A DNA stretch of 64,000 nucleotides, from positions 1,240,001 to 1,304,000 of the forward strand of contig FZPE01000001.1 in the NCBI GenBank assembly GCA_900188465.1. The letters are read 5' to 3'. Origin of the DNA: Micrococcales bacterium KH10 (GTDB lineage: Bacteria; Actinomycetota; Actinomycetes; Actinomycetales; Cellulomonadaceae). Made by a program: the position numbers and the translations under genes. The notes under the pieces are model-generated. The model made no database searches and was not told the DNA's origin. It was given only the letters and a program-made list of their open reading frames with translations. Below are positions 1 to 64,000 of the stretch, piece by piece (within the stretch, counting starts at the first letter, position 1; every line of letters begins with the position of its first letter).

Positions 1-193
1 CGGCCGAGGCGAAGCTCGTTGGAATCACAACCCCGACGATTGCGACGCCTGCCATCACAGCTGTATAGGCGGGAGGTCGACTACGCTCCCGAAACGCGAC
101 TGACCAATTCTTTCGCCCAGCATCATCCTGACGCCCAAAAGGTCTGCCAAACACCGTCCGCACAAAGTTCAACGACTCTGGTAGCGCGATCAC
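1..193 (-). CDS. N-terminus of an exported protein (cut by window edge)
   Basis: The first 64 codons of a gene that runs off the left edge. The GTG at 193 is chosen because a GGAGAG ribosome binding site (complement of about 198-206) sits just upstream; a GTG at 163 is an alternative. The N-terminus is long and basic, and residues about 43-64 form a hydrophobic segment (YTAVMAGVAIVGVVI then PTSFASA) that looks like a Sec signal with an Ala-x-Ala site or a membrane anchor. Many actinobacterial cell-wall hydrolases start this way, but no catalytic domain is inside the window, so the function is open. Confidence 0.55.
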   Translation of the reverse strand, partial: MIALPESLNFVRTVFGRPFGRQDDAGRKNWSVAFRERSRPPAYTAVMAGVAIVGVVIPTSFASA

Positions 194-409
194 GCGACTC
201 TCCTCTATTGGATTCCAACAACCAAACCGAGAGTACCCTAAGCGCGCGATGTTTACATATAGCGCGTAGCGCTCCGATCAAGTGTTGAGGCAAACGTCGA
301 GGAAGTCGAAACGTATCGGGCACTTCCTATTTCACCGGATACAACCGCCACGTACACAACACGCACGACAGCGGTGAAGTCGCAGACAGACGATGCCCGT
401 GCCGTTCCC

Positions 410-844
410 TCAGCCGCCCGAGGAATCCAGCCAGATCGTCACCGGGCCATCGTTGTTGATGGTCACCCGCATATCAGCGCCAAAGACGCCTGTCCCCACG
501 TTCAAACCGCGCTCCCGCAGCCGCGTGACGACCTCGTCCACGAGTGGCTCGGCCACAGACCCTGGAGCAGCGCCGTTCCATGACGGCCGCCGCCCCTTAC
601 GCACATCGGCATATAGCGTGAATTGCGAGACCACGATCACCGGAGCCGAAACATCCACCGCACTGCGCTCGTCGCGCAGAATCCGCAGTTCAGCAACCTT
701 GCGGGCGATGTAATCGCAATCGGCAACCTCGTCATCATGTGTCGCGCCCACCAACACGACCAGACCTTCGCCTTCGAAAGCCGCTACCGTCTCACCAGCC
801 ACCACCACGGATGCGCCGACACTGCGCTGTACTACTGCCCGCAT
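410..844 (-). CDS. dtd: D-aminoacyl-tRNA deacylase
   Basis: Hydrolyses D-amino acids (for example D-Tyr) from mischarged tRNAs in the cytoplasm. The protein is 144 residues, the usual Dtd length, and starts with the family opening MRAVVQRS. It carries the SQFTLYAD motif and the C-terminal NNDGPVT segment, the two conserved cross-dimer active-site motifs. A longer frame runs upstream to 946, but the extra 34 residues are low-complexity and not family-like, so the ATG at 844 is taken. The start lies inside the end of the upstream PIN-domain gene (13-base overlap), which suggests translational coupling to it. Confidence 0.93.
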   Translation of the reverse strand: MRAVVQRSVGASVVVAGETVAAFEGEGLVVLVGATHDDEVADCDYIARKVAELRILRDERSAVDVSAPVIVVSQFTLYADVRKGRRPSWNGAAPGSVAEPLVDEVVTRLRERGLNVGTGVFGADMRVTINNDGPVTIWLDSSGG

Positions 845-1254
845 ACCCGCACCCCAGTTGCCAGCGCCGCAGCCCGAAGTCGCTCGTCCCACACTGCCGC
901 AAGGCCACCATCGCGCAGCGCCAACTGCGCCCCAGCAAGATGCCAAGCGTCGTCGGCGCGCAGGTCATGATTCAGGACGAGTTCTCCCGCGCGCAGCGCC
1001 AACTCCTTGGAGGCGCGGATCACGTAGACCGCTTGGCGCACATCGTGCCAACTGGCCAATGCTCGCTCCAGTCCCGCAGCGGTCAGCAGGTTACGACGAT
1101 GCGCTTGCCCAAGCGCCGCAGGGACCTGGACGAGCGCCACGTGTGAAGTGACAGCAGCATCGGCCCTGATCCACAACCGCTGCGCCAACGGCGTGCGGGG
1201 GCCACTCACACATAGTGACAGCAGCGCTGACGAATCGAAATAGACCAGGCTCAC
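832..1254 (-). CDS. PIN-domain toxin, VapC-like
   Basis: 140-residue PIN-domain protein, expected to be the RNase toxin of a type II toxin-antitoxin pair. The N-terminal strand MSLVYFDSSAL supplies the first acidic residue (Asp7), and LRADDAWHLAGAQLA supplies the conserved acidic cluster and helix typical of PIN nucleases. It follows the antitoxin gene after two bases and overlaps the start of dtd, so all three are probably on one transcript. RNase activity and target are inferred from the family. Confidence 0.8.
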   Translation of the reverse strand: MSLVYFDSSALLSLCVSGPRTPLAQRLWIRADAAVTSHVALVQVPAALGQAHRRNLLTAAGLERALASWHDVRQAVYVIRASKELALRAGELVLNHDLRADDAWHLAGAQLALRDGGLAAVWDERLRAAALATGVRVCGQ

Positions 1255-1256
1255 GA

Positions 1257-1523
1257 CTATCGCCGCCGCCGTGAGAAGATGCCGCCGCCGCGCTGATCGG
1301 CACTGCTGTCGATATCGGTCCCAGGCGTGACCGGCTCGCGCGACTTCTCTGGCTCAGTCACCAGTCCGTCGCGCACCAATTCGGTGAGCAGATCAGCTGA
1401 CTCGACGCCGGACAGTCGCGCCACGGGCACGCCACGATCAGTGATGATGACCGTCTCGCCCGCTTTGGCCCGGTCGATCCATGACTTGAGTTCCGCGCGC
1501 AACGCGCTCACAGCAACGTCCAT
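1257..1523 (-). CDS. Phd/YefM-type antitoxin of the PIN toxin
   Basis: About 88 residues. The N-terminal part MDVAVSALRAELKSWIDRA continues into GETVIITDRGVPVARL, the Phd/YefM fold pattern: an N-terminal DNA-binding helix-strand unit with the typical RGxPVA strand. The C-terminal half is charged and low in complexity, as expected of a toxin-neutralising tail. Stop codon and toxin start are two bases apart. The ATG at 1523 is preferred over upstream GTG/TTG codons because a TACGCT hexamer lies 6 nt in front of it, which fits a leaderless start. Such antitoxins usually repress their own operon. Confidence 0.78.
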   Translation of the reverse strand: MDVAVSALRAELKSWIDRAKAGETVIITDRGVPVARLSGVESADLLTELVRDGLVTEPEKSREPVTPGTDIDSSADQRGGGIFSRRRR

Positions 1524-1529
1524 CACCCT

Positions 1530-1535
1530 AGCGTA
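1530..1535 (-). promoter_or_regulatory. -10 element, leaderless promoter of the toxin-antitoxin pair
   Basis: TACGCT on the minus strand with 6 nt to the ATG at 1523, so transcription would begin at or next to the start codon. No convincing -35 is visible. Confidence 0.45.
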
Positions 1536-1588
1536 CAAGGATAGACGCCAATTTTGTACGGTGAATGCCAGACGAGGACAGGCCGCGG

Positions 1589-2773
1589 CTACGGGCGACC
1601 GATCATGCCGGTTCGGGGCAATCCTTTGAGCAATGGGCCGTGTCCGGCCGGCCGGTCAACGGACAAGCCTTCGGCGGAAACGACTTCGACCTGGGTGGCA
1701 GCGACGAGCGTAGGGGCGACGGCGGTCTCGACAGGTTCTGTCCCCTGCTCGACGGTCGCAACAGACGCCTCTATGGCTTCGACCATCAGTTCTTCGCCCA
1801 GTGCCGTCGCACGCTTAATCAGTGCCAGCGCAATCGGGCCTTCAATATGATGCCGGGCAGAGCTCGTCACAAAGCCAACCGTCTTCGCCCCGAGTTTGAC
1901 CACACTACCCGGCGCCGGCAACGTGTCGACCGAACCGTCCAGATGCAGCTGTACGAGCCGGCGCGGCGGCTTACCTAGATTGTGCACTCGCGCGATGGTC
2001 TCCTGCCCCCGGTAACAGCCCTTATGCAGGTGAACCGCCGTACGAAGCCAGTCGACTTCATGCGGAATGGCGCGCTCATCCACTTCGCGGGCGAATCGCG
2101 GCCGCCAGGCAGCGATCCGGATCGCTTCGCTGGCCCAGGTCCCAGCCAACCGCCAGCCAGCCTGCTCCCGGCCGAAGATCTCAGTCTCCAGTTGATCCCG
2201 TGGGACGAGCACCAACCGCCAGGCGCGCTCCACACCAGGGTGATCCTCAGTGGCCACCCCATAACGAGTACCGCCCGCACGAACCTCAGGCCACGTGTCC
2301 CACCAGGTCACCGGTTCCCCGTCGTTGCCCTCAGCGGCTATCGCCTCACCGAGCACGGCCCACCGGTCAGTGACATCCACAACCTCGACCCGCATCGCGA
2401 AGCGCATGGAGTCCAGCCACTTCGTCAATGACTCGCGCTGGGCCACCTCGGTGATGAGCCAGGTCGTCTCCCCATCGTCGACCACGCACACCGCGGCCTC
2501 GAGCCGTCCCTGCGGAGTAAGCAGCAAAGTCTCAGTGGACCGGCGTGGCGGCAGTGCCGTCAAGTCCTGACTCGTCAGAGAATTCAACCACGTCAGCCGG
2601 TCGGCCCCGGTGACGGAAATGACTGCCAGGTGGGATTGGTCAACGACTGCCGCACCGCGTTCCAGAGCACGCTGCTCTGCAACCGGATCGCCATAATGCC
2701 AAGCGACACCCGCATCAGGGCCGCTCGCCGCAACAGCGCCGGGGCGATCAAGTAACGGACTGCGCCAGGTCAT
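1589..2773 (-). CDS. ygfZ: YgfZ/GcvT-fold iron-sulfur cluster assembly protein
   Basis: 394-residue folate-binding YgfZ family protein, which acts in the cytoplasm in iron-sulfur cluster assembly or repair. The diagnostic motif KGCYRGQE is at residues 251-258 and contains the redox-active Cys253. The GcvT-like fold spans about 20-350; the C-terminal 40 residues are a variable tail. The ATG at 2773 overlaps the stop of the upstream nitrobindin-like gene as ATGA, so the two are translationally coupled. A longer frame to 2848 is rejected because it lies inside that gene. Confidence 0.9.
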   Translation of the reverse strand: MTWRSPLLDRPGAVAASGPDAGVAWHYGDPVAEQRALERGAAVVDQSHLAVISVTGADRLTWLNSLTSQDLTALPPRRSTETLLLTPQGRLEAAVCVVDDGETTWLITEVAQRESLTKWLDSMRFAMRVEVVDVTDRWAVLGEAIAAEGNDGEPVTWWDTWPEVRAGGTRYGVATEDHPGVERAWRLVLVPRDQLETEIFGREQAGWRLAGTWASEAIRIAAWRPRFAREVDERAIPHEVDWLRTAVHLHKGCYRGQETIARVHNLGKPPRRLVQLHLDGSVDTLPAPGSVVKLGAKTVGFVTSSARHHIEGPIALALIKRATALGEELMVEAIEASVATVEQGTEPVETAVAPTLVAATQVEVVSAEGLSVDRPAGHGPLLKGLPRTGMIGRP

Positions 2774-3309
2774 GACGAGACCCGGTCCATAGCGACAGAC
2801 AGATAGGACTGCATCGGATGGCCGAAGGCCGCCAGTTCCCATACCCACATCAGTTGGCCGGACACCAGCCCAAACATCCGGCGTGACGCAGTGACCGGCG
2901 CGGCGGTCGCCGTGCGCGCGATCAGGTCAGAGGCAATGGTGATACGCCCTTTGCCGACCGCTCCCAAGTAGATGCTGACCCGCCCTGCCGGATCGGAGGT
3001 CATCACTTCGAGCGCGGTGTACTCGTCCTCGAGTTCTGCTGGCTTTTCCGGCGAGATTCGCCAAAACCCCGATTCGGTCGACCAAGTAGGGATGGGCTCG
3101 TCCCCGTCCTCTGACTCGCCGGAAACGGGGGTGACCACACAGCGGTAATCCAGGAACGGCCCGTCTCCCTCAGTCCATGACAGGTCGACCTGGACCGATT
3201 GCTGATCTATACCGGGATAGTTGAGTTCCCCGACCCCGCGCCACTGCCCGATGACCCACGCCAGCGGATACAACTCCGGAGCCAGACTTTCTGGAATCAC
3301 GAATGACAT
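2770..3309 (-). CDS. Nitrobindin-like (FABP/THAP4 heme-binding) beta-barrel protein
   Basis: 179 residues. Actinobacterial nitrobindins are small 10-stranded barrels that bind heme and handle NO or peroxynitrite. The family signature GQWRGVGELNYP is at about residues 21-32, and the C-terminal strands GQLMWVWELAAF and the closing DRV are recognisable. In typical members the proximal heme-ligand His sits in the last conserved strand before the final Arg; here that strand reads QSYLSVAMDR with no His (the nearest is in FGHPMQ). Heme binding is therefore uncertain. It forms an overlapping pair with ygfZ. Confidence 0.78.
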   Translation of the reverse strand: MSFVIPESLAPELYPLAWVIGQWRGVGELNYPGIDQQSVQVDLSWTEGDGPFLDYRCVVTPVSGESEDGDEPIPTWSTESGFWRISPEKPAELEDEYTALEVMTSDPAGRVSIYLGAVGKGRITIASDLIARTATAAPVTASRRMFGLVSGQLMWVWELAAFGHPMQSYLSVAMDRVSS

Positions 3310-3324
3310 GCTGCGCGCGGCCCG

Positions 3325-3432
3325 TCAGGACTTGAACAGCTTGTAAACCACGAAGCCCGCGAACCAGATGATCGTCACCGTGACCACAACCAGCAGGCCC
3401 AGGAAGAACGCCTCAAGTGCCTCAATACTCAT
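3325..3432 (-). CDS. 35-residue single-pass membrane microprotein
   Basis: A small open frame of 35 codons. The peptide begins MSIEALEAFF, followed by a long hydrophobic stretch (LGLLVVVTVTIIWFAGFVV) and a basic end YKLFKS, i.e. one transmembrane helix with a positive inside-type tail. It lies 15 bases upstream of the nitrobindin-like gene on the same strand. The acidic N-terminus, hydrophobic core and basic C-terminus make chance coding unlikely. Function unknown; it may belong to the short membrane peptides often missed in annotation. Confidence 0.6.
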   Translation of the reverse strand: MSIEALEAFFLGLLVVVTVTIIWFAGFVVYKLFKS

Positions 3433-3491
3433 GGCACAAGCCTACCGGCTGACAGCGGTTATTTGCGCCGTAGCCATAACGGCGGTCACGA

Positions 3492-4250
3492 CTACACCTG
3501 CAGGGTCAGGCGCGCAATGGCATAAATGAACGGCCCAGCTGCCACCAATGGCACCGCCACCGTCGCTATCGCCGCACGCGGCGACCGCAGCGTTGTCATG
3601 CGAATGAACAAGGACTGCGCGAAGGCGACGCATAGTCCCGCGACCAACCCGGCCGCTAGCGCCGTGAGCGTGCGAACATTCAGCCACACCTGAGCAAGTG
3701 CGACTGCGGTGGCGACCCCGGCCAGAGTGGTCGTTGTGAACGACGTCCAGCCATAGATCGGCAGCGCCGCTAAGATGGAAGCCACAGCCAGCGCCAGTGC
3801 CGCTAGCACCACCACACGGTGACCCAATATCGAACGATCCGCTGCCAGCCAGCCGGAAACCCCGATTGCCAAGAATGCGCCGCTGACAGTCCCCAACAAC
3901 GATTCCGTCAGTCGAGAGCGGTCGTCAGGACGAGCAAGCTCGTTGACGAAAGCCAGAACAACGGCAAAGGCGAGCACCAGCGGCACCGAACGAATCCAAG
4001 GCTCACGTGGCGCCGCGTACACCACAGCCAGTGACGACAGCCCCGCGAGCGCCATGACCAGTGACGACCCCGTGACAGCAGGCAAGTTCATCAATCGCGG
4101 CCAGCCCAGCGCGATGGCAAGGACCACCAACGCGAGCACGATGGTCGACCCTGTGACACCAAGCAGCGCTCCGGCCGCAACCAGCGCCGCAGCCACAGCG
4201 GTCAACAACGACCTGCCGGACAGGTTGATGATGGCGGTTTGTACGTTCAC
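3492..4250 (-). CDS. Multi-pass membrane protein of unknown function
   Basis: About 252 residues, mostly hydrophobic, with roughly eight predicted membrane helices separated by short loops. A charged loop with ELARPDDRSRL is the only long hydrophilic stretch. The GTG at 4250 is preferred because GAGAGA lies about 9 nt upstream, and a TACCGT -10-like hexamer (complement of 4313-4318) would place the transcript start near 4306; an in-frame GTG at 4307 is the alternative. It is divergent from glnR and could share its promoter region. No family could be named. Confidence 0.7.
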   Translation of the reverse strand: MNVQTAIINLSGRSLLTAVAAALVAAGALLGVTGSTIVLALVVLAIALGWPRLMNLPAVTGSSLVMALAGLSSLAVVYAAPREPWIRSVPLVLAFAVVLAFVNELARPDDRSRLTESLLGTVSGAFLAIGVSGWLAADRSILGHRVVVLAALALAVASILAALPIYGWTSFTTTTLAGVATAVALAQVWLNVRTLTALAAGLVAGLCVAFAQSLFIRMTTLRSPRAAIATVAVPLVAAGPFIYAIARLTLQV

Positions 4251-4362
4251 AGTGACAAGTCTCTCAGACTTGACGAGTGCGCCAGATATATTGGACGCGG
4301 CGCGCACAAGGTACGGTAAATGCAGTGAAGTACTTCGTCGGCATCGCTCAGGGAGGTATTAG

Positions 4363-5148
4363 ATGGCCGACCTGCTGCTGCTAACTGCGACAGCTGGGGG
4401 ATCAGCAACGGTCTTACCCGCGCTTGGGCTGCTGAACCATCACATCCGCATTCTTCCCATGGAACCGTCGGCTCTTATCGAAGCGCCGGACGCCGATGTG
4501 GTGCTGCTTGATGCCCGCCGCGACCTAGCGAAGGCACGCACCACCAGCCGCATGCTGCGCGCCACCGGTCTGACCGTCCCGCTGATTCTGATTGTGACCG
4601 AGGGTGGTCTGCTCGTCGTCAACGCCGACTGGGGCGCGAACGACCTGATGCTCGACACCGCACCGCCGGCTGAAGTCGAGGCGCGTATTCGTCTGGCCCG
4701 TGAAACAGATGCCACAGCCGCTTCCGAAGACCAACCGGAGGAAATCGCGACAGGAGAACTCGTCATCGACTCCTCCGGTTACACCGTCCGGTTGCACGGT
4801 CGACCGCTTGATCTGACTTACAAAGAGTTCGAGTTGCTCAAATACCTCGTGCAGCATCCGGGACGAGTCTTCACCCGCGCCCAACTTCTGCAGGAAGTCT
4901 GGGGCTACGACTACTACGGCGGTACTCGTACCGTAGACGTGCACGTGCGACGGCTGCGTGCCAAACTCGGCACGGAATACGACCAGTTGATCTCCACCGT
5001 GCGTAACGTCGGTTACCGTTTCGATCCGCCCAAAGATCGCCACAATCCCCCCGTCACAGAAGAACCTGCGACAGCAGATGAGACCTTCGAACTGGCAGAT
5101 GCCGAATCTGCGGGAACCACGGCGCTCGAACACCCCACTGAAATATGA
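4363..5148 (+). CDS. glnR: Nitrogen regulator GlnR (orphan OmpR-type response regulator)
   Basis: 261 residues. GlnR is the global nitrogen-metabolism regulator of actinobacteria, controlling genes such as glnA and amtB. The receiver-like domain (1-115) keeps the atypical pattern [10 protein letters not shown] with Asp50, the conserved position of GlnR, and [19 protein letters not shown]. The winged helix (about 130-225) has [20 protein letters not shown], then [14 protein letters not shown] and RNVGYRF. No histidine kinase is next to it, as usual for GlnR. The start is supported by GGGAGG upstream of ATG. The last 35 residues are an acidic tail. An alpha/beta hydrolase follows after 9 bases. 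Confidence 0.9.
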
Positions 5149-5157
5149 CGAGGCATA

Positions 5158-6078
5158 GTGGTTGCTGACTTCTCAGATGTGCTCCTACCCGGCCCATGGG
5201 AACACCGTTTTGTGTCCGCCAACGGGTCCCGATTCCACGTAGCTGTCAGTGATGACGAGGCGACCGCGCAGGCACCGCTGATCATATTGCTCCATTCCTT
5301 CCCGCAAATGTGGTGGACTTGGCGGCACCAGTTTCCCCACCTCACCCAGGCCGGATACCGGGTGGCCGCGATGGATCTACGTGGCTACGGCGCTTCAGAC
5401 AAACCTCCCATGGGCTACGACACGCCTAATCTGTGCCGGGACGTGGCAGGAGTCATTCGCGCATTGGGCGCTAGCAGCGCAACCATCATCGGCCATGGCA
5501 TCGGCGGCATGATCGCCTGGTCAATGCCGACCGTTGTCCCAGCAGTGACGACGGCGGTGGCCGCCTTCAGTTCCCCGCATCCGGCGCGAGTGCACGCGTC
5601 AACTCGTGCCGTGATGTCAAAACTGGCACACAAGGGCATGAGTGCTGCGATGGTCCCCGGTGCGGTTGAACGCCGACTGCGCACCACAGACCTGGCAACT
5701 CGCATTCTCAGGGATTTGACGATTACGCCATGGCCAGCACCCGATCTTGAGGTGTACCGCACCGCCATGCGATTGCCATCGGTTTCACGATGTTCGCTAG
5801 AAGCCGTGCGCTGGCACTACGTCAACCGTCTCGGTTCGACCTACCGTCGCTATTTGGCCACGGTGCGCGGCATCGTGACCGTTCCCGCGTTGCAGGTCAT
5901 GGGCCGTATGGACCCGGTGTTCGATCTGGGCTGGACCGGAGTGGACGCGGCGGCTTTGTGTACTCATCTGCGCAGCGAGCAAGTCTTTGGCGCTGGCCAC
6001 TTCCCACATGAGGAACGTCCTGATGAGGTCGCGGAAATCTTGTTGGATTGGCTCAATGACTCAGTTCCGCTGCCATAG
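5158..6078 (+). CDS. Alpha/beta hydrolase-fold protein with a missing nucleophile
   Basis: 306 residues, epoxide-hydrolase-like architecture. The oxyanion segment LLHSFPQMWWTW, the DLRGYGASDKP loop and the late His in FGAGHFPHEERP are all present. The nucleophile elbow, which reads GHDWGG or GHSMGG in active members, is IIGHGIGGMIAW here: the Asp/Ser position is Gly. The enzyme may be inactive, use another residue, or act as a binding protein. Start GTG at 5158, close behind glnR. Its end overlaps the convergent nth gene by 26 bases. Confidence 0.8.
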   Translation: MVADFSDVLLPGPWEHRFVSANGSRFHVAVSDDEATAQAPLIILLHSFPQMWWTWRHQFPHLTQAGYRVAAMDLRGYGASDKPPMGYDTPNLCRDVAGVIRALGASSATIIGHGIGGMIAWSMPTVVPAVTTAVAAFSSPHPARVHASTRAVMSKLAHKGMSAAMVPGAVERRLRTTDLATRILRDLTITPWPAPDLEVYRTAMRLPSVSRCSLEAVRWHYVNRLGSTYRRYLATVRGIVTVPALQVMGRMDPVFDLGWTGVDAAALCTHLRSEQVFGAGHFPHEERPDEVAEILLDWLNDSVPLP

Positions 6079-6724
6079 CGTAGCGGCAGATATCGCGCAG
6101 CGGGCAGACCTCGCACTGCGGCGTCCTGGCGTGGCAAATCCGTCGCCCTAAGAAGATCAGCCGGTGCGAGACCATCGGCAGTTGCCCTGCGTCGTACAGC
6201 TCAACCAGGTCGTGTTCGACCTTGAGCGGATCCTTGTTGTCAGTGAGCCCGATACGGTGCGCCGTGCGCATCACGTGAGTGTCAACAGCGAGGTAGCCAA
6301 GTCCAAACGCCTCAGCCAACACGACATGGGCGGTCTTGCGCCCCACCCCTGGCAAGGTGACGAGTTCATCGCGGCTGCGCGGCACCTGCCCGCCGAACGA
6401 GTCCAACAACTGTGCGCTCAACTCGATGACATGGCGAGCACGTCGGGTGGTGAATCCCAGCGGACGCAGTACTTCTTGCAATTCCTGCTGCGCAGCTGCG
6501 GCCATTGCCCGCGGCGTGGACCACCGGGCGAAAAGAATCTTGGTGACTTGGTTGACTCTGACATCGGTGGTCTGCGCCGACAGCACCGTGGCGACCAGGA
6601 GTTGCCACGGTGTTTCGTAATCCAGTTCGCAGTGGGCCTCCGGGAAGCGACCTGCCAACCGGCGATCAACCTCCTGCGCGAGTTCGCGCCGAGAGGACGA
6701 GCGAGCAATCTTAGGTTGTTCCAC
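6053..6724 (-). CDS. nth: Endonuclease III, DNA glycosylase/AP lyase
   Basis: 223 residues. Removes oxidised pyrimidines and cleaves at AP sites in base excision repair. The helix-hairpin-helix LPGVGRKTAHVV carries the catalytic Lys130, and VDTHVMRTAHRIGL carries Asp148. The C-terminal cysteines C197, C204, C207 and C213 follow the C-x6-C-x2-C-x5-C pattern of the 4Fe-4S cluster. Length is normal. It is transcribed towards the hydrolase gene. Confidence 0.95.
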   Translation of the reverse strand: MEQPKIARSSSRRELAQEVDRRLAGRFPEAHCELDYETPWQLLVATVLSAQTTDVRVNQVTKILFARWSTPRAMAAAAQQELQEVLRPLGFTTRRARHVIELSAQLLDSFGGQVPRSRDELVTLPGVGRKTAHVVLAEAFGLGYLAVDTHVMRTAHRIGLTDNKDPLKVEHDLVELYDAGQLPMVSHRLIFLGRRICHARTPQCEVCPLRDICRYAMAAELSH

Positions 6725-6820
6725 CCTGCCATCATCTCAGCAGACGCACGATTGAAACGATCCGCGCTCTCAAGACACAGCGTTTTCGTGCCGTTGCAAT
6801 GATGGAGAAAGGAGGCCATC

Positions 6821-7204
6821 TTGTCGCATGTGGAGTTAGGAACAGCTCTAGGAGATTTACGTGAGCGCCGCACGGCGCTTCGATGCGAGTTGGCCTCCGT
6901 GGGTCATTGGCGTCGCTTAGTGCGCGCGAAGATGGATCTGACTATCGCGCGCGGCGCGGCGCCCCGCCCACTTAGCAGCAACATGCTCGATTCGCGTCCG
7001 CAGCACGCCGCGCTCCTTCCTATCCTCGACTCACTGGCACAAGTCCCCTCGGAGGGTTTCCCGCTGGGCGAACTGCCGAATCTGCGCGATCTGGACGCGC
7101 ATCTCGCATCATATGAGAATGATCTACGACGAGAGTTGATGGCGCTCACCGACCGCCTAGTCGAGCAGCTCGCCGAAGACCGGAATCACCACGCGCTGGA
7201 CTGA
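6821..7204 (+). CDS. Small coiled-coil protein, possibly RsiG/AmfC-like
   Basis: 127 residues starting with TTG at 6821, clearly fixed by GGAGG five bases upstream. Two predicted helical segments: residues about 8-45 (DLRERRTALRCELASVGHWR on into RRLVRAKMDL) and about 85-120. The first resembles the helix of RsiG/AmfC-type proteins that bind c-di-GMP (motif E-x3-S-x2-R-x3-Q-x3-D), but only the Arg and the final Asp fit; Glu, Ser and Gln are changed. It may be a distant relative that has lost the ligand. It sits between nth and crp, reading with crp. Confidence 0.5.
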   Translation: MSHVELGTALGDLRERRTALRCELASVGHWRRLVRAKMDLTIARGAAPRPLSSNMLDSRPQHAALLPILDSLAQVPSEGFPLGELPNLRDLDAHLASYENDLRRELMALTDRLVEQLAEDRNHHALD

Positions 7205-7272
7205 TAGGGCACACTGGTGCTTAGCAGTGTGATCCAACGCAACAATGATCTGTCAATGATGAAGGGATTGCC

Positions 7273-7953
7273 GTGGAGAACGAAGAGGTAGTGCTCAGCG
7301 CGCCGCTATTCGCGAACATCGAACCAAGTGAAGCGCGTGCGCTGCTTGGCTCTATGACACCTGTTCGCCTGTCAAAGGGTGAGGTGCTCTTCCGAGAAGG
7401 CGCCTTGGGCAACCAGCTATTCGTCATCACTTCCGGAAAGATCAAGCTGGGACGCAGTTCTCAGGATGGTCGCGAGAACCTCTTGGCCGTTCTTGGCCCC
7501 GGCGAGATGCTCGGCGAATTATCGCTATTCGATCCCGGTCCCCGTACCGCGACCGCCACCGCAGTCTCCGACAGTGAGCTGCTTGAACTCCCGCACGATC
7601 GTCTCGCCTCGTGGATCACGACGCACCCGGCGGTCGCCACCCCGCTCCTGGGCGCATTGGCCGGCCGACTGCGCCGCACGGACGAGGCTCTGGCGGATCT
7701 CGTCTTCTCCGACGTTCCGGGACGAGTCGCCAAGGCTCTGCTCGACCTGGCCGAACGGTTTGGCCAAAAGACCTCCGATGGAATTCGAGTCACCCACGAA
7801 CTCACCCAAGAAGAACTTGCGCAACTCGTCGGTGCTTCACGTGAAACAGTCAACAAGGCGTTGGCGGATTTCACGACTCGTAAATGGGTGCGCCGCGACG
7901 GACGCACCCTGATCCTGGTGGAGTTGGAACGACTACAGCGCCGCTCGCGCTAG
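7273..7953 (+). CDS. Crp/Fnr-family transcription regulator (GlxR-like)
   Basis: 226 residues with GTG start. The N-terminal cyclic-nucleotide fold contains the phosphate-binding cassette GELSLFDPGPRTATATA, with the Arg-Thr pair expected for cAMP binding. The C-terminal winged helix has LTQEELAQLVGASRETVNKA. This matches the GlxR/Crp group of actinobacteria, global regulators of carbon metabolism and respiration. The position beside nth is common in the phylum. No likely operator was found in front of the gene itself. Confidence 0.88.
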   Translation: MENEEVVLSAPLFANIEPSEARALLGSMTPVRLSKGEVLFREGALGNQLFVITSGKIKLGRSSQDGRENLLAVLGPGEMLGELSLFDPGPRTATATAVSDSELLELPHDRLASWITTHPAVATPLLGALAGRLRRTDEALADLVFSDVPGRVAKALLDLAERFGQKTSDGIRVTHELTQEELAQLVGASRETVNKALADFTTRKWVRRDGRTLILVELERLQRRSR

Positions 7954-8011
7954 CGCGCTGCGCTGGTTGAGCGCACGCTGGCCTGAGTTTGCCGAAGGGT
8001 CGAAGCCCTGC

Positions 8012-8488
8012 TTATCGACCGACGCGGGCGACGAGTTCGACCTCGACCGGGGCATCCAGCGGAAGCACGGCTACGCCGACGGCGCTGCGCGCGTGAGCAC
8101 CCTCGTCCCCGAAAATCTGCCCCAGCAGTTCACTGGCACCATTGAGGACCGCGGGCTGACCTGAAAAGGCAGGATCGGATGCCACATAGCCGACAACTTT
8201 GACGATCTGTTCAATGCGGTCCAGCGAACCCACCTGGGCCGCGATCGCCGAGATCGCGTTGAGCGCAGCGATGCGGGCGAGGTCGTAGGCCAGTTCGGGG
8301 TCGATCAAGCCCTCGCCGTGACCGACTTTGCCAGTGACGGGCAGCTTACCGTCGACCATGGGCAATTGTCCGGCCGTCCACACGAAGTCGCCGGAGCGGA
8401 TCGCAGGAACGTAGTTGGCGAGCGGTGCCGCGACCGGAGGCAATTCGATTCCGAGTTGCACCAGGCGCGTCGCTACCGAACCAGACAC
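8012..8488 (-). CDS. RidA-family enamine/imine deaminase
   Basis: 158 residues, the longer actinobacterial type of RidA/YjgF, which hydrolyses reactive enamine/imine intermediates from PLP enzymes. It opens MSGSVATRLVQLGIELPPVA and has the family strands FVWTAGQLP and NGASELLGQIFG, then HARSAVGVAVLPLDAPVEVE with the Arg that binds the substrate carboxylate. GTG at 8488 is the start: AGGAGAG precedes it and it lies two bases after the DUF4177 stop. The longer frame to 8575 would overlap that gene and is rejected. Confidence 0.88.
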   Translation of the reverse strand: MSGSVATRLVQLGIELPPVAAPLANYVPAIRSGDFVWTAGQLPMVDGKLPVTGKVGHGEGLIDPELAYDLARIAALNAISAIAAQVGSLDRIEQIVKVVGYVASDPAFSGQPAVLNGASELLGQIFGDEGAHARSAVGVAVLPLDAPVEVELVARVGR

Positions 8489-8490
8489 GA

Positions 8491-8655
8491 TCAACTCTCC
8501 TGGGCGATGGGGCGCTTGAGATAGGCAACCAGGCCATTCCCATCGGGTCCCGTTACAACGGTGACAAGCTCCCACCCATCAGAACCCCACGTATCGAGGA
8601 TCTGCTTAGTGGCGTGGCTGATCAGTGGAACTGTGGCGTATTCCCATGTCGTCAT
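8491..8655 (-). CDS. DUF4177 small protein
   Basis: A 54-residue gene. The peptide reads MTTWEYATVPLI, then ATKQILDTWGSDGWELVTVV and a closing VAYLKRP. This is the pattern of DUF4177: a short WEY strand and the invariant DGWELV core. It is co-transcribed with ridA (two-base gap). Members are thought to be small cytoplasmic alpha-beta proteins; the function is not known. The pairing with ridA in front of ponA is a frequent actinobacterial arrangement. Confidence 0.82.
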   Translation of the reverse strand: MTTWEYATVPLISHATKQILDTWGSDGWELVTVVTGPDGNGLVAYLKRPIAQES

Positions 8656-8804
8656 GGGTCAAGACTACCCGTGTTATGACCGTCCAGGATAGAACACCGT
8701 CCAGGTCGCTTGCGCACTCCTCACTCGATGATTGCCACGAGATTCACACACGATCCTCACACCTGTGACAGGGCTCCCCTCTGCCTATCTCAAGACTGTT
8801 CGCG

Positions 8805-8810
8805 TAGGCT
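8805..8810 (+). promoter_or_regulatory. -10 element, leaderless promoter of ponA
   Basis: TAGGCT with 7 nt to the ATG at 8818 and no Shine-Dalgarno sequence between, consistent with a leaderless transcript. Confidence 0.45.
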
Positions 8811-8817
8811 AGAATCC

Positions 8818-11103
8818 ATGGGTTCTTCGGCAGGTTCGGGTAGTCTCAAGCGCGCTCCACGCCATCGTGTCAACGTGGCCGCGCTCTTTGCCTCATTAGG
8901 TGCTTTCATCGCCTTGGCGGTTGTCGCCGGGTTGCTCGCTGGCGCGCTGGTAGCACCTATCGCGATCGGCGCCGGCAAAGTCACCGAAGGCGGGATCGAA
9001 GTATTCGATTCGCTACCTGACGAGATCGAAGCGGGCCAACTGTCCCAGGCCAGTTACATCTACGCCAACGACGGCAAGACCCTGCTGGCGACGTATTACT
9101 GGGAGAACCGGATCGTCAAAGACCTCGATGACATCTCCGATCACCTGCAAAATGCGGTGGTTGCCACCGAAGACAAGCGGTTCTACGAACACGGTGCCAT
9201 CGACATGATGGGCATGACTCGCGCGCTGGTCAACAACGCCACTGACGGCGACACCCAGGGAGCTTCAACCCTGACCCAACAGTACGTGAAGAACATCTTG
9301 GTCGAACGAGCCCACGCGGCCGGAGACGCTGAAGGTGTCAGCGAAGCGACAGCAGGAACATACGAACGAAAGATTCGGGAGGCACGCCTTGCTGTCGAAC
9401 TTGAAAAGCAGATGAGCAAGGACGAGATCCTTGAGGGCTACCTCAACATCGCACAATTCGGTAAGTCCGTGTACGGCGCCGAAGCCGCCTCACAGCACTA
9501 CTTCGGGATTGCCGCCGCTGACCTGTCCATCGTGCAGGCAGCAACGATCGCCGGTATCACGCAACGCCCGTCGGCCTACGACCCCACGATCCACCCTGAA
9601 GCCTCTGAGCGACGCCGCAATATCGTCTTGAGCCTGATGTATCAACAGTCAATGATCACGAAGGACGAGTACGAAGAAGCACGTGCAACACCACTCCCCG
9701 AGACGTTGGACGTCCAGGAGATCAAACAGGGCTGTGTCGCTGCGAAAACCGCCGCGTTCTTCTGTGACTATGTCACCAAGGTGATCACGTCGGACAAGGC
9801 TTTCGGTAAGACTGCGGAGGAACGCACTCAGTTGCTCTACCGCGGCGGTCTGCGGATCGTGACCACCATCGATATGAAGCTGCAGCGGCAGGCGACAAAG
9901 ATCCTGCGCAAGTCGATTCCTCCGAACGAGCCCAACGGCATTGCAACCGCGATGACCACTGTCGAACCTGGCACCGGCGAGATCCTCGTGATGGCGCAGA
10001 ACCGTCCTTATGATCCCAGCGACAATCCCAAAAAGAATCGCACTGCGATTAACTACAACACCGATCAGGACCACGGCGGGTCGCGAGGTTTCCAGCCCGG
10101 ATCGACGTTCAAGCCATTCACACTGGTGGCCTGGCTGCGTTCCGGCAAGAAGCTCAACGATGTCGTTGACGGTACCGGCCGAACTTACAACCTCAGCACT
10201 TTCCCGGCCGCCTGCACCGGATTCGGCGGCACCTGGACACCGGGCAACTCCGAAGGTTCCCGGCGCGGCCGCATGTCAGTGCTGACGGCCACCGCGCTTT
10301 CGGTGAACACCGGATACGTCGCTATGGCACAGCAACTCGACCAGTGCGAGATTGCAGACGCCGCCTACGATGTGGGTTTCCGTCCTTCGCTGTCCAACGG
10401 TGAGGACATATCCAACTCGTACTTCACAGACGACGGCATCGAGGTCACCCCGTCGATGACCCTCGGCATCCAGAACACGTCTCCTCTGGCCCAGGCCTCG
10501 GCTTACGCCACTTTCGCCAACGAAGGCAAATACTGCAAGCCGATCGCTATCACCGAGGTCAAAGACGCCGACGGCAACAAGCTGGAAATCCCCAAGAAGG
10601 ACTGTAAGCGTGCCATTAGCGCCGACATCGCGAACACGGTGACTTATGCCTTGGAGCGCGTGCCGCGCGCTGGCGGCAGCGCCCCGGTGGCAGCGCTGTC
10701 GGGCGGTCGCCCTTCAGCGGGAAAGACCGGTACCGCGGGTAACAACACCCACACCTGGTACGTGGGTTACACCCCACAGCTGTCAACAGCAGTATGGGTC
10801 GGCAACCCGACCAAGGACGTCGAGATGCGCTACATGAGCGTCGGTGGCCGCAGGGCCCAGACCGTCTACGGTGGCACAATCGCAGCTCCGACCTGGAAAG
10901 AGTTCATGGACATCGCTCAGGCCAAGAAGCCTGTGAAGTCCTTCCCAGGTCCGTCATGGGCGCTGGTCGGCGCAGCCCCGAAGCTTGAAACGGACTCCGA
11001 CAAGAACAAGGATGACGACAAGAAGAAGTCGTCCGACAAGAGTTCCGACAAGAAGGGCTCGCAGTCCTCCGGAAAGAAATCCTCTGGCAAGAAGAAGGAC
11101 TGA
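8818..11103 (+). CDS. ponA: Class A penicillin-binding protein (transglycosylase/transpeptidase)
   Basis: 761-residue bifunctional peptidoglycan synthase, anchored by one membrane helix at about residues 21-50. The GT51 domain has TEDKRFYEHG with catalytic Glu118 and QGASTLTQQYVKN. The transpeptidase has the SxxK motif STFK (Ser429-Lys432), SVN (495-497) and KTGT (636-639). The last 50 residues are a Lys/Ser/Asp-rich low-complexity tail, probably in the cell wall. The ATG at 8818 is chosen over 8710: the extra 36 residues are not family-like and the ATG follows a leaderless -10. The metallophosphoesterase gene starts one base after its stop. Confidence 0.93.
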   Translation: MGSSAGSGSLKRAPRHRVNVAALFASLGAFIALAVVAGLLAGALVAPIAIGAGKVTEGGIEVFDSLPDEIEAGQLSQASYIYANDGKTLLATYYWENRIVKDLDDISDHLQNAVVATEDKRFYEHGAIDMMGMTRALVNNATDGDTQGASTLTQQYVKNILVERAHAAGDAEGVSEATAGTYERKIREARLAVELEKQMSKDEILEGYLNIAQFGKSVYGAEAASQHYFGIAAADLSIVQAATIAGITQRPSAYDPTIHPEASERRRNIVLSLMYQQSMITKDEYEEARATPLPETLDVQEIKQGCVAAKTAAFFCDYVTKVITSDKAFGKTAEERTQLLYRGGLRIVTTIDMKLQRQATKILRKSIPPNEPNGIATAMTTVEPGTGEILVMAQNRPYDPSDNPKKNRTAINYNTDQDHGGSRGFQPGSTFKPFTLVAWLRSGKKLNDVVDGTGRTYNLSTFPAACTGFGGTWTPGNSEGSRRGRMSVLTATALSVNTGYVAMAQQLDQCEIADAAYDVGFRPSLSNGEDISNSYFTDDGIEVTPSMTLGIQNTSPLAQASAYATFANEGKYCKPIAITEVKDADGNKLEIPKKDCKRAISADIANTVTYALERVPRAGGSAPVAALSGGRPSAGKTGTAGNNTHTWYVGYTPQLSTAVWVGNPTKDVEMRYMSVGGRRAQTVYGGTIAAPTWKEFMDIAQAKKPVKSFPGPSWALVGAAPKLETDSDKNKDDDKKKSSDKSSDKKGSQSSGKKSSGKKKD

Positions 11104-11104
11104 C

Positions 11105-12058
11105 GTGCTCAAGACGGACGCATCGACGTCACGGTGCGGACTACGGCCTGCGCTGTGGAGCATTGGAGCGGTGACCGCAGCAGGAGCCGCCACAGCTGCC
11201 TGGGCAGCGTTCGAGGCCCACCGGTACACGTTGCGCGAGGTCGCTGTCCCGCTACTGCCGACCGGCGCCGAGCCAGTACGAGTATTGCATATCTCCGACA
11301 TACATCTGATTCCGGGACAGGTCGACAAGATCGCCTGGCTGCGAGATCTTTCCACCGTCATGCCTGACGTGGTCGTGAACACCGGGGACAACTTCGGCCA
11401 CCGCGATGCGCTGTACCCGTTACTACATGCCCTCGAACCGTTACTCGACGTTCCCGGTGCGTTCGTCCTGGGCTCGAACGACTACTTCGCGCCGTCATTC
11501 CGCAACCCGCTGCGCTACCTCCTGGACCATTCGGGATCCGTCGGTGGCACGCTCAACGAGCCCGACCTGCCATGGGAGAAATTCGTCAGCGAACTGACCA
11601 ACGCCGGGTGGGCCGATCTGGGCAACCGACGTTCCGAGATCCGCGTAGGCGAGCAATTGATCGACTTTGTCGGCCTAGACGATCCGCATATTGGACGTGA
11701 CGAGTTGCCTGCTCCGCAATCCAATGCGGACGAGGCTATCCGACTGGGAGTCGTCCATGCCCCCTACCGCCGCGCACTTGACGCGCTCCACGCCGACGGC
11801 GCGGCATTGATTCTCGCCGGACACACGCACGGCGGTCAAGTGTGTTTGCCTGGCTATGGAGCTTTGACGACCAACTGTGACCTGGATACCGCCCGGGTTA
11901 AAGGGCTGAGCGGGTGGCCAGCGGCTCAGCCTGATGAGCCCGGTGGGGCGGATTCGACCTGGCTGCACGTCAGTGAGGGCGTGGGAACCAACCCGTTTGT
12001 CCGACTTCGTCTGGCGTGTCGTCCAGCAGCGACTTTGATCTCACTGACAAGTCGATAA
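11105..12058 (+). CDS. Membrane-anchored metallophosphoesterase (YkuE-like)
   Basis: 317 residues with GTG start directly after ponA. A membrane anchor is at residues 17-37. The calcineurin-like metal motifs are in order: HISDIHL (Asp65, His67), [14 protein letters not shown] and AGHTHGGQ. Such proteins act on cell-envelope or nucleotide phosphoesters; the substrate is unknown. The one-base spacing to ponA shows they form an operon, a very common actinobacterial pair, which points to a cell-envelope role. Confidence 0.88.
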
Positions 12059-12122
12059 CGGACCATCACACAGTTTCATTTCTGAGGCCCACGTCGGGTA
12101 CAGTGTAGTGGTTTGAATGCCA

Positions 12123-12200
<78 letters not shown>

Positions 12201-12206
12201 CCAGAG

Positions 12207-12242
12207 GGCTCTGATCAGCGGAAACGCCGATTGGAGCCTTTT
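12207..12242 (+). terminator. Intrinsic terminator of tRNA-Pro
   Basis: Hairpin GGCTC...GAGCC with inner GCG-GAAA-CGC stem-loop, followed by TTTT. Confidence 0.75.
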
Positions 12243-12336
12243 GTCGTGAGAGCGACCAGGTCAGCTTCACGCCTCCATCACCCGCAGCGTCGTCTTGCGG
12301 CTGCTATCCCCGGTCCCACAGCCTTCCTGCCAAAGA

Positions 12337-12399
12337 CAGCCCTCTCTGCAAAGTAGTAGTGCTATATATCCGACTACCATTTCGCATACAGAGCTACCA
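12337..12399 (+). repeat. Palindromic interspersed repeat, family A, copy 1
   Basis: About 63 bp, roughly three-quarters identical to the copy at 34194 and partly to the inverted copy at 49753. The core is GTAGTGC-TATATATCCGA-CTACC, an imperfect inverted repeat around TATATA: the arms TGCAAAGTAGTAGT and ACTACCATTTCGCA pair. It lies in the gene-free stretch after tRNA-Pro. The rest of 12243-12862 holds no recognisable gene apart from the two palindromes before 12863. Confidence 0.65.
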
Positions 12400-12746
12400 A
12401 CTCCCGTAAACCGAACGAGTGTCGTCGGCAGTTCGCCGAACCGATGCTTCCCGACCACATCGATCTGGGAAGTGTCGAGGTCCCCGCCGCCCAGAAAGAT
12501 TCGAGCGATCGACCCCGCCTCTGGACCGCATTCGTCCGCAGGTGCATCGTCCGGGGCACCGGAGCGTAAACCCTAGCCATGCAATGCGCTGAAGACGGGC
12601 CAAGACGCTATCGAGAATCTCTGCATTTTCTTGGTTTTCGCCGTACATGCATCAAGCACCCCGCCCCTGCAGACGAGACCCCTGCGTAACGCAAGCGATT
12701 GCCCCGCGCAAACACCAAAGCCTTCTAGTCCCGCCTGAACACACTT

Positions 12747-12790
12747 TATTTAACTATATTAAATAGATAGGGTTACTATGTTTTAGTAAC
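12747..12790 (+). promoter_or_regulatory. Two tandem perfect palindromes upstream of the broken persulfide dioxygenase gene
   Basis: TATTTAA-CTATA-TTAAATA (12747-12765) and GTTACTA-TGTTT-TAGTAAC (12772-12790). Each has 7-bp perfect arms and a 5-nt spacer in a markedly AT-rich island. They look like operators or a promoter region. BigR/SqrR-type ArsR repressors control this gene class in other bacteria through AT-rich palindromes, but no ArsR gene is nearby, so the regulator is a guess. Confidence 0.5.
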
Positions 12791-12862
12791 TTGGGCAAAT
12801 CCGTCCATGTCACAGACAACTGCCGTCAGCGGCAAAGCCAGACAGACCGGAATTGAGGAACC

Positions 12863-14150
12863 ATGCTGCTCGAACATCACTATCTTGACTGCCTATCCCA
12901 AGGCTCTTACATCGTCGCCGACTCGGTCTCACGCCAGGCTGTCGTCATCGACCCGCGCCGCGACATCGGCTGTTACCTCGACAGCGCCCGAGAGCACGGC
13001 CTCACCATCGTCGGCATCATCATGACCCACTTCCACGCCGACTTCGTGGCCGGTCACCTTGAACTCGCCGCCGCGACCGGCGCTTGGATCGGCCTTGGCT
13101 CGCGCGCTCGCGACGAGGTGGATTACCCAGTCCGTTACCTGGAACACGGTGAACTCGTCTGCCTAGGCGCCGCAGTTGGCCCGCCGACTCAGGCAGGCTC
13201 CGCGACCGGCGGAGAACTCGTCCTCGAAATCCTCCATACGCCCGGCCACACGTGGGAATCCATCTCAATCCTCGCCCGTGAGAACGGTACTCCGCGCGCC
13301 CTGTTCAGCGGGGATACCCTTTTCGTCGGTGACGTGGGCCGCCCCGACCTTGCCGCAGCGGTCGGCGCCGTGCCCGCCGAACTTGCTCGAGCCCAGTACC
13401 GTAGCCTTCGCGACATCATCCTGGCATTGCCTGACGACGTCACCGTGCACCCCTCTCACGGTGCCGGGTCGGCGTGTGGCAAGGCACTCGGCAGCGAGAA
13501 GTCCTCCACTATCGGTAAGGAGCGCCGCACCAACCCGGCTCTGGCTCCCATGACCGAGGACGAGTTCGCCTCCTGGCTGATGTTGGATCAGCCGCCAGCC
13601 CCATCATCCTGGTCACCGAGCCCGGCCGCGAAGACGAGGCCGCCATGCGGCTCGGCCGCGTCGGATTCGACGACATCCGAGGCGCATTGAGCGCCTTGGA
13701 CGAGTTCTTCGCTGCCCGCCCTGATCTGAAACGCGCGGCTGAACGCGCTAGTGTCGCCAGCTTCACCTCCCTGGCCGAGCAGCCAGAGACCCTGATCCTC
13801 GACGTGCGCAGCTCCACGGAACGCGCTGGCGGCGCCATCCCCGGCTCCTTTCACATCCCCCTCGCCGGCCTGGTTCGCGAACTCGACAAACTTCCCGCCA
13901 ACCGTCCTGTCGCGATTCACTGCGCGGGAGGTTGGCGCTCCTCCGTAGCGGCGAGCGCACTGCGGACTCACGGCTACCAGCATGTGACTGACCTGCGCGG
14001 CGGCTACGCGGCGTGGGCTGTCGCCACTGGTGCCACACGCTCCGGTGGCACTGCCACAGCGAGCGTGATCGCACCCGAGATCGTGGCTACAGACGAGGAG
14101 CCCGACCTTGGCCACGATTTCGTACAGATGCGGGACGATTCACCCTCCAC
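12863..14150 (+). pseudogene. Broken MBL-fold/rhodanese protein (persulfide dioxygenase-like, CstB type)
   Basis: The first 240 codons encode a complete metallo-beta-lactamase domain of the ETHE1/CstB kind: THFHADFVAGH, HTPGHTWES, FSGDTLFVGDVGRPDL and VHPSHGAG. After LMLDQPPA (about 13590) the frame jumps straight to PIILVTEPGREDEAAM in another frame. In intact relatives about 85 residues, the first rhodanese-like domain, separate these. The second rhodanese domain follows intact, with DVRSSTERAGGAIPGS and the active-site loop CAGGWRSS (13921-13944). So an out-of-frame internal deletion has inactivated the gene. The right boundary is approximate. Confidence 0.8.
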
Positions 14151-14179
14151 GCCTAGGACGAGTGGTCCGGTTCGGAGCC

Positions 14180-15283
14180 TGCGCATCCCACCGGTGCCGG
14201 AGCGAGATTCCGGGATGCACCGCGTGACGATCCGGGACACTTCGTGCGCTGGGCTCACAAGCGCGGATTCGACATCGACGCGCGAGACTTCGCACCACGC
14301 ACCATGTTCGGCGCTTACCTCTCGGACTTCGCCGAACAGTTGCGCAGGGCGGCAGCCGGACGGCTCTCCCTCGTCTCCGGGGAGGCGGCACATATCGACG
14401 CTGACGGTCGTGTGACGTTGACCGATGGCGTTTTTGTGGCGGCCGACTCGGTGATACTCGCGCTCGGAACCGCGCCCACGGCACCCTGCACGCCGGTGAC
14501 ACCCTCGGGATTGTCGGAACCGGGCTGACAGCCATCGACATCGCGACATCGTTGGCACGCACAGTGCCCGGCGTGCGTATCGTGGCGGCGAGCCGAACCG
14601 GATTGCTTCCCAGACCTCACAGTGCCCCTACTGTCGCCGGTAGCGGGCCGTTGACACTCGCCGCACCAGGCCTCATCCCGACCATGCGCGCGCTGATCAC
14701 GGAACTGCACCGCACGTCCACGGACGAGGAACCCTGGCAGGACGTGATCGATGCGATACGACCTAGCATCAACGACTTGTGGCGATCGTGGACGCTAGCC
14801 GATCAGCGGCGTTTCATAGCCAGATACTCGCGCCGATGGGAAACCGTCAGGCATCGCATGCCGGAGTCGGTTGCCGACGAGGTCGGCGCACTGTTGGCAT
14901 CGGGGGTCCTGACTATTCGCCGCGAGCCGATCTCCGACGGTGAGTTCGACGTCGTGGTGAACTGCACCGGGTCGCGCGCTTTCGCATCCGCCGGTTGGAA
15001 TCCCGTCATCGACGGTTTGCTTGCGACCGGACTCGCCACGCCGGATGCGCACGGACTCGGTCTTGCAATTACCGAGAACGGAAGACTGCTGCACGCCAGT
15101 GAAGCGGGATCAAGGCTGGATGACCAGGCGGCAGAATCCAGCCGGGATTCGGCAGCTGCGGTCGTGCTCTACGCCGTGGGGCCTGCCCGGCGCGGGAGCC
15201 AGTGGGAGTCCACGGCGATCCCCGAGATCCGAGCGGATGCGACCCGCTTGGCCCGACACCTCGCTACCATCGCATCCCGCTAG
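14180..15283 (+). pseudogene. Remnant of an FAD/NAD(P)-binding protein
   Basis: Two frames together encode the middle and C-terminal parts of a large FAD/NAD(P)-binding protein. The first reads HFVRWAHKRGFDIDARDFAP and on to VILALGTAP, then hits a frameshift near 14480-14500. The second reads GDTLGIVGTGLTAIDIATSL, with the internal Rossmann motif GxGLTA, and continues to a normal-looking end. The N-terminal Rossmann domain (GAGPR region) is missing; the sequence joins directly to the decayed rhodanese gene. Start-truncated and frameshifted, so not functional. The 244-codon frame from 14552 is only its tail. Confidence 0.7.
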
Positions 15284-15303
15284 CGCGTGCCACACTGAAG
15301 GGC

Positions 15304-15681
15304 ATGCTTGCCCTTCCTCCCACCTCGTGCTGGATCCGCTGGATCCTGTTCGCATGCGCGGTCGTCGTGCAACTGATCGCGTTGTATTCGCCGTCGGGGC
15401 CGGGCCGTGGCGAAGGCATCCCCCACCTCGACAAGGTCGGACATTTCGCCACGTTCGCGACGGTAGCGCTGACAGCCGGTTGGCTCGGGTTCCGATGGTG
15501 GGTGATAGCGGCGGCGCTCGTGGCGAATGCCGCAATCTCCGAGATCTGGCAAGGGCTGCTCCTGGCGGAACGCAGTGGCGATCCGTTCGACTTTCTTGCC
15601 GATGTCGCTGGAATCGCAGCAGGCTTGCTCGCAGCGCGATGGACGAGTGCTGCGCGTCGCAGCGGTCGTCCCATCAGTTGA
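15304..15681 (+). CDS. VanZ-like membrane protein
   Basis: 125 residues with about four membrane helices. The conserved motif HLDKVGHFATFA (VanZ family DKxxH) is at about residues 38-49, and the acidic stretch DPFDFLADVAGIAAG is also typical. VanZ-like proteins are small envelope proteins; some alter glycopeptide sensitivity, but the biochemical role is unclear. It lies just after the decayed FAD gene and looks intact. The following secreted-protein gene is convergent, 37 bases away. Confidence 0.8.
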   Translation: MLALPPTSCWIRWILFACAVVVQLIALYSPSGPGRGEGIPHLDKVGHFATFATVALTAGWLGFRWWVIAAALVANAAISEIWQGLLLAERSGDPFDFLADVAGIAAGLLAARWTSAARRSGRPIS

Positions 15682-15718
15682 ACGGGGCGGACGACCATGA
15701 GGCCGCCCGCCCTCGGAC

Positions 15719-17407
15719 TCAACGAGCCTTCTTGGTGACGAGCACCTTCGTCACGCTCTTGTATCCCGGTTTCGTGCCCCTCACTGTCACCCGCAACTTC
15801 TTCCCGCGGTTACTGGCCTTGACTTTGTACGCCGCCTTCTTACCGCGCTTCACGGCCTTCCATTTTCCTTTTACTCGGTGGGACCAGCGATAGGTCAAGC
15901 GCGTTCCACTCGTCCACGATTTTGTCTTCACCTTCAGCGTCTTCCCGACGCGGGGTTTGCCTTTCAGGGTGAGCTTCTTGGGTTTGATGATTCCTAGCTT
16001 CGCCTTCACACCTGACGCCGTTCGCGATACTGCCGTTGCATTTGTAGCGCGTCCGGTAACGGTCACCGTGATGGTCTTCTTCGCGTCGGCGGGCGTCAGA
16101 CGGTAGTTCATCTTCGTGGCGCCGGAGATAGGTTTACCCGCCCGGTTCCACTGGTAGGACAACTGCGTGGCCCTGGGCTTCCAGCCGGTGGACTTGACGG
16201 TCAGGGTGTTGCCCACCCTCGCCTTGCCGGTGATCGACACAGTGCCTGGTGTGATGGTGACGACGGGGTCCAACGGCTCGCCTGTATTTGCTGGCGCGAC
16301 TTCGATAGTTCCCAGATCGATGACATCCGTCGAATCGACCTCGATGACAGGCGCGTTCTGCTCAGTCGTTCCACGGGCACCGTCAGTGCCGACCCACGTG
16401 GTCACCATGGGAGTCGTGCGGTCTACAGACATCCCGAAGTTTGCGCCGAGATCGTCAAAGAACTTCAGTTTCATCTCGGTACCGACCACTGCACAGTGCT
16501 TGAATTTGCCCTGCTCATCGGTGCCGAATGGGCCGGCCTGCGGAGCCTCGAACTCGCCATTGCCACTATTCGTGTAGGGCACGGCACCCAGGAAATCAAC
16601 GGGGCCGCCATCGGGATCGAGCACGGTCGCGATGATGGACGGGTTATATTCCTCCACCAGATCGGCGCCAGTCACGGTTTGCCCGGGCGTCAGAACGCCT
16701 AGATCGGCCTCCGGGGTGGTGTAGCACCTCTCGTCATCATCGTCCCACTCCCGGTAGAAGTCCAAGGACCCGTTAACTCCCGAGGGAACCCCGCGAATCT
16801 CGAACGTTCCGTCAGCGGCAATCGGGTTGGCGGGGTTCACGTGAGCGGATCCTCCGCCCGGACGGGCCAGCTTCGCGCTGACGTATCCACCCGTGGCCGC
16901 AGTACCATCCGCGAGCGTGACCGATCCTTTCACGGTCGCGCCAATGCGGATGCTGTGGTTCTTCTCGACGCTGGCCCCATCGGTCAACGTGAAGGTCTCC
17001 GCATCCTGCACGGAATAAGCGCCGCCGAGCCATTCCTGCGGGTAATCGCTGCACGACGGTTCGTTATACAGGCAGTAGTTGTAGAACACGGAGAACTGAT
17101 CGCTCAAGCTGCCCCACGTGGCGCCGCCAGCGTCGGAGGCGGTTATGGTGAACTCGCCGTTGGAGTCTGTCCACGCGGTGCCGACGCTGTAGTTGGTGGT
17201 CGCGTCACGCAGTTCTATGGCGGCACCCGCTATGACCTCGGTCGTGTTGTCAGCCTTGATGCCCGTCAACGTGCCATGCACTGTGGCCGATGCCGCCTGC
17301 GCGGGCGGAGCCACGGCAATCGCCGCGATGACTAGCGACACAGCAGCGGCAATGCTCAGCGTGCGTGAACTCGACCGGAATCTTGGGGGTGAACTCGTAT
17401 CCTGCAT
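15719..17407 (-). CDS. Large secreted protein with two C-terminal Ig-like repeats
   Basis: 562 residues. A signal peptide ends near residue 38 (APPAQA|A). The middle part has carboxypeptidase-regulatory-like or Cna-B-like beta-sandwich pieces (ATVHGTLTGI, GTAWTDSNGEFTITA, ATVKGSVTLADGTAATGGYV). The last 160 residues hold two repeats of the pattern G-x-x-x-V-G-x-T-L-x-V then YQW/YRW, common in actinobacterial surface proteins, and end in a strongly basic tail. The start is fixed by GGAGGG before the ATG at 17407. No catalytic motif is seen, so an adhesive or structural role is possible. Confidence 0.75.
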   Translation of the reverse strand: MQDTSSPPRFRSSSRTLSIAAAVSLVIAAIAVAPPAQAASATVHGTLTGIKADNTTEVIAGAAIELRDATTNYSVGTAWTDSNGEFTITASDAGGATWGSLSDQFSVFYNYCLYNEPSCSDYPQEWLGGAYSVQDAETFTLTDGASVEKNHSIRIGATVKGSVTLADGTAATGGYVSAKLARPGGGSAHVNPANPIAADGTFEIRGVPSGVNGSLDFYREWDDDDERCYTTPEADLGVLTPGQTVTGADLVEEYNPSIIATVLDPDGGPVDFLGAVPYTNSGNGEFEAPQAGPFGTDEQGKFKHCAVVGTEMKLKFFDDLGANFGMSVDRTTPMVTTWVGTDGARGTTEQNAPVIEVDSTDVIDLGTIEVAPANTGEPLDPVVTITPGTVSITGKARVGNTLTVKSTGWKPRATQLSYQWNRAGKPISGATKMNYRLTPADAKKTITVTVTGRATNATAVSRTASGVKAKLGIIKPKKLTLKGKPRVGKTLKVKTKSWTSGTRLTYRWSHRVKGKWKAVKRGKKAAYKVKASNRGKKLRVTVRGTKPGYKSVTKVLVTKKAR

Positions 17408-17552
17408 GATGGTGACCCTCCTGGCAAACGTACGGTGAGCCCGCAATCTTATGGAGAGCGAGCCCGCTAGGGCACCAAGGCTAAGTCCGTCCCGCCGACC
17501 CCGCGACCGGACACAGTGTCTCAGATCGAGGGAATGCGAGACACTTCCGGGC

Positions 17553-17663
17553 TCACACCACCCCTACCCATAGCCCGTCGCGGGCGCGGGTCATGGCAAG
17601 GTAGAGTTCCCGGCGCAGGAACGTGCGCTGTTCCGTTGCGGCGTTACCGCTGGGCACGCTGTT
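17553..17663 (-). pseudogene. C-terminal scrap of a UvrD-type helicase
   Basis: A short minus-strand frame reads FLRRELYLAMTRARDGLWVG and ends in a stop. The part LYLAMTRARDGLWV matches helicase motif VI of superfamily 1 (UvrD-like). Nothing upstream keeps the frame, and the rest of the gene is absent. The surrounding stretch 17447-18003 has only broken frames on both strands and is read as decayed DNA. Confidence 0.5.
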
Positions 17664-18003
17664 CGACCCACCATTTGACGAGTTCTCCACATTCGTCGCG
17701 ACCTACGCGCGAACCTGCACGACGGCATCGGCAACTACCTGAGCCGCAAAGACGAGACCATCCGGACAATCTTGCGTACCCAGTCTGGCGGTCTCAAGAC
17801 CAACCGGGGCGCGTGGTGTACAACTCGCCGGAGGGCAAGTTCCGGAGAAGTGTGGAGCACATGGTCGACCGTGCAGTCGGACCAATATCAGTCTGCTCTC
17901 TGGGACTAAGGCGGGTGATTGGGAGGGCTGGCTCACCTATATGGCGCGCCACGTCGAACGCAGATTTCGTCCGGACAGCGAAACCCCGCACCCACACCTC
18001 ACC

Positions 18004-18044
18004 CAAACAAAAGGTGGCCCGCCCCATAAGGGGCGGACCACCTT
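18004..18044 (-). terminator. Terminator of the proVWX operon
   Basis: On the minus strand, a long perfect stem (AAGGTGG, then CCGCCCC pairing across a 4-nt loop) followed by TTTTGTTT. It lies 29 bases after the proX stop. Confidence 0.85.
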
Positions 18045-18073
18045 GACCGGCGGGGTTACGGTCTAGAGAAACC

Positions 18074-18970
18074 TCAGTCTGTAACGATCGTCGAGAATGC
18101 CTCGGGGTACTGGTTCAGCCACTCATCGACGGCCTCTGGCTCCTTGCCTTCACCGAACTCGTTGACGACGAGGTCTTCGAGAGCACCGTATTGCTCGTCA
18201 TCCAACTGGATTCCAGCAATCAACGCAGCTGCATCAGGGTACTTCTCAGTGAAGCCCTTCGCGCCGAGGAAGTGCAGCGCCTCTGGCTCGCCCATAGCAC
18301 CTAGCGGGTCCTCAAGGTCTTTGACCGGGAAAGCGTCATTCGCCCAGAACGGACGCCACAGCGTCACAACGATGTCTTCTTGCTTGTCAGTCGCGTTACG
18401 CAGTTCGGTCAGCATGGCAGCGGTGGACGAAGTGACCAACTCGTACTCGCCGTCGATGCCGTATTCGGGCATCATGGTTCCTTCAGTCTGGCCTGTTAGA
18501 CCAGCACCCGGCTCAATGCCAACGATGCGACCGCCGAAGCGATCCGCGTTGCCCTTCAGTTCCTCAATCGAGGTGATGTCGGTGTACTCGGGAACGGCAA
18601 TGGTCAACTTCGCGTTGTCGTAGTACGCGCCGAGGTCTTCGATGTTGTCGCCGTACTCGGTCATGTAGTCGGCGTGCGTCAGCTCAGGCCATGCCGATGG
18701 GTAGATGTCGATATCACCCTGTGCCAGCGCGGTGTACAGCGGACCAGCTTCGGTCAGTTCTTCCATCTTGACCGTGTAGCCGATCTTGCCAAGCTGGTCT
18801 TCAAGCAGGTAAGCAGTGCTTAAACCATCGGTCCATGCCGGCAGGAAGCCGAGCGTGATGGTGCCTTTGCTCTCGCTGTCGGAGCCAGAGTCGTCGCCAC
18901 CACCACAACCTGCCAAAGCAAGCACGGCGGCAGTTCCAAGTGCCAGCATTCCGGTTAGTTTCTTGTTCAT
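18074..18970 (-). CDS. proX: Glycine betaine/choline-type substrate-binding lipoprotein
   Basis: 298 residues. Solute-binding protein of the OpuAC/ProX family for quaternary ammonium osmolytes, tethered to the outer face of the membrane. The lipobox LALAGC puts the lipidated Cys at residue 22. Aromatic residues that could form the cation-binding cage are in PAWTDGLSTAY, YPSAWPEL and LWRPFWAND. Terminal gene of proV-proW-proX, with a 169-base gap after proW that carries a copy of the motif also found upstream of proV. The exact ligand (betaine, proline betaine or choline) cannot be read from the sequence. Confidence 0.88.
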   Translation of the reverse strand: MNKKLTGMLALGTAAVLALAGCGGGDDSGSDSESKGTITLGFLPAWTDGLSTAYLLEDQLGKIGYTVKMEELTEAGPLYTALAQGDIDIYPSAWPELTHADYMTEYGDNIEDLGAYYDNAKLTIAVPEYTDITSIEELKGNADRFGGRIVGIEPGAGLTGQTEGTMMPEYGIDGEYELVTSSTAAMLTELRNATDKQEDIVVTLWRPFWANDAFPVKDLEDPLGAMGEPEALHFLGAKGFTEKYPDAAALIAGIQLDDEQYGALEDLVVNEFGEGKEPEAVDEWLNQYPEAFSTIVTD

Positions 18971-18991
18971 ATTGGTTCCCTTTCGGTATCT

Positions 18992-19005
18992 GCTGCGTTT
19001 CGTAT
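18992..19005 (-). promoter_or_regulatory. Shared ATACGAAACGCAGC motif upstream of proX
   Basis: Reads ATACGAAACGCAGC on the minus strand. The almost identical ATACGAAACGCAAC lies upstream of proV (21704-21717). The repetition in front of both genes of one transporter suggests a regulator site or shared promoter element. Confidence 0.4.
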
Positions 19006-19139
19006 CGTTGATAGGTCAGTGCGGTGCAGCGAGTTCGGCAACGACAGTTGCCCTGTGGATGAAAATGGGAGTGTGCGGGATCGTCCCCAAGTCGGTGATG
19101 ACCCGTCAATTCGTGCGACGACGCTTGTCTGCGGATCGC

Positions 19140-20168
19140 TCAGTTTCCGCCGCCACCACCGAAGCCGATAGGTGCACGGCGTGGTGACGCCTTAGCACGG
19201 TTGGCTTCTTCGATAGCTTCAACTGCCTCAGCGGCGGCCGGGTCGTTGCCGGTTGCAGATGCTGTCACGTCCACGCTGCGCCCGTTGGCCGCCTTCGCTG
19301 TTCGCCAACGCGACATGATCGCGATCAGCGACGAGCGGTAGCCAGCGGGATTGCCTAGTGCAGCGGTGACACGATCCAGGTAGACGGCGATGAACACCAC
19401 GGACAGACCCGCTTCGACACCCTTGGCCAGATTGACCGTGGAAATCGCATTCACGACCTCTTTACCCAAACCATCGGCGCCCACGATGCCAGCGACAACG
19501 GCCATCGATAATGCAAGCATGATGACTTGGTTGACACCGGCCATGATGGTCGGCATTGCCAGCGGCAGTTGGATACCGCGCAGGATCTGCCCGGGCTTTG
19601 CTCCGAAAGCGTGTCCGGCTTCGACGGTTTCTGGGTCGACCCCACGAATACCGAGTTCGGTGAGGCGCACTCCGGGCGGCAGCGCGAAGATCACCGTCGA
19701 GACCAGACCTGGCACAACACCAATGCTGAAGAACGTGATCGCTGGAATCAGGTAAACGAAGGCGGGCATAGTCTGCATGAAGTCCAAGATCGGCTTCAAG
19801 GTTGCCCGCACCGCGGAGTTTCGGGCAGACCAGATGCCCAGCGGCACCGCAATCGCAACAGCAACCAACGTCGCGACCAACACCAATGAGAGAGTCTGCA
19901 TCGATGTTTTCCACTGGTTCATCGCCACGATCAGTACGAACGTGACCACAGTTCCCAGGGCGAGCCGCCAGGACCGCACCAGCCAACCGATCAATGCTGC
20001 GACCAGGATCGTCAAAGGTATTGGAGAGGCGACGAGGATGTCTGTCAGCCCGTTGACCAGCCAGCGCACGACTACTGCAATGGCATGAAGAAGCCAGTCG
20101 AGGTTGTCGCGCACCCAGTCCACACCGGTGTCGACCCAACTACCGATGGGGATACGGAAGTCTTCCAT
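19140..20168 (-). CDS. proW: Glycine betaine ABC transporter permease
   Basis: 342 residues, the membrane channel of the transporter. About seven to eight membrane helices. The ABC-permease (EAA) loop appears as EAGHAFGAKPGQILRGIQLP (about 186-205), which contacts the ATPase. The C-terminal 60 residues are hydrophilic and end in GGGGGN, an unusual soluble tail. The start overlaps the proV stop by one base (TGATG), so the two are translationally coupled. Confidence 0.9.
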   Translation of the reverse strand: MEDFRIPIGSWVDTGVDWVRDNLDWLLHAIAVVVRWLVNGLTDILVASPIPLTILVAALIGWLVRSWRLALGTVVTFVLIVAMNQWKTSMQTLSLVLVATLVAVAIAVPLGIWSARNSAVRATLKPILDFMQTMPAFVYLIPAITFFSIGVVPGLVSTVIFALPPGVRLTELGIRGVDPETVEAGHAFGAKPGQILRGIQLPLAMPTIMAGVNQVIMLALSMAVVAGIVGADGLGKEVVNAISTVNLAKGVEAGLSVVFIAVYLDRVTAALGNPAGYRSSLIAIMSRWRTAKAANGRSVDVTASATGNDPAAAEAVEAIEEANRAKASPRRAPIGFGGGGGN

Positions 20169-21448
20169 CAGTTCGCCTCCTTCGCCACACCGGCATCCGC
20201 CGGTTCGCCGAGCACCGCATTGATCTCGCTGGCGAGCATGGGCTTTGCCGGTGGTGTCAAGTCGTTGGATTCGCCTGGACCGAGTGCCGCCAACAAGGTA
20301 ATGCGCGGGATCACTCCGACGAGTCGCCCTTGATCGTTCGTTACGGCAAGGGGAAGCGGTGACTCGGCAGCAGGGACGAAGAGGTTGATGAGAATCTCGT
20401 CTTCTGGAACGGTTTGCGGGACGGGCTGTAACGCGGCTTGTAATGTCTTAGCACCTGCGCGTACTAGGTCCACTGCATCGCGGTCGGTGACCATGCCGAG
20501 AAGTTTGCGATCCTTGCCGACCACGTAGGTTGCTGACATGTAGTGATCGCGCATGGTGCGCAAGGCAGTGCGCGGTCCTGCCGTGTCCGGGATGACGGGA
20601 CGAGGCCGTTCCATCACGTTTCCTGCAGTGAGCACACGAGCGCGGTCAACGTCTTGGACAAACTGCGCCACATAGTCATTGGCTGGATCGGTCAGAATGT
20701 CCTCTGGGGTGCCGATCTGCACGATACGACCATCACGCATCACTGCGATGCGGTCGCCAAGCAACATGGCCTCATTCAAGTCGTGAGTGATGAACACAAT
20801 GGTCTTGTGCAGTTTCTCTTGAAGTCCGAGCAACTGCTCTTGCATCTCACGCCTGATCAGCGGATCAAGAGCGCTGAACGCCTCGTCCATCAGCAAGATG
20901 TCGGTGTCCGCGGCCAGGGCACGAGCGATACCGACACGCTGCTGCATTCCACCCGACAGTTCTGACGGAACCTTGCTCCCCCAACCGGATAAGCCGACCA
21001 AAGCCAGAATCTCTTCGGCGCGTGCCAACCGCTCCTCACGCGGCACGCCGCGCAATTCGAGCGGGTAGGCAACATTTGCCGCAACGGTACGGTGTGGCAG
21101 CAGTGCGAAGTGTTGGAACACCATCGCTATACGGTCGCGGCGGATCTCCCGTAGTCGGTTCGCTGGGATTCCCGTGATGGGATCACCGTTGATGGTAATG
21201 GTTCCATCTGTCACGTCATGCAGCCCGTTGAGCATGCGGATGATCGTTGACTTTCCCGAACCGGAAAGCCCCATGATGACGAAGATCTCACCTTTGTTGA
21301 CTGTGAAACTAGCGTCGATTACTGCCGCTGTTCCGACATCGAGCACATCCGCGCGAGATTCCCCGGCCTTCAGCCGACGAACGGCCTGACCAGGATTTTT
21401 TCCGAATACCTTATACAGCTGGCGTGCTTCCAGAGTTGTCTCGGACAC
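20168..21448 (-). CDS. proV: Glycine betaine ABC transporter ATPase with CBS domains
   Basis: 426 residues. Walker A GLSGSGKST (60-68), Q-loop VFQHFALLP, signature LSGGMQQRVG, Walker B ILLMDEAFS and the switch His in ITHDL. After residue 275 come two CBS modules (TALRTMRDHYMSATYVVG and VPEDEILINLFVPAAESPLP), which in ProV/OpuA act as ionic-strength or cyclic-dinucleotide sensors. The N-terminal extension LYKVFGKNPGQAVRRLKAG is also typical of ProV. GTG start with GGGGGAG upstream. Confidence 0.92.
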   Translation of the reverse strand: MSETTLEARQLYKVFGKNPGQAVRRLKAGESRADVLDVGTAAVIDASFTVNKGEIFVIMGLSGSGKSTIIRMLNGLHDVTDGTITINGDPITGIPANRLREIRRDRIAMVFQHFALLPHRTVAANVAYPLELRGVPREERLARAEEILALVGLSGWGSKVPSELSGGMQQRVGIARALAADTDILLMDEAFSALDPLIRREMQEQLLGLQEKLHKTIVFITHDLNEAMLLGDRIAVMRDGRIVQIGTPEDILTDPANDYVAQFVQDVDRARVLTAGNVMERPRPVIPDTAGPRTALRTMRDHYMSATYVVGKDRKLLGMVTDRDAVDLVRAGAKTLQAALQPVPQTVPEDEILINLFVPAAESPLPLAVTNDQGRLVGVIPRITLLAALGPGESNDLTPPAKPMLASEINAVLGEPADAGVAKEAN

Positions 21449-21674
21449 GTCTCCCCCGTGGCCGGTACGCGTCCGCCAGCCACCTTAGGTAACGCCCGGG
21501 TGATGACCACGGGCCAGCCGGGATTCCGGGGCGCGGACAACGGGCATTGGGCCCGTGCACGATCATCGACCATACGTTCGTACATATCCCCGACCTCATT
21601 CGGCGGCGGACCGCGCACGACCGCGGACTAGTCTTCAGGGCGAAAGCCCGCCTAACAACCTAACGAATCATCAT

Positions 21675-21717
21675 GGCAAATATCAAGTTTGCCCCATAAA
21701 TCCGTTGCGTTTCGTAT
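21675..21717 (-). promoter_or_regulatory. Palindrome and shared motif upstream of proV
   Basis: GGCAAA-n7-TTTGCC (21675-21693, perfect 6-bp arms) lies next to ATACGAAACGCAAC (21704-21717, minus strand), which is repeated upstream of proX. The intergenic stretch 21449-21783 has no gene; these two elements are the only structure seen in it. Confidence 0.4.
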
Positions 21718-21783
21718 AGGAACGGCCATGTTTACTCGACCATCTCATGCCTAACTCAGCCTCGATAGAGCAACGCTAGACAT

Positions 21784-22695
21784 CTAGTTCTTGGTGACCC
21801 CGACCAGGATTCCACCTACAGCGACCAATACCAGTCCACCCAGTACGAAGACGAGTTCCTTCTTCGTCTTGCGTTCCTTCAAAATGATCAATCCGCCGAT
21901 GGTGGCGACAATGACGTTCATCTGCGACAGCGTCCATCCCACCGCAGCGCCATTGCGCTGCACCGAAATCATCGCCGCTAGATTTCCTACCGCGAAACAG
22001 ATTCCGGTGAGCATATTGACCCAGCTCTTCGAGCCGAATACCCCGGTTTCACGGTCAAAGGCCTCGCCCTTTTTCGCTGTGCCGAAAGCAATGGCGCCAG
22101 TGGCGATCACCATCACCACAGCTTGAGGAAAGAGCAGGTCAAGCGGGTCTACTTCAAAGATCAAACCCGAGGTGGCATACAGCACGTAGCCCATAGATGA
22201 CACCAGCAACAACAGGATGCCCTTTTTGATGCTCCCGCCAGATTCCGCCAGACCGTCATGAGCCGCTGTCTTCTCCTGGAAGGTCGTCATCCACACACCG
22301 ATGACCAGCAAGATCAACGCCGGGACACCGATACCGAATTGCCATCCATGCACCCATTCGTTGAAGAACGCCACGCCGACCAGAGTCGTGCCGAAAAGCT
22401 GCATCCCGGTTGATATCGGGATGGTGCGCGAGACCCCGATCATCTCGAACGTGCGAATCTGCAGAATCTGACCGATAGTCCACGGCACCCCATTGAGGAC
22501 GGCAGCCACGATCAATGTGCTCGTCCAAGCACCCGCGGTAGGCGGTCGCACGATCAACACGCCAACGGCCACCACCAAAGCGGTCAGGACCATGCCCATC
22601 TGCTTGTTTGCAGTCCGGCCGCCGAGCTTTTGCATGACGATGCCCTGCATGCCCCAAGCAACTGCCGGGACCAAGCCGATCATTATGTCTGGCAT
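21784..22695 (-). CDS. GRP-family sugar permease (GlcU/RbsU-like)
   Basis: 303 residues, ten predicted membrane helices in two halves. It begins MPDIMIGLVPAVAWGMQGIV and has the two-fold repeat typical of the glucose/ribose porter family (DMT superfamily): NGVPWTIGQILQIRTFEMIG in the first half and NLAAMISVQRNGAAVGWTLS in the second. Uptake of a sugar by proton symport is the family role; the substrate is not readable. It stands alone between proV and aroF, with its own short upstream region. Confidence 0.8.
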   Translation of the reverse strand: MPDIMIGLVPAVAWGMQGIVMQKLGGRTANKQMGMVLTALVVAVGVLIVRPPTAGAWTSTLIVAAVLNGVPWTIGQILQIRTFEMIGVSRTIPISTGMQLFGTTLVGVAFFNEWVHGWQFGIGVPALILLVIGVWMTTFQEKTAAHDGLAESGGSIKKGILLLLVSSMGYVLYATSGLIFEVDPLDLLFPQAVVMVIATGAIAFGTAKKGEAFDRETGVFGSKSWVNMLTGICFAVGNLAAMISVQRNGAAVGWTLSQMNVIVATIGGLIILKERKTKKELVFVLGGLVLVAVGGILVGVTKN

Positions 22696-22772
22696 TTCAC
22701 CTGCTCTTCAACGATGCGCTCAGCACACCATACTGCGCTATACCCCTACCACTATGAATCACAGTGAGCCAT

Positions 22773-23852
22773 TTACTGCACGCTGCGACGCGCCCGGACG
22801 GCCTGCGCAAAAGTCCGCAGCAGATCGGCTGTGGTGTCCCAATCGATGCATTTGTCAGTGACCGATTGACCGTAGACCAGCCCGGACGGGGCGGGTTTCT
22901 GGTTTCCAGCGACGAGGAAACTCTCCATCATCACGCCGAAGATTCCCTGGTTGCCGCTTGCGATTGACTCAGCGAGTTCGCGAGCCACTTCAGCCTGGCG
23001 CACCTCGGACTTGTTGGAGTTGCCGTGGGAGGCATCAACGACGAGTCTCGGGGCGAGCCCTGCGGCAGCCGCGAGTTCATTGGCGGCGCGGATTGACTCG
23101 TCATCGTAATTGGGTCCGGTCGCACCGCCACGCAGAATAACGTGGCAATCCGGGTTGCCAGACGTCTCAACTGCTGCGGCTCGTCCCTGGTCGTCAATGC
23201 CGAAGAACACGTGCGAACTCGCGGCGGTGATGCAGCCGTCAACGGCGGCTTGGACGGAACCTTCGGTGGCGTTCTTGAAACCGACTGGCATGGACAATCC
23301 GGAGGCGAGCTGCCGGTGCACTTGGCTTTCGGGGTTACGTGCCCCGATCGCACCCCACGACACTGCGTCGGAGATGTATTGCGGGCTGGTGGGTTCCAGG
23401 AACTCGGTCGCGGCAGGCACGCCGGCCTCAAGCACGTCCAGCAGGACACGGCGGGCTAGGCGCAGCCCTGTGGTGATGTCGTGCGAACCGTCTAGGTGCG
23501 GGTCGTTGATTAGCCCTTTCCACCCGATCGTGGTGCGTGGTTTTTCAAAGTAGACCCGCATCACCACGACAAGATCGTCGCTCAGCTCTGGAACGAGCGC
23601 TGCCAACCGTTGCGCATATTCAACCGCGGCGTCAGGGTCGTGCACGGAGCACGGACCAACGACAACCACAAGGCGGTCGTCGCGTCCGGCGTGAACATCG
23701 CAGATCTCGTCGCGGGAGCGGCGCACGAGTTCAGCAGCGGCGTCGCTGAGCGGTTGATCAGCCAATACCTGCTCTGGTGTGGGCAGCGGCTCAAGGGCTC
23801 GAACGTGCACGTTCGAAGTGGTCTTCGGTGCGGCGTGGACAGTCATAGTCAT
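22773..23852 (-). CDS. aroF: 3-deoxy-7-phosphoheptulonate (DAHP) synthase, type I
   Basis: 359 residues. First step of the shikimate pathway: condenses phosphoenolpyruvate and erythrose-4-phosphate. The family motifs VGPCSVHDPDAA, RVYFEKPRTTIGWKG (PEP-binding), GFKNATEG and ASHGNSNK are all present, with the metal ligands in PCS, SHG and the late SF. The ATG at 23846, six bases inside, is as good a start as the one at 23852 because GGAATG precedes it. The gene lies behind an attenuator with an aromatic leader peptide. aroG is an equally common name. Confidence 0.93.
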   Translation of the reverse strand: MTMTVHAAPKTTSNVHVRALEPLPTPEQVLADQPLSDAAAELVRRSRDEICDVHAGRDDRLVVVVGPCSVHDPDAAVEYAQRLAALVPELSDDLVVVMRVYFEKPRTTIGWKGLINDPHLDGSHDITTGLRLARRVLLDVLEAGVPAATEFLEPTSPQYISDAVSWGAIGARNPESQVHRQLASGLSMPVGFKNATEGSVQAAVDGCITAASSHVFFGIDDQGRAAAVETSGNPDCHVILRGGATGPNYDDESIRAANELAAAAGLAPRLVVDASHGNSNKSEVRQAEVARELAESIASGNQGIFGVMMESFLVAGNQKPAPSGLVYGQSVTDKCIDWDTTADLLRTFAQAVRARRSVQ

Positions 23853-23932
23853 TCCATTTCATGTGGCTGGGACGTGGCCGCCAATCGGTGCCCTGATGCG
23901 CTGAATCGATCCGGAGCCGACTGACATGACGA

Positions 23933-24025
23933 AGGGCCCGGCACGTCGATAAGACGTGTCCAAGGCCCTGTGCGGCTCCGGGTGGATGGTGTCAGGCGCT
24001 CACCTGTATGGCTCCACCGGGAGCC
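23933..24025 (-). promoter_or_regulatory. Ribosome-dependent attenuator of aroF
   Basis: On the minus strand the segment GGCTCC (24020-24025) can pair either with GGAGCC at 24010-24015 or with GGAGCC at 23974-23979. Downstream lies a stable hairpin with outer arms AGGGCC/GGCCCT (23933-23938 and 23964-23969) and inner arms GACGTG/CACGTC (23942-23958), followed by a weak T-rich stretch: the terminator arm. Mutually exclusive stems next to a leader peptide with Trp, Tyr and Phe codons are the classic attenuation layout. The stems were found by eye, not folded. Confidence 0.7.
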
Positions 24026-24060
24026 TGCATAAAGCGCTGATACCATCGCGATCCGGTCAT
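23992..24060 (-). CDS. aroF leader peptide (22 residues, Trp-Tyr and Phe codons)
   Basis: A 22-codon frame starting MTGSRWYQRF and ending at TGA, 140 bases before aroF. Trp6, Tyr7 and Phe10 are the three aromatic end products of the pathway, so ribosome stalling here would report aromatic amino acid shortage. A TAGGAT hexamer (24069-24074) lies 8 nt before the ATG, so the transcript would start at or just before the leader gene. A comparable leader (aroR) precedes aroF in Corynebacterium glutamicum. The stop codon lies close to the alternative stems. Confidence 0.75.
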   Translation of the reverse strand: MTGSRWYQRFMQAPGGAIQVSA

Positions 24061-24084
24061 AGCGTCATATCCTAGCACCGCTAG

Positions 24085-25167
<1,083 letters not shown>

Positions 25168-25218
25168 CTATGTTGAAGTTTTGGGGTTCGAGTTGGTTAC
25201 GGTTCAGCGGATCACGTT

Positions 25219-26544
25219 CTAGCGACCAGTTCCACCGTAGACGATTGCCTCGTCCGATGAATCAAGTTCAAAAGCCGAGTGGACGGCGCGCACTGCCGAA
25301 TCCAGTTCTTCAGCGCGGGTGACCACCGAGATTCGGATCTCTGAGGTGGTGATCATCTCGATGTTGATTCCCGCGTCGCGCAGCGCGCCGAATAGCTTGG
25401 CAGAAACACCCGGACTGGACTTCATCCCCGCCCCGATCAGGGAAAGTTTGCCGATCTGGTCATCAAAGAGCAGCTCGTCAAAGCCGATCTCGCTGCGGCT
25501 CTTCGTGAGAGCCTCGATGGTCGCGGGGGCATCCGCCGTGGGCAGAGTGAATGAGATGTCGGTCAGACCGGTCCGGGCGGCAGAGACGTTCTGCACGATC
25601 ATGTCGATGTTGGCGTCCGCGTTCGCAACGGTTTCAAACAGCAGTGCCGCGGTACCGGGCACATCTGGCAGGCCGACTACGGTGATCTTCGCTTCGGTGC
25701 GGTCGTGTGCGACTCCCGAGATGATGGGTGCTTCCATGATGTCCTCGCTATCAGTCGAGTGGGAGGAAAGTTCAGCGTCCTCGGGCAGCAGACCTGGGAT
25801 CTCGCTGCCGGGCTTGTCAGTGACCAGAGTGCCGGGCTTGCCGGAGAAGGACGAGCGCACATGAATGGGCACTCGGTAACGGCGACCGTATTCAACGCAA
25901 CGCAGCGCCAAGATCTTTGCGCCGCTGGCTGCCATTTCCAGCATCTCAGCATAGGTGATCCGCGGTACCCGCCGTGCGGCGGGAACAATGCGTGGATCGG
26001 CCGTGAAGATGCCGTCGACATCGGTGTAGATTTCACAGACATCGGCGCCCAAGGCAGCAGCCAAGGCAACGGCAGTGGTGTCGGATCCGCCTCGTCCTAG
26101 CGTGGTGACGTCGTTGCTCTCCCGGTTGACGCCCTGGAAACCCGCGACGATGGCGACTCGTCCCTTATCCAGCGCTTTTTGGATGCGTCCCGGTGAGACG
26201 TCGATGATCTTGGCCTTGCCATATGCGGCGTCCGTGATCACACCGGCCTGCTGCCCGGTGTAGGACTGTGCTTTCACACCGAGTGAGTCGATCGCCATCG
26301 CCAGCAGCGACATCGAGATGCGCTCACCGGCAGTCAGCAGAATGTCCATCTCGCGCTGCGGCGGGACCGAGGTCAGTTCGTTCGCCAGGTCAATGAGCTC
26401 ATCGGTGGTGTCACCCATCGCCGAAACCACGACGACAACGTCGTTGCCCGCTAGCCGGGTCTGCGCGATGCGCCGCGCGACCCGGCGAATGCTCGCCGCA
26501 TCACTGACCGACGAACCGCCATATTTCTGGACGATAAGTGCCAC
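25219..26544 (-). CDS. lysC: Aspartokinase, with internal start for the beta subunit
   Basis: 441 residues. Phosphorylates aspartate, the entry to the aspartate family. Kinase motifs KYGGSSV (7-13), [14 protein letters not shown] and [18 protein letters not shown]. Two ACT domains fill the C-terminal 170 residues. GTG at 26544 is the start (GGAG eight bases upstream); the frame to 26595 adds non-family residues. At 25737 an ATG with GAGGAC in front opens [17 protein letters not shown], the position where actinobacterial lysC makes a separate regulatory beta chain of 172 residues. Confidence 0.94.
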
Positions 26545-26671
26545 AAGATACTCCGTGTCAAGGTCAGGCGGGTTGTAATCGCCAATAAAGTTCAATTACA
26601 GGTGAAGCCCAACGAACAACAGGGGACAGCCGATTCTAACGTTGTCCAGCTTCCCCATTACGTGACCTCCG

Positions 26672-27301
26672 TCACGATCCGATTAAAGTCCGGCCCTCAA
26701 ACGCACGCCCGAGGGTGACTTCATCAGCAAATTCAAGGTCCCCGCCGACTGGAAGGCCAGAGGCAAGCCGGGTGATCTTGACTTCGATGGCAGTCAGCAT
26801 TCTGGCCAGGTAAGCCGCGGTTGCCTCGCCTTCGACATTGGGGTCGGTAGCGAGAATGACCTCTTGGACCACACCGTCTTGCAGCCGCGCCATCAGTTCC
26901 CTGATCCGCAAATCCGATGGACCGATGCCGTCAATCGGGTTGATAGCGCCGCCAAGCACATGGTATTTGCCGCGGAACTCACGGGTGCGTTCGATAGCGA
27001 CGACGTCCTTGGATTCTTCAACGACGCAGATCACCGTGTCGATGCGGCGCGGGTCAGCGCAAATCTGGCAGGTCTCCGCTTGCGCCACATTGCCACACAC
27101 GTCACAGAACCGTACTCGCGCCTTGGCTTCGACCAACGCCGTGGCAAGCCGCTGCACATCTGCCGGGTCGGCGTCGAGAATATGGAACGCAATGCGTTGC
27201 GCACTTTTCGGCCCAACTCCAGGGAGTCGGCCGAGTTCGTCGATAAGGTCTTGCACCGCGCCTTCATACACATCTTTGATCGTAGTGGGCTTTGTCGACA
27301 T
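26672..27301 (-). CDS. recR: Recombination protein RecR
   Basis: 209 residues. Works with RecF and RecO in gap repair. N-terminal helix-hairpin-helix [18 protein letters not shown], zinc finger C66-x2-C69-x8-C78-x2-C81, then a Toprim domain ([28 protein letters not shown]) and the C-terminal Walker-like end. ATG at 27301 begins with the family opening MSTKPT...[12 protein letters not shown]; a longer frame to 27442 runs into the divergent neighbour and is rejected. Upstream of lysC on the same strand. Confidence 0.93.
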
Positions 27302-27376
27302 TTCGGGTGCAACTTGCGGCTGAGCGCGCGAAGATAGAAGAACCAGTCCATTTCCCACGAGCTTTGAGGTCGGACG

Positions 27377-28243
27377 ATGAAAATTGCAGTTACTGGCACT
27401 ACCGGACATCTTGGTCGATTGACGATCGAGGCACTGCTTCAAGGTGACACCGAAGTCTCGGATGTCATCGCACTGGCTCGGGACACCGAACGAGCATCAC
27501 AGTCGTTGCGCGCGGATATGGAGATTCGCTACGCCGACTACGACTCATCAGAAACTCTGGACGCAGCGCTGACCGGTGTCGACACGCTGGTGCTCATCTC
27601 ATCAAACGCGGTCGGTCAGCGCTCCAGACAGCACCGCAACGTTATCGACGCAGCCCAGCGTGCCGCTGTCTCGCGCATCGTGTACACATCGGTGCTGGGT
27701 GCGCGCGAAGCGCGTTTCAGCCCGGTCGCTGGCGAGCATGTCGTCACTGAGGACCTGTTGCACGCGAGCGGCATACCTACCACGATCTTGCGCAACGGGT
27801 GGTACACCGAGAATTTCGTCGACAGCGCACGGCAGGCAATGGAAACCGGTGAACTGCTCGGCAACACCCATGGCGGCAAGATCGCATCCGCATCTCGCGC
27901 GGACTACGCCCAGGCTGCGGCTGTTGTCGCGGCAACTGACGGTCACGAGGGACAAACTTATGAGCTCTCCGGCGACTGGGCGTGGACCTACGCAGATCTA
28001 GCGGTGATCTTGACGGAACTGAGCGGACGCGACGTACACTCCCGGGACGTTTCCGAGGAGTTCCACCTCGATGCTCTGGTCGCGTTGGCCGGAATGGACG
28101 AGGCGTTAGCCGGCTTTGTCGTTGCCGTCGATCAGGCGATCGCCGCCGGTGAGCTGGCCAAGCAGACCGGTGAGTTGTCGGTGTTGATCGGACATCCGAC
28201 AACTGACGTCACGCAGACTCTAGCTGAAGCGTTGTCGCGGTAG
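27377..28243 (+). CDS. NmrA/QorB-like NAD(P)-dependent quinone reductase
   Basis: 288 residues. Atypical short-chain dehydrogenase of the NmrA group, closest in pattern to the type 2 NAD(P)H:quinone oxidoreductases. The dinucleotide motif is [15 protein letters not shown]; further family segments are [30 protein letters not shown] and [14 protein letters not shown] precedes the ATG. It is divergent from recR (75 bases between starts) and convergent with dnaX, the two stops being 7 bases apart. The substrate is inferred only from the family. Confidence 0.82.
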
Positions 28244-28250
28244 GAGGGGT

Positions 28251-30854
28251 TCAGTCGCCTTGTTCGATGTCCTCGTCGATAACGACACCGCCGAGGATCT
28301 GTGCGATCAAGGGCGCGCCGACCAGTGACGAATCCTCGAGTTCAACAGTGTCGGTGGCCTGCCAGGCGGCTTCTGCCGCTGCCTCTTGTTCGGCTGGCGA
28401 TTGCGCTGATGGGGTCTCACGTTGCGATGCTGCGCGCCCAGTGGCGTTTGATTCGTTTCGCCCATCAGTTGAGCCGGTTGAGTCGTCACCATTGCCGCGT
28501 TGCCACGGCCGCGTGCGCGCTTTGTCGTTGGCCGTGGACGAGTTCGCCTCCGTTGTCTTTTCGCCGTTGTGGCTACGACGTGACGGAATCGGCGGCAGCA
28601 CTGGGCGTTCTGACGATCGACGGTTTCCAGGTGGGACCGGTGTTGCCTGCGGTTCGGTGACAACCGGTGCCGCCTCAGGAAGTGGCGGCACCATGTTGTG
28701 GTCATCATGAGAATCGGGTTCTGGCGGTAGTGGGATGTCCTCGTCCGCAGATTGCGGGGTGTCTGCGACCGGTGGCGGGTCGTCATGCGGCGGGACCGGC
28801 TCCGTATCTGCCGGTCTGGCAGGCTCCTCTGCGGCAGGTTCATCGCTGGAACCGGTGCTGCTCGACTGGCGGTGACTTTCCCGTGGGGTCGCTGCGGTAC
28901 TGGCTGCTGCAGCAGCCTGTGGCAGGTCGCCGACTGCCGCAGTGACTCTGGCGGTCACACCCAACGACCGGCTCAGTGCCTCTGCAACGATCTGCGCGTG
29001 AGTACCGGACTTGAAGGCGGAAGCCAAGCCTTCCGAGGCGAACAGGAGCGTCAGCACTTCACCGTCAAGCGATCCGACCGTCGCGTTTTGTTTGACGAGT
29101 GCCCAGGTCGCTTTACGCAGTGCGGAGACCTCGGCGAGCACATCATCCCAGCGCCGCATCAGTACTTCGGTCTCGACCTTCGTCACATTGCCACTGACAG
29201 ATGGTGCACTGGCGGACGGCTCCGATGTCGACGTCGGCGAAGTTGGCGTGGGCTGCGGCTCTGGTGCTGCCTGCTTCTCAGTCGAGGGCGGTGTCGACTC
29301 CGGTTCAGGGACTCCGCCCGCCTGCGGTGCCGCGGCAGTCTGCTCGGCAGTGGCGGGGGCAGCAGATCGTTCCTCTTCACGCACAATGCGGGTCGCAGCA
29401 GCGAGCGCAGCGTCAACATTATTGCGGGCAGGCGATTGCCGCGGCGCGGTTCGCGCATGCTGAGTGGTCTGACCTGCTTGTGGGGCAGACTGCGCAGTCT
29501 GAGCGGGTTGAACCGCTTGAGCGGGTTGAGTCTCTGTGACAGGCTGTGCTGCTGAGCCCTCAGGTGTGGGTCCGGCGACGACCGCTGTTGATTGGGGTGC
29601 TGTCAGACCACGTCCGGTCTGCTGGGACGCAGCAGAGCCCGCGGGTGCATTCTGCACATTCGACACTGATCCACGGCCGGATGTGACAGCACCACTTTCC
29701 AGATTTTCGACCCGCGCCAGAACCGAACGCAGTTCAGATTCAGCATTAGGGAGCAGGAGTCGAGCACAGAGCAACTCGAGATGCAGTCGCGGCGATGTCG
29801 CCCCTGTCATCTCAGTAAGAGCCACATTGATGATGTCCGCTGCGCGGGATAGTTGCGCCAGACCGAGAGACCCGGCCTGCTGACCCATTCGCTCCACCTG
29901 GTCTGCCGGATAAGACGAGAACACCGCGGCACCGCCCTCACCGGAGACCTTCAGCACTAGCAGGTCACGGAATCTCTCCAGCAGATCTTCAACAAAGCGC
30001 CGAGGCTCATGACCGGTCGCGATGACTTGTTCGACAACACGGAACAGCCCTGCACCGTCCTGACCGGAGACGGCTTCCACCACGTCGTCAAGCAACGTGA
30101 CGGGCGTAAAGCCCAACAGCCCAGCGGCTATCTCGTAACTGACTTCGTTACCGTCCGCACCAGAGATCAACTGGTCAAGGACAGAGAGCGAGTCACGCAC
30201 TGATCCGCCACCGGCACGAACGACGAGCGGCAAGACTCCCGGTGTAGTGACGATGTTCTCTGCGGCGCACACCTGTTCCAGATAGGGCTGGAGGACTTCA
30301 GGGGGAACCAAACGGAAAGGGTAATGGTGGGTCCGGGAGCGAATCGTGCCGATGACCTTATCCGGCTCAGTGGTAGCGAAGATGAACTTCAGATATGGCG
30401 GAGGCTCTTCAACGATCTTGAGCAGTGCGTTGAATCCTGCGGACGTGACCATATGCGCCTCGTCCAGGATGAAGATCTTGAAGCGGTCTCGTGACGGACT
30501 GAAAGTAGCCCGTTCCCGAAGATCACGCGCATCATCGACACCACCGTGGCTCGCGGCGTCGATCTCGACGACATCCAGACTGCCCGAGCCGCCACGGCCC
30601 AGTTCCATGCACGATTCACAACTGCCACACGGCACTGCGATCGGTGATTCCTCAGTATTGGCCGCACAGTTGAGCACTCGCGCCAAAATGCGCGCGGAAG
30701 TCGTTTTCCCGCAACCACGCGGCCCGGAGAACAAGTAGGCATGGTTGACTCGACCGCTCTTGAGGGCCTGCATCAACGGTCCAGTGACATGCTCCTGCCC
30801 GATGACTTCGTCAAAACTCTCCGGGCGGTAGCGACGGTACAGGGCTTGGCTCAC
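28251..30854 (-). CDS. dnaX: DNA polymerase III subunits gamma and tau
   Basis: 867 residues. Clamp-loader ATPase. The N-terminal 370 residues are the AAA+ core: Walker A GPRGCGKTTS (44-53), the zinc module with C63, C76, C79 and C82, and LDEAHM (130-135). Residues 380-560 and 650-820 are long Pro/Ala/Gln/Ser/Thr-rich linkers with a folded domain between, giving the long actinobacterial tau form. GTG start with a TAGAGT hexamer 7 nt upstream, so probably leaderless. No clear slippery sequence for a gamma frameshift was noticed. Confidence 0.95.
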   Translation of the reverse strand: MSQALYRRYRPESFDEVIGQEHVTGPLMQALKSGRVNHAYLFSGPRGCGKTTSARILARVLNCAANTEESPIAVPCGSCESCMELGRGGSGSLDVVEIDAASHGGVDDARDLRERATFSPSRDRFKIFILDEAHMVTSAGFNALLKIVEEPPPYLKFIFATTEPDKVIGTIRSRTHHYPFRLVPPEVLQPYLEQVCAAENIVTTPGVLPLVVRAGGGSVRDSLSVLDQLISGADGNEVSYEIAAGLLGFTPVTLLDDVVEAVSGQDGAGLFRVVEQVIATGHEPRRFVEDLLERFRDLLVLKVSGEGGAAVFSSYPADQVERMGQQAGSLGLAQLSRAADIINVALTEMTGATSPRLHLELLCARLLLPNAESELRSVLARVENLESGAVTSGRGSVSNVQNAPAGSAASQQTGRGLTAPQSTAVVAGPTPEGSAAQPVTETQPAQAVQPAQTAQSAPQAGQTTQHARTAPRQSPARNNVDAALAAATRIVREEERSAAPATAEQTAAAPQAGGVPEPESTPPSTEKQAAPEPQPTPTSPTSTSEPSASAPSVSGNVTKVETEVLMRRWDDVLAEVSALRKATWALVKQNATVGSLDGEVLTLLFASEGLASAFKSGTHAQIVAEALSRSLGVTARVTAAVGDLPQAAAAASTAATPRESHRQSSSTGSSDEPAAEEPARPADTEPVPPHDDPPPVADTPQSADEDIPLPPEPDSHDDHNMVPPLPEAAPVVTEPQATPVPPGNRRSSERPVLPPIPSRRSHNGEKTTEANSSTANDKARTRPWQRGNGDDSTGSTDGRNESNATGRAASQRETPSAQSPAEQEAAAEAAWQATDTVELEDSSLVGAPLIAQILGGVVIDEDIEQGD

Positions 30855-30861
30855 CTAAAGA

Positions 30862-30867
30862 ACTCTA
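30862..30867 (-). promoter_or_regulatory. -10 element, leaderless promoter of dnaX
   Basis: TAGAGT on the minus strand, 7 nt before the GTG at 30854. It lies between the SRP RNA gene and dnaX, so dnaX has its own start. Confidence 0.5.
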
Positions 30868-30925
30868 GACCGAACCACTGACACTATCCACACTGTCGGC
30901 TTCGATCCATCGCAGAACACGCGAG

Positions 30926-31013
30926 GACCCCCCGCGCACCCGCCAGAGCCCACCTACCCTTGCTACCTTCCGGTCCTGGGGGAGTTCAGCAGGATGACGC
31001 CACACGAGGGGTC
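30926..31013 (-). ncRNA. ffs: Signal recognition particle RNA (small bacterial type)
   Basis: The minus strand carries the apical domain IV of 4.5S-type SRP RNA, CAGGACCGGAAGGTAGCAAG, followed by GGTGGGCTCTGGCGGGTGCG. The ends (CGACCCCTCG at the 5' side, GCGGGGGGTCC at the 3' side) pair as the long hairpin stem. About 88 nt. The position just upstream of dnaX and near tRNA-Ser is usual in actinobacteria. Exact ends are estimated from pairing. Confidence 0.88.
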
Positions 31014-31183
31014 GCTCAATAGGATAGCCCACATTGCGTAACGAGAAGAAACAACAGGCGACCGCAACAGCGGCGACGGGAGGCGACGAACCGCGGCATT
31101 TCAAAGCACAATATGGTGGACGAATCCACAGATAACGGACTCTCTCGCTTGCGCAACCACCCATAGTTTGGTTCTGTAGCAAC

Positions 31184-31828
31184 ATGGCATCTGCACGACG
31201 GATCATCGGGCGCACCCTTATTGCCGGGGCGGTGATGACCGCTGCCGCAGCGAGTGCGATTGCACTGCGTTCCTGGTCTGGGAGGTGGGGCACCGACGTA
31301 CTCGAAGAGGGCGGGTACCTGCCTGGGGACGAGTTCTTAGGTCGCGCCGATCATCAGACCACTCGTGCCATCGAAATCCGAACTGCTCCGGCGCGTATCT
31401 GGCCGTGGCTGGCACAGTTGGGTTATGGGCGCGGCGGCTTCTACTCCTACGACTGGTTGGAGAACCTCGTCGGGATGAACCTGCATTCCGCCGAGCACAT
31501 CGAAGCAAGATGGCAAGACCTCAACGTCGGCGACCATATCGCCTTGGCGGACGGCGCGTTACTCGAAGTGGTAGCACTTCAACCGGAGAGCCACCTCGTG
31601 TTGCGCGGCGGCAGCAGCGATGTGCCCGGTACAGTTCCATTCGATTTCACCTGGGCCTTCGTGCTACGCCAAACCTCCGACGCCCGCACCCGGCTTATTG
31701 TGCGCGAACGCTACACCTACCACCGTGCCGCGGCGCCACTGATGGTCGAGCCCGTGTCCATGGTGAGTTTTCTGATGTCCACCAAGATGCTGCGCGGTAT
31801 CAAAGAGCGCGCTGAATCAGTCGACTGA
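31184..31828 (+). CDS. Membrane-anchored SRPBCC-fold protein
   Basis: 214 residues. One N-terminal hydrophobic helix (about 9-29), then a START/SRPBCC-like domain: AIEIRTAPARIWPWLAQLGYG, then GGFYSYDWLENLVGMN and a later FTWAFVLRQ strand. The WPWLAQLGxGRGGFYSYDWLENL pattern is widespread in actinobacterial proteins of unknown function; a lipid or polyketide-type ligand pocket is inferred from the fold. Its end overlaps the convergent histidine kinase gene by 12 bases. Confidence 0.78.
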   Translation: MASARRIIGRTLIAGAVMTAAAASAIALRSWSGRWGTDVLEEGGYLPGDEFLGRADHQTTRAIEIRTAPARIWPWLAQLGYGRGGFYSYDWLENLVGMNLHSAEHIEARWQDLNVGDHIALADGALLEVVALQPESHLVLRGGSSDVPGTVPFDFTWAFVLRQTSDARTRLIVRERYTYHRAAAPLMVEPVSMVSFLMSTKMLRGIKERAESVD

Positions 31829-33061
31829 GAACTCGTCCACTATGACGGCCGGAGCGATCGGCATCACCAACCTCACACAGGTCTGACCACCTGAGTTGTC
31901 CACCATCACCGCGCCACCTTCAATTGCGGCCCGGCGGCGTAAATGGCTCAGTCCGGTGCCATCACCCGACTTCCGCCACAACTCCCCATCATTGGCGACG
32001 CTCACCGTTAGTTCTCGCTCCCCGGTTTCCGGATGCTCGACGGTACGCATCGAGACGCCGATCCACATTGCATGGCCGTGTTTCAGCGCGTTGGTCACCG
32101 CTTCTTCGACAAAACGCAGACAGACCAGCCGTTGCGACTGGGTCAGTTCGGGCTGGACGAGGTCATCAAGGGTCTTGGTGGCCTCGTCCACATCGAACTC
32201 GTGCGCAATGGCTGCGGGCAACCGACCCAGGATGATACGAACGGCAGGCCGCAAGCCCAATTCCAGACCATCGGGGGAAAGCAACCTGCTTGTCGCGCGA
32301 ATGGTCTCGTCACGCATCGTGGTCAGCTCGTCACGAATCGTCTCTAACTGTGTGCGCACTTCGTCGTCCGCCACAGTGATGAAGTCTTCCGTTTGCAATA
32401 CCGAATTGATGTGCGCTTCCAGCAGCACGAAGCGCTGCTGAACGGTGCCGTGAAGCGCCTCTGAAACGTTCTGGTGCACGCGATGCTCCTCGTGACGCAG
32501 CGCATCCATGGCCTCTAGCGCATCGTGTCGCGCCCGTTGCCACTCCGAGTTGATTTCGCGTTCGGCTCGTTGCCGACGAGCGATAAAGATCGCCATGAAG
32601 AGCGCGAGACTGAAGATCAGTGTTCCGGCAAGTATCTCGAACCCGACCGTCGATGTGTCTGGCTGGACATATATACCCAAGAGGATCTGCAAACCGGCGC
32701 GCGCTAACGCTGCTCCAAAAGTCAAACTTACGCCCGCCGCAAAACGCTGACGACTCGATCGGATACGCCACACCTGGAAAGATCGCGCCACGACTGCCAC
32801 GATCCACAGCGGCAGCACTGAGGCCACGAACCGGTTGCCAATCGTTCCCTGAATATTGGAGCCGTGCGTCTGCACCGAAAGGTAATAGGACTGAATGAGC
32901 GCAACAATGACATAGGCCGTACCAATTCCAGCGAATATCAGCATAGTGAGATTGCCATCGCGCCGGTCATACGGCGTCGGCGGATCAAGCGGCATCGACA
33001 GGACGCCGATGGGAGCTGAGTTATGCGACACAAGCCAAGCGTGCCATCTTGGCGTGGGCAC
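31817..33061 (-). CDS. NarL-type sensor histidine kinase
   Basis: 414 residues. The N-terminal half has about five membrane helices with short loops, so it probably senses a membrane signal. A coiled stretch (165-195) leads to the dimerisation helix with the phospho-accepting His204 in EALHGTVQQRF. The HATPase domain has the N-box FVEEAVTNALKHGHA and the glycine motif GDGTGLSHLRRR. The start codon is uncertain: GTG at 33061 or ATG at 32995. Divergent from the response regulator at 33145, its obvious partner. Confidence 0.83.
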   Translation of the reverse strand: MPTPRWHAWLVSHNSAPIGVLSMPLDPPTPYDRRDGNLTMLIFAGIGTAYVIVALIQSYYLSVQTHGSNIQGTIGNRFVASVLPLWIVAVVARSFQVWRIRSSRQRFAAGVSLTFGAALARAGLQILLGIYVQPDTSTVGFEILAGTLIFSLALFMAIFIARRQRAEREINSEWQRARHDALEAMDALRHEEHRVHQNVSEALHGTVQQRFVLLEAHINSVLQTEDFITVADDEVRTQLETIRDELTTMRDETIRATSRLLSPDGLELGLRPAVRIILGRLPAAIAHEFDVDEATKTLDDLVQPELTQSQRLVCLRFVEEAVTNALKHGHAMWIGVSMRTVEHPETGERELTVSVANDGELWRKSGDGTGLSHLRRRAAIEGGAVMVDNSGGQTCVRLVMPIAPAVIVDEFSVD

Positions 33062-33088
33062 CGTCCACCATTGACGAAGATGCGCAGC

Positions 33089-33109
33089 GTTGCAAGATAT
33101 TTATGTAAC
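33089..33109. promoter_or_regulatory. Candidate operator between kinase and regulator genes
   Basis: Imperfect inverted repeat GTTGCA-n9-TGTAAC in the 83-base divergent region. Could serve autoregulation of the pair. Weak evidence. Confidence 0.25.
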
Positions 33110-33144
33110 TCTCGTTCCATTCGGTCTAAATATCGTTAATACTC

Positions 33145-33867
33145 ATGGGTATGGACCTAAGCAACGCCGCTTCAAGAAGACGGCAGGCGCCTCCTGTTGT
33201 ATCCTTTGGCACCGACGTGCGCGTTGCAGTTGTCGATGACAATGTACTGTTCCGGCAGATGCTGACGTCGACACTACGAGCCGTTTCAGGGATTATCGTC
33301 ACGGCTGAATGCGCGAGCGTTGCCGACGCACGGGAACGAGTGCTCCCTGGACTTGTCGACCTCGTCGTGATGGATATCGCGCTCAGCGATGGTAACGGGG
33401 TGTCGCTGGGCATCTCTCTGCAACGGCGCGACCCGCGCCTGCGTATTTTGCTGCTGTCCGCGCACAACGCGATGGACCTGTTGCTCGATTTACCCGAGAA
33501 CATACGCGACCGCTGGTCATATTTGTCGAAGAACTCCAGCACGTCGGTCAACACACTGGTGTCGACCATCGAACGCACCATGGCGGGGCGATCAGTGCTC
33601 GACCCCTTCCTGTTGGAGAAAACGGCACCCCGTGCTGGCACCGCGGTGTCTCGGTTAAGTAAGCGACGCTATGAAGTGTTGAAACTCGTCGCCCAGGGTA
33701 TGTCCAACGCGGGGATCGCCGAAGAGCTCGGAATCACCGACAAGTCAGTGCAGAACCATATCAACGCTATCTATGCTGACCTGGGGATCGACCCCGATCG
33801 GTCGTCGAACCCGCGCGTGCTTGCGACCTTGCGCATGCTGGAAGAGTCCGGATCGCTGATCGACTAG
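33145..33867 (+). CDS. NarL/LuxR-type response regulator
   Basis: 240 residues. Receiver domain with acidic pair Asp31-Asp32, phosphorylation site Asp77 in VVMDIALSDG, Ser105 and Lys129 (SYLSKNSS). LuxR-type helix-turn-helix at about 170-235: LSKRRYEVLKLVAQGMSNAG, then IAEELGITDKSVQNHINAIY. The in-frame ATG two codons in is a possible alternative start. Expected partner of the divergent kinase; target genes unknown. Confidence 0.85.
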   Translation: MGMDLSNAASRRRQAPPVVSFGTDVRVAVVDDNVLFRQMLTSTLRAVSGIIVTAECASVADARERVLPGLVDLVVMDIALSDGNGVSLGISLQRRDPRLRILLLSAHNAMDLLLDLPENIRDRWSYLSKNSSTSVNTLVSTIERTMAGRSVLDPFLLEKTAPRAGTAVSRLSKRRYEVLKLVAQGMSNAGIAEELGITDKSVQNHINAIYADLGIDPDRSSNPRVLATLRMLEESGSLID

Positions 33868-34015
33868 TTCGCCGAGGGTGCGCCGCGTGGTTTCTGAGCG
33901 AATTCTCGCGGATGTCACTGGCCTTGCGGGGCATCACCGTGGTGACGATTCGGTCTTGCGGCCAATCTCCGGTATTCTCGACACGCTGGATTGTGTCCCT
34001 GCACGATCTTGGCCA

Positions 34016-34101
34016 GGAGGATTCGCCTAGTGGCCTATGGCGCACGCTTGGAAAGCGTGTTGGGTTAATAGCCCTCAGGGGTTCGAATCCCCTATCCTCC
34101 G
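34016..34101 (+). tRNA. tRNA-Ser (GGA)
   Basis: Acceptor stem GGAGGAT/ATCCTCC, anticodon stem CACGC/GCGTG with loop TTGGAAA (anticodon GGA), a long class II variable arm (TTGGGTTAATAGCCCTC) and T arm GGGGTTCGAATCCCC. No CCA is encoded after the discriminator G. Confidence 0.95.
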
Positions 34102-34108
34102 CGAAATC

Positions 34109-34142
34109 AAGTGAGCCCCGCGCATATGCGCGGGGCTCACTT
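34109..34142 (+). terminator. Terminator of tRNA-Ser(GGA)
   Basis: Perfect 34-bp palindrome beginning AAGTGAGCCCCGCGC, followed by GTTTCT. Confidence 0.85.
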
Positions 34143-34193
34143 GTTTCTGGTGTGACGTTCGTTGCGGCCGACGCCAGTCGCAAGGACCTCCGG

Positions 34194-34256
34194 TAGCCCT
34201 TTTTGCAAAGAAGTAGTGCAATATATCCGACCACCACTTTGCGTATCGGGCCACCA
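34194..34256 (+). repeat. Palindromic interspersed repeat, family A, copy 2
   Basis: Matches copy 1 (12337) in the same orientation through TAGCCCT, TGCAAAG, AGTAGTGC, ATATATCCGAC and the closing CCACCA-like end. As in copy 1 it follows a tRNA gene and its terminator. It ends 22 bases before the rhodanese lipoprotein start, so it lies in that gene's leader or promoter. Confidence 0.65.
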
Positions 34257-34278
34257 GCACCGTCTGAAAGGAAACACC

Positions 34279-34671
34279 GTGGACACTCCCTTACGACTGC
34301 TGTTCGGAGCAGTGTTGACACTCGTCGCTGCATTGTCCGGGTGCACAAGTGGGACCGCGCCAGACGAAGCCGTCACGCCAGCGACGAACTCGTCCTCAAA
34401 CCCTGTGGTCATCGACGTGCGCACGCCGGAGGAGTTCGCCGAGGCCCATCTGACGGGTGCGGTCAACATCGACATCAACGGCCCCGGTTTCGCCGACGGG
34501 ATCGCCCAACTCGACAAGGACACCGCCTACCAGGTGTACTGCCGTTCCGGGAACCGCTCCGCTCAAGCGGTCGCGCTTATGCGTCAGGCCGGGTTCTTAG
34601 AGGTGAGCGACATCGGCGGACTGCAGGACGCGGCCGAGACCACCGGCCTGGCGGTTGTCAGCGAAGACTGA
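34279..34671 (+). CDS. Rhodanese-domain lipoprotein
   Basis: 130 residues with GTG start and AAAGGAAA upstream. Lipoprotein signal with lipobox ALSGC (Cys22), so the protein sits on the outer face of the membrane. A single rhodanese domain follows: VVIDVRTPEEFAEAHLTGAV and the active-site loop CRSGNRSAQA (Cys88), which carries persulfide sulfur. It lies beside the CstR-type operon and probably joins extracellular sulfane sulfur handling. Confidence 0.87.
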   Translation: MDTPLRLLFGAVLTLVAALSGCTSGTAPDEAVTPATNSSSNPVVIDVRTPEEFAEAHLTGAVNIDINGPGFADGIAQLDKDTAYQVYCRSGNRSAQAVALMRQAGFLEVSDIGGLQDAAETTGLAVVSED

Positions 34672-34719
34672 CCGTCACATAGGTCGCAGAGACGACCGTC
34701 GCTCCATAGGCGACAGCGC

Positions 34720-34881
34720 CTAACGTCCGAATAGCTTGGCGAAGAAGCCCCCAGCGGGCTCGTCCTCGTGTCCGGCACAACGCTCGGCCCGCGGCACGTT
34801 ACGCATCACGGCGTCAACGTGCTGGCCACAGCCGGTCCAGGTGGTTTTGCCGCAACGGCGGCAGGTCGCAGGGTGACACAT
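34720..34881 (-). CDS. Small zinc-ribbon-like protein
   Basis: 53 residues, too short to be noticed easily. The peptide starts MCHPATCRRCGKTTWTGCGQ and has five Cys in its first 18 residues (CxxxxCxxC and TGCG), plus His and a later Cys-x2-His (CAGHED), so a metal-binding knuckle is likely. Similar 'MCHPxxCxxCGKTTWxGCG' peptides are widespread in actinobacteria, function unknown. The end is GGFFAKLFGR. It lies downstream of cstR, on the same strand, 65 bases away. Confidence 0.7.
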   Translation of the reverse strand: MCHPATCRRCGKTTWTGCGQHVDAVMRNVPRAERCAGHEDEPAGGFFAKLFGR

Positions 34882-34946
34882 GGGAATCTCCTTCAGTTAA
34901 GAACAGGGACGAGTGCTCAGTCGCGGCGCGAGCCGCCCCATAACAC

Positions 34947-36903
<1,957 letters not shown>

Positions 36904-36907
<4 letters not shown>

Positions 36908-37284
36908 GATGCGATCTCGCGGTCGGCTTTGGCGGCGGCGAGTTTGGTGCGGACCTCGTCCATGTCGAGATCCTTGATTGCCGTGATGAGGGATTCCAGT
37001 GCTTGCGCCGGCAGGGCGCCGGCTTCGTTGTAGACACCAATGCCCTCGCGGAAGGCGATCAGCGTAGGAATGCCGGTAATGCCGAATTCTACGGCGAGCT
37101 CCCGGTTTGCCTCAGTGTCGATCTTGCCGAAGGTGACCTCGGAGTGCTTGTTGCTCGCGGCTTCGAAGACGGGGGCGAAATTGCGGCACGGCGCGCACCA
37201 GTCCGCCCAGAAGTCGAGGATGACGATTTCGTTGTTGTGGATGATGTCTTGAACGTTGTCGAGTGTGACCTCTTGTGTAGCCAT
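36904..37284 (-). CDS. Thioredoxin-like protein (CAPC active site)
   Basis: 126 residues. Thioredoxin fold with FWADWCAPCRNFAPVFE; the active site is Cys30-Ala-Pro-Cys33 instead of the usual CGPC. cis-Pro in GIPTLIAF. First gene of the operon, with a leaderless promoter and a CsoR/CstR operator directly in front. It could reduce protein persulfides or polysulfides formed by the rhodanese partners. The C-terminal 25 residues are a helical extension. Confidence 0.9.
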
Positions 37285-37290
37285 AGTCGC

Positions 37291-37319
37291 AATATACCCC
37301 TGGGGGTATTCAATTTCAA
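37291..37319 (-). promoter_or_regulatory. Promoter with embedded CsoR/CstR operator
   Basis: On the minus strand TTGAAA (37314-37319), a 17-bp spacer and TATATT (37291-37296), then 6 nt to the ATG of the thioredoxin gene. The palindrome ATACCCC-n2-GGGGTAT occupies 37294-37309 and overlaps the -10. This is the operator form known for CsoR/CstR proteins. Repression by CstR (last gene of the same operon) is the clear inference. Confidence 0.85.
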
Positions 37320-37349
37320 GGTGGACTGGTTACCCCGCAGGCATCCAAC

Positions 37350-37355
37350 TAGACT
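37350..37355 (+). promoter_or_regulatory. -10 element, leaderless promoter of the 37363 gene
   Basis: TAGACT with 7 nt to the ATG at 37363; divergent to the CstR promoter, whose -35 is 30 bases away. Confidence 0.45.
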
Positions 37356-37362
37356 TAGCCCC

Positions 37363-37665
37363 ATGATTTTCCGTGCTGTCGGACAGGGCCGCCCCTACCC
37401 GGACCACGGACACGTGACTCCAAAAGACTGGTCAACCGTCCCACCGCGACAAGTTCGCCTGGACGAGTTGGTCACGACCAAACGAACCTTGGATTTGGAC
37501 ACGCTACTGGCAGATGATTCGACCTTTTACGGCGATCTATTCGCACATGTGGTCCAATACCGTGGAACCATGTATCTGGAAGACGGTTTGCATCGCGCCC
37601 TGCGAGCCGCCCTCCAGCAACGACAACTTTTGCACGCCCGCGTGCTTACCCTGCCCGACGAGTGA
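37363..37665 (+). CDS. Conserved actinobacterial protein, VapB-like annotation doubtful
   Basis: 100 residues. It contains the strongly patterned segments RPYPDHG, PPRQVRLDELVTTKRTLDLD, DSTFYGDLFAHVV and LEDGLHRALRAALQQRQLLH. Homologues of this pattern are found widely in actinobacteria and are sometimes labelled VapB-family antitoxins, but no toxin gene adjoins it here. It may be a ParB-like or regulatory fold; the role is not known. The stop overlaps the next start (GTGA), a constant neighbourhood with the LytR C-terminal domain protein. The upstream part of the frame (from 37003) is not used. Confidence 0.7.
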   Translation: MIFRAVGQGRPYPDHGHVTPKDWSTVPPRQVRLDELVTTKRTLDLDTLLADDSTFYGDLFAHVVQYRGTMYLEDGLHRALRAALQQRQLLHARVLTLPDE

Positions 37666-38318
37666 AGATAGGCAAACCAGTGCCGAAGCCCCAGGATCCA
37701 GCCCAGCGCGCAAAGATCCAGCGCCGCCGCCGCAAGCGTGCGCGGCAGTCAGTGGTCTTCGGCGTGCTCATTGCAACTATGGCACTGGCTGGCCTGGGAG
37801 CGACCGCGGTCTACTCGGGAGCCATCTCACTGCCATTCGCCAGGGAGTTCTCGTCCGATAAAGCCCCAGCAGACCCCGCTCTCACGCCGCCGTGCCTGAC
37901 TGAGGAACGCCGCAACCCCGCCGCCTACAACAAGGTCAAGGTCCGCATCTACAACTCGTCCGAACGCCGCGGCCTCGCCTCGACAGTCGCAAAGAGCCTC
38001 GAAGGTCGCGGTTTCCACATTGTCACCACCGGTAACCTGTCGGCAGGCGTCAACGATGCTCGGATTAGCTTCGGCCATAAAGGACTCGTGCGCGCCTACA
38101 CCTTAGCCGCTCACCTTCCCGACGTTCAGTTGCTCTACGACGACCGCAGCGGAGCCACCGTCGATCTGATTGTCGGTCAGTCCTTCGAAGCGCTGATCCC
38201 AGAGGATGCGGTCCGCCTCCAGCCGAAAATCCCCATGGAGAACCTTCCGGGCTGTGTGCCACTGGACACGATGACACCGTCAGCAGCGATCGTTCCGGAG
38301 TCACTGGGCGGCGGGTAG
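37662..38318 (+). CDS. Membrane-anchored LytR C-terminal domain protein
   Basis: 218 residues. Basic N-terminus (RRRRKRARQ), one membrane helix (about 31-50), then an extracellular LytR_C-type domain: VKVRIYNSSERRGLASTVAK, EGRGFHIV and PDVQLLYDDRSGATVDLIVG. LytR_C domains occur next to cell-wall polymer attachment proteins, so an envelope role is likely. GTG start overlapping the previous stop. Confidence 0.85.
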   Translation: MKIGKPVPKPQDPAQRAKIQRRRRKRARQSVVFGVLIATMALAGLGATAVYSGAISLPFAREFSSDKAPADPALTPPCLTEERRNPAAYNKVKVRIYNSSERRGLASTVAKSLEGRGFHIVTTGNLSAGVNDARISFGHKGLVRAYTLAAHLPDVQLLYDDRSGATVDLIVGQSFEALIPEDAVRLQPKIPMENLPGCVPLDTMTPSAAIVPESLGGG

Positions 38319-38346
38319 GCGCAGGGCTCTCTAATTCCTCAGTGAA

Positions 38347-38847
38347 CTAGTCATCGTCACGGTCAATTCGCGCGCCCTTTTTCACGACGAGTTTGCCGGC
38401 GCCTCGTTCACTGACGTTGCCATCGATACGAGCCGTCTTGCGAACCAGAAGCTTCCCCTTGCCTCGCTCCTGCACGTTCCCGTCCACCGTTCCGGCAATC
38501 ACGACTTTGCCAGAGCCCGTCTCTTTGATGTTTCCGTCAACGTATCCGCCCTTGCGCACGATCACGCCGCCCGAAGACTTCTCTTCGATATTTCCGTCGA
38601 CCTTGCCGCCTGAATAGACAATGACCGAACCTTTGCCGACCTGTCGCACGTTGCCGTCGACCTTGCCGTAGATCCGCAATGTGCCGTTGGTGACGATGAG
38701 GTCGTCGTCGATGGTCTGGCCCGCACGAACCGTATATGAACCGGTGCGGCGCATGTCGTCCGCCTGGGCGGCCGGAGCGCCTAGTCCTGCGGAGGTCAGC
38801 GCAAGGATGGCACTCGCAACAACTGTTGTCTTCAGTGTTCGTTTCAT
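38347..38847 (-). CDS. Secreted bactofilin-like beta-solenoid protein
   Basis: 166 residues. Signal peptide ends at about residue 29 (PAAQA|D). Then comes a series of short repeats of the form GKVDGNV-x4-GxGxVxV (DGN at about every 20 residues: YGKVDGN, GKVDGNI, YVDGNIKE, TVDGNVQE, IDGNVSE). This is the bactofilin/beta-solenoid pattern. Bactofilins are usually cytoplasmic; an exported copy with a signal peptide is less common. The start ATG at 38847 is preferred to 38886 because the signal peptide then begins MKRTLK. The gene-free 38848-39148 holds only one hairpin. Confidence 0.75.
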   Translation of the reverse strand: MKRTLKTTVVASAILALTSAGLGAPAAQADDMRRTGSYTVRAGQTIDDDLIVTNGTLRIYGKVDGNVRQVGKGSVIVYSGGKVDGNIEEKSSGGVIVRKGGYVDGNIKETGSGKVVIAGTVDGNVQERGKGKLLVRKTARIDGNVSERGAGKLVVKKGARIDRDDD

Positions 38848-39025
38848 GATTCCCCCATTTCCGCACAGGACCGGTGCCTGTGCCATTGCCCCAAGTCAAG
38901 TACATCTGGGTGAATCTGAAGTGAACGGCACATGAGAAAGTCCTCATGATGCACGGTGTAGGCGGGTCCGACGGCGCAGTGGGTGCCGTCGCTCGCTGCT
39001 CCCAAATCCCGCAGTGCCTGAAATG

Positions 39026-39063
39026 ACGCGAACCCCCACTGGAGAATCAGTGGGGGTTCGCGT
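39026..39063. terminator. Terminator-like perfect hairpin
   Basis: ACGCGAACCCCCACTG pairs with CAGTGGGGGTTCGCGT around a 6-nt loop. It lies between the bactofilin-like gene and the protease gene; no run of T follows on either strand, so termination is likely but not certain. Confidence 0.55.
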
Positions 39064-39148
39064 CGGTGGCGGGCGCTCTGCAGAACAGTTGGAACGAGCA
39101 AGCATGGTCACATGTCAGAAAAATGCTGGAGCACTCGGAGGCGTGGAA

Positions 39149-40015
39149 TTAGGCAAGAGCGTCCGGAGATGGTGCCCCTTCAGACACTACCCCTGCGTTA
39201 GCAAACAAGATATCAACACACTCTTGTATCGCACTAGATTTGTAAACGATACCGAGACCTATTGGTTCTCGGAACGAGGCAATCGAGCCAGTTGTGGTAA
39301 TAGAAATTTCACCGCTGATCTCACGAGTATGGACAGCAGCAACAATACCCACCAGGAAGAACCTGGACTGGCCGAGATTGACGGCTCCATTTCGGGCCAC
39401 ATACAGCCCGTTGTCGAAGATCACAACCGGACTTCCACTTGACCCAGGAAACACTGCTGCATCAATCAGAAACGCCGGCAAACCGTTGTAATCAATGTAG
39501 ATTGGGGTTGCAGTCTGGCCTCTTCGTGCGATTGGAAGCATGCTCACGGAGTCGTACAGGCCAGCTGGGTATCCCAGAAATGTGACCTGCTCGATAGCAT
39601 CTAAATCAAACGAATTTCTTTGATCGAGAAGGTTTTCCGGAGAAAACGCTCGATAGAACCCAGGTGCATTGATCTCTACCATTCGATTCCATATAGGAGC
39701 GAACAGCATGACGGCAACATCAACGTTCTCCGCAGGATGACCCAGCCAAGAATCTTGACCGAATCCTTCGTACTTTATCTTCACTGCCCCTTGAGCAGGA
39801 TCGTTGCCTTCAGCTCGCACTAGTCTGAATTCTGCTTCGTACGCCCCCAACAGAACGTGCTTGTTGGTAACAAGAACCGGAACGATATTCCCCGCAGTTA
39901 CTGGATAGTTAATAAGGAAACCAGTGCCGACTTGACCTCCGTCCAGAGTCTTCGTCTCGATGTACACGGTTGAATAAAAAAGGTTGTCAGCGATACTCGA
40001 TACGGGCCTCTGCAT
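39149..40015 (-). CDS. Trypsin-like serine protease (acquired)
   Basis: 288 residues, no signal peptide, so probably cytoplasmic. The catalytic triad is visible: His in VTNKHVLLG, Asp in PAENVDVAVMLF and Ser in FPGSSGSPVV. The gene is distinctly poorer in GC than its surroundings and uses AT-ending codons, a sign of transfer. It is divergent from a serine-recombinase remnant that ends at tRNA-Ser. The start ATG at 40015 has a TATCAT -10 hexamer 6 nt upstream, i.e. leaderless; a longer frame to 40153 is not supported. Stand-alone proteases on such islands are sometimes defence genes, but this is only a possibility. Confidence 0.82.
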   Translation of the reverse strand: MQRPVSSIADNLFYSTVYIETKTLDGGQVGTGFLINYPVTAGNIVPVLVTNKHVLLGAYEAEFRLVRAEGNDPAQGAVKIKYEGFGQDSWLGHPAENVDVAVMLFAPIWNRMVEINAPGFYRAFSPENLLDQRNSFDLDAIEQVTFLGYPAGLYDSVSMLPIARRGQTATPIYIDYNGLPAFLIDAAVFPGSSGSPVVIFDNGLYVARNGAVNLGQSRFFLVGIVAAVHTREISGEISITTTGSIASFREPIGLGIVYKSSAIQECVDILFANAGVVSEGAPSPDALA

Positions 40016-40021
40016 GCGCAG

Positions 40022-40027
40022 ATGATA
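40022..40027 (-). promoter_or_regulatory. -10 element, leaderless promoter of the protease gene
   Basis: TATCAT on the minus strand, 6 nt before the ATG at 40015. Confidence 0.45.
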
Positions 40028-40049
40028 GCAGAGACAGCACCACCCATAG

Positions 40050-40736
40050 GTGATTGGCATTCCGCTTTGGGCGCAACTTGCCGACCACACCAAAGGAGCC
40101 CAAGCACTCGTCACAGCGCAAACCATCCGCCTTCGGCAACTCGAAGTCACCAAACAGAAACTCGTCGATGCCTACCTTGAGGGCACACTGAGCGCTGAGG
40201 ACATCAAGGGCCGACGTCGCAGCATCGAGCAAGACATACATAACGCCACCAGGCTCATTGAACAGAGCAACCTCGACACCGCAACACTCAAACAACGCCT
40301 CGAGACCATTCTCGAACTACTGCGAGGTGCCCACCGTATCTACGAAGCCACACAGGGCGAGCAGAAGCGCTGGCTCAACAACGCCGTCTTTAGTGAACTT
40401 GCACTCGATGCGCTTGGCGATGATGACCCCAAGCGAACAAGAGACAGCCTCACCATCGTCGTCAAAGAAACCCTCACACCCGCCGTCGCAGCCGTCCTGA
40501 ATATCACCCACAACGCCCAGGACGCCGCCCAAAGCGACGAAAACGGCGGACAAGAAGTGGTACACGTTGAAACCAGAGGTGACGCCTCGGGCGACCTCAA
40601 GACGCCCCGGGACGCAAAAACCCCCGGCGAACTTTCGTTCACCGGGGGTTCCAACTTGCACAACTTGGCGGTAGCGGTGGGATTTGAACCCACGGTGGAC
40701 TTTCACCCACACACGCTTTCGAGGCGTGCTCCTTAG
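40050..40736 (+). pseudogene. C-terminal remnant of a large serine recombinase
   Basis: The frame encodes the C-terminal coiled-coil part of large serine integrases: RLRQLEVTKQKLVDAYLEGT, LSAEDIKGRRRSIEQDI, GEQKRWLNNAVFSELALD. The catalytic resolvase domain and most of the zinc ribbon are missing, and no usable start is near. The frame runs through the terminator and into the (oppositely read) tRNA-Ser, so the last about 40 codons are not protein. Remnant of a phage or other integrative element; the protease gene next door was probably carried in with it. Confidence 0.65.
40616..40650 (-). terminator. Terminator of tRNA-Ser(CGA)
   Basis: On the minus strand AACCCCCGGTGAACG-AAAG-TTCGCCGGGGGTT followed by TTT. 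It lies about 16 bases after the tRNA end and inside the recombinase remnant frame. Confidence 0.8.
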
Positions 40737-40755
40737 GCCGCTCGGACACGCTACC
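40666..40755 (-). tRNA. tRNA-Ser (CGA)
   Basis: Class II tRNA on the minus strand: acceptor GGTAGCG/CGCTACC, anticodon loop CTCGAAA (anticodon CGA, codon TCG), extended variable arm and T arm GGGTTCAAATCCC. CCA is encoded. It may mark the insertion end of the protease/recombinase patch. Confidence 0.95.
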
Positions 40756-40806
40756 TTGCGTCCGACAGACTACCCGGTTCGAGCCTTGTTGTCACAATCG
40801 TGCTGA

Positions 40807-41292
40807 TCAGAACGAGCGCTGCCGGTCAAAAAAGTTTCGTAAATCGGCGGCGCACTCATCTTCGAGGATCCCCGAAACAACCTCGACCCAGTGATTCATA
40901 CGCCGGTCCCGCACCAGGTCCCACACTGAGCCGCAGGCTCCGGCCTTCTCATCCCACGCCCCCAGCACGATCCGGCGCACCCGGGCGAGCAGCACTGCTC
41001 CCGCGCACATGGCGCACGGCTCCAATGTCACCACCAGGGTCGCATCGTCGAGCCGCCACGTTCCGCGCGCGGCCGCGGCTTGCCGCAGCGCCACCACCTC
41101 AGCATGCGCGGTCGGGTCGTGGTCGGATTCGCGCTGATTCCAGCCGCGTCCCAACACCGTTCCGTCGGGGGCGACGACGAGCGCGCCCACGGGCACATCA
41201 CCACCCTGGCGCGCGCGGTCAGCGAGTCGAAGCGCCTCCCTCATCCAGACCTGCTGGTGTTCCAGCATGCTCGCTTTGTCGGAACTCGTCAT
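40807..41292 (-). CDS. tadA: tRNA(adenine34) deaminase
   Basis: 161 residues. Converts wobble A34 to inosine in tRNA-Arg(ACG). Zinc motifs: His63-Ala-Glu65 ([10 protein letters not shown]) and PCAMC with Cys93 and Cys96. [15 protein letters not shown] is the family core. Length is typical. It is divergent from upp. Confidence 0.93.
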
Positions 41293-41345
41293 GATTTCAG
41301 TGTCGCATCAGCCCACGGTCCTGCACACAATCGCACTAAAGGCGC

Positions 41346-41351
41346 TACCGT
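41346..41351 (+). promoter_or_regulatory. -10 element, leaderless promoter of upp
   Basis: TACCGT with 7 nt to the ATG at 41359, supporting that start instead of the ATG at 41353. Confidence 0.4.
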
Positions 41352-41358
41352 TATGTCC

Positions 41359-42000
41359 ATGCAAGTCCACGTGGCACAACACCCTTTGATCGCACACAAG
41401 CTCACTGTCATGCGTGATGAGCGCACCGACTCTCCGACCTTCCGTCGCCTCGTCGATGAACTCGTCACTCTGCTCGCCTATGAGGCAACGCGCGACGTGC
41501 GGACCGAGGAAATCGAGGTCACCACCCCGGTTGCGCCGACGACCGGCACCCATATCGCAGCCCCGCGGCCGCTCGTCGTGCCAATCTTGCGGGCTGGCCT
41601 CGGGATGCTCGACGGCATGGCGCGACTGCTACCTACCGCGGAAATCGGCTTCCTCGGCATGATCCGGGACGAGACCACTCTGGAAGCCGTGACCTACGCC
41701 AACCGGCTGCCGCAAGACATCACCGGACGACAGTGCTTCCTGCTTGACCCCATGCTGGCCACCGGTGGAACCCTGATCATGGCGATCGAGTACCTGTTGG
41801 AACGCGGCGCTCGCGATGTCACGGCCATCTGCCTGATCGCGGCCCCCGAAGGCATCAAAGCGGTGGAGGAAACTGTCGGGAAGACGGACGCGTCGGTCAA
41901 GATCGTGGTCGCCAACGTTGACTCACACCTGAACGAACACGGCTATATCGTTCCAGGTCTCGGCGACGCAGGAGACCGCCTTTACGGTGTGGTTGACTAA
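41359..42000 (+). CDS. upp: Uracil phosphoribosyltransferase
   Basis: 213 residues. Salvages uracil to UMP with PRPP. The PRPP-binding loop [15 protein letters not shown] and the C-terminal [11 protein letters not shown] are diagnostic. Two ATGs compete: 41353 (MSMQVHV) and 41359 ([16 protein letters not shown]). The second is preferred because family members begin at this point and a TACCGT hexamer lies 7 nt before it. A terminator between upp and the convergent DUF1540 gene serves both. Confidence 0.94.
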
Positions 42001-42055
42001 TTCACCGCGATAACTCGCAGTGAGAAGTCGATATAACCCAGAGATTTGAAATAGC

Positions 42056-42096
42056 CAACGCCCCTATCCGCGCAGACAGCATGGATAGGGGCGTTG
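42056..42096. terminator. Bidirectional terminator between upp and DUF1540 gene
   Basis: CAACGCCCCTATCC pairs with GGATAGGGGCGTTG around a 13-nt loop, followed by ACTGTTTT on the plus strand. Confidence 0.8.
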
Positions 42097-42117
42097 ACTG
42101 TTTTCAGATCAGAAAAC

Positions 42118-42429
42118 TCAGCGGCTTTCGAATGTCAGGCAGCCAGGGTGGCTGACATCGTCCGCTCCGGCACCAATACGCACCGCAGACGCGTGACACT
42201 CTAGTGAGTCGTTGTGAGTGCAGTCCGCACGGTGGCAGGCGCCGACTTCGGCGATGACCTTCTCTAGACCGCCTTTGATACTCAGCGGGATGAAGGTCGC
42301 GCACGACGCAGTCCCAGTGCCTTGTCCGCTGACGGTGATCGCACCGGCGTGGCACGAGTGGTGGCTGTTATACGAGCACCCTGCGACCGAGCACTCTGCG
42401 ATGTGTGGCAAATCCATTGTGGCGCTCAT
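42118..42429 (-). CDS. DUF1540 cysteine-rich protein (two modules)
   Basis: 103 residues with two copies of the DUF1540 module. The first has EC-x4-CSYNSHHSCHAGAITV, the second ACHRADCTHNDSLECHASAVRI. Each module has four conserved Cys/His that would bind zinc or another metal. Function unknown. GGGAGG is placed 5 nt before the ATG. The region upstream has two inverted repeats, so it is probably tightly regulated, perhaps by a metal or stress regulator. Confidence 0.82.
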   Translation of the reverse strand: MSATMDLPHIAECSVAGCSYNSHHSCHAGAITVSGQGTGTASCATFIPLSIKGGLEKVIAEVGACHRADCTHNDSLECHASAVRIGAGADDVSHPGCLTFESR

Positions 42430-42443
42430 GGCGACCTCCCGAA

Positions 42444-42514
42444 GTTTAGTCTGGCCCTAATGACTCCAAACTAAACCCAAATTGAAATTGCCGCTAGCAA
42501 GTTAGGCCAAACTT
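42444..42514 (-). promoter_or_regulatory. Two inverted repeats upstream of the DUF1540 gene
   Basis: GTTTAGTCTGG-n11-CCAAACTAAAC (42444-42476, one mismatch) and AAGTTAGGCCAAACTT (42499-42514, near-palindromic). The AT-rich stretch to 42557 holds no gene. The shared CCAAACT-type half-sites suggest one regulator. They are not the standard DtxR/IdeR box. Confidence 0.4.
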
Positions 42515-42557
42515 ACTATTACGCTTTTGCACTGGAATTCCAAAACAATAATGTTTA

Positions 42558-43052
42558 CTAATTCGATTCTTGGTTCCGGCGCGGCGCAGCTTCCAGCATG
42601 CCGCGAATCTTCAGTCGCCGTTCGCTGCGCGCTCTGGCGCCGCTGAGGACAACGACATCTCCCCCGGACGCAGCGGTGAAAATGCGCGACCCCGGCTCGC
42701 GCGTCAGCAATAGATCAATGTGCCCTCGCAACCGCGTCACTTCCGCCTGCAATGTGAGAATTCGTTGAATTCCGGCGAGATTGATTCCCTCGTCCTGACT
42801 CAGTCGCTGAATCTCGCGCAGTGTCGCGATGTTGCGCAGCGAATACCGCCGACCACGACCCGAGGTGCGCTGCGGTGACACCAGCCCCAATCGGTCGTAC
42901 TGGCGTAGCGTCTGCGGGTGCATCCCCGCTAGCTCCGCGGCACGCGAGATCAAGAACAGCGGTTCATCCAACTGTTCTTCGGCAAAACGCTCACCGCCGT
43001 TACCGCCGGGCATCTCGCCTCGTCGGTAACGGCGGTTAGTCGAGTCGTTCAC
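42558..43052 (-). CDS. hspR: Heat-shock repressor HspR (MerR family)
   Basis: 164 residues. Represses dnaK operons by binding HAIR sites, with DnaK as co-repressor. MerR helix-turn-helix LISRAAELAGMHPQTLRQYD with RLGLVSPQRTSGRGRRYS (about 35-75), then a coiled stretch for dimerisation. Last gene of dnaK-grpE-dnaJ-hspR, four bases after dnaJ. HAIR sites are found before dnaK (46754-46831), consistent with feedback. Confidence 0.94.
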   Translation of the reverse strand: MNDSTNRRYRRGEMPGGNGGERFAEEQLDEPLFLISRAAELAGMHPQTLRQYDRLGLVSPQRTSGRGRRYSLRNIATLREIQRLSQDEGINLAGIQRILTLQAEVTRLRGHIDLLLTREPGSRIFTAASGGDVVVLSGARARSERRLKIRGMLEAAPRRNQESN

Positions 43053-43056
43053 GGCC

Positions 43057-44037
43057 TCACCGCTCCGCTTCTCGCATCAGGTCTTCTCGCACGTTCGCAC
43101 CGGCTGTCGCCGCAGCGAACTGTTCAACAGCGGCGCGGGCGTCCTCGTCCAATTTCTGAGGTACCACGACCTGGACTGTCACCAGCAGATCGCCCGCACC
43201 CTTGGACGTCGCAATGCCGCGCCCTTTAACCCGCAATACTCGCCCAGACGGAGTGCCCGGTGCAACCTTCAACTTCACCGATTTCCCATCAAGAGTGGGC
43301 ACCTCAACCGTGGCACCGAGCGCCGCCTCTGGGAAGGTGACCGGCAGGGTCATCCGCAGATTGCGCCCGTCGATGGAGAACACCGGATGCGGTTTGACTG
43401 ACACCGTGATGATCAAGTCACCAGCGGGGCCGCCGTCCATGCCGGGCTGTCCTTTGCCGCGCAGCCGGATCTTCTGACCGTCGTGCACCCCGGAGGGAAT
43501 GCGCGCTTTGATGGTGCGGCCACCCACCGACAAAGACACAGTCTCGCCCTCGACTGCCGAACGGAAGTCCAACGTGGTGGATGCACTCAGGTCGCTGCCA
43601 CGTTGCGGCGCAGCGCGGCGAAAACCACCCCCGCCGAACATACCGCCGAGGATGTCGTCAAAGCCGCCGCCACCGGAGGTGGAGAACCGCACATTCGGTC
43701 CGCCAGCAGCGCTGCCGCCACCGCCGAACATGCCACCGAAAAGGTCCTCAAAGCCGGCAGCACCCTGGCCACCCGAACCGGCCGCAAAGCGTGGTCCACC
43801 CGATGCCATCGCACGGACCGCATCGTACTGCTGGCGTTCCTTCTCGTCGCTGAGCACCGAGTACGCCTCTGAGATGTCCTTGAACTTTGCCTCAGCAGCC
43901 GCATCACCCGGATTCTGATCCGGATGATACTTGCGCGCCAACTTGCGATACGCCTTCTTGATCTCAGCGTCGTCAGCGGACTTGGAGACGCCAAGCGCAG
44001 CATAGAAGTCTTTGTCGAACCAATCTTGTGCCGTCAT
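43057..44037 (-). CDS. dnaJ: DnaJ-type cochaperone lacking the zinc finger
   Basis: 326 residues. J domain with HPD at 38-40 (RKYHPDQNP), a Gly/Phe-rich region (about 85-150) and two C-terminal beta domains ([40 protein letters not shown]). The four CxxCxGxG repeats of classical DnaJ are absent, so it is a type II (CbpA-like) protein. That is unusual for an operon dnaJ, but such forms exist in actinobacteria. It probably stimulates the operon's DnaK. Confidence 0.93.
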
Positions 44038-44101
44038 GATGTCTCCCTCCTTCGTGCATTCTGTGGCGACCTGCGTGTGTCAATCCGGGACGAGCACTCC
44101 C

Positions 44102-44800
44102 TCACTGTTGTGGACCAGTGACTGCCACGCGCGCTGCGCGCACGATCTTGTCACCGATGCGGTAGCCCGGTTCGATCACATGTGTGACTGTCACGGCCTC
44201 GGCGCTGTCATCGCTCTGGTGCATCAAGGCCTCGTGAATCGTCGGGTCGAACTCTTCGCCCACCACTCCGAAGGGCTCGATGCCGGTTTTGGTCAGGCTT
44301 GCCGTGAGCTTTTCCACGATCGCGGCGAAGGGACCTTCGAGTTCCTCATGTTCTTGAGCACGAGAGATGTCGTCCAACACCGGCAAAAGTGCTGTGAGGA
44401 CTTCCTCGATGCCGCGCACTCGCGCAGCCTCTTGGTCCCGCAGCGCACGGTTGCGGTAGTTCGTAAAACTTGCGCGCTCGCGCTGCAGGTCGTCGAGCAA
44501 CTGGGCGGCTTCGGCCTTCGCCGCTGACAACTCGTCATCGGTCACCTCGCTCGGCTCGAAATCGAGGTGTGCGATGGAGTCGCCATCCGACGAGCCCGAC
44601 TGGCCTCGTCCTTCGCTGTTATCCGATCCCGGACCGGCTGTCGCCTCCGAGCTTTCGCCCGCCCCGGCGGGGTCGGCTGGTGTAGCCGACCCCGCCGAGT
44701 CACGCACTTCCCCGGTTTCAGGGTCGATGCGCCGGTTGTCTGCGAAGTGGAACGGAGCGTCAGCCGATTCCTCAGGATCGTGCTGTGTCGAATCCGTCAC
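44102..44800 (-). CDS. grpE: Nucleotide exchange factor GrpE
   Basis: 232 residues, longer than the usual 200: an acidic disordered N-terminus of about 90 residues, a coiled-coil ([20 protein letters not shown]), then the conserved [17 protein letters not shown] and the beta domain [18 protein letters not shown]. Releases ADP from DnaK. Its start overlaps the dnaK stop as ATGA. Confidence 0.94.
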
Positions 44801-46650
44801 TTGGAATCTTCCTCATCTACGATCTCGGCGTCGACAACGTCATCATCGGTGCTTGAGTCGCCCTCCCCAGCGCCCGCATCGTCTGCACCAGCCGCTTCGT
44901 TTGCGGCGTATAGCGCCTCACCGATCTTCTGCGCAGCCTGCGAAAGCTTCTGAGTCTTTTCCTTCACGGCGTCCGCGTCGGTGCCCTCGAGTGCGGTCTT
45001 CAACTCGTCGATGGCGCCCTGAACCTCAGTCTTGACGTCGTCGGCAATCTTGTCGCCGTTGTCGGCCAACTGCTTCTCAATTGCGTAGACGAGACCTTCG
45101 GCCTGGTTGCGGGTCTCAGCCTCTTCGCGACGCTTCTTGTCTTCTTCAGCGTGCTCTTCGGCTTCCTTGACCATGCGGTCGATGTCTTCCTTCGGCAGTG
45201 CCGAGCCACCTGTGATGGTCATCGACTGCTCCTTGCCGGTGCCGCGGTCCTTCGCGGACACGTGCACGATGCCGTTTGCGTCGATGTCGAAGGTGACCTC
45301 AATCTGCGGCACGCCACGTGGCGCCGGTGCGATTCCGGTCAGGTCGAAGGTGCCCAGCGGCTTGTTGTCACGAGCGAATTCGCGCTCGCCCTGGTAGACC
45401 TGGATGGTCACCGACGGCTGGTTGTCATCAGCAGTGGAGAAGATTTCCGAACGCTTGGTCGGGATCGCCGTGTTGCGCTCGATGAGCTTGGTCATCACGC
45501 CACCCTTGGTCTCGATACCGAGGCTGAGCGGGGTCACGTCGATGAGCAACACGTCCTTGCGCTCACCCTTGATGACGCCTGCCTGCAGCGCGGCACCGAC
45601 AGCGACGACCTCGTCCGGGTTGACGCCCTTGTTGGGCTCCTTGCCACCGGTGAGTTCCTTGACTACCTCAGTGACGGCAGGCATACGAGTCGAACCACCG
45701 ACGAGCACCACGTGGTCGATCTCCGACACGGAGATACCGGCGTCGCGAATCACGGCGTGGAACGGGGTCTTGGTGCGGTCGATCAGGTCCGAAGTCATCT
45801 GCTGGAACTGGGCACGCGTCAGCGTGGTGTCCAGGTGAATCGGGCCGTTCTCGCTCATGGACAGGTACTGCATCGAGATGTTCGTGCTGGTGGCGCTGGA
45901 CAGTTCCTTCTTGGCCTGTTCCGCGGCTTCACGCAGACGCTGCAGCGCGATCTTGTCCTTGGACAGGTCCACGCCGTAGTTGTTCTTGACCTCTTTGATC
46001 AGGTGCTCGACGATCCGGTTGTCCCAGTCGTCGCCGCCCAGGCGGTTGTCACCGCTGGTCGCACGGACCTGAATGGTGGAGAAGTCGTCCTCGTCCTTGC
46101 CGACTTCGAGCAGCGAGACGTCGAAGGTACCGCCACCGAGGTCGAAGACGAGGATGAGCTCGTCCTCCTTGCCCTTCTCGAGGCCGTATGCGAGCGCGGC
46201 CGCGGTCGGCTCGTTGACGATGCGCAGCACGTTCATGCCTGCGATCTGTCCGGCGTCCTTGGTTGCCTGGCGCTCGGCGTCGTTGAAGTATGCGGGCACG
46301 GTGATGACCGCGTCGGTGACAGGCTCGCCGAGGTACTCCTCAGCATCACGCTTGAGTTTGCCGAGGATGCGGGCGGAAATCTCCTGCGCGGTGTACTTCT
46401 TGTCGTCGATCTCGGTTGACCAGTCGGTGCCCATGTGGCGTTTGACCGAGGTGATGGTGCGGTCAACGTTGGTGACCGCCTGACGCTTGGCGATTTCACC
46501 GACGAGGACTTCGCCGTTCTTGGAGAAGGCGACGACGGACGGGGTGGTCCGAGCTCCTTCAGCGTTGGCGATGACGGTGGGTTCGCCACCTTCGAGAACT
46601 GCAACCACGGAGTTGGTGGTTCCGAGGTCAATGCCTACTGCGCGTGCCAT
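44797..46650 (-). CDS. dnaK: Chaperone DnaK (Hsp70)
   Basis: 617 residues. Starts [20 protein letters not shown] with the ATP-binding phosphate 1 motif; [18 protein letters not shown] is phosphate 2, and [17 protein letters not shown] the adenosine motif. C-terminal peptide-binding domain and an acidic tail EIVDEEDSK. First gene of the operon. HAIR-type sites lie 100-180 bases upstream. Confidence 0.97.
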
Positions 46651-46753
46651 ATGTGCTCCTTAAGTGTTGGCGCGTGTTGCTGTTTCGGCTTCGCTTCGTG
46701 CTATTCGCGTCTGCCCTGCCTTACCGCAACGTAATCAATCCTGAGTCGTCCAT

Positions 46754-46831
46754 ACTCAACCTAGAACCTTGAGCCAGAGGGACGCAAGTCTTGGTTGCCC
46801 AAAGTTGAGTCTAATGCACTCAACCTTGAGG
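46754..46831 (-). promoter_or_regulatory. HspR-binding HAIR sites upstream of dnaK
   Basis: Perfect HAIR-type palindrome GTTGAGT-n7-ACTCAAC at 46804-46824 (consensus CTTGAGT-n7-ACTCAAG), an extra CTTGAGG half-site at 46825-46831, and an outward pair ACTCAAC-n7-CTTGAGC at 46754-46774. Five half-sites within 78 bases suggest cooperative HspR binding. The stretch 46832-46965 has no gene or further structure. Confidence 0.85.
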
Positions 46832-46965
46832 TTACCTGGATTATTCCCGATATTTCGGACGAGTTCTCCCATCTCGTTCACCCTCGTCCCTAGTGCTGCC
46901 TTACCTCCCTCCCCTACTCGAACTCGCCCCAGCCCACACACCCTTCCGCGATGTGCCATTGACGT

Positions 46966-47030
46966 CCGGGGGCCATGTTCGGGTTGTCCCATCCATATAT
47001 GCAACCCCCAACCCGAAGACAGCACCCTCA
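46966..47030 (+). repeat. Palindromic interspersed repeat, family B, copy 1
   Basis: About 65 bp, about 80% identical to copy 2 (inverted, 48184) and clearly related to copy 3 (56443). Shared blocks: CCATGTTCGGGTTGTCC, CCATATAT and CAACCCGAAGA...GCACCCTCA. The arms TTCGGGTTG and CAACCCGAA pair around a CATATAT loop. It ends 14 bases from the stop of the AbiEi/DUF559-like gene. Confidence 0.7.
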
Positions 47031-47043
47031 ATCGAGAACGACG

Positions 47044-48048
47044 TCAGTCACCACGCGGCTGCCGCTGCGGGATCCCGGCGCTGGTTAACAGTCGTGCAAC
47101 TTCGCTGGGCTGTTTCAACTCGTCCCATGTCAACCGAACAACGCGGATCCCCAGCCTGCGAATTCGGTCTTCTCTGAGCTTTTCTTCCACGACTACCTCA
47201 CCAGCGGTGCGGCCATCTCGAAATTGCGGGTTTGTGTACTTCGCTAGACCGTCAAACTCAAGTAGCACGCGTTGTTCCGGCCAATAGAAGTCACCTCGGC
47301 CGAGCAACACGCCGCCGTCCCAGAATTCATACTGGGGAACCGGAGCGATAAAGCCAAGATGATGGATGACACTGCGGCATAGTGACTCACCTGCAGATTC
47401 GATGCGCCCGTCTGCCATGTCGATGACGGTCCGAGCTTTACGAATGCCCTTGCGCCTTGAGTGGAGCAAGGGCAGGGAACTCAATTCGTCTGGAGTGGTA
47501 AGTCGGCGTGCAAGCCCATAGTCTGCGCAGGCGAGACCCGTGGCAAACGAAGAGTCGCACGCCACGTCGAAAATAGTCCTGGCCGGTGAAGTCACCAGCG
47601 CGGCTCCTACCCGCACCGGTTGGATGTCCCGATCGATCCTGCGCCGTCGAATAATCGAAGATGATCGCTCCTCTGCTGCGCGGTCCACCACAGAATGCAA
47701 CTGCATCGATACTCGCCCCAGCCACGGCAGTCCGTGCAGCAGTGCGGCAGTCACATGACTGAACTGAACATTGGGGTGCCGCCGACTTACCGCATGTGCT
47801 AGTTCGATATGTTGCTCTCGTCGTCGAAGTGCCGACCAAACCACAGAAGTCGCATAGTAACCATGTGCGACGCGCACGAGCAGTCCAGCACGAATACATC
47901 TAGTTGGCAGATCTGGATCGTCGTAGTCGAGTAGGACCTCACTGCGATGGCGCACAGCACCAGGCACCGTTGCAAAACGGTCGAGCAGGTCCTGCGCGGA
48001 GCAGTTGCGAGAGGTGAGATCGCGGCAATCACGTTCCTTGGCACTCAT
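47044..48048 (-). CDS. AbiEi-like/DUF559 actinobacterial protein
   Basis: About 334 residues. N-terminal winged-helix-like part (DLLDRFATVPGAVRHRSEVL, RAGLLVRVAHGYYA), middle region typical of AbiEi-type proteins (SPARTIFDVACDSSFATGLA), and a C-terminal restriction-endonuclease-like part: FYWPEQRVLLEFDGLAKY, then EEKLREDRIRRLGIRVVRLT. This E-x-D...E-K layout is that of DUF559/Vsr-like folds. Such genes are common, often multi-copy, in actinobacteria; antitoxin or nuclease activity is unproven and no AbiEii toxin is near. ATG at 48048 is taken; TTG at 48069 is possible. It is bracketed by inverted copies of repeat family B. Confidence 0.72.
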   Translation of the reverse strand: MSAKERDCRDLTSRNCSAQDLLDRFATVPGAVRHRSEVLLDYDDPDLPTRCIRAGLLVRVAHGYYATSVVWSALRRREQHIELAHAVSRRHPNVQFSHVTAALLHGLPWLGRVSMQLHSVVDRAAEERSSSIIRRRRIDRDIQPVRVGAALVTSPARTIFDVACDSSFATGLACADYGLARRLTTPDELSSLPLLHSRRKGIRKARTVIDMADGRIESAGESLCRSVIHHLGFIAPVPQYEFWDGGVLLGRGDFYWPEQRVLLEFDGLAKYTNPQFRDGRTAGEVVVEEKLREDRIRRLGIRVVRLTWDELKQPSEVARLLTSAGIPQRQPRGD

Positions 48049-48183
48049 CACATCTACGGTTGCAGCCAACCTCGACTTATGCGCAACCAGCGCAATGATG
48101 TGGATAACTCAAAGTGACAAACGTTCTGCAATCGCTGTCCGCGAGGACTGCCGTTGTACCGACCTCGCATCACGATCACTTGC

Positions 48184-48246
48184 GGGTGCCGTTGTCGGGT
48201 TGAGGGTGCCATATATGGGTAGGACAACCCGAAGATGGCACCCGGA
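48184..48246 (-). repeat. Palindromic interspersed repeat, family B, copy 2 (inverted)
   Basis: In the opposite orientation to copy 1. Its two arms are nearly self-complementary: GGGTGCCGTTGTCGGGTTG against CAACCCGAAGATGGCACCC, 16 of 19 pairs, with a loop containing CATATATGG. It would form a strong hairpin. The rest of 48070-48281 is gene-free. Confidence 0.72.
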
Positions 48247-48281
48247 ACGCGCGGGTGGTGCAGGTGAGGAATGGCGCGCGG

Positions 48282-48899
48282 CTATTCGCCGTCTGGGTGC
48301 AGTTCCCCAGGGGCAGGAGCGGGAACGGACGGCACGGCAGCGCCACTTCCGGCAGACCGACCGTCGCCGGGCTCGTCGTCGTGACCGTCAAGCTCGTCGG
48401 CGATGGCACGTGCACCCTCGAAGTTACCGAACAGCAGTTCAGTGATGATCACGTGCACTCGTTCGACGCGCGGCACATCTGGCAACTCCAACGGCCGCTC
48501 GGCCGCCGTGGTCAGCACCAACGTGCCGCAGCCCAGAAGACGGTCGGTAATCGAACGCTCGTAGTTCACATTGTTGATTCGCGATAGCGGCACGTCGTGA
48601 CCGGTCTTGTTCAAGATTCCCTCGCGGGTGATGATCCGTCGATCTGTCAGCGTGTAAGTCGAGGTCAGCCAACGCAGGAACGGCAGTAAGAACAAAGCAA
48701 TAATGGAGATCGCTGCTAGTATGCCCACGGCCCAGTATCCCCAGGAACGCCACGAGTCCGGCATGATCACGATCAGCGCGGCGGCAACCGCAGCCGTACC
48801 GAGCAAAGCGAGCACCGGGATGATCAGAGCTTTGGCGTGCGTACGCATCGAGAAGATGACCTTCTCGTCCTTACCGAGGAACTTTCGCGGAATAGCCAT
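48282..48899 (-). CDS. Membrane PH-domain protein (bPH2/DUF304)
   Basis: 205 residues. Two membrane helices (about 25-48 and 57-78), then a bacterial PH domain: TSTYTLTDRRIITREGILNK and HDVPLSRINNVNYERSITDR with the hallmark I-x-N-V. The C-terminal 45 residues are Gly/Pro/Ala-rich and disordered. Widely conserved in actinobacteria; membrane-associated scaffold role inferred. Confidence 0.87.
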   Translation of the reverse strand: MAIPRKFLGKDEKVIFSMRTHAKALIIPVLALLGTAAVAAALIVIMPDSWRSWGYWAVGILAAISIIALFLLPFLRWLTSTYTLTDRRIITREGILNKTGHDVPLSRINNVNYERSITDRLLGCGTLVLTTAAERPLELPDVPRVERVHVIITELLFGNFEGARAIADELDGHDDEPGDGRSAGSGAAVPSVPAPAPGELHPDGE

Positions 48900-48937
48900 G
48901 TGGTAATAGTCGCATGATCGGCGGCTTTGTAAAACAC

Positions 48938-49717
48938 TTACAGCGTCGGAATCAATTCACGCAGGTATTCCGCCGTGTCCTCCCAGCCGGTCACGGCATG
49001 GCAGCGCACACCAAGGGCCTTGACCGGATAGTCGTTGCCGTCCGGGTCGAGCCGGTCGCCGATGAACAGCATGTCGTCCAATGAGAGGCTGGTCAGGTCG
49101 GCGAGTTTGCGCATGCCGTAGGCCTTGTCGATCCCGCGACGGGTGATGTCGACGGAGGTCGATCCGCCAGAACGCACCTCAAGATCGGGCAGGTCGGACG
49201 CGACCACGTCACGCAGTTTCGATTTCTTCTCACCCGAGGGATCCCACGCTGATTTCGCGGCAACTGGCGCCTGCTGGCCTAGCGCGGAGAATGTGATCTG
49301 ACTGCCGCGATCCTCCAGGATCGGCCCCCAGGTCTCCGACTCCCACAATCCGAGCTCCTTGGCGTGCTTTTCGACAGATGCGAGCGCACGAGCCTTTTCA
49401 TCGTCGCTGAGGTTCTCGGCATAGATCTGGTGCCACTGGCCGTCGTGGTGGGTGTAGTACTGCGTGCCGCAGGTCGGCATCAGGTGCAGGCGCGCGAGCG
49501 CCGCCTCGTCCGCATCGACGAGCCGATCGATGACCTGCATCTGAAACTGCCCGAGTTGCCCACCCGAGATGATGCACACCGGCACACGCTTCAGCAATGC
49601 GATCAACAGGTCGGCCATGGCGGGGTCGAGCGGGGATTTCGATGGCGCGAGGGTGTCGTCAAGGTCAAAGGCGACGAGTTTGACTGGGCGCGCGTCAACG
49701 CTGTTAAGAGTAGGCAC
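48938..49717 (-). CDS. HAD-IIB hydrolase (phosphomannomutase/sucrose-phosphatase-like)
   Basis: 259 residues. HAD motif I AFDLDDTLAPSK with the two catalytic Asp, motif II CIISGGQ, motif III KKSKLR-like/SVDITRRGIDKAYG and motif IV DDMLFIGDRLDPDGNDYP. A type IIB cap lies between motifs II and III. Sugar-phosphate phosphatase activity is likely, the substrate open. GTG at 49717 has a TAGTAT hexamer 6 nt upstream and a perfect LacI-type palindrome around the -35, so it is probably controlled by a sugar-responsive repressor. Confidence 0.85.
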   Translation of the reverse strand: MPTLNSVDARPVKLVAFDLDDTLAPSKSPLDPAMADLLIALLKRVPVCIISGGQLGQFQMQVIDRLVDADEAALARLHLMPTCGTQYYTHHDGQWHQIYAENLSDDEKARALASVEKHAKELGLWESETWGPILEDRGSQITFSALGQQAPVAAKSAWDPSGEKKSKLRDVVASDLPDLEVRSGGSTSVDITRRGIDKAYGMRKLADLTSLSLDDMLFIGDRLDPDGNDYPVKALGVRCHAVTGWEDTAEYLRELIPTL

Positions 49718-49723
49718 GTCCCC

Positions 49724-49754
49724 ATACTACACAGCAATACCCGAAACGTTTCGG
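49724..49754 (-). promoter_or_regulatory. Promoter with LacI-type operator before the HAD gene
   Basis: TAGTAT (49724-49729) with 6 nt to the GTG start, and the perfect 14-bp palindrome CCGAAACGTTTCGG at 49741-49754, covering the -35 zone. The GAAACGTTTC core is the classic LacI/GalR-family operator. The repressor is not in the window. Confidence 0.6.
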
Positions 49755-49792
49755 TTGCCTATTATGCGAAGTAGTGGGCAGATATATCGCAC
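49753..49792 (-). repeat. Palindromic interspersed repeat, family A, copy 3 (partial, inverted)
   Basis: Core of family A in reverse orientation: GTGCGATATATCTGCCCACT on the minus strand, followed by ACTTCGCATAA, aligns with copy 2 at 29 of 40 positions. The outer arm is missing. It overlaps the edge of the LacI-type palindrome. Confidence 0.5.
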
Positions 49793-49908
49793 GGGCGCCT
49801 TCCATATCGGACAACCGACTCTGTGCGACTGGTCAGCGAACGGATTCGTTTCCCGCGATGAGTGCCTAGAGTAGGAGAAGCACCTATCGACACCGAGAGG
49901 ACCCGATC

Positions 49909-50190
49909 ATGATCACCGCGATAGTTCACATCGACACCGAACCAGACAAGATTCCTGAGGTGGCTGAAATCCTCGCGAACCTCGATGGCGTCTCGGAGGT
50001 TTACTCCGTCACGGGCGACATTGATCTGATCGCCATCGCCCGGGTCAAAGAACATGACGACCTCGCTGAAGTGATCGCCAACCGGATCTCGAAAGTCGAC
50101 GGCGTGCTGCGCACCCAGACATTCATCGCGTTCCGCGCCTATTCGCAGCATGATTTGACGCGTGCATTCGACCTTGGCCTCGATGACTGA
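49909..50190 (+). CDS. Stand-alone Lrp/AsnC ligand-binding (RAM) domain
   Basis: 93 residues, only the RAM effector domain of Lrp/AsnC regulators and no DNA-binding part: VHIDTEPDKIPEVAEILANL, DGVSEVYSVTGDIDLIAIAR and DGVLRTQTFIAF. Such single-domain proteins bind amino acids and are common in actinobacteria; function unclear. Good start after GAGAGG. The next gene follows in the same frame after the stop. Confidence 0.85.
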   Translation: MITAIVHIDTEPDKIPEVAEILANLDGVSEVYSVTGDIDLIAIARVKEHDDLAEVIANRISKVDGVLRTQTFIAFRAYSQHDLTRAFDLGLDD

Positions 50191-50244
50191 TCATTCCATT
50201 CAGCACAGCCTCCCTACCGCGAAGCCAGAGACGAGGACCGTCCC

Positions 50245-51195
50245 CTGATCCCCCTCGCATTAGGCGCCGCAATCACGGTTGGTGCCTTCTTACCTGTTCA
50301 AACCGCTATCAACACCCGGCTTTCGCGTGCCCTGGGATCAACATGGCTGACCTCGTTGATCTCGTTCAGCATCGGCACCCTGGCGCTCGCTATCGCAGTG
50401 GCGGTCACTCGTCCCGCGTTATCCGGTATCCGCATCGGCGACCTCGACTGGTGGATGTGGATCGGCGGTCTATGCGGTGTTGTCTACCTGACCTTCAACA
50501 TGGTGTTGATGCGGCACCTTGGCGCTGCCATCGCGGTGGTCATTCCAGTCGTTGGGCAGGTCTTTGGCGGTTTGATCATCGATGCCGGGGCTTTTGTGGG
50601 AGCACCGCATCATCCGTTGACGGTGGCGCGCACTCTTGGTGCCGCATTGGTGGTATGTGGTGCGGCTGCGACCGTGATCCGGCGCAGCCACTTTCCTCGC
50701 AGCAATGATGCCGCACAGCGCAAATCGCCGCTGCTCATCGCGATTCTGGTGACCTTGGGGATCGTGGCCGGTGGGCTTTCAGCACTGCAGACCACGGTGA
50801 ACGGAGCGCTCGGCGCGCAGATCAACTCACCACTCGTCGCCGCCCTCGTCTCATTCGCAGTGGGGACTGCGGCACTCGGTCTGATCAATGTGGGACGAGT
50901 TGCACAGCGCTCTCATTCGCAGTCCGCTGAGGCAACGAGTCGGCCACGGCCGCGCCTGGCGGAGTTCTCCGGTGGGTTGCTCGGCGCAGCCTTCGTCTTC
51001 GGGTCGGCGCTATGCGCACCGATCCTGGGCACCGCCACCACCGTCAGCGTCATCCTGCTCGGTCAACTCGCATCCGGCATGGTGATCGACCATGCCGGGT
51101 TACTTGGCGCACAGCGCCGCCACGCCACTATCATGCGCGTTGCCGGTTGTTTCATCGTTCTTGCCGGTGTGGCATTGGTGCGCTTGGTCGGCTAG
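50245..51195 (+). CDS. DMT-family (DUF606/YdcZ-like) permease with a non-standard start
   Basis: About 316 residues, ten membrane helices in two homologous halves; each half opens with a similar AAITVGAFLPVQTAINTRLS or AGGLSALQTTVNGALGAQIN segment. The coding pattern reaches back well before the first ATG/GTG/TTG in frame (TTG at 50356, which would cut the first helix). Between the preceding stop and the first helix no standard start codon exists. CTG at 50245, with GAGGAC six bases upstream, is the best candidate and gives the expected N-terminus MIPLALGAAI. Substrate unknown. It ends four bases inside the convergent mazG. Confidence 0.75.
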   Translation: MIPLALGAAITVGAFLPVQTAINTRLSRALGSTWLTSLISFSIGTLALAIAVAVTRPALSGIRIGDLDWWMWIGGLCGVVYLTFNMVLMRHLGAAIAVVIPVVGQVFGGLIIDAGAFVGAPHHPLTVARTLGAALVVCGAAATVIRRSHFPRSNDAAQRKSPLLIAILVTLGIVAGGLSALQTTVNGALGAQINSPLVAALVSFAVGTAALGLINVGRVAQRSHSQSAEATSRPRPRLAEFSGGLLGAAFVFGSALCAPILGTATTVSVILLGQLASGMVIDHAGLLGAQRRHATIMRVAGCFIVLAGVALVRLVG

Positions 51196-51908
51196 TCGCC
51201 GGAGCGACCCACGACGCCCGCATCGCGCAACCCTTCTTCGGCAGCACGTATCTCGACACTCAGATCCCGCACGGTCGCACGTAGCGCCTGTTCCGGGTCG
51301 AATCCCTGAGCCCGAGCGGCGGAAGCGATTGCGAGCAGAGTGCGCCCCACTTCCTGCTCGTCGGTGAAGGGGAAGGTAGCTGCCGCATCCTCGCGGGACC
51401 CGAGCAATCCCAGCGACTCACCACGCGAAATCACCTTCGCAGCGAGCGAGAGGGCCGGGAGCGATTGCGGCACACCGTCGAGCACTGAGGTGCGCCCCGA
51501 CTTCTCAGCATCCTTGAGCTGCTTCCAACTTTCTTCGATCTCGTCGATGTCCTGGGTTCGCTGCTCCGGTGTGCCGAAGACGTGGGCATGCCGACGGCGC
51601 ATCTTCTCGTTCGTTGCTGCCGCCAATGACTCAATGTCGTAACCCTCGTCATCGCGCCGCGCTATTTCCGCGTGGAAGAGCACCTGGAACAGGACATCGC
51701 CCAGTTCTTCCGATAGTTCCTCGTGATCCTTGGCGGCGATGGCGTCAAGGGCTTCACACGTCTCCTCCAGCAGATACTTGGCTAGGGTCTCGTGGGTCTG
51801 CTGGCGATCCCACGCGCATCCGCCCTCGCCAAGGAGGGTTCGCACGGTTTGGACGAGTTCTTCCAGAGCCGATATGGACTGTGGAGCGTTTGAGAACAGT
51901 TGCGACAT
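51192..51908 (-). CDS. mazG: MazG nucleoside triphosphate pyrophosphohydrolase
   Basis: 238 residues. House-cleaning NTP pyrophosphatase. The metal-binding EExxE motif LLEETCEALDA (Glu48, Glu49, Glu52) and EELGDVLFQVLFHA (Glu68, Asp71) are complete, preceded by GGCAWDRQQTHETL. The N-terminal MazG domain is intact; the C-terminal half is shorter than the two-domain E. coli protein, as in other actinobacteria. Confidence 0.93.
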   Translation of the reverse strand: MSQLFSNAPQSISALEELVQTVRTLLGEGGCAWDRQQTHETLAKYLLEETCEALDAIAAKDHEELSEELGDVLFQVLFHAEIARRDDEGYDIESLAAATNEKMRRRHAHVFGTPEQRTQDIDEIEESWKQLKDAEKSGRTSVLDGVPQSLPALSLAAKVISRGESLGLLGSREDAAATFPFTDEQEVGRTLLAIASAARAQGFDPEQALRATVRDLSVEIRAAEEGLRDAGVVGRSGD

Positions 51909-51931
51909 GTATGCCAGCCTACGACCAGCAC

Positions 51932-52831
51932 TTAAGTCAAACCTCGTGAACTCACGATCCGCGCGGCATCCACATCAAGCCACACCGTCGCGTCCGGGTC
52001 CCAACCGGCCAGAATCGTGTAACCACCATCGACTGGAATCGGCCGGTAAGCCGCCGCAAGGTACGTCGCCAACGGCAAATGAACGCCCGCACAATGCTGG
52101 GCGACCTGGGACCAATCCGGCACCAACCATGGCCCGTTGCAGCCGGTCATGCGCCGCCATTCATTGCTTGGATCGCGCATTTTCCTGGGGTATTTCACGA
52201 CGAGTTGCGCCCACTCTCGCGGCGTAGACAGTTCAAGCACGTCGCCTGCTGGTGGTGTGAAATGCGCGACCTCAGGATCTTCGGTGGCGATGTCTTCCGC
52301 GCAGATCGCACCGACACTTCCGGCACCGGCAACCGGGCCTCTCGTCGTATGCAAAGTGCGTGACGCCCTCGGCACGACCCACCAGTCGAGAGCCTCGTCG
52401 TCCGTCAAATTCTCGACGTCGATTCGCGTGCCCGTAGCCGTCTGGGTGATGAACTGATTGGCTCCGACAGTATCCCACCACCAGGAGAACTCGGGCGCTG
52501 CGGTCAGCGCTTCGGCTACCGGATGGAGGATATCCGCACAGGATCGCAACGCGACGAATCTGCGATGACCGGATGGCGCAAAGCCGTGGTGAGTCGACTC
52601 CACGAATCGGGCTACCACGTCCATCAGCCGGCGCGAGTCAGTGTGAGCCAGTTCGCGGATTTCAGGCAGACGCGTGCTCGCTCGCGTTGCCAGCAGCTTG
52701 CGGAATCGGGGCACATCGGTAAGGACGCTCAATTCGTAATCGAGCAACATGTCATGCTCGTCCAATACGAGCCCGATCAGGGACAACTGCCCAACCGGCC
52801 CGTCCAACACACTCCAGCTCAACTCACTCAA
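51932..52831 (-). CDS. Conserved actinobacterial protein of unknown function
   Basis: 299 residues, not recognised as a named family. It is acidic, without membrane helices, and rich in Trp: FSWWWDTVGANQF, EALDWWVVPRAS, then a patterned C-terminus PREWAQLVVKYPRKMRDPSN, PWLVPDWSQVAQHCAGVHLP and YTILAGWDPDATVWL. Proteins of this look occur across actinobacteria beside unrelated genes. It stands 23 bases before mazG on the same strand and may be co-transcribed. Confidence 0.7.
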   Translation of the reverse strand: MSELSWSVLDGPVGQLSLIGLVLDEHDMLLDYELSVLTDVPRFRKLLATRASTRLPEIRELAHTDSRRLMDVVARFVESTHHGFAPSGHRRFVALRSCADILHPVAEALTAAPEFSWWWDTVGANQFITQTATGTRIDVENLTDDEALDWWVVPRASRTLHTTRGPVAGAGSVGAICAEDIATEDPEVAHFTPPAGDVLELSTPREWAQLVVKYPRKMRDPSNEWRRMTGCNGPWLVPDWSQVAQHCAGVHLPLATYLAAAYRPIPVDGGYTILAGWDPDATVWLDVDAARIVSSRGLT

Positions 52832-52978
52832 ACCACAGTATCGACATATGCCACCATTGGCACTTCAGACCTTCGGCTCATGACGCTTGCCAGAGGCGGC
52901 GAAGCCATGAACCGTCGCCTTTTTCGTGTCATTGCCTAGTATGCGAGTACGATTCACGAATTTCGCGACGGTTCGACG

Positions 52979-55471
52979 CTAGGCAGGCGGTTCGATCAGC
53001 GTTGGAACGGTCGCAGTCATCCTGGTGCCATCCGCACGGCGGGTGCCCTCAATGTCGCGGACTTCTGGCGAACCGATCAACCGTGGCGGATCAGGAAGCT
53101 CCATCACAATAGGCTCGTCAGCCGTGACGTTTACTTCGTTGCCGCATACATCGATGCGGGCGGAAGACCCCTCCTCCACAGTCAGCGTGACCTGACCGTG
53201 CTTCAGGTCGACCCGCACCCGGGTGCCCTCCAAGGTGAGTTTGAAACTTAAGCCCTTCCACACCTCAGGAAGTCGCGGATCGAGGGTGAAGTTACCGACG
53301 TAATCACGGAATCCGCCAAAGCCGCACACCAGTGCATTCCACACCCCGCCAATCGACGCAGTGTGCACGCCATCGCTGGCATTGCGGTGCAGGTCAGCCA
53401 GATCGACAAAGACCGCAGACCGGAAGTAGTCCAAGGCAAGCTCTTGGTAGCCGACTTCGGAGGCGATGATCGACTGCACGACTGCCGACAACGTGGAGTC
53501 GCCAGTGGTCAGCGGATCGTAGTAGTCAAAGTTGGCGAGTTTTTCTTCAGCAGTGAACTCGTCCCCCTGCAAGAACAACGCCAAGACCACATCCGCCTGC
53601 TTCAGCACCTGGAACCGGTAGATCACCAACGGGTGATAGTGCAGCAGCAGCGGACGTTTCTCGGCGGGAGTGTTGGGAAGATCCCACAGCTCTTTCTCCA
53701 AGAACTGCGCATCCTGCGGGTGGATGCCGAGCCGTTCGTCGTAGGGGATACACATGCGTTCCGCTGCGCGATGCCACTCGGAGAGTTCTTCCTCGCGCAG
53801 CCGCAGCCGCCGCCACACCTGCTCGTACTCGGCCGGGTAGTCGCGTTTGAGCAGCTTCAGCGCCCGCAGCGCACCACGCAGATTCGCCCGCGCCATCACG
53901 TTCGTGAACATGTTGTCGTTGACTACGGTGGTGTACTCGTCCGGGCCCGTCACCCCGTGAATATGGAAGGTATTGTCACCATTCTCACGCCAAAATCCCA
54001 GATCAGCCCACATGCGTGCGGTCTCGACCAGGATATCGACGGCTTCACGAGCCAGGAAATCTGTGTCTCCCGTGGCATTCACATACTGCCGTAGCGCATG
54101 GGCGATGTCCGCGTCGATGTGATACTGCGCGGTTCCCGCCGCGTAATAGGCGGATGCCTCCTGCCCGTTGATGGTGCGCCACGGGAAGAGCGCCCCTTCT
54201 TGATTCAACTCCACCGCTCGTTCCCGAGCCGCGTCCAACATGGTGTAGCGGAACCGCAGGGCGTTGCGCGCGAACTGTGGTGAGGTGTAGGTCAAGAACG
54301 GCAGAATATAGACTTCGCTATCCCAGAAGTAGTGCCCCGAATAGCCCGAACCGGTCAGTCCTTTGGCCGGGATGCCGTTGCCCTCAGCACGTGCCGTGGC
54401 CTGCGCCAGTTGGAAGAGGTTCCATCGCACTGCCTGTTGCAGTTCCGGTTGATCCTCGATGACGACATCCGAACGTTCCCAGAACGCATCCAGCCATTCG
54501 CGCTGGCGACGAAACTCAGCGTCGGCCCCACCCTCACGAACTCGTTCCAAAGTCATCAGACAGCGGTCGATGAGTTCACGCGACGGCACGCCGCGTGACG
54601 TGTGATAGCTGACCGCTTTAGTCACCGTGATGGGAACGCCGACCCGCGCTTGAACCCGGTAAACATGTCGGGTGAGGTCCTCGTCAGAATCCGCAAATTC
54701 CTGGTACGGGTTCTCCGTGTCAATCGTGTGATCGGACACCACACCGATTGTCATGCCGGACGAGTGCGCCCGGTAGCCAAGCGCGCTCATGCCGTCACGG
54801 TGCCAGTGGTCTTCAGGGACCAGCACGCGACCAGTCAGGGCCTCGGAGCGACGCGGATCGAAGCCTTCACCCATTGCCGCATCGCGAACGTGATACTCGT
54901 CCTGACCATCTTGCCGATTGAGCATTTGGCAGGAGATATTGATCGGGACATCGTCGCCGTCGAGCAGCGTGACCTCGTACGTCATCACCGCGAGGTGACG
55001 CTCCGCAAAGGAGACCATGCGCTTTGAACGGATTCGCACCCGGCGGCCGCTGGGGCTTTGCCATTCGACATCGCGGTACAAGACACCCTCGCGAAAATCG
55101 AGACGGCGCTCGTAATGTCGTAAATCTGCCACTGACAGCAGCAACGGCTCGTCATCAATGTAGATACGGATTACTTTGGCGTCGGGGACGTTGACAATGG
55201 TCTGTCCAACGCGTGCGAATCCATAGGCTTCTTCGGCGTGACGAATCCGCCAGGTTTCATGGAATCCGTTGATGAATGTGCCGTGGGCGTATGAGTCGCG
55301 GCCTTCTTCGACGTTGCCGCGCATTCCGAGGTAGCCGTTGCCCACAGCGAAGAGCGTCTCGGTCACGCCAAGATCGCTGCCGTCATAGCGGGTCTCAGTC
55401 AGTTGCCATTCGTCGACGGGAAATCGAGAGCGGTCTATCGGGTCGTCGACAAGTGCTCGTCCGTGACTCAC
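52979..55471 (-). CDS. GH65 glycoside phosphorylase (maltose/trehalose/kojibiose type)
   Basis: 830 residues. GH65 phosphorylases split an alpha-glucosidic disaccharide with phosphate to beta-glucose-1-phosphate. The N-terminal beta-sandwich (1-270) is followed by the (alpha/alpha)6 barrel with YFWDSEVYILPF (381-392) and the catalytic acid Glu512 in TGPDEYTTVVNDN, then a C-terminal beta domain. GTG start overlaps the stop of the phosphoglucomutase gene. That pairing, product to glucose-6-phosphate, supports a disaccharide catabolic operon. The exact disaccharide cannot be read. Confidence 0.93.
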   Translation of the reverse strand: MSHGRALVDDPIDRSRFPVDEWQLTETRYDGSDLGVTETLFAVGNGYLGMRGNVEEGRDSYAHGTFINGFHETWRIRHAEEAYGFARVGQTIVNVPDAKVIRIYIDDEPLLLSVADLRHYERRLDFREGVLYRDVEWQSPSGRRVRIRSKRMVSFAERHLAVMTYEVTLLDGDDVPINISCQMLNRQDGQDEYHVRDAAMGEGFDPRRSEALTGRVLVPEDHWHRDGMSALGYRAHSSGMTIGVVSDHTIDTENPYQEFADSDEDLTRHVYRVQARVGVPITVTKAVSYHTSRGVPSRELIDRCLMTLERVREGGADAEFRRQREWLDAFWERSDVVIEDQPELQQAVRWNLFQLAQATARAEGNGIPAKGLTGSGYSGHYFWDSEVYILPFLTYTSPQFARNALRFRYTMLDAARERAVELNQEGALFPWRTINGQEASAYYAAGTAQYHIDADIAHALRQYVNATGDTDFLAREAVDILVETARMWADLGFWRENGDNTFHIHGVTGPDEYTTVVNDNMFTNVMARANLRGALRALKLLKRDYPAEYEQVWRRLRLREEELSEWHRAAERMCIPYDERLGIHPQDAQFLEKELWDLPNTPAEKRPLLLHYHPLVIYRFQVLKQADVVLALFLQGDEFTAEEKLANFDYYDPLTTGDSTLSAVVQSIIASEVGYQELALDYFRSAVFVDLADLHRNASDGVHTASIGGVWNALVCGFGGFRDYVGNFTLDPRLPEVWKGLSFKLTLEGTRVRVDLKHGQVTLTVEEGSSARIDVCGNEVNVTADEPIVMELPDPPRLIGSPEVRDIEGTRRADGTRMTATVPTLIEPPA

Positions 55472-56238
55472 GATCCCTCCTTCGACGCCGGGGACTGCCC
55501 GGTCGGTTCGCCATCGAGTAGTTCTACTAAATCATCTACGACCACGTCGGCGCCGTCTTGCAGCAACACGTCGCGGCCGGCACCGCGATCCACGCCGATC
55601 ACGATGCCGAAGTTGCCGGCCCGGCCAGCGGCGACACCGGAGGGAGCGTCTTCGATCACTGCGGCATTCGCTGCGGAGGCTCCCAGTAGTTGCGCGGCAT
55701 ACAGATAGGTATCGGGGGCGGGCTTGCCCGGAATGCCACGATCAGCAGCGAGTAGGCCGTCGACGACGATCTCGAAACGATCGGCAATGCGTGCAGCCGC
55801 CAACACTGCCGTGGCGTTGCGGCTGGAGGAGACGACCGCGACCTGTTTGCCCTCCGCGATGAGCGCGTCGACCAGTGCGATTGAGCCCGGGTAGGGTTGC
55901 ACGCCTTCAGTTTCGAGCACTTCGGTGAAAACGTCGTTCTTGCGGTTGCCGAGGCCACATACCGTCGGCATATCAGCGGTATCGGTCGGGTCACCGTAGG
56001 GTAGTGCGATGCCTCGGGCAGCGAGCAGGTCCGCAACCCCGGCATAACGAGGCTTGCCGTCCAGGTGGTCGAAATAGTCTTGATCCGTATACGGGGCGAC
56101 GTTGAACTCGTCAAAAACTTCGCTGAACATCTTTGCCCAAGCCCGCATGTGGACTTCCGCGGTAGGAGTCAGTACCCCATCGAGGTCGAAGAGGTAGGTT
56201 GTGATTTCGTTGAGCGTTGTGGTCGTCACCATTGTCAC
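55468..56238 (-). CDS. Beta-phosphoglucomutase family HAD hydrolase
   Basis: 256 residues. Interconverts beta-glucose-1-phosphate and glucose-6-phosphate. Motif I YLFDLDGVLTPTAEVH with the nucleophile and acid/base Asp, motif II VAVVSSSRNA, motif III GIPGKPAPDTYLYAA with Lys and motif IV IEDAPSGVAAG. Upstream of and overlapping the GH65 gene by 4 bases, so it processes the phosphorylase product. The cap domain is small, as in this subfamily. In-frame ATGs at the start (MTMVTTTT) leave the exact N-terminus open. Confidence 0.9.
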   Translation of the reverse strand: MTMVTTTTLNEITTYLFDLDGVLTPTAEVHMRAWAKMFSEVFDEFNVAPYTDQDYFDHLDGKPRYAGVADLLAARGIALPYGDPTDTADMPTVCGLGNRKNDVFTEVLETEGVQPYPGSIALVDALIAEGKQVAVVSSSRNATAVLAAARIADRFEIVVDGLLAADRGIPGKPAPDTYLYAAQLLGASAANAAVIEDAPSGVAAGRAGNFGIVIGVDRGAGRDVLLQDGADVVVDDLVELLDGEPTGQSPASKEGS

Positions 56239-56286
56239 GAGGCTATCCCCTCTTTACGACGCGTGCCCATCCGGCGGCTTTACTGG

Positions 56287-56300
56287 GTAAACCGGTTCAG
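56287..56300 (-). promoter_or_regulatory. Possible LacI/GalR-type operator before the GH65 operon
   Basis: GTAAACCGGTTCAG, with perfect central AACCGGTT, 49 bases upstream of the phosphoglucomutase start. It fits the general form of sugar repressor sites; the regulator is not in the window. Confidence 0.35.
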
Positions 56301-56442
56301 GGGCGATCAAAACGGACGGTCAGAACTACCTAACGATCCTAATGGGCTTGGATGTCCATTCGGTCAGCGCGGTGTGTCGTGCAGATGTCCCGGGACGAGT
56401 CGGCCCCTGCTCGTCTGCGCCTCACTCGCCGCTCCTCGGTTC

Positions 56443-56506
56443 GGGGTGCGATGTTCGGGTCGTCCCACCCATATACAGGACCCTCAAGCCGAATATGGCA
56501 CCCTCA
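56443..56506 (+). repeat. Palindromic interspersed repeat, family B, copy 3
   Basis: Shares ATGTTCGGG, CGTCCCACCCATATA and CCGAATATGGCACCCTCA with the other two copies. It lies in the gene-free stretch 56239-56567, between the divergent GH65 operon and the SNF2 gene; apart from this repeat and the operator candidate nothing is seen there. Confidence 0.65.
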
Positions 56507-56579
56507 CGCGGCAACGGAGCCGCCGTGAGGCGACCACCACCATTACCAAACCCGGCCTGATTCCTGATTGAATGGTCTG

Positions 56580-59500
56580 ATGTTCTCTGAAGCCGACGTC
56601 CGCCAATTGGTCGGCGTTGCCAGAGCAGCACGCGGCGCCAGTTACGCCGCCCAAGGCATGGTCACCGGTGTCGCGATGCGCCGCCCCACAAGTACTCTTG
56701 CCGATGCGAGATACCGATCCGTGCCGACCCTGATCGCCCATGTCAAGGCCCCGCACCCCATTCCGTACCTGGTCAAAGTCACATTCGCCGAGTCCCAGAA
56801 CGACCTGCGCCCCATCCACGGAGACTGCTCCTGCCGCGATGGGCAGAACTGCAAACATGTCGCGGCGGCCCTCGTCGCGTATCTGACCTCGCATGGCGGG
56901 GATAACACCCCCACAGCAGAGGAACAGCCGGTCCTGCCACCAGAGCCAGAGACGTTACAGCTGCGTTCCAACCTGGGGCTGCAGTTCAAATTCGACAAGG
57001 AGAACTCGTCCACTACCGCCATCTACCTGTCGCCCAGGCAGGTCGAACGTCAATCGAAGGACCTCGGCGGTGGCCGAATCGGACTGCGACCGATCATTCG
57101 CAGCGCATCGGGACGCTGGCTGCGCACCGGCCTGTCCTGGCAGGGCCTCGTGGACACCACCGACTACGCCCACGATCCCGGCGCTGACGTGCTACGCGCC
57201 ATCCACCGACTAGGCGGCCCGCAGAACCGGTATCACCACTCCGACTGGGTATGGACCTCCGAAGCCTCCAACGCCGCCATCTGGTCGCTGCTGCTAGAGG
57301 CCCACCGCGTCGGAGTCGAGTTCGTCGAGGCTAAGCCCGGCTACCCGACCATCGAGATGAGCGACGAACGTGCGCTGACAGTCGTGACCGTGGACACCCG
57401 CGATGACGGTGCGCTCCTGGTCTCGGCCACACTGCAATTGCCTGACCAGCAAGAACAGATCACCTTTGACACGGCGCAGATCATCCCGATCGGCAACCCT
57501 GCCGTCGGCGTCATACACCGTGATGCTGGACCAACTGGACAGCGCCTGACGTTGGTCGCCACTGCCCGCCCGGTTGATGCCGTCGTGGCACGACTATTGG
57601 CAGCCGGCACGCCGCAAGTCATTGAGGCCTCGCGGCGCGCACAGTTCTTCAGTCGCAGCCTCTCGGAACTTCTGTCCGCAGCTGACACCGTGAACTTCGC
57701 GGAGGATCTTGATGTTCCGGCCACGCCGCGCACAAGGGCCGCAGTGCAGGTTGTCTTCGAGCCGGACCACAAGACTCTCATCACGGTTGCGGTCCGCCAC
57801 CGGGTGGGCGATCAGATCCACGACGACCCCCTTGCCGACGAGTTGTTCGCACCACAGAACTATGCGCGCGATCCGCGCCTGGGTCTGTTCATCCAGCTCG
57901 CGGAACGCAACGAGTCCTTCGCCTGGGTTTGGCATCGCGTCCTGCAAAGCAAACGAGGCGCGATCGAGTTATCAGGCTTGGATACGGCCACCTTTGCCCG
58001 TGAGGTCATGCCCACGTTGACACTGTTTGCCGACGAGGACCCCGACTTCGACCTCGAGGTCACCGGCGAATCGGCCAGTTACGACATTTTGGCTGACGCC
58101 CAAGTCACCGTCTCGTCACGGGAGAACTCACAAGACCGCGACTGGTTCGACCTGAACGTGACGGTTCAGGTCGCCGGTCGGCAAGTGCCGCTGCCGAACC
58201 TCTTCACGGCGTTGGCACGCGGGGACGAGTTCCTCCTAGTCGATGGCGGTGGCATGCTGCCGCTCAGCGACCCACGCCTGCAGCGACTACGTGAATTGAT
58301 CGAACAAGCCGGAGAACTGCGCGATACTCCGACATCTACCCCGCAAGTCTCGCGGTATCACACCGCTTTCTTCGACGAGTTGTCCGAGGCGGGTTACCTG
58401 GGCCAGGGTGCCGAATCGTGGCGTCAGGCGGTTGGCGCACTCGCTGCTGACGCACCGCCTGAACCACTCGATGCTCCGCGTGGGTTGAATGCCGAGTTGC
58501 GGCACTACCAACACTATGGCTTCGAATGGCTTGCCTACCGGGCGCAGCATCGCCTGGGTGCACTGCTGGCCGATGACATGGGTCTCGGTAAGACCTTGCA
58601 GACGATTGCCACCTTTCTGCACTTGAAAGACCTGGGCCTGGCACCACACCCATTCTTGGTGGTCGCGCCAACCTCAGTGGTGGACAACTGGGTCAGCGAA
58701 TGCGCCCGGTTTGCCCCCAGTCTCAAAGTCGTCGCCATTCATGGCACCGCGGCGCGGCGCCGTATCGATCTTGCGACCGCTGTCGCCGGAGCCGATGTGG
58801 TGGTTACCTCCTACGCTTTGCTGCGTTTGGAGTCGGACGAGTACCAGGTGCTGGATTGGTCCGGTGCGATCTTTGATGAAGCTCAGTTCATCAAGAACCA
58901 CCGATCTCAAGGGTACGAGGCCGCCGTGCGGATTCACTGTCCGTTCAAGATCGCGCTCACCGGCACCCCGCTGGAGAACAACGTGATGGAACTGTGGTCG
59001 TTGATAACTTTGACCTGTCCAGGGCTACTTCCTGGCGTGACACAGTTCAACCAGGATTTCGCTCGTCCTATCGCCCGAGGCAAGGCACCCGAAGCACTCG
59101 CCCGACTACGCCGCGCCATCTCGCCTTTCTTGCTGCGCCGCACCAAGGACGTGGTCGCGGCCGACCTGCCGGAGAAAGTCGAACAGGTCACCGAGGTGGT
59201 GCTCAATACGCGGCACCGCCGGGTCTATGACCGTTATCTGCAGCGCGAACGCGCCAAGGTGCTGGGGCTCATCGACAACCTCGACGGCAACCGGTTCGAG
59301 GTGTTGCGCTCGCTGACATTGCTGCGGCAGGCCAGTTTGGACGTTTCGCTAGTGGACGAGGCGCATGAGGGAATCTCGTCCTCAAAACTGGATGTGCTGT
59401 GGGAGATGCTGGACGAAATCATCGCTGAGGGACACAACGTTCTGATCTTCAGCCAGTTCACCCGATACCTGTCAAAGGTGCGCGATTTCATCACCGAACG

Positions 59501-59891
59501 CGGCATCGACACAGCGTATCTGGACGGCAAGACTCGCAACCGAGCCCGGCAGATCGCCCGATTCACCGATGGTGAGGTGCCGGTCTTCCTGATCTCGCTC
59601 AAGGCCGGTGGTTTTGGCCTGAACCTGACGAACGCCGATTACTGCATTCTGCTCGACCCATGGTGGAATCCGGCCACCGAAGCACAAGCAGTCGACCGGG
59701 CCCACCGCATCGGGCAGACTCGCAACGTGATGGTCTACCGGTTGGTCGCCAGCGGCACCATCGAATCCAAGGTGATGGCGCTGAAGCAGGAGAAGTCGGT
59801 GCTGTTCTCCCAGGTCGTCGACGGCACAGAGGCACCCGCCACGTCTCAGATCGGACTTAGCGCGGACGACATCCAAGACCTGCTGGCGTAG
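56580..59891 (+). CDS. SNF2-family helicase with N-terminal SWIM zinc finger
   Basis: About 1103 residues. SWIM zinc finger DCSCRDGQNCKHVAA (CxC-x5-CxH) near residue 85, a bacterial SNF2-associated region, then the two RecA-like lobes from about 640: motif I DDMGLGKTLQT, motif II DEAQFIKN, motif III TGTPLENN, motif V GGFGLNLT and motif VI DRAHRIGQT. ATP-dependent DNA translocase; bacterial homologues act in RNA polymerase recycling or DNA repair. TTG at 56568 could start it, but ATG at 56580 (MFSEADVRQLVG) is the natural start. Confidence 0.93.
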   Translation: MFSEADVRQLVGVARAARGASYAAQGMVTGVAMRRPTSTLADARYRSVPTLIAHVKAPHPIPYLVKVTFAESQNDLRPIHGDCSCRDGQNCKHVAAALVAYLTSHGGDNTPTAEEQPVLPPEPETLQLRSNLGLQFKFDKENSSTTAIYLSPRQVERQSKDLGGGRIGLRPIIRSASGRWLRTGLSWQGLVDTTDYAHDPGADVLRAIHRLGGPQNRYHHSDWVWTSEASNAAIWSLLLEAHRVGVEFVEAKPGYPTIEMSDERALTVVTVDTRDDGALLVSATLQLPDQQEQITFDTAQIIPIGNPAVGVIHRDAGPTGQRLTLVATARPVDAVVARLLAAGTPQVIEASRRAQFFSRSLSELLSAADTVNFAEDLDVPATPRTRAAVQVVFEPDHKTLITVAVRHRVGDQIHDDPLADELFAPQNYARDPRLGLFIQLAERNESFAWVWHRVLQSKRGAIELSGLDTATFAREVMPTLTLFADEDPDFDLEVTGESASYDILADAQVTVSSRENSQDRDWFDLNVTVQVAGRQVPLPNLFTALARGDEFLLVDGGGMLPLSDPRLQRLRELIEQAGELRDTPTSTPQVSRYHTAFFDELSEAGYLGQGAESWRQAVGALAADAPPEPLDAPRGLNAELRHYQHYGFEWLAYRAQHRLGALLADDMGLGKTLQTIATFLHLKDLGLAPHPFLVVAPTSVVDNWVSECARFAPSLKVVAIHGTAARRRIDLATAVAGADVVVTSYALLRLESDEYQVLDWSGAIFDEAQFIKNHRSQGYEAAVRIHCPFKIALTGTPLENNVMELWSLITLTCPGLLPGVTQFNQDFARPIARGKAPEALARLRRAISPFLLRRTKDVVAADLPEKVEQVTEVVLNTRHRRVYDRYLQRERAKVLGLIDNLDGNRFEVLRSLTLLRQASLDVSLVDEAHEGISSSKLDVLWEMLDEIIAEGHNVLIFSQFTRYLSKVRDFITERGIDTAYLDGKTRNRARQIARFTDGEVPVFLISLKAGGFGLNLTNADYCILLDPWWNPATEAQAVDRAHRIGQTRNVMVYRLVASGTIESKVMALKQEKSVLFSQVVDGTEAPATSQIGLSADDIQDLLA

Positions 59892-59933
59892 GTCGACGGG
59901 ACTGGATGTGTCGTGATTCACCCGCCCTCGCCT

Positions 59934-60004
59934 TGGCAGTTTTGCCAGATCGCGCGACACTAGAAGTGGAGGGGATCCGCTTTGTGCTCGTCATGGGCGA
60001 GCAC
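59934..60004 (+). promoter_or_regulatory. Inverted repeats in the grcA upstream region
   Basis: TGGCA-n4-TGCCA at 59934-59947 and a hairpin GTGCTCG-n7-CGAGCAC at 59984-60004, just before the ribosome binding site AGGAG of the glycyl radical gene. Could be an operator and a leader hairpin. Confidence 0.35.
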
Positions 60005-60021
60005 CGACTTAGGAGTGCGCC

Positions 60022-60339
60022 ATGACGGACTCGACCATCCCTACCGACCCGAATCCCCACGCCGACCCCGCGTATGCGGCACGCGTCGCCGAGGCCCTCA
60101 AGCCAAGTTACCCGGACCAGCCGGTGATCATCCAAAATCACGAGACCCCCGCTGACGCTGGCCTGTTTCACGTGAACATCAACGTACTGAGCCGGGAGAC
60201 TCTCGAAGACGCCATCGAGCACCCCGAGAAGTACCCGAACCTCACGGTGCGTGTTTCCGGTTACGCGGTGAACTTCGTCAAGCTCACCAAGGAGCAGCAA
60301 CTCGACGTGCTGAACCGGACCTTCCACGACCACGCCTAG
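60022..60339 (+). CDS. grcA: Stand-alone glycyl radical protein (GrcA/YfiD-like)
   Basis: 105 residues. Matches the C-terminal radical domain of pyruvate formate-lyase: [36 protein letters not shown] and [15 protein letters not shown]. Gly80 in RVSGYA is the radical site. Like E. coli GrcA it would replace an oxygen-damaged radical domain of pyruvate formate-lyase after activation by its activase. No pyruvate formate-lyase or activase is in the window. AGGAG precedes the ATG. The first 25 residues differ from GrcA. Convergent with the DUF4914 gene. Confidence 0.88.
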
Positions 60340-60456
60340 CAGCCGCGATCACTGCGTTCGCCCGTCGAACTCACGGTTCACTTTCGATATCACTGGAAAT
60401 AGCCAGGGGAATCGAGGGTAGACCGGGAAGTCTGTGTAGAGGCGCAACTACCGAGT

Positions 60457-60500
60457 ACGACGAAGGCGCTGCCCCCACTGGGGAGCAGCGCCTTCGTCGT
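60457..60500. terminator. Bidirectional terminator between grcA and the DUF4914 gene
   Basis: ACGACGAAGGCGCTGC pairs with GCAGCGCCTTCGTCGT around CCCCACTGGGGA; it serves both convergent genes. Confidence 0.75.
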
Positions 60501-60536
60501 CGCACAACCGAATGGACCGCAACCGGCCCGTAGTGA

Positions 60537-62435
60537 CTACTCGTGCAAAGGAGTCAGTGCCAAGTAGTCGTCGAGGGTTCCATCATTCATGCAGACCTCG
60601 ATGATGGCCCGACCACGTGGGTCGAGTTCGTCAGTGAGGAACTGCTGAAGTTCGGATTTGAAAAAGTCTGTGAGAATCTTCGCGCCAGCGTCATAGGCCT
60701 CGACGCCGACCTTCGACTGGAACTCAGGGGTCAACAGGGTCGGCCGCACTTGCTGACCGTCGATCTTGAACTCCTTGAGCGCATAGCCGAACAGTGCGCA
60801 ACGTGCTGGTGTCAACAGGTCATCGCGAATCTTGCCCTGACCGCGACGTGCCAGATACTCGCGAGTGAGCCACTCGGCGGCGAAGCCCACACGGTAGGCA
60901 CCGATGTGCTGGTTCGGAGTCAGTACGTAGCGAGTTTGCGGTGCGCCGAGGATCTGTTCCAACAGCAGGTTTGCGGCAGCGACCTTGGTTCCGGTGGAGA
61001 ACGGCCAGTACGAGCCGACGCCTTCGCCGACCATGCCGCCGTGCTTGATGGTCTCGGCCTCCTCAGCGGTCGCCCCGATTGACGGGTTCTTGTCGCCGCG
61101 CGGCGCGATCAGACGCCACAACCATGCCAATGCCGGCGGGATCACGTGGCAAATACCCATGATTCCGTAGGAGGGCTTCTCGGTGGTGCAGGCTGGCATG
61201 CGCACGCCGAAGGTACGCACGTCCACCTGCTGCGGTTCGTTGACGATGCCATGGATCTGACTGCGCGGGATGACCACGCGCGGGTTGGAGCATGGCTTGC
61301 CGTTGGAGTCGAGGGTGTGTTCCCACGGCAGGCAGGTTGCGCCCGGCACACCGTGGATGTTGAAGAAGACCAGCGGCTCTTCGGGGTGGATGCAGGCCCG
61401 TTCAAACGAGGGATCCTCACCGTAGCGGGTCAGGCCGTCAACGCGGACGAACCAGCCTTCTTCCGCATCCGCCACGGTCAGCAGGCCATCAGAGCGCTGC
61501 AGGTCGCGGTGGCACAGCGTCATATCGTCGGTGACCGGCGCCAGCTTCGAGGTCTCAGAAAGCGTGATGGCATAGGGCTCGTCGGTGACGACGTTGTAAC
61601 CGAGCAGCACGCGGCCGTCCTCTTCACGGCGCATTTCCTGGCACATCTCGGATTTGCCGCCGCCGGAGGCACCTTCGTGCATGATGACGGTTTCGTTCTC
61701 ATAAGGGGTGGTCACGCGCACCGAGGAGGCATGGGCGGTGATCCAGCCTTCTCGCTCACCGATGTCGAGCAGTGCGGAGAACACACCCTTCTTCGCGCTT
61801 GGCCCCGGGTAGAGGTTGTAGGCGAAGATCTCGTGCAGCGTTTCGGAGCGGTCGTGCACCACGATCTGCTTGCCGTCGAAGTGCGTGTGCCTGAAGGGCG
61901 GAGCCAGATACATGATGGCCCGCGGGCTGAACTGCGGCAGTTCGTCAAAGGTGACGAATCCTTGCAGGTCCACCAGAGCGAGCGCGAAGAACGCCGAGTT
62001 CTTCGGGATGATCGCCAACGACGGGTATCCGAAACGGAGGCTTCCGGCCTTGAAGGGCACCACGATGAGTTCTTGCTGCGAGAGCCATTCGAGGGTCTCG
62101 GCCTTGACCGGAGCGAAGTCGGAGCCGTGACGGTCCTTGTACCGCGGTTTGTCTGTCGGGAGGTCATCTGCGATCCGCATGCAGTCTGGGTCGCGGCGCC
62201 GAATGTAGTCCTCCGGGTAGTTCACCGCGATGCCGTTGGTGCAGCGCACCACATCGGCCTCTTTGATCGGACCTTGACCGGGCACGTCGTAGACGACATC
62301 GAATTGGTCTGCGTCTGGGGAACCGAGGGTGAGTTCGTACAGTTCTTGCCGCGTTGCCGGGATGGTGATGCTCTGACATGCCGCGAGTGCTGCGGCAACG
62401 TCCGGGGGCAGCACAACTTGGTCAAGTAAATCCAT
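60537..62435 (-). CDS. DUF4914 family protein, PEPCK-like P-loop kinase of unknown function
   Basis: 632 residues. The pattern RCTNGIAVNYPEDYIRRRDP, DCMRIADDLPTDKPRYKDR and then the P-loop HEGASGGGKSEM (Gly255 to Ser262) matches the DUF4914 family, first seen in clostridia. The P-loop and its setting resemble phosphoenolpyruvate carboxykinases, but the standard GTP-PEPCK motif FPSACGKTN is absent, so it is not simply pckG. The start is fixed by AAGGAG before ATG 62435. It is convergent with the glycyl radical gene. Kinase or carboxykinase activity is an inference from fold only. Family assignment is from memory of its signature. Confidence 0.72.
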   Translation of the reverse strand: MDLLDQVVLPPDVAAALAACQSITIPATRQELYELTLGSPDADQFDVVYDVPGQGPIKEADVVRCTNGIAVNYPEDYIRRRDPDCMRIADDLPTDKPRYKDRHGSDFAPVKAETLEWLSQQELIVVPFKAGSLRFGYPSLAIIPKNSAFFALALVDLQGFVTFDELPQFSPRAIMYLAPPFRHTHFDGKQIVVHDRSETLHEIFAYNLYPGPSAKKGVFSALLDIGEREGWITAHASSVRVTTPYENETVIMHEGASGGGKSEMCQEMRREEDGRVLLGYNVVTDEPYAITLSETSKLAPVTDDMTLCHRDLQRSDGLLTVADAEEGWFVRVDGLTRYGEDPSFERACIHPEEPLVFFNIHGVPGATCLPWEHTLDSNGKPCSNPRVVIPRSQIHGIVNEPQQVDVRTFGVRMPACTTEKPSYGIMGICHVIPPALAWLWRLIAPRGDKNPSIGATAEEAETIKHGGMVGEGVGSYWPFSTGTKVAAANLLLEQILGAPQTRYVLTPNQHIGAYRVGFAAEWLTREYLARRGQGKIRDDLLTPARCALFGYALKEFKIDGQQVRPTLLTPEFQSKVGVEAYDAGAKILTDFFKSELQQFLTDELDPRGRAIIEVCMNDGTLDDYLALTPLHE

Positions 62436-62665
62436 TGTGGTGACTCCTTGCTGGCGACCTCGTGGGCCACTCCTATCCAGTTGCAACCTGAGATGGTCGC
62501 CGGTTCAGTCACGGTCGGCGCATCCTCACCGCATAGACCTGCGAGGCGCAATCCTGACCGCTTCTTTACCTAAAGACTAGGATAGGTGCCCGTTTTAGCA
62601 TAGGACTTTTGACTTCATTTGGCTTGATGTCAATGTTGCCCGAATTGTGCGGAGTCTGTTTACGG

Positions 62666-63586
62666 TTACTTGCGGATGACGATTTCGGATCCGATTCCCA
62701 TGCCGCCCTTACCCCACAGGTAGTCCATCGCGGGGTTGGCAATACGGATGCAACCGTGGGAGGCCGGATAGTTAGGGATGTTCGGAGAACCGTGGATTGC
62801 CCACCCGCCCGACAGGTAGTACTGCGGACGATACATCGGCCCGAGTTCCGCTTTGTGCAGGTAATCCCGCTTCATGTAGACCTTGAAGCTGCCCGTGGGG
62901 GTGTGCGCATAGATGCGGCGACCCTTGTGGGTGTAATAGCTGTTCGATCCGGACGAGATATTGAAGGTCGTACGGACCTTGCCGTTGCGCACGATCGACA
63001 TGATCTGGCGCGACAGGTCGATTTCGAAGACTGCCCGCTTCTTCGACTGTGCCTTGGTGATTGAGGTCGGAGGTTTGGTTCCGAGGAAGAGCTCGTACCA
63101 CACGCCCTGGGTCGCACGACCCGTGCGGGCTCGTCCCGTCGACTTCTGTACCGCCATGACCGCCTGCTGCGTGGAGTGGCCATATTTGCCGTCCGCGCTA
63201 GAAATCCAGTACCCGTTCTTCCGCAGTAGTTTCTGCAGCCGAGTAACCTGCTCACCGCGGCTGCCACTCGACAGCACCGGAGCCTTACGGGATTTGGCGC
63301 GCGCCTTTTTCTTCGCCGCCCGCAGCGCTTTCTTGGCCTTAGCCGCCTTCTTCTTTTTGGCTGCTTTCTTCTGCTTGGCAGTCTTCTTCTTGGACGAGTT
63401 CTTCCCCGGCTTCTTTGCTTCCGCGCCGCTATCGCCAGGTGAGTTCGCCACGACAGCCGAGTTGACCCCATCGGTCGAGCTTGTCGCGGCCACTGCGACA
63501 GCGGGGTTCACCCCGGTCACGCCTACCGCTATGGCGACGACCGTCGCCACCAGACCAGCAAAGATTCGTTGGCACTGCCTCTTCAT
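62666..63586 (-). CDS. Exported L,D-transpeptidase with peptidoglycan-binding domain
   Basis: 306 residues. Signal peptide to about residue 33, a 45-residue Lys/Ala-rich linker (KKKTAKQKKAAKKKKAAKAK), a peptidoglycan-binding domain (RGEQVTRLQKLLRKNGYW), and a YkuD domain with AIHGSPNIPNYPASHGCIRI carrying the catalytic Cys and His. Makes 3-3 cross-links in peptidoglycan. ATG at 63586 is preferred over a TTG one codon earlier. Nothing recognisable lies in 62436-62665. Confidence 0.92.
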   Translation of the reverse strand: MKRQCQRIFAGLVATVVAIAVGVTGVNPAVAVAATSSTDGVNSAVVANSPGDSGAEAKKPGKNSSKKKTAKQKKAAKKKKAAKAKKALRAAKKKARAKSRKAPVLSSGSRGEQVTRLQKLLRKNGYWISSADGKYGHSTQQAVMAVQKSTGRARTGRATQGVWYELFLGTKPPTSITKAQSKKRAVFEIDLSRQIMSIVRNGKVRTTFNISSGSNSYYTHKGRRIYAHTPTGSFKVYMKRDYLHKAELGPMYRPQYYLSGGWAIHGSPNIPNYPASHGCIRIANPAMDYLWGKGGMGIGSEIVIRK

Positions 63587-63658
63587 CAATGTCCCTTGTC
63601 ATGTCGTTATTAGCGCACGCACGGGTCAGTGCGTCGCGCATGAGTCAGTGGGTGCCCG

Positions 63659-64000
63659 TTACCGATTCTCCCGGCCGCGCAACCGATCAAGTTGGCGGCG
63701 TTCACGTTTCGTGGGCCGACCGGTTCCGCTGTCGCGGACGGCCGTCGGGATCAGTCTTTCACGCGGAGGCGGCGGCGGGCTGTGATCCTCGTAACATTCA
63801 ACGGCAACAGGTGCTCCGACACGTTTACTGATCACACGGGTGACCACAACGACGCGATGTCGATCCAGACCCGTGATTTCCACGGTCATGCCAGGACGCA
63901 CTGCAGTGGCAGGCTTGGCTCGGGTCCCCTCGACGGTGACATGACCGCCTCGGCAGGCCGCGGCAGCCGCCGCCCTCGTCTTCAGCAATCGGACCGCCCA
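63659..64000 (-). CDS. S4-domain RNA-binding protein, Hsp15-like (cut by window edge)
   Basis: The 113 codons inside the window begin WAVRLLKTRAAAAAACRGGH, the S4 domain of Hsp15/YrfH-type proteins; the real start (MRVDKW-like) is beyond the right edge. The following GTRAKPATAVRPGMTVEI and KRVGAPVAVECYEDHSPPPP are typical. It probably binds stalled 50S subunits carrying nascent-chain tRNA. The C-terminus is short and basic, with PTKRERRQLDRLRG. Confidence 0.85.
   Translation of the reverse strand, partial: WAVRLLKTRAAAAAACRGGHVTVEGTRAKPATAVRPGMTVEITGLDRHRVVVVTRVISKRVGAPVAVECYEDHSPPPPPRERLIPTAVRDSGTGRPTKRERRQLDRLRGRENR

Follow-up and report, generated by a model that had tools for sequence, protein, structure and literature searches.

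Among the regulatory systems described to date, the closest to the element analysed here appears, from the literature and from a probable homologue, to be aroR of Corynebacterium glutamicum, the transcript of which Neshat et al. 2014 reportedly described as leaderless. In the portions of the published accounts that concern it, aroR is reported to carry an F-Y-F leader (PMC11802643), and for C. glutamicum aroF there are reports of both short attenuated RNAs and higher transcription upon Phe limitation (PMC4046766, PMC11802643). As described there, aroR shares with our element a leaderless, short leader that contains aromatic codons and immediately precedes a class-I aroF, and the comparison made in the original prediction was apt in this respect (PMC11802643, PMC4046766); our leader nevertheless also has Trp (W-Y-x-R-F), and our element goes beyond these partial accounts in its identified partner segments (D, E and P, below) and in a distribution reaching far beyond corynebacteria. 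Also comparable are the trp attenuators (E. coli trpL and the actinobacterial trp leaders; Seliverstov et al. 2005, PMC1262725), in which, as here, the position of the ribosome selects the helix, the leader codons are those of the end products of the pathway and the 2:3 and 3:4 helices are mutually exclusive. The leaderless cysteine attenuators of mycobacteria (Canestrari et al. 2020; cited in PMC13236596) likewise combine a leaderless short frame with operon control in Actinobacteria, but the description given in the citing paper sets them apart by their poly-Cys codons and by the other genes they precede. For Phe/Tyr operons, a 2005 survey of actinobacterial RNA elements found no conserved RNA structure (PMC1262725), aroF is absent from a list of eight attenuators of S. 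lividans (PMC8079986), and our literature search, which covered mostly open-access journals, turned up no report of an aroF attenuator in any actinobacterium but C. glutamicum.

Here we analysed the region ahead of aroF in a window of 64,000 nucleotides (the whole stretch of DNA studied) from Micrococcales bacterium KH10. The gene order on the minus strand is lysC, asd, leader, aroF, and the class-I DAHP synthase gene is present as a single copy in the host genome. The original prediction had placed an attenuator at 23933-24074; the features it named do lie there, but the full extent of the element is greater, as conserved partners are found further downstream, to 23882. The parts are as follows.

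24069 to 24077, minus strand: extended -10 box TGCTAGGAT, from the sequence and the comparison of homologues.
23992 to 24060, minus strand: aroR-type leader peptide frame of 22 codons, MTGSRWYQRFMQAPGGAIQVSA and stop, kept ahead of aroF in relatives.
24042 to 24047, minus strand: element 1, GATGGT, which pairs with P (co-variation).
24031 to 24045, minus strand: sensor codons TGG TAT CAG CGC TTT (Trp, Tyr, Phe), kept in homologues, with rare TAT and TTT.
24010 to 24025, minus strand: element L, GGCTCCCGGTGGAGCC, a self-hairpin inside the frame or the partner of A (pairing, folding).
23985 to 23990, minus strand: element P, ACCATC, 3' of the stop codon, which pairs with the Trp/Tyr codon region (co-variation).
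23974 to 23986, minus strand: element A, TCCACCCGGAGCC, the partner of L when the ribosome stalls and of D when it is at the stop codon (co-variation).
23933 to 23969, minus strand: hairpin T, terminator-like, enclosed by the A:D loop and followed by the tail UUCGUCAU; folding predicts it in every state.
23911 to 23923, minus strand: element D, CAGTCGGCTCCGG, which pairs with A (9 bp) or E (co-variation).
23882 to 23888, minus strand: element E, CCGATTG, which pairs with D (CAGTCGG) (co-variation).
22773 to 23852, minus strand: aroF, the controlled gene, a class-I DAHP synthase of 359 aa (PF00793, E 5e-85).

Folding of 24065-23850 on the minus strand, a check that the original prediction had proposed, gave a structure more stable than 200/200 shuffles (z -3.67). 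A covariance model, built from an alignment of homologues that includes the window sequence, gave a single significant match in the host genome (E 5e-21; runner-up E 4.5) and hence no second attenuator by this search. In the attenuator region the Rfam gathering score yielded no match to a leader family, T-box or riboswitch, and the permissive threshold only a chance match to a miRNA model (E 0.31). The other RNA genes of the window are ordinary: a small SRP RNA (30920-31016, minus strand), tRNA-Pro (12123-12199, plus strand) and two tRNA-Ser genes (34016-34102, plus strand; 40666-40755, minus strand). The genes lysC (aspartate kinase) and asd, at 24085-26595 on the minus strand, stand directly 5' of aroF, and genes of the aspartate pathway thus adjoin an aromatic one.

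The leader frame anticipated ahead of aroF is in place on the minus strand, with its ATG at 24060-24058 and its TGA stop at 23994-23992, as are the closely spaced codons TGG (24045-24043), TAT (24042-24040) and TTT (24033-24031). The hexamer TAGGAT (24074-24069) precedes the leader ATG by 8 nt, as had been observed, and the extended -10 box containing it would put the transcription start at or next to this ATG, making the transcript leaderless. Support for a leaderless transcript comes from the finding that a TANNNT motif ends 6-8 nt 5' of the leader start codon in 55/55 non-redundant homologues (start codons being picked with the -10 box in view), about 2 being expected in shuffles; 39 of these 55 also have the TG of an extended -10 box. 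A sigma-70 scan of the region found nothing, the consensus being ill-suited to a GC-rich host. The loss of the W-Y and F codons in relatives had been named as an outcome that would speak against the prediction, and W, Y and F are instead all present in 25/25 leaders of the RWY type, 24/24 of the YWRF type and 4/4 of the RWYAYF type, even though the order of the aromatic residues and the length of the leader vary. Tyr is encoded by TAT 57 times and by TAC 11 times in the leaders, as against 6 and 277 times in aroF of the same genomes, and Phe by TTT 53 times and TTC 14 times, as against 15 and 409, where the aroF genes of the same loci serve as the reference and where these counts, like those for the start site, are descriptive because related sequences are not independent. 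Such rare Tyr and Phe codons would sharpen the sensitivity of the device, and constraint on the RNA may explain part of the bias.

The same leader was found upstream of aroF in relatives, as had been suggested. In the 36 genomes of the family searched for both, leader and aroF were both present in 28 and both absent in 8, meaning that the leader occurs in 28/28 genomes with aroF and in 0/8 without it. Matches to the covariance model, one copy per matching genome, were obtained in 97/150 genomes of the window's family, in 98/251 of a family around a presumed Mycobacterium genome, and in 46/395 genomes of the class. Homologues extend to mycobacteria, Dietzia, Tsukamurella, Streptomyces, Arthrobacter and others, with leaders of the form RWYWRFTxAPGGA in the Cellulomonadaceae-like family of the window (including Isoptericola and Puerhibacterium), RWYWRYEPAPGGA in Streptomyces, YWRFIEAPGGA in mycobacteria, Williamsia, Gordonia and Tsukamurella, RWYAYFSLALEGPA in Arthrobacter, Microbacterium and a propionibacterial MAG, and YFWFSRPAPGGS in Rhodococcus and Amycolatopsis. 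The probable Corynebacterium homologue (L263, in a 2.3-Mb genome of the family containing Mycobacterium; model match E 7.8e-7) has an F-Y-F leader and the parts L, A and T as in the window. The matches checked lie ahead of aroF with four exceptions, L186, L187, L188 and L189, which belong to genomes of 8-9 Mb from one family and in which the leader precedes a DAHP-synthase-like gene. In these four leaders Phe is the sole aromatic residue (for example MNRSFAFIEPAPGSRS in L186), and the one downstream gene examined with Pfam, that of L186, joins an incomplete DAHP-synthase domain to chorismate mutase. The attenuator thus seems, from the sequences, to follow the Phe/Tyr branch, and the agreement of its codons with the branch it precedes speaks for sensing.

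Some loci deviate from this picture. Leaders of the Rhodococcus/Amycolatopsis/Nocardia type (L052, L058, L062, L065, L071, L074, L081 and L102) are without a U-tailed hairpin and have instead a hairpin CGAGCCGG/CCGGCTCG with no U-tract. One genome (G016; locus L030 and two further copies) has three class-I aroF genes and a leader match at one only, and L190 (738-852, reverse strand) has a degenerate leader, EQTRWYTTCVPAFGRAGQICT, ahead of a diverged aroF, a possible case of decay of the element.

The pairing that had been noticed, of GGCTCC with either of two GGAGCC copies, could be located in full: GGCTCC at 24025-24020 can pair with the near copy at 24015-24010 or with the far one at 23979-23974, and in the latter case 12/13 positions match between GGCTCCCGGTGGA (24025-24013) and TCCACCCGGAGCC (23986-23974). 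In the homologues 87.7% of the cells of L:A are paired; double-changed cells number 15, where shuffles give 4.1 (0/500), and the pairing outdoes every slid version; examples are GGCTCCGGTT opposite AACCGGAGCC (L263), TCGGCTCTG opposite CAGAGCCGA and TTGGCTCTG opposite CAGAGCCAA. We also applied a cognate-partner test, in which each of seven segments, chosen by script together with the aroF start codons, was compared with its own partner and with partners from other genomes in 5000 permutations. When shuffling was restricted to one leader type, which is not a full phylogenetic model, L:A, A:D and D:E each gave 0/5000, 1:P gave 71/5000 (0/5000 overall) and E:SD gave 342/5000, and no significant co-variation was seen for the other sixteen combinations of segments (423/5000 upwards). 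The D:E signal persists when the segments do not overlap. Since L:A and A:D have bases of A in common in 55/55 homologues, and A:D and D:E bases of D in 54/55, these helices are alternatives rather than a single static fold, and the competing stems originally proposed are borne out. Together the helices would form a relay reaching 23882, and the architecture would be nested and relay-like; we found no published description of such an architecture in the literature covered.

To model the states of the element we used partition-function folding of 54 non-redundant homologues, removing the RNA behind the ribosome edge, which was set 13 nt past the first base of the A-site codon, the usual footprint value. 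In these calculations, which describe equilibrium and ignore kinetics, L:A has 9.5 pairs and A:D 2.2 with the ribosome at W/Y, as against 0 and 7.8 with the ribosome at the stop codon; between the two positions L:A is lost in 46/54 homologues and A:D gained in 46/54. What switches in the model is therefore L:A versus A:D, the outer helix around T. A stall at the Trp or Tyr codons would leave L free to capture A, and D would then be available for E, whereas a stall at Phe would, as the model suggests, cover about half of L. A ribosome reaching the stop codon would block L:A, A would pair with D and T would be enclosed; without translation 1 would pair with P, L would fold on itself and A would again be free for D. 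The ON state would accordingly be L:A with read-through into aroF, and the OFF state the A:D/T compound structure with premature termination at or near T. Taking the leader, its codons, its start site and the alternative helices together, we consider it very probable that the element is a leaderless, ribosome-mediated attenuator of the aroR type that controls aroF through the supply of charged aromatic tRNA. Control at the level of transcription is favoured by the short RNAs and the response to Phe limitation reported for C. glutamicum aroF.

How A:D would lower aroF expression is a separate matter. The trp regions 1, 2, 3 and 4 can be equated with element 1/P, L, A and D, but, in contrast to trp, the 3:4 helix (A:D) encloses a separate terminator-like hairpin formed in every predicted state, there is no U-tract after D, an additional helix D:E lies downstream and the terminator is not displaced. 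A hairpin that could act as terminator had been predicted, and the hairpin stands (23969-23933, about 14 pairs in the window), but its role as a terminator subject to competition is not supported, as some 11 pairs are kept in either state among the 54 homologues. A scan of the region for a consensus U-tract terminator found none, with a consensus ill-suited to a GC-rich host and a tail of T, UUCGUCAU, that is too U-poor to satisfy it; across the homologues this tail has on average 4.4 T in 9.

It is possible, and we propose it only tentatively, that the mutually exclusive helices 1:P, L:A, A:D, D:E and perhaps E:SD transmit the location of a single ribosome over more than 100 nt in the downstream direction, past an undisplaced hairpin, and that they control aroF otherwise than by terminator/antiterminator exchange, perhaps in both transcription and translation. 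The standard exchange does not explain a reduction of expression by A:D because T is U-poor and does not compete with L:A, and A:D could not act on an RNA polymerase still at T, D being transcribed after T.

That L:A directly prevents hairpin T, as in a classical attenuator of the trp type, is a rather doubtful alternative, although the parts occur in the same order, the mechanism is known for trp operons and the short attenuated RNAs of C. glutamicum aroF (PMC4046766) would agree with it. T does not overlap A, holds 11.1 pairs both at the W/Y stall and at the stop codon, and retains its pairing on stalling in 52/54 homologues; it is thus not displaced as in trp, given that it folds equally well inside the A:D loop whether the ribosome is stalled or not. 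The same kind of calculation does reveal the classical exchange in several proteobacterial aroF leaders. The leaders of class-I DAHP synthases in Bradyrhizobium and Mesorhizobium (L093, L097, L100, L101, L107, L110 and L111) and in other proteobacteria (L086 and L105), on which our literature search found no publication, have aromatic-rich frames of their own (for example SYFWYFSYDSSLAAGGSRSI) and a U-tailed terminator. In L097, L100, L107, L110 and L111, which resemble the window in this arrangement but differ otherwise in sequence, the segment CTGGCGG of the leader pairs directly with the 5' arm of that terminator. Upon stalling, the roughly 8 pairs of the terminator shrink to 0.5 or fewer in 3/9 of these leaders, are partly lost in 2 and are not in 4. 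Because T is unchanged, unlike in some of these proteobacterial leaders, the actinobacterial device differs from the textbook exchange.

Improbable, in our view, is a relay acting at the level of translation, with termination optional, in which A:D would release E for pairing with the aroF ribosome-binding site and stalling, by way of L:A and D:E, would make that site available. Co-variation of E with the SD region is seen across clades (13/5000), mycobacteria having GGTGCC:GGCACC and the RWYAYF type GGGTCC:GGACCC, for example, but the signal is weak within clades (342/5000), the predicted accessibility of SD shows no gain on stalling (0.430 stalled versus 0.445), the window has no clear E:SD pairing and the spacing between T and the start of aroF ranges from 49 to 188 nt. 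Sequestration by E:SD, with a signal only across clades and not supported by folding, was accordingly rejected. We rejected with more assurance, as very improbable, an arrest of the ribosome by the nascent peptide W-Y-x-R-F-x-x-A-P-G-G itself: its APGG stretch is strikingly conserved, but the conservation is explained by the RNA, as L:A persists where the peptide differs (APCGA, APLGA, ALEGPA, APKEP), and the aromatic order changes freely while the leader length varies. That we are dealing with a conserved small protein gene or structured RNA playing no part in aroF control is hardly credible, for although the evidence assembled here comes from sequence, the strict linkage to aroF, the aromatic codons, the alternative helices with compensatory changes and the counterpart studied in C. 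glutamicum (PMC11802643, as far as that account extends) all argue against it.

Knowing which parts of the element are active would be of practical use because replacement of aroR is already employed in strain engineering, according to the part of the literature that mentions it (PMC7356990). The nested hairpin and the relay constitute a testable departure from the textbook attenuator. More generally, these results point to one conserved feedback device acting where aromatic amino-acid synthesis begins, in much of the Actinobacteria, from corynebacteria and mycobacteria to Streptomyces and the Cellulomonadaceae-like genera.
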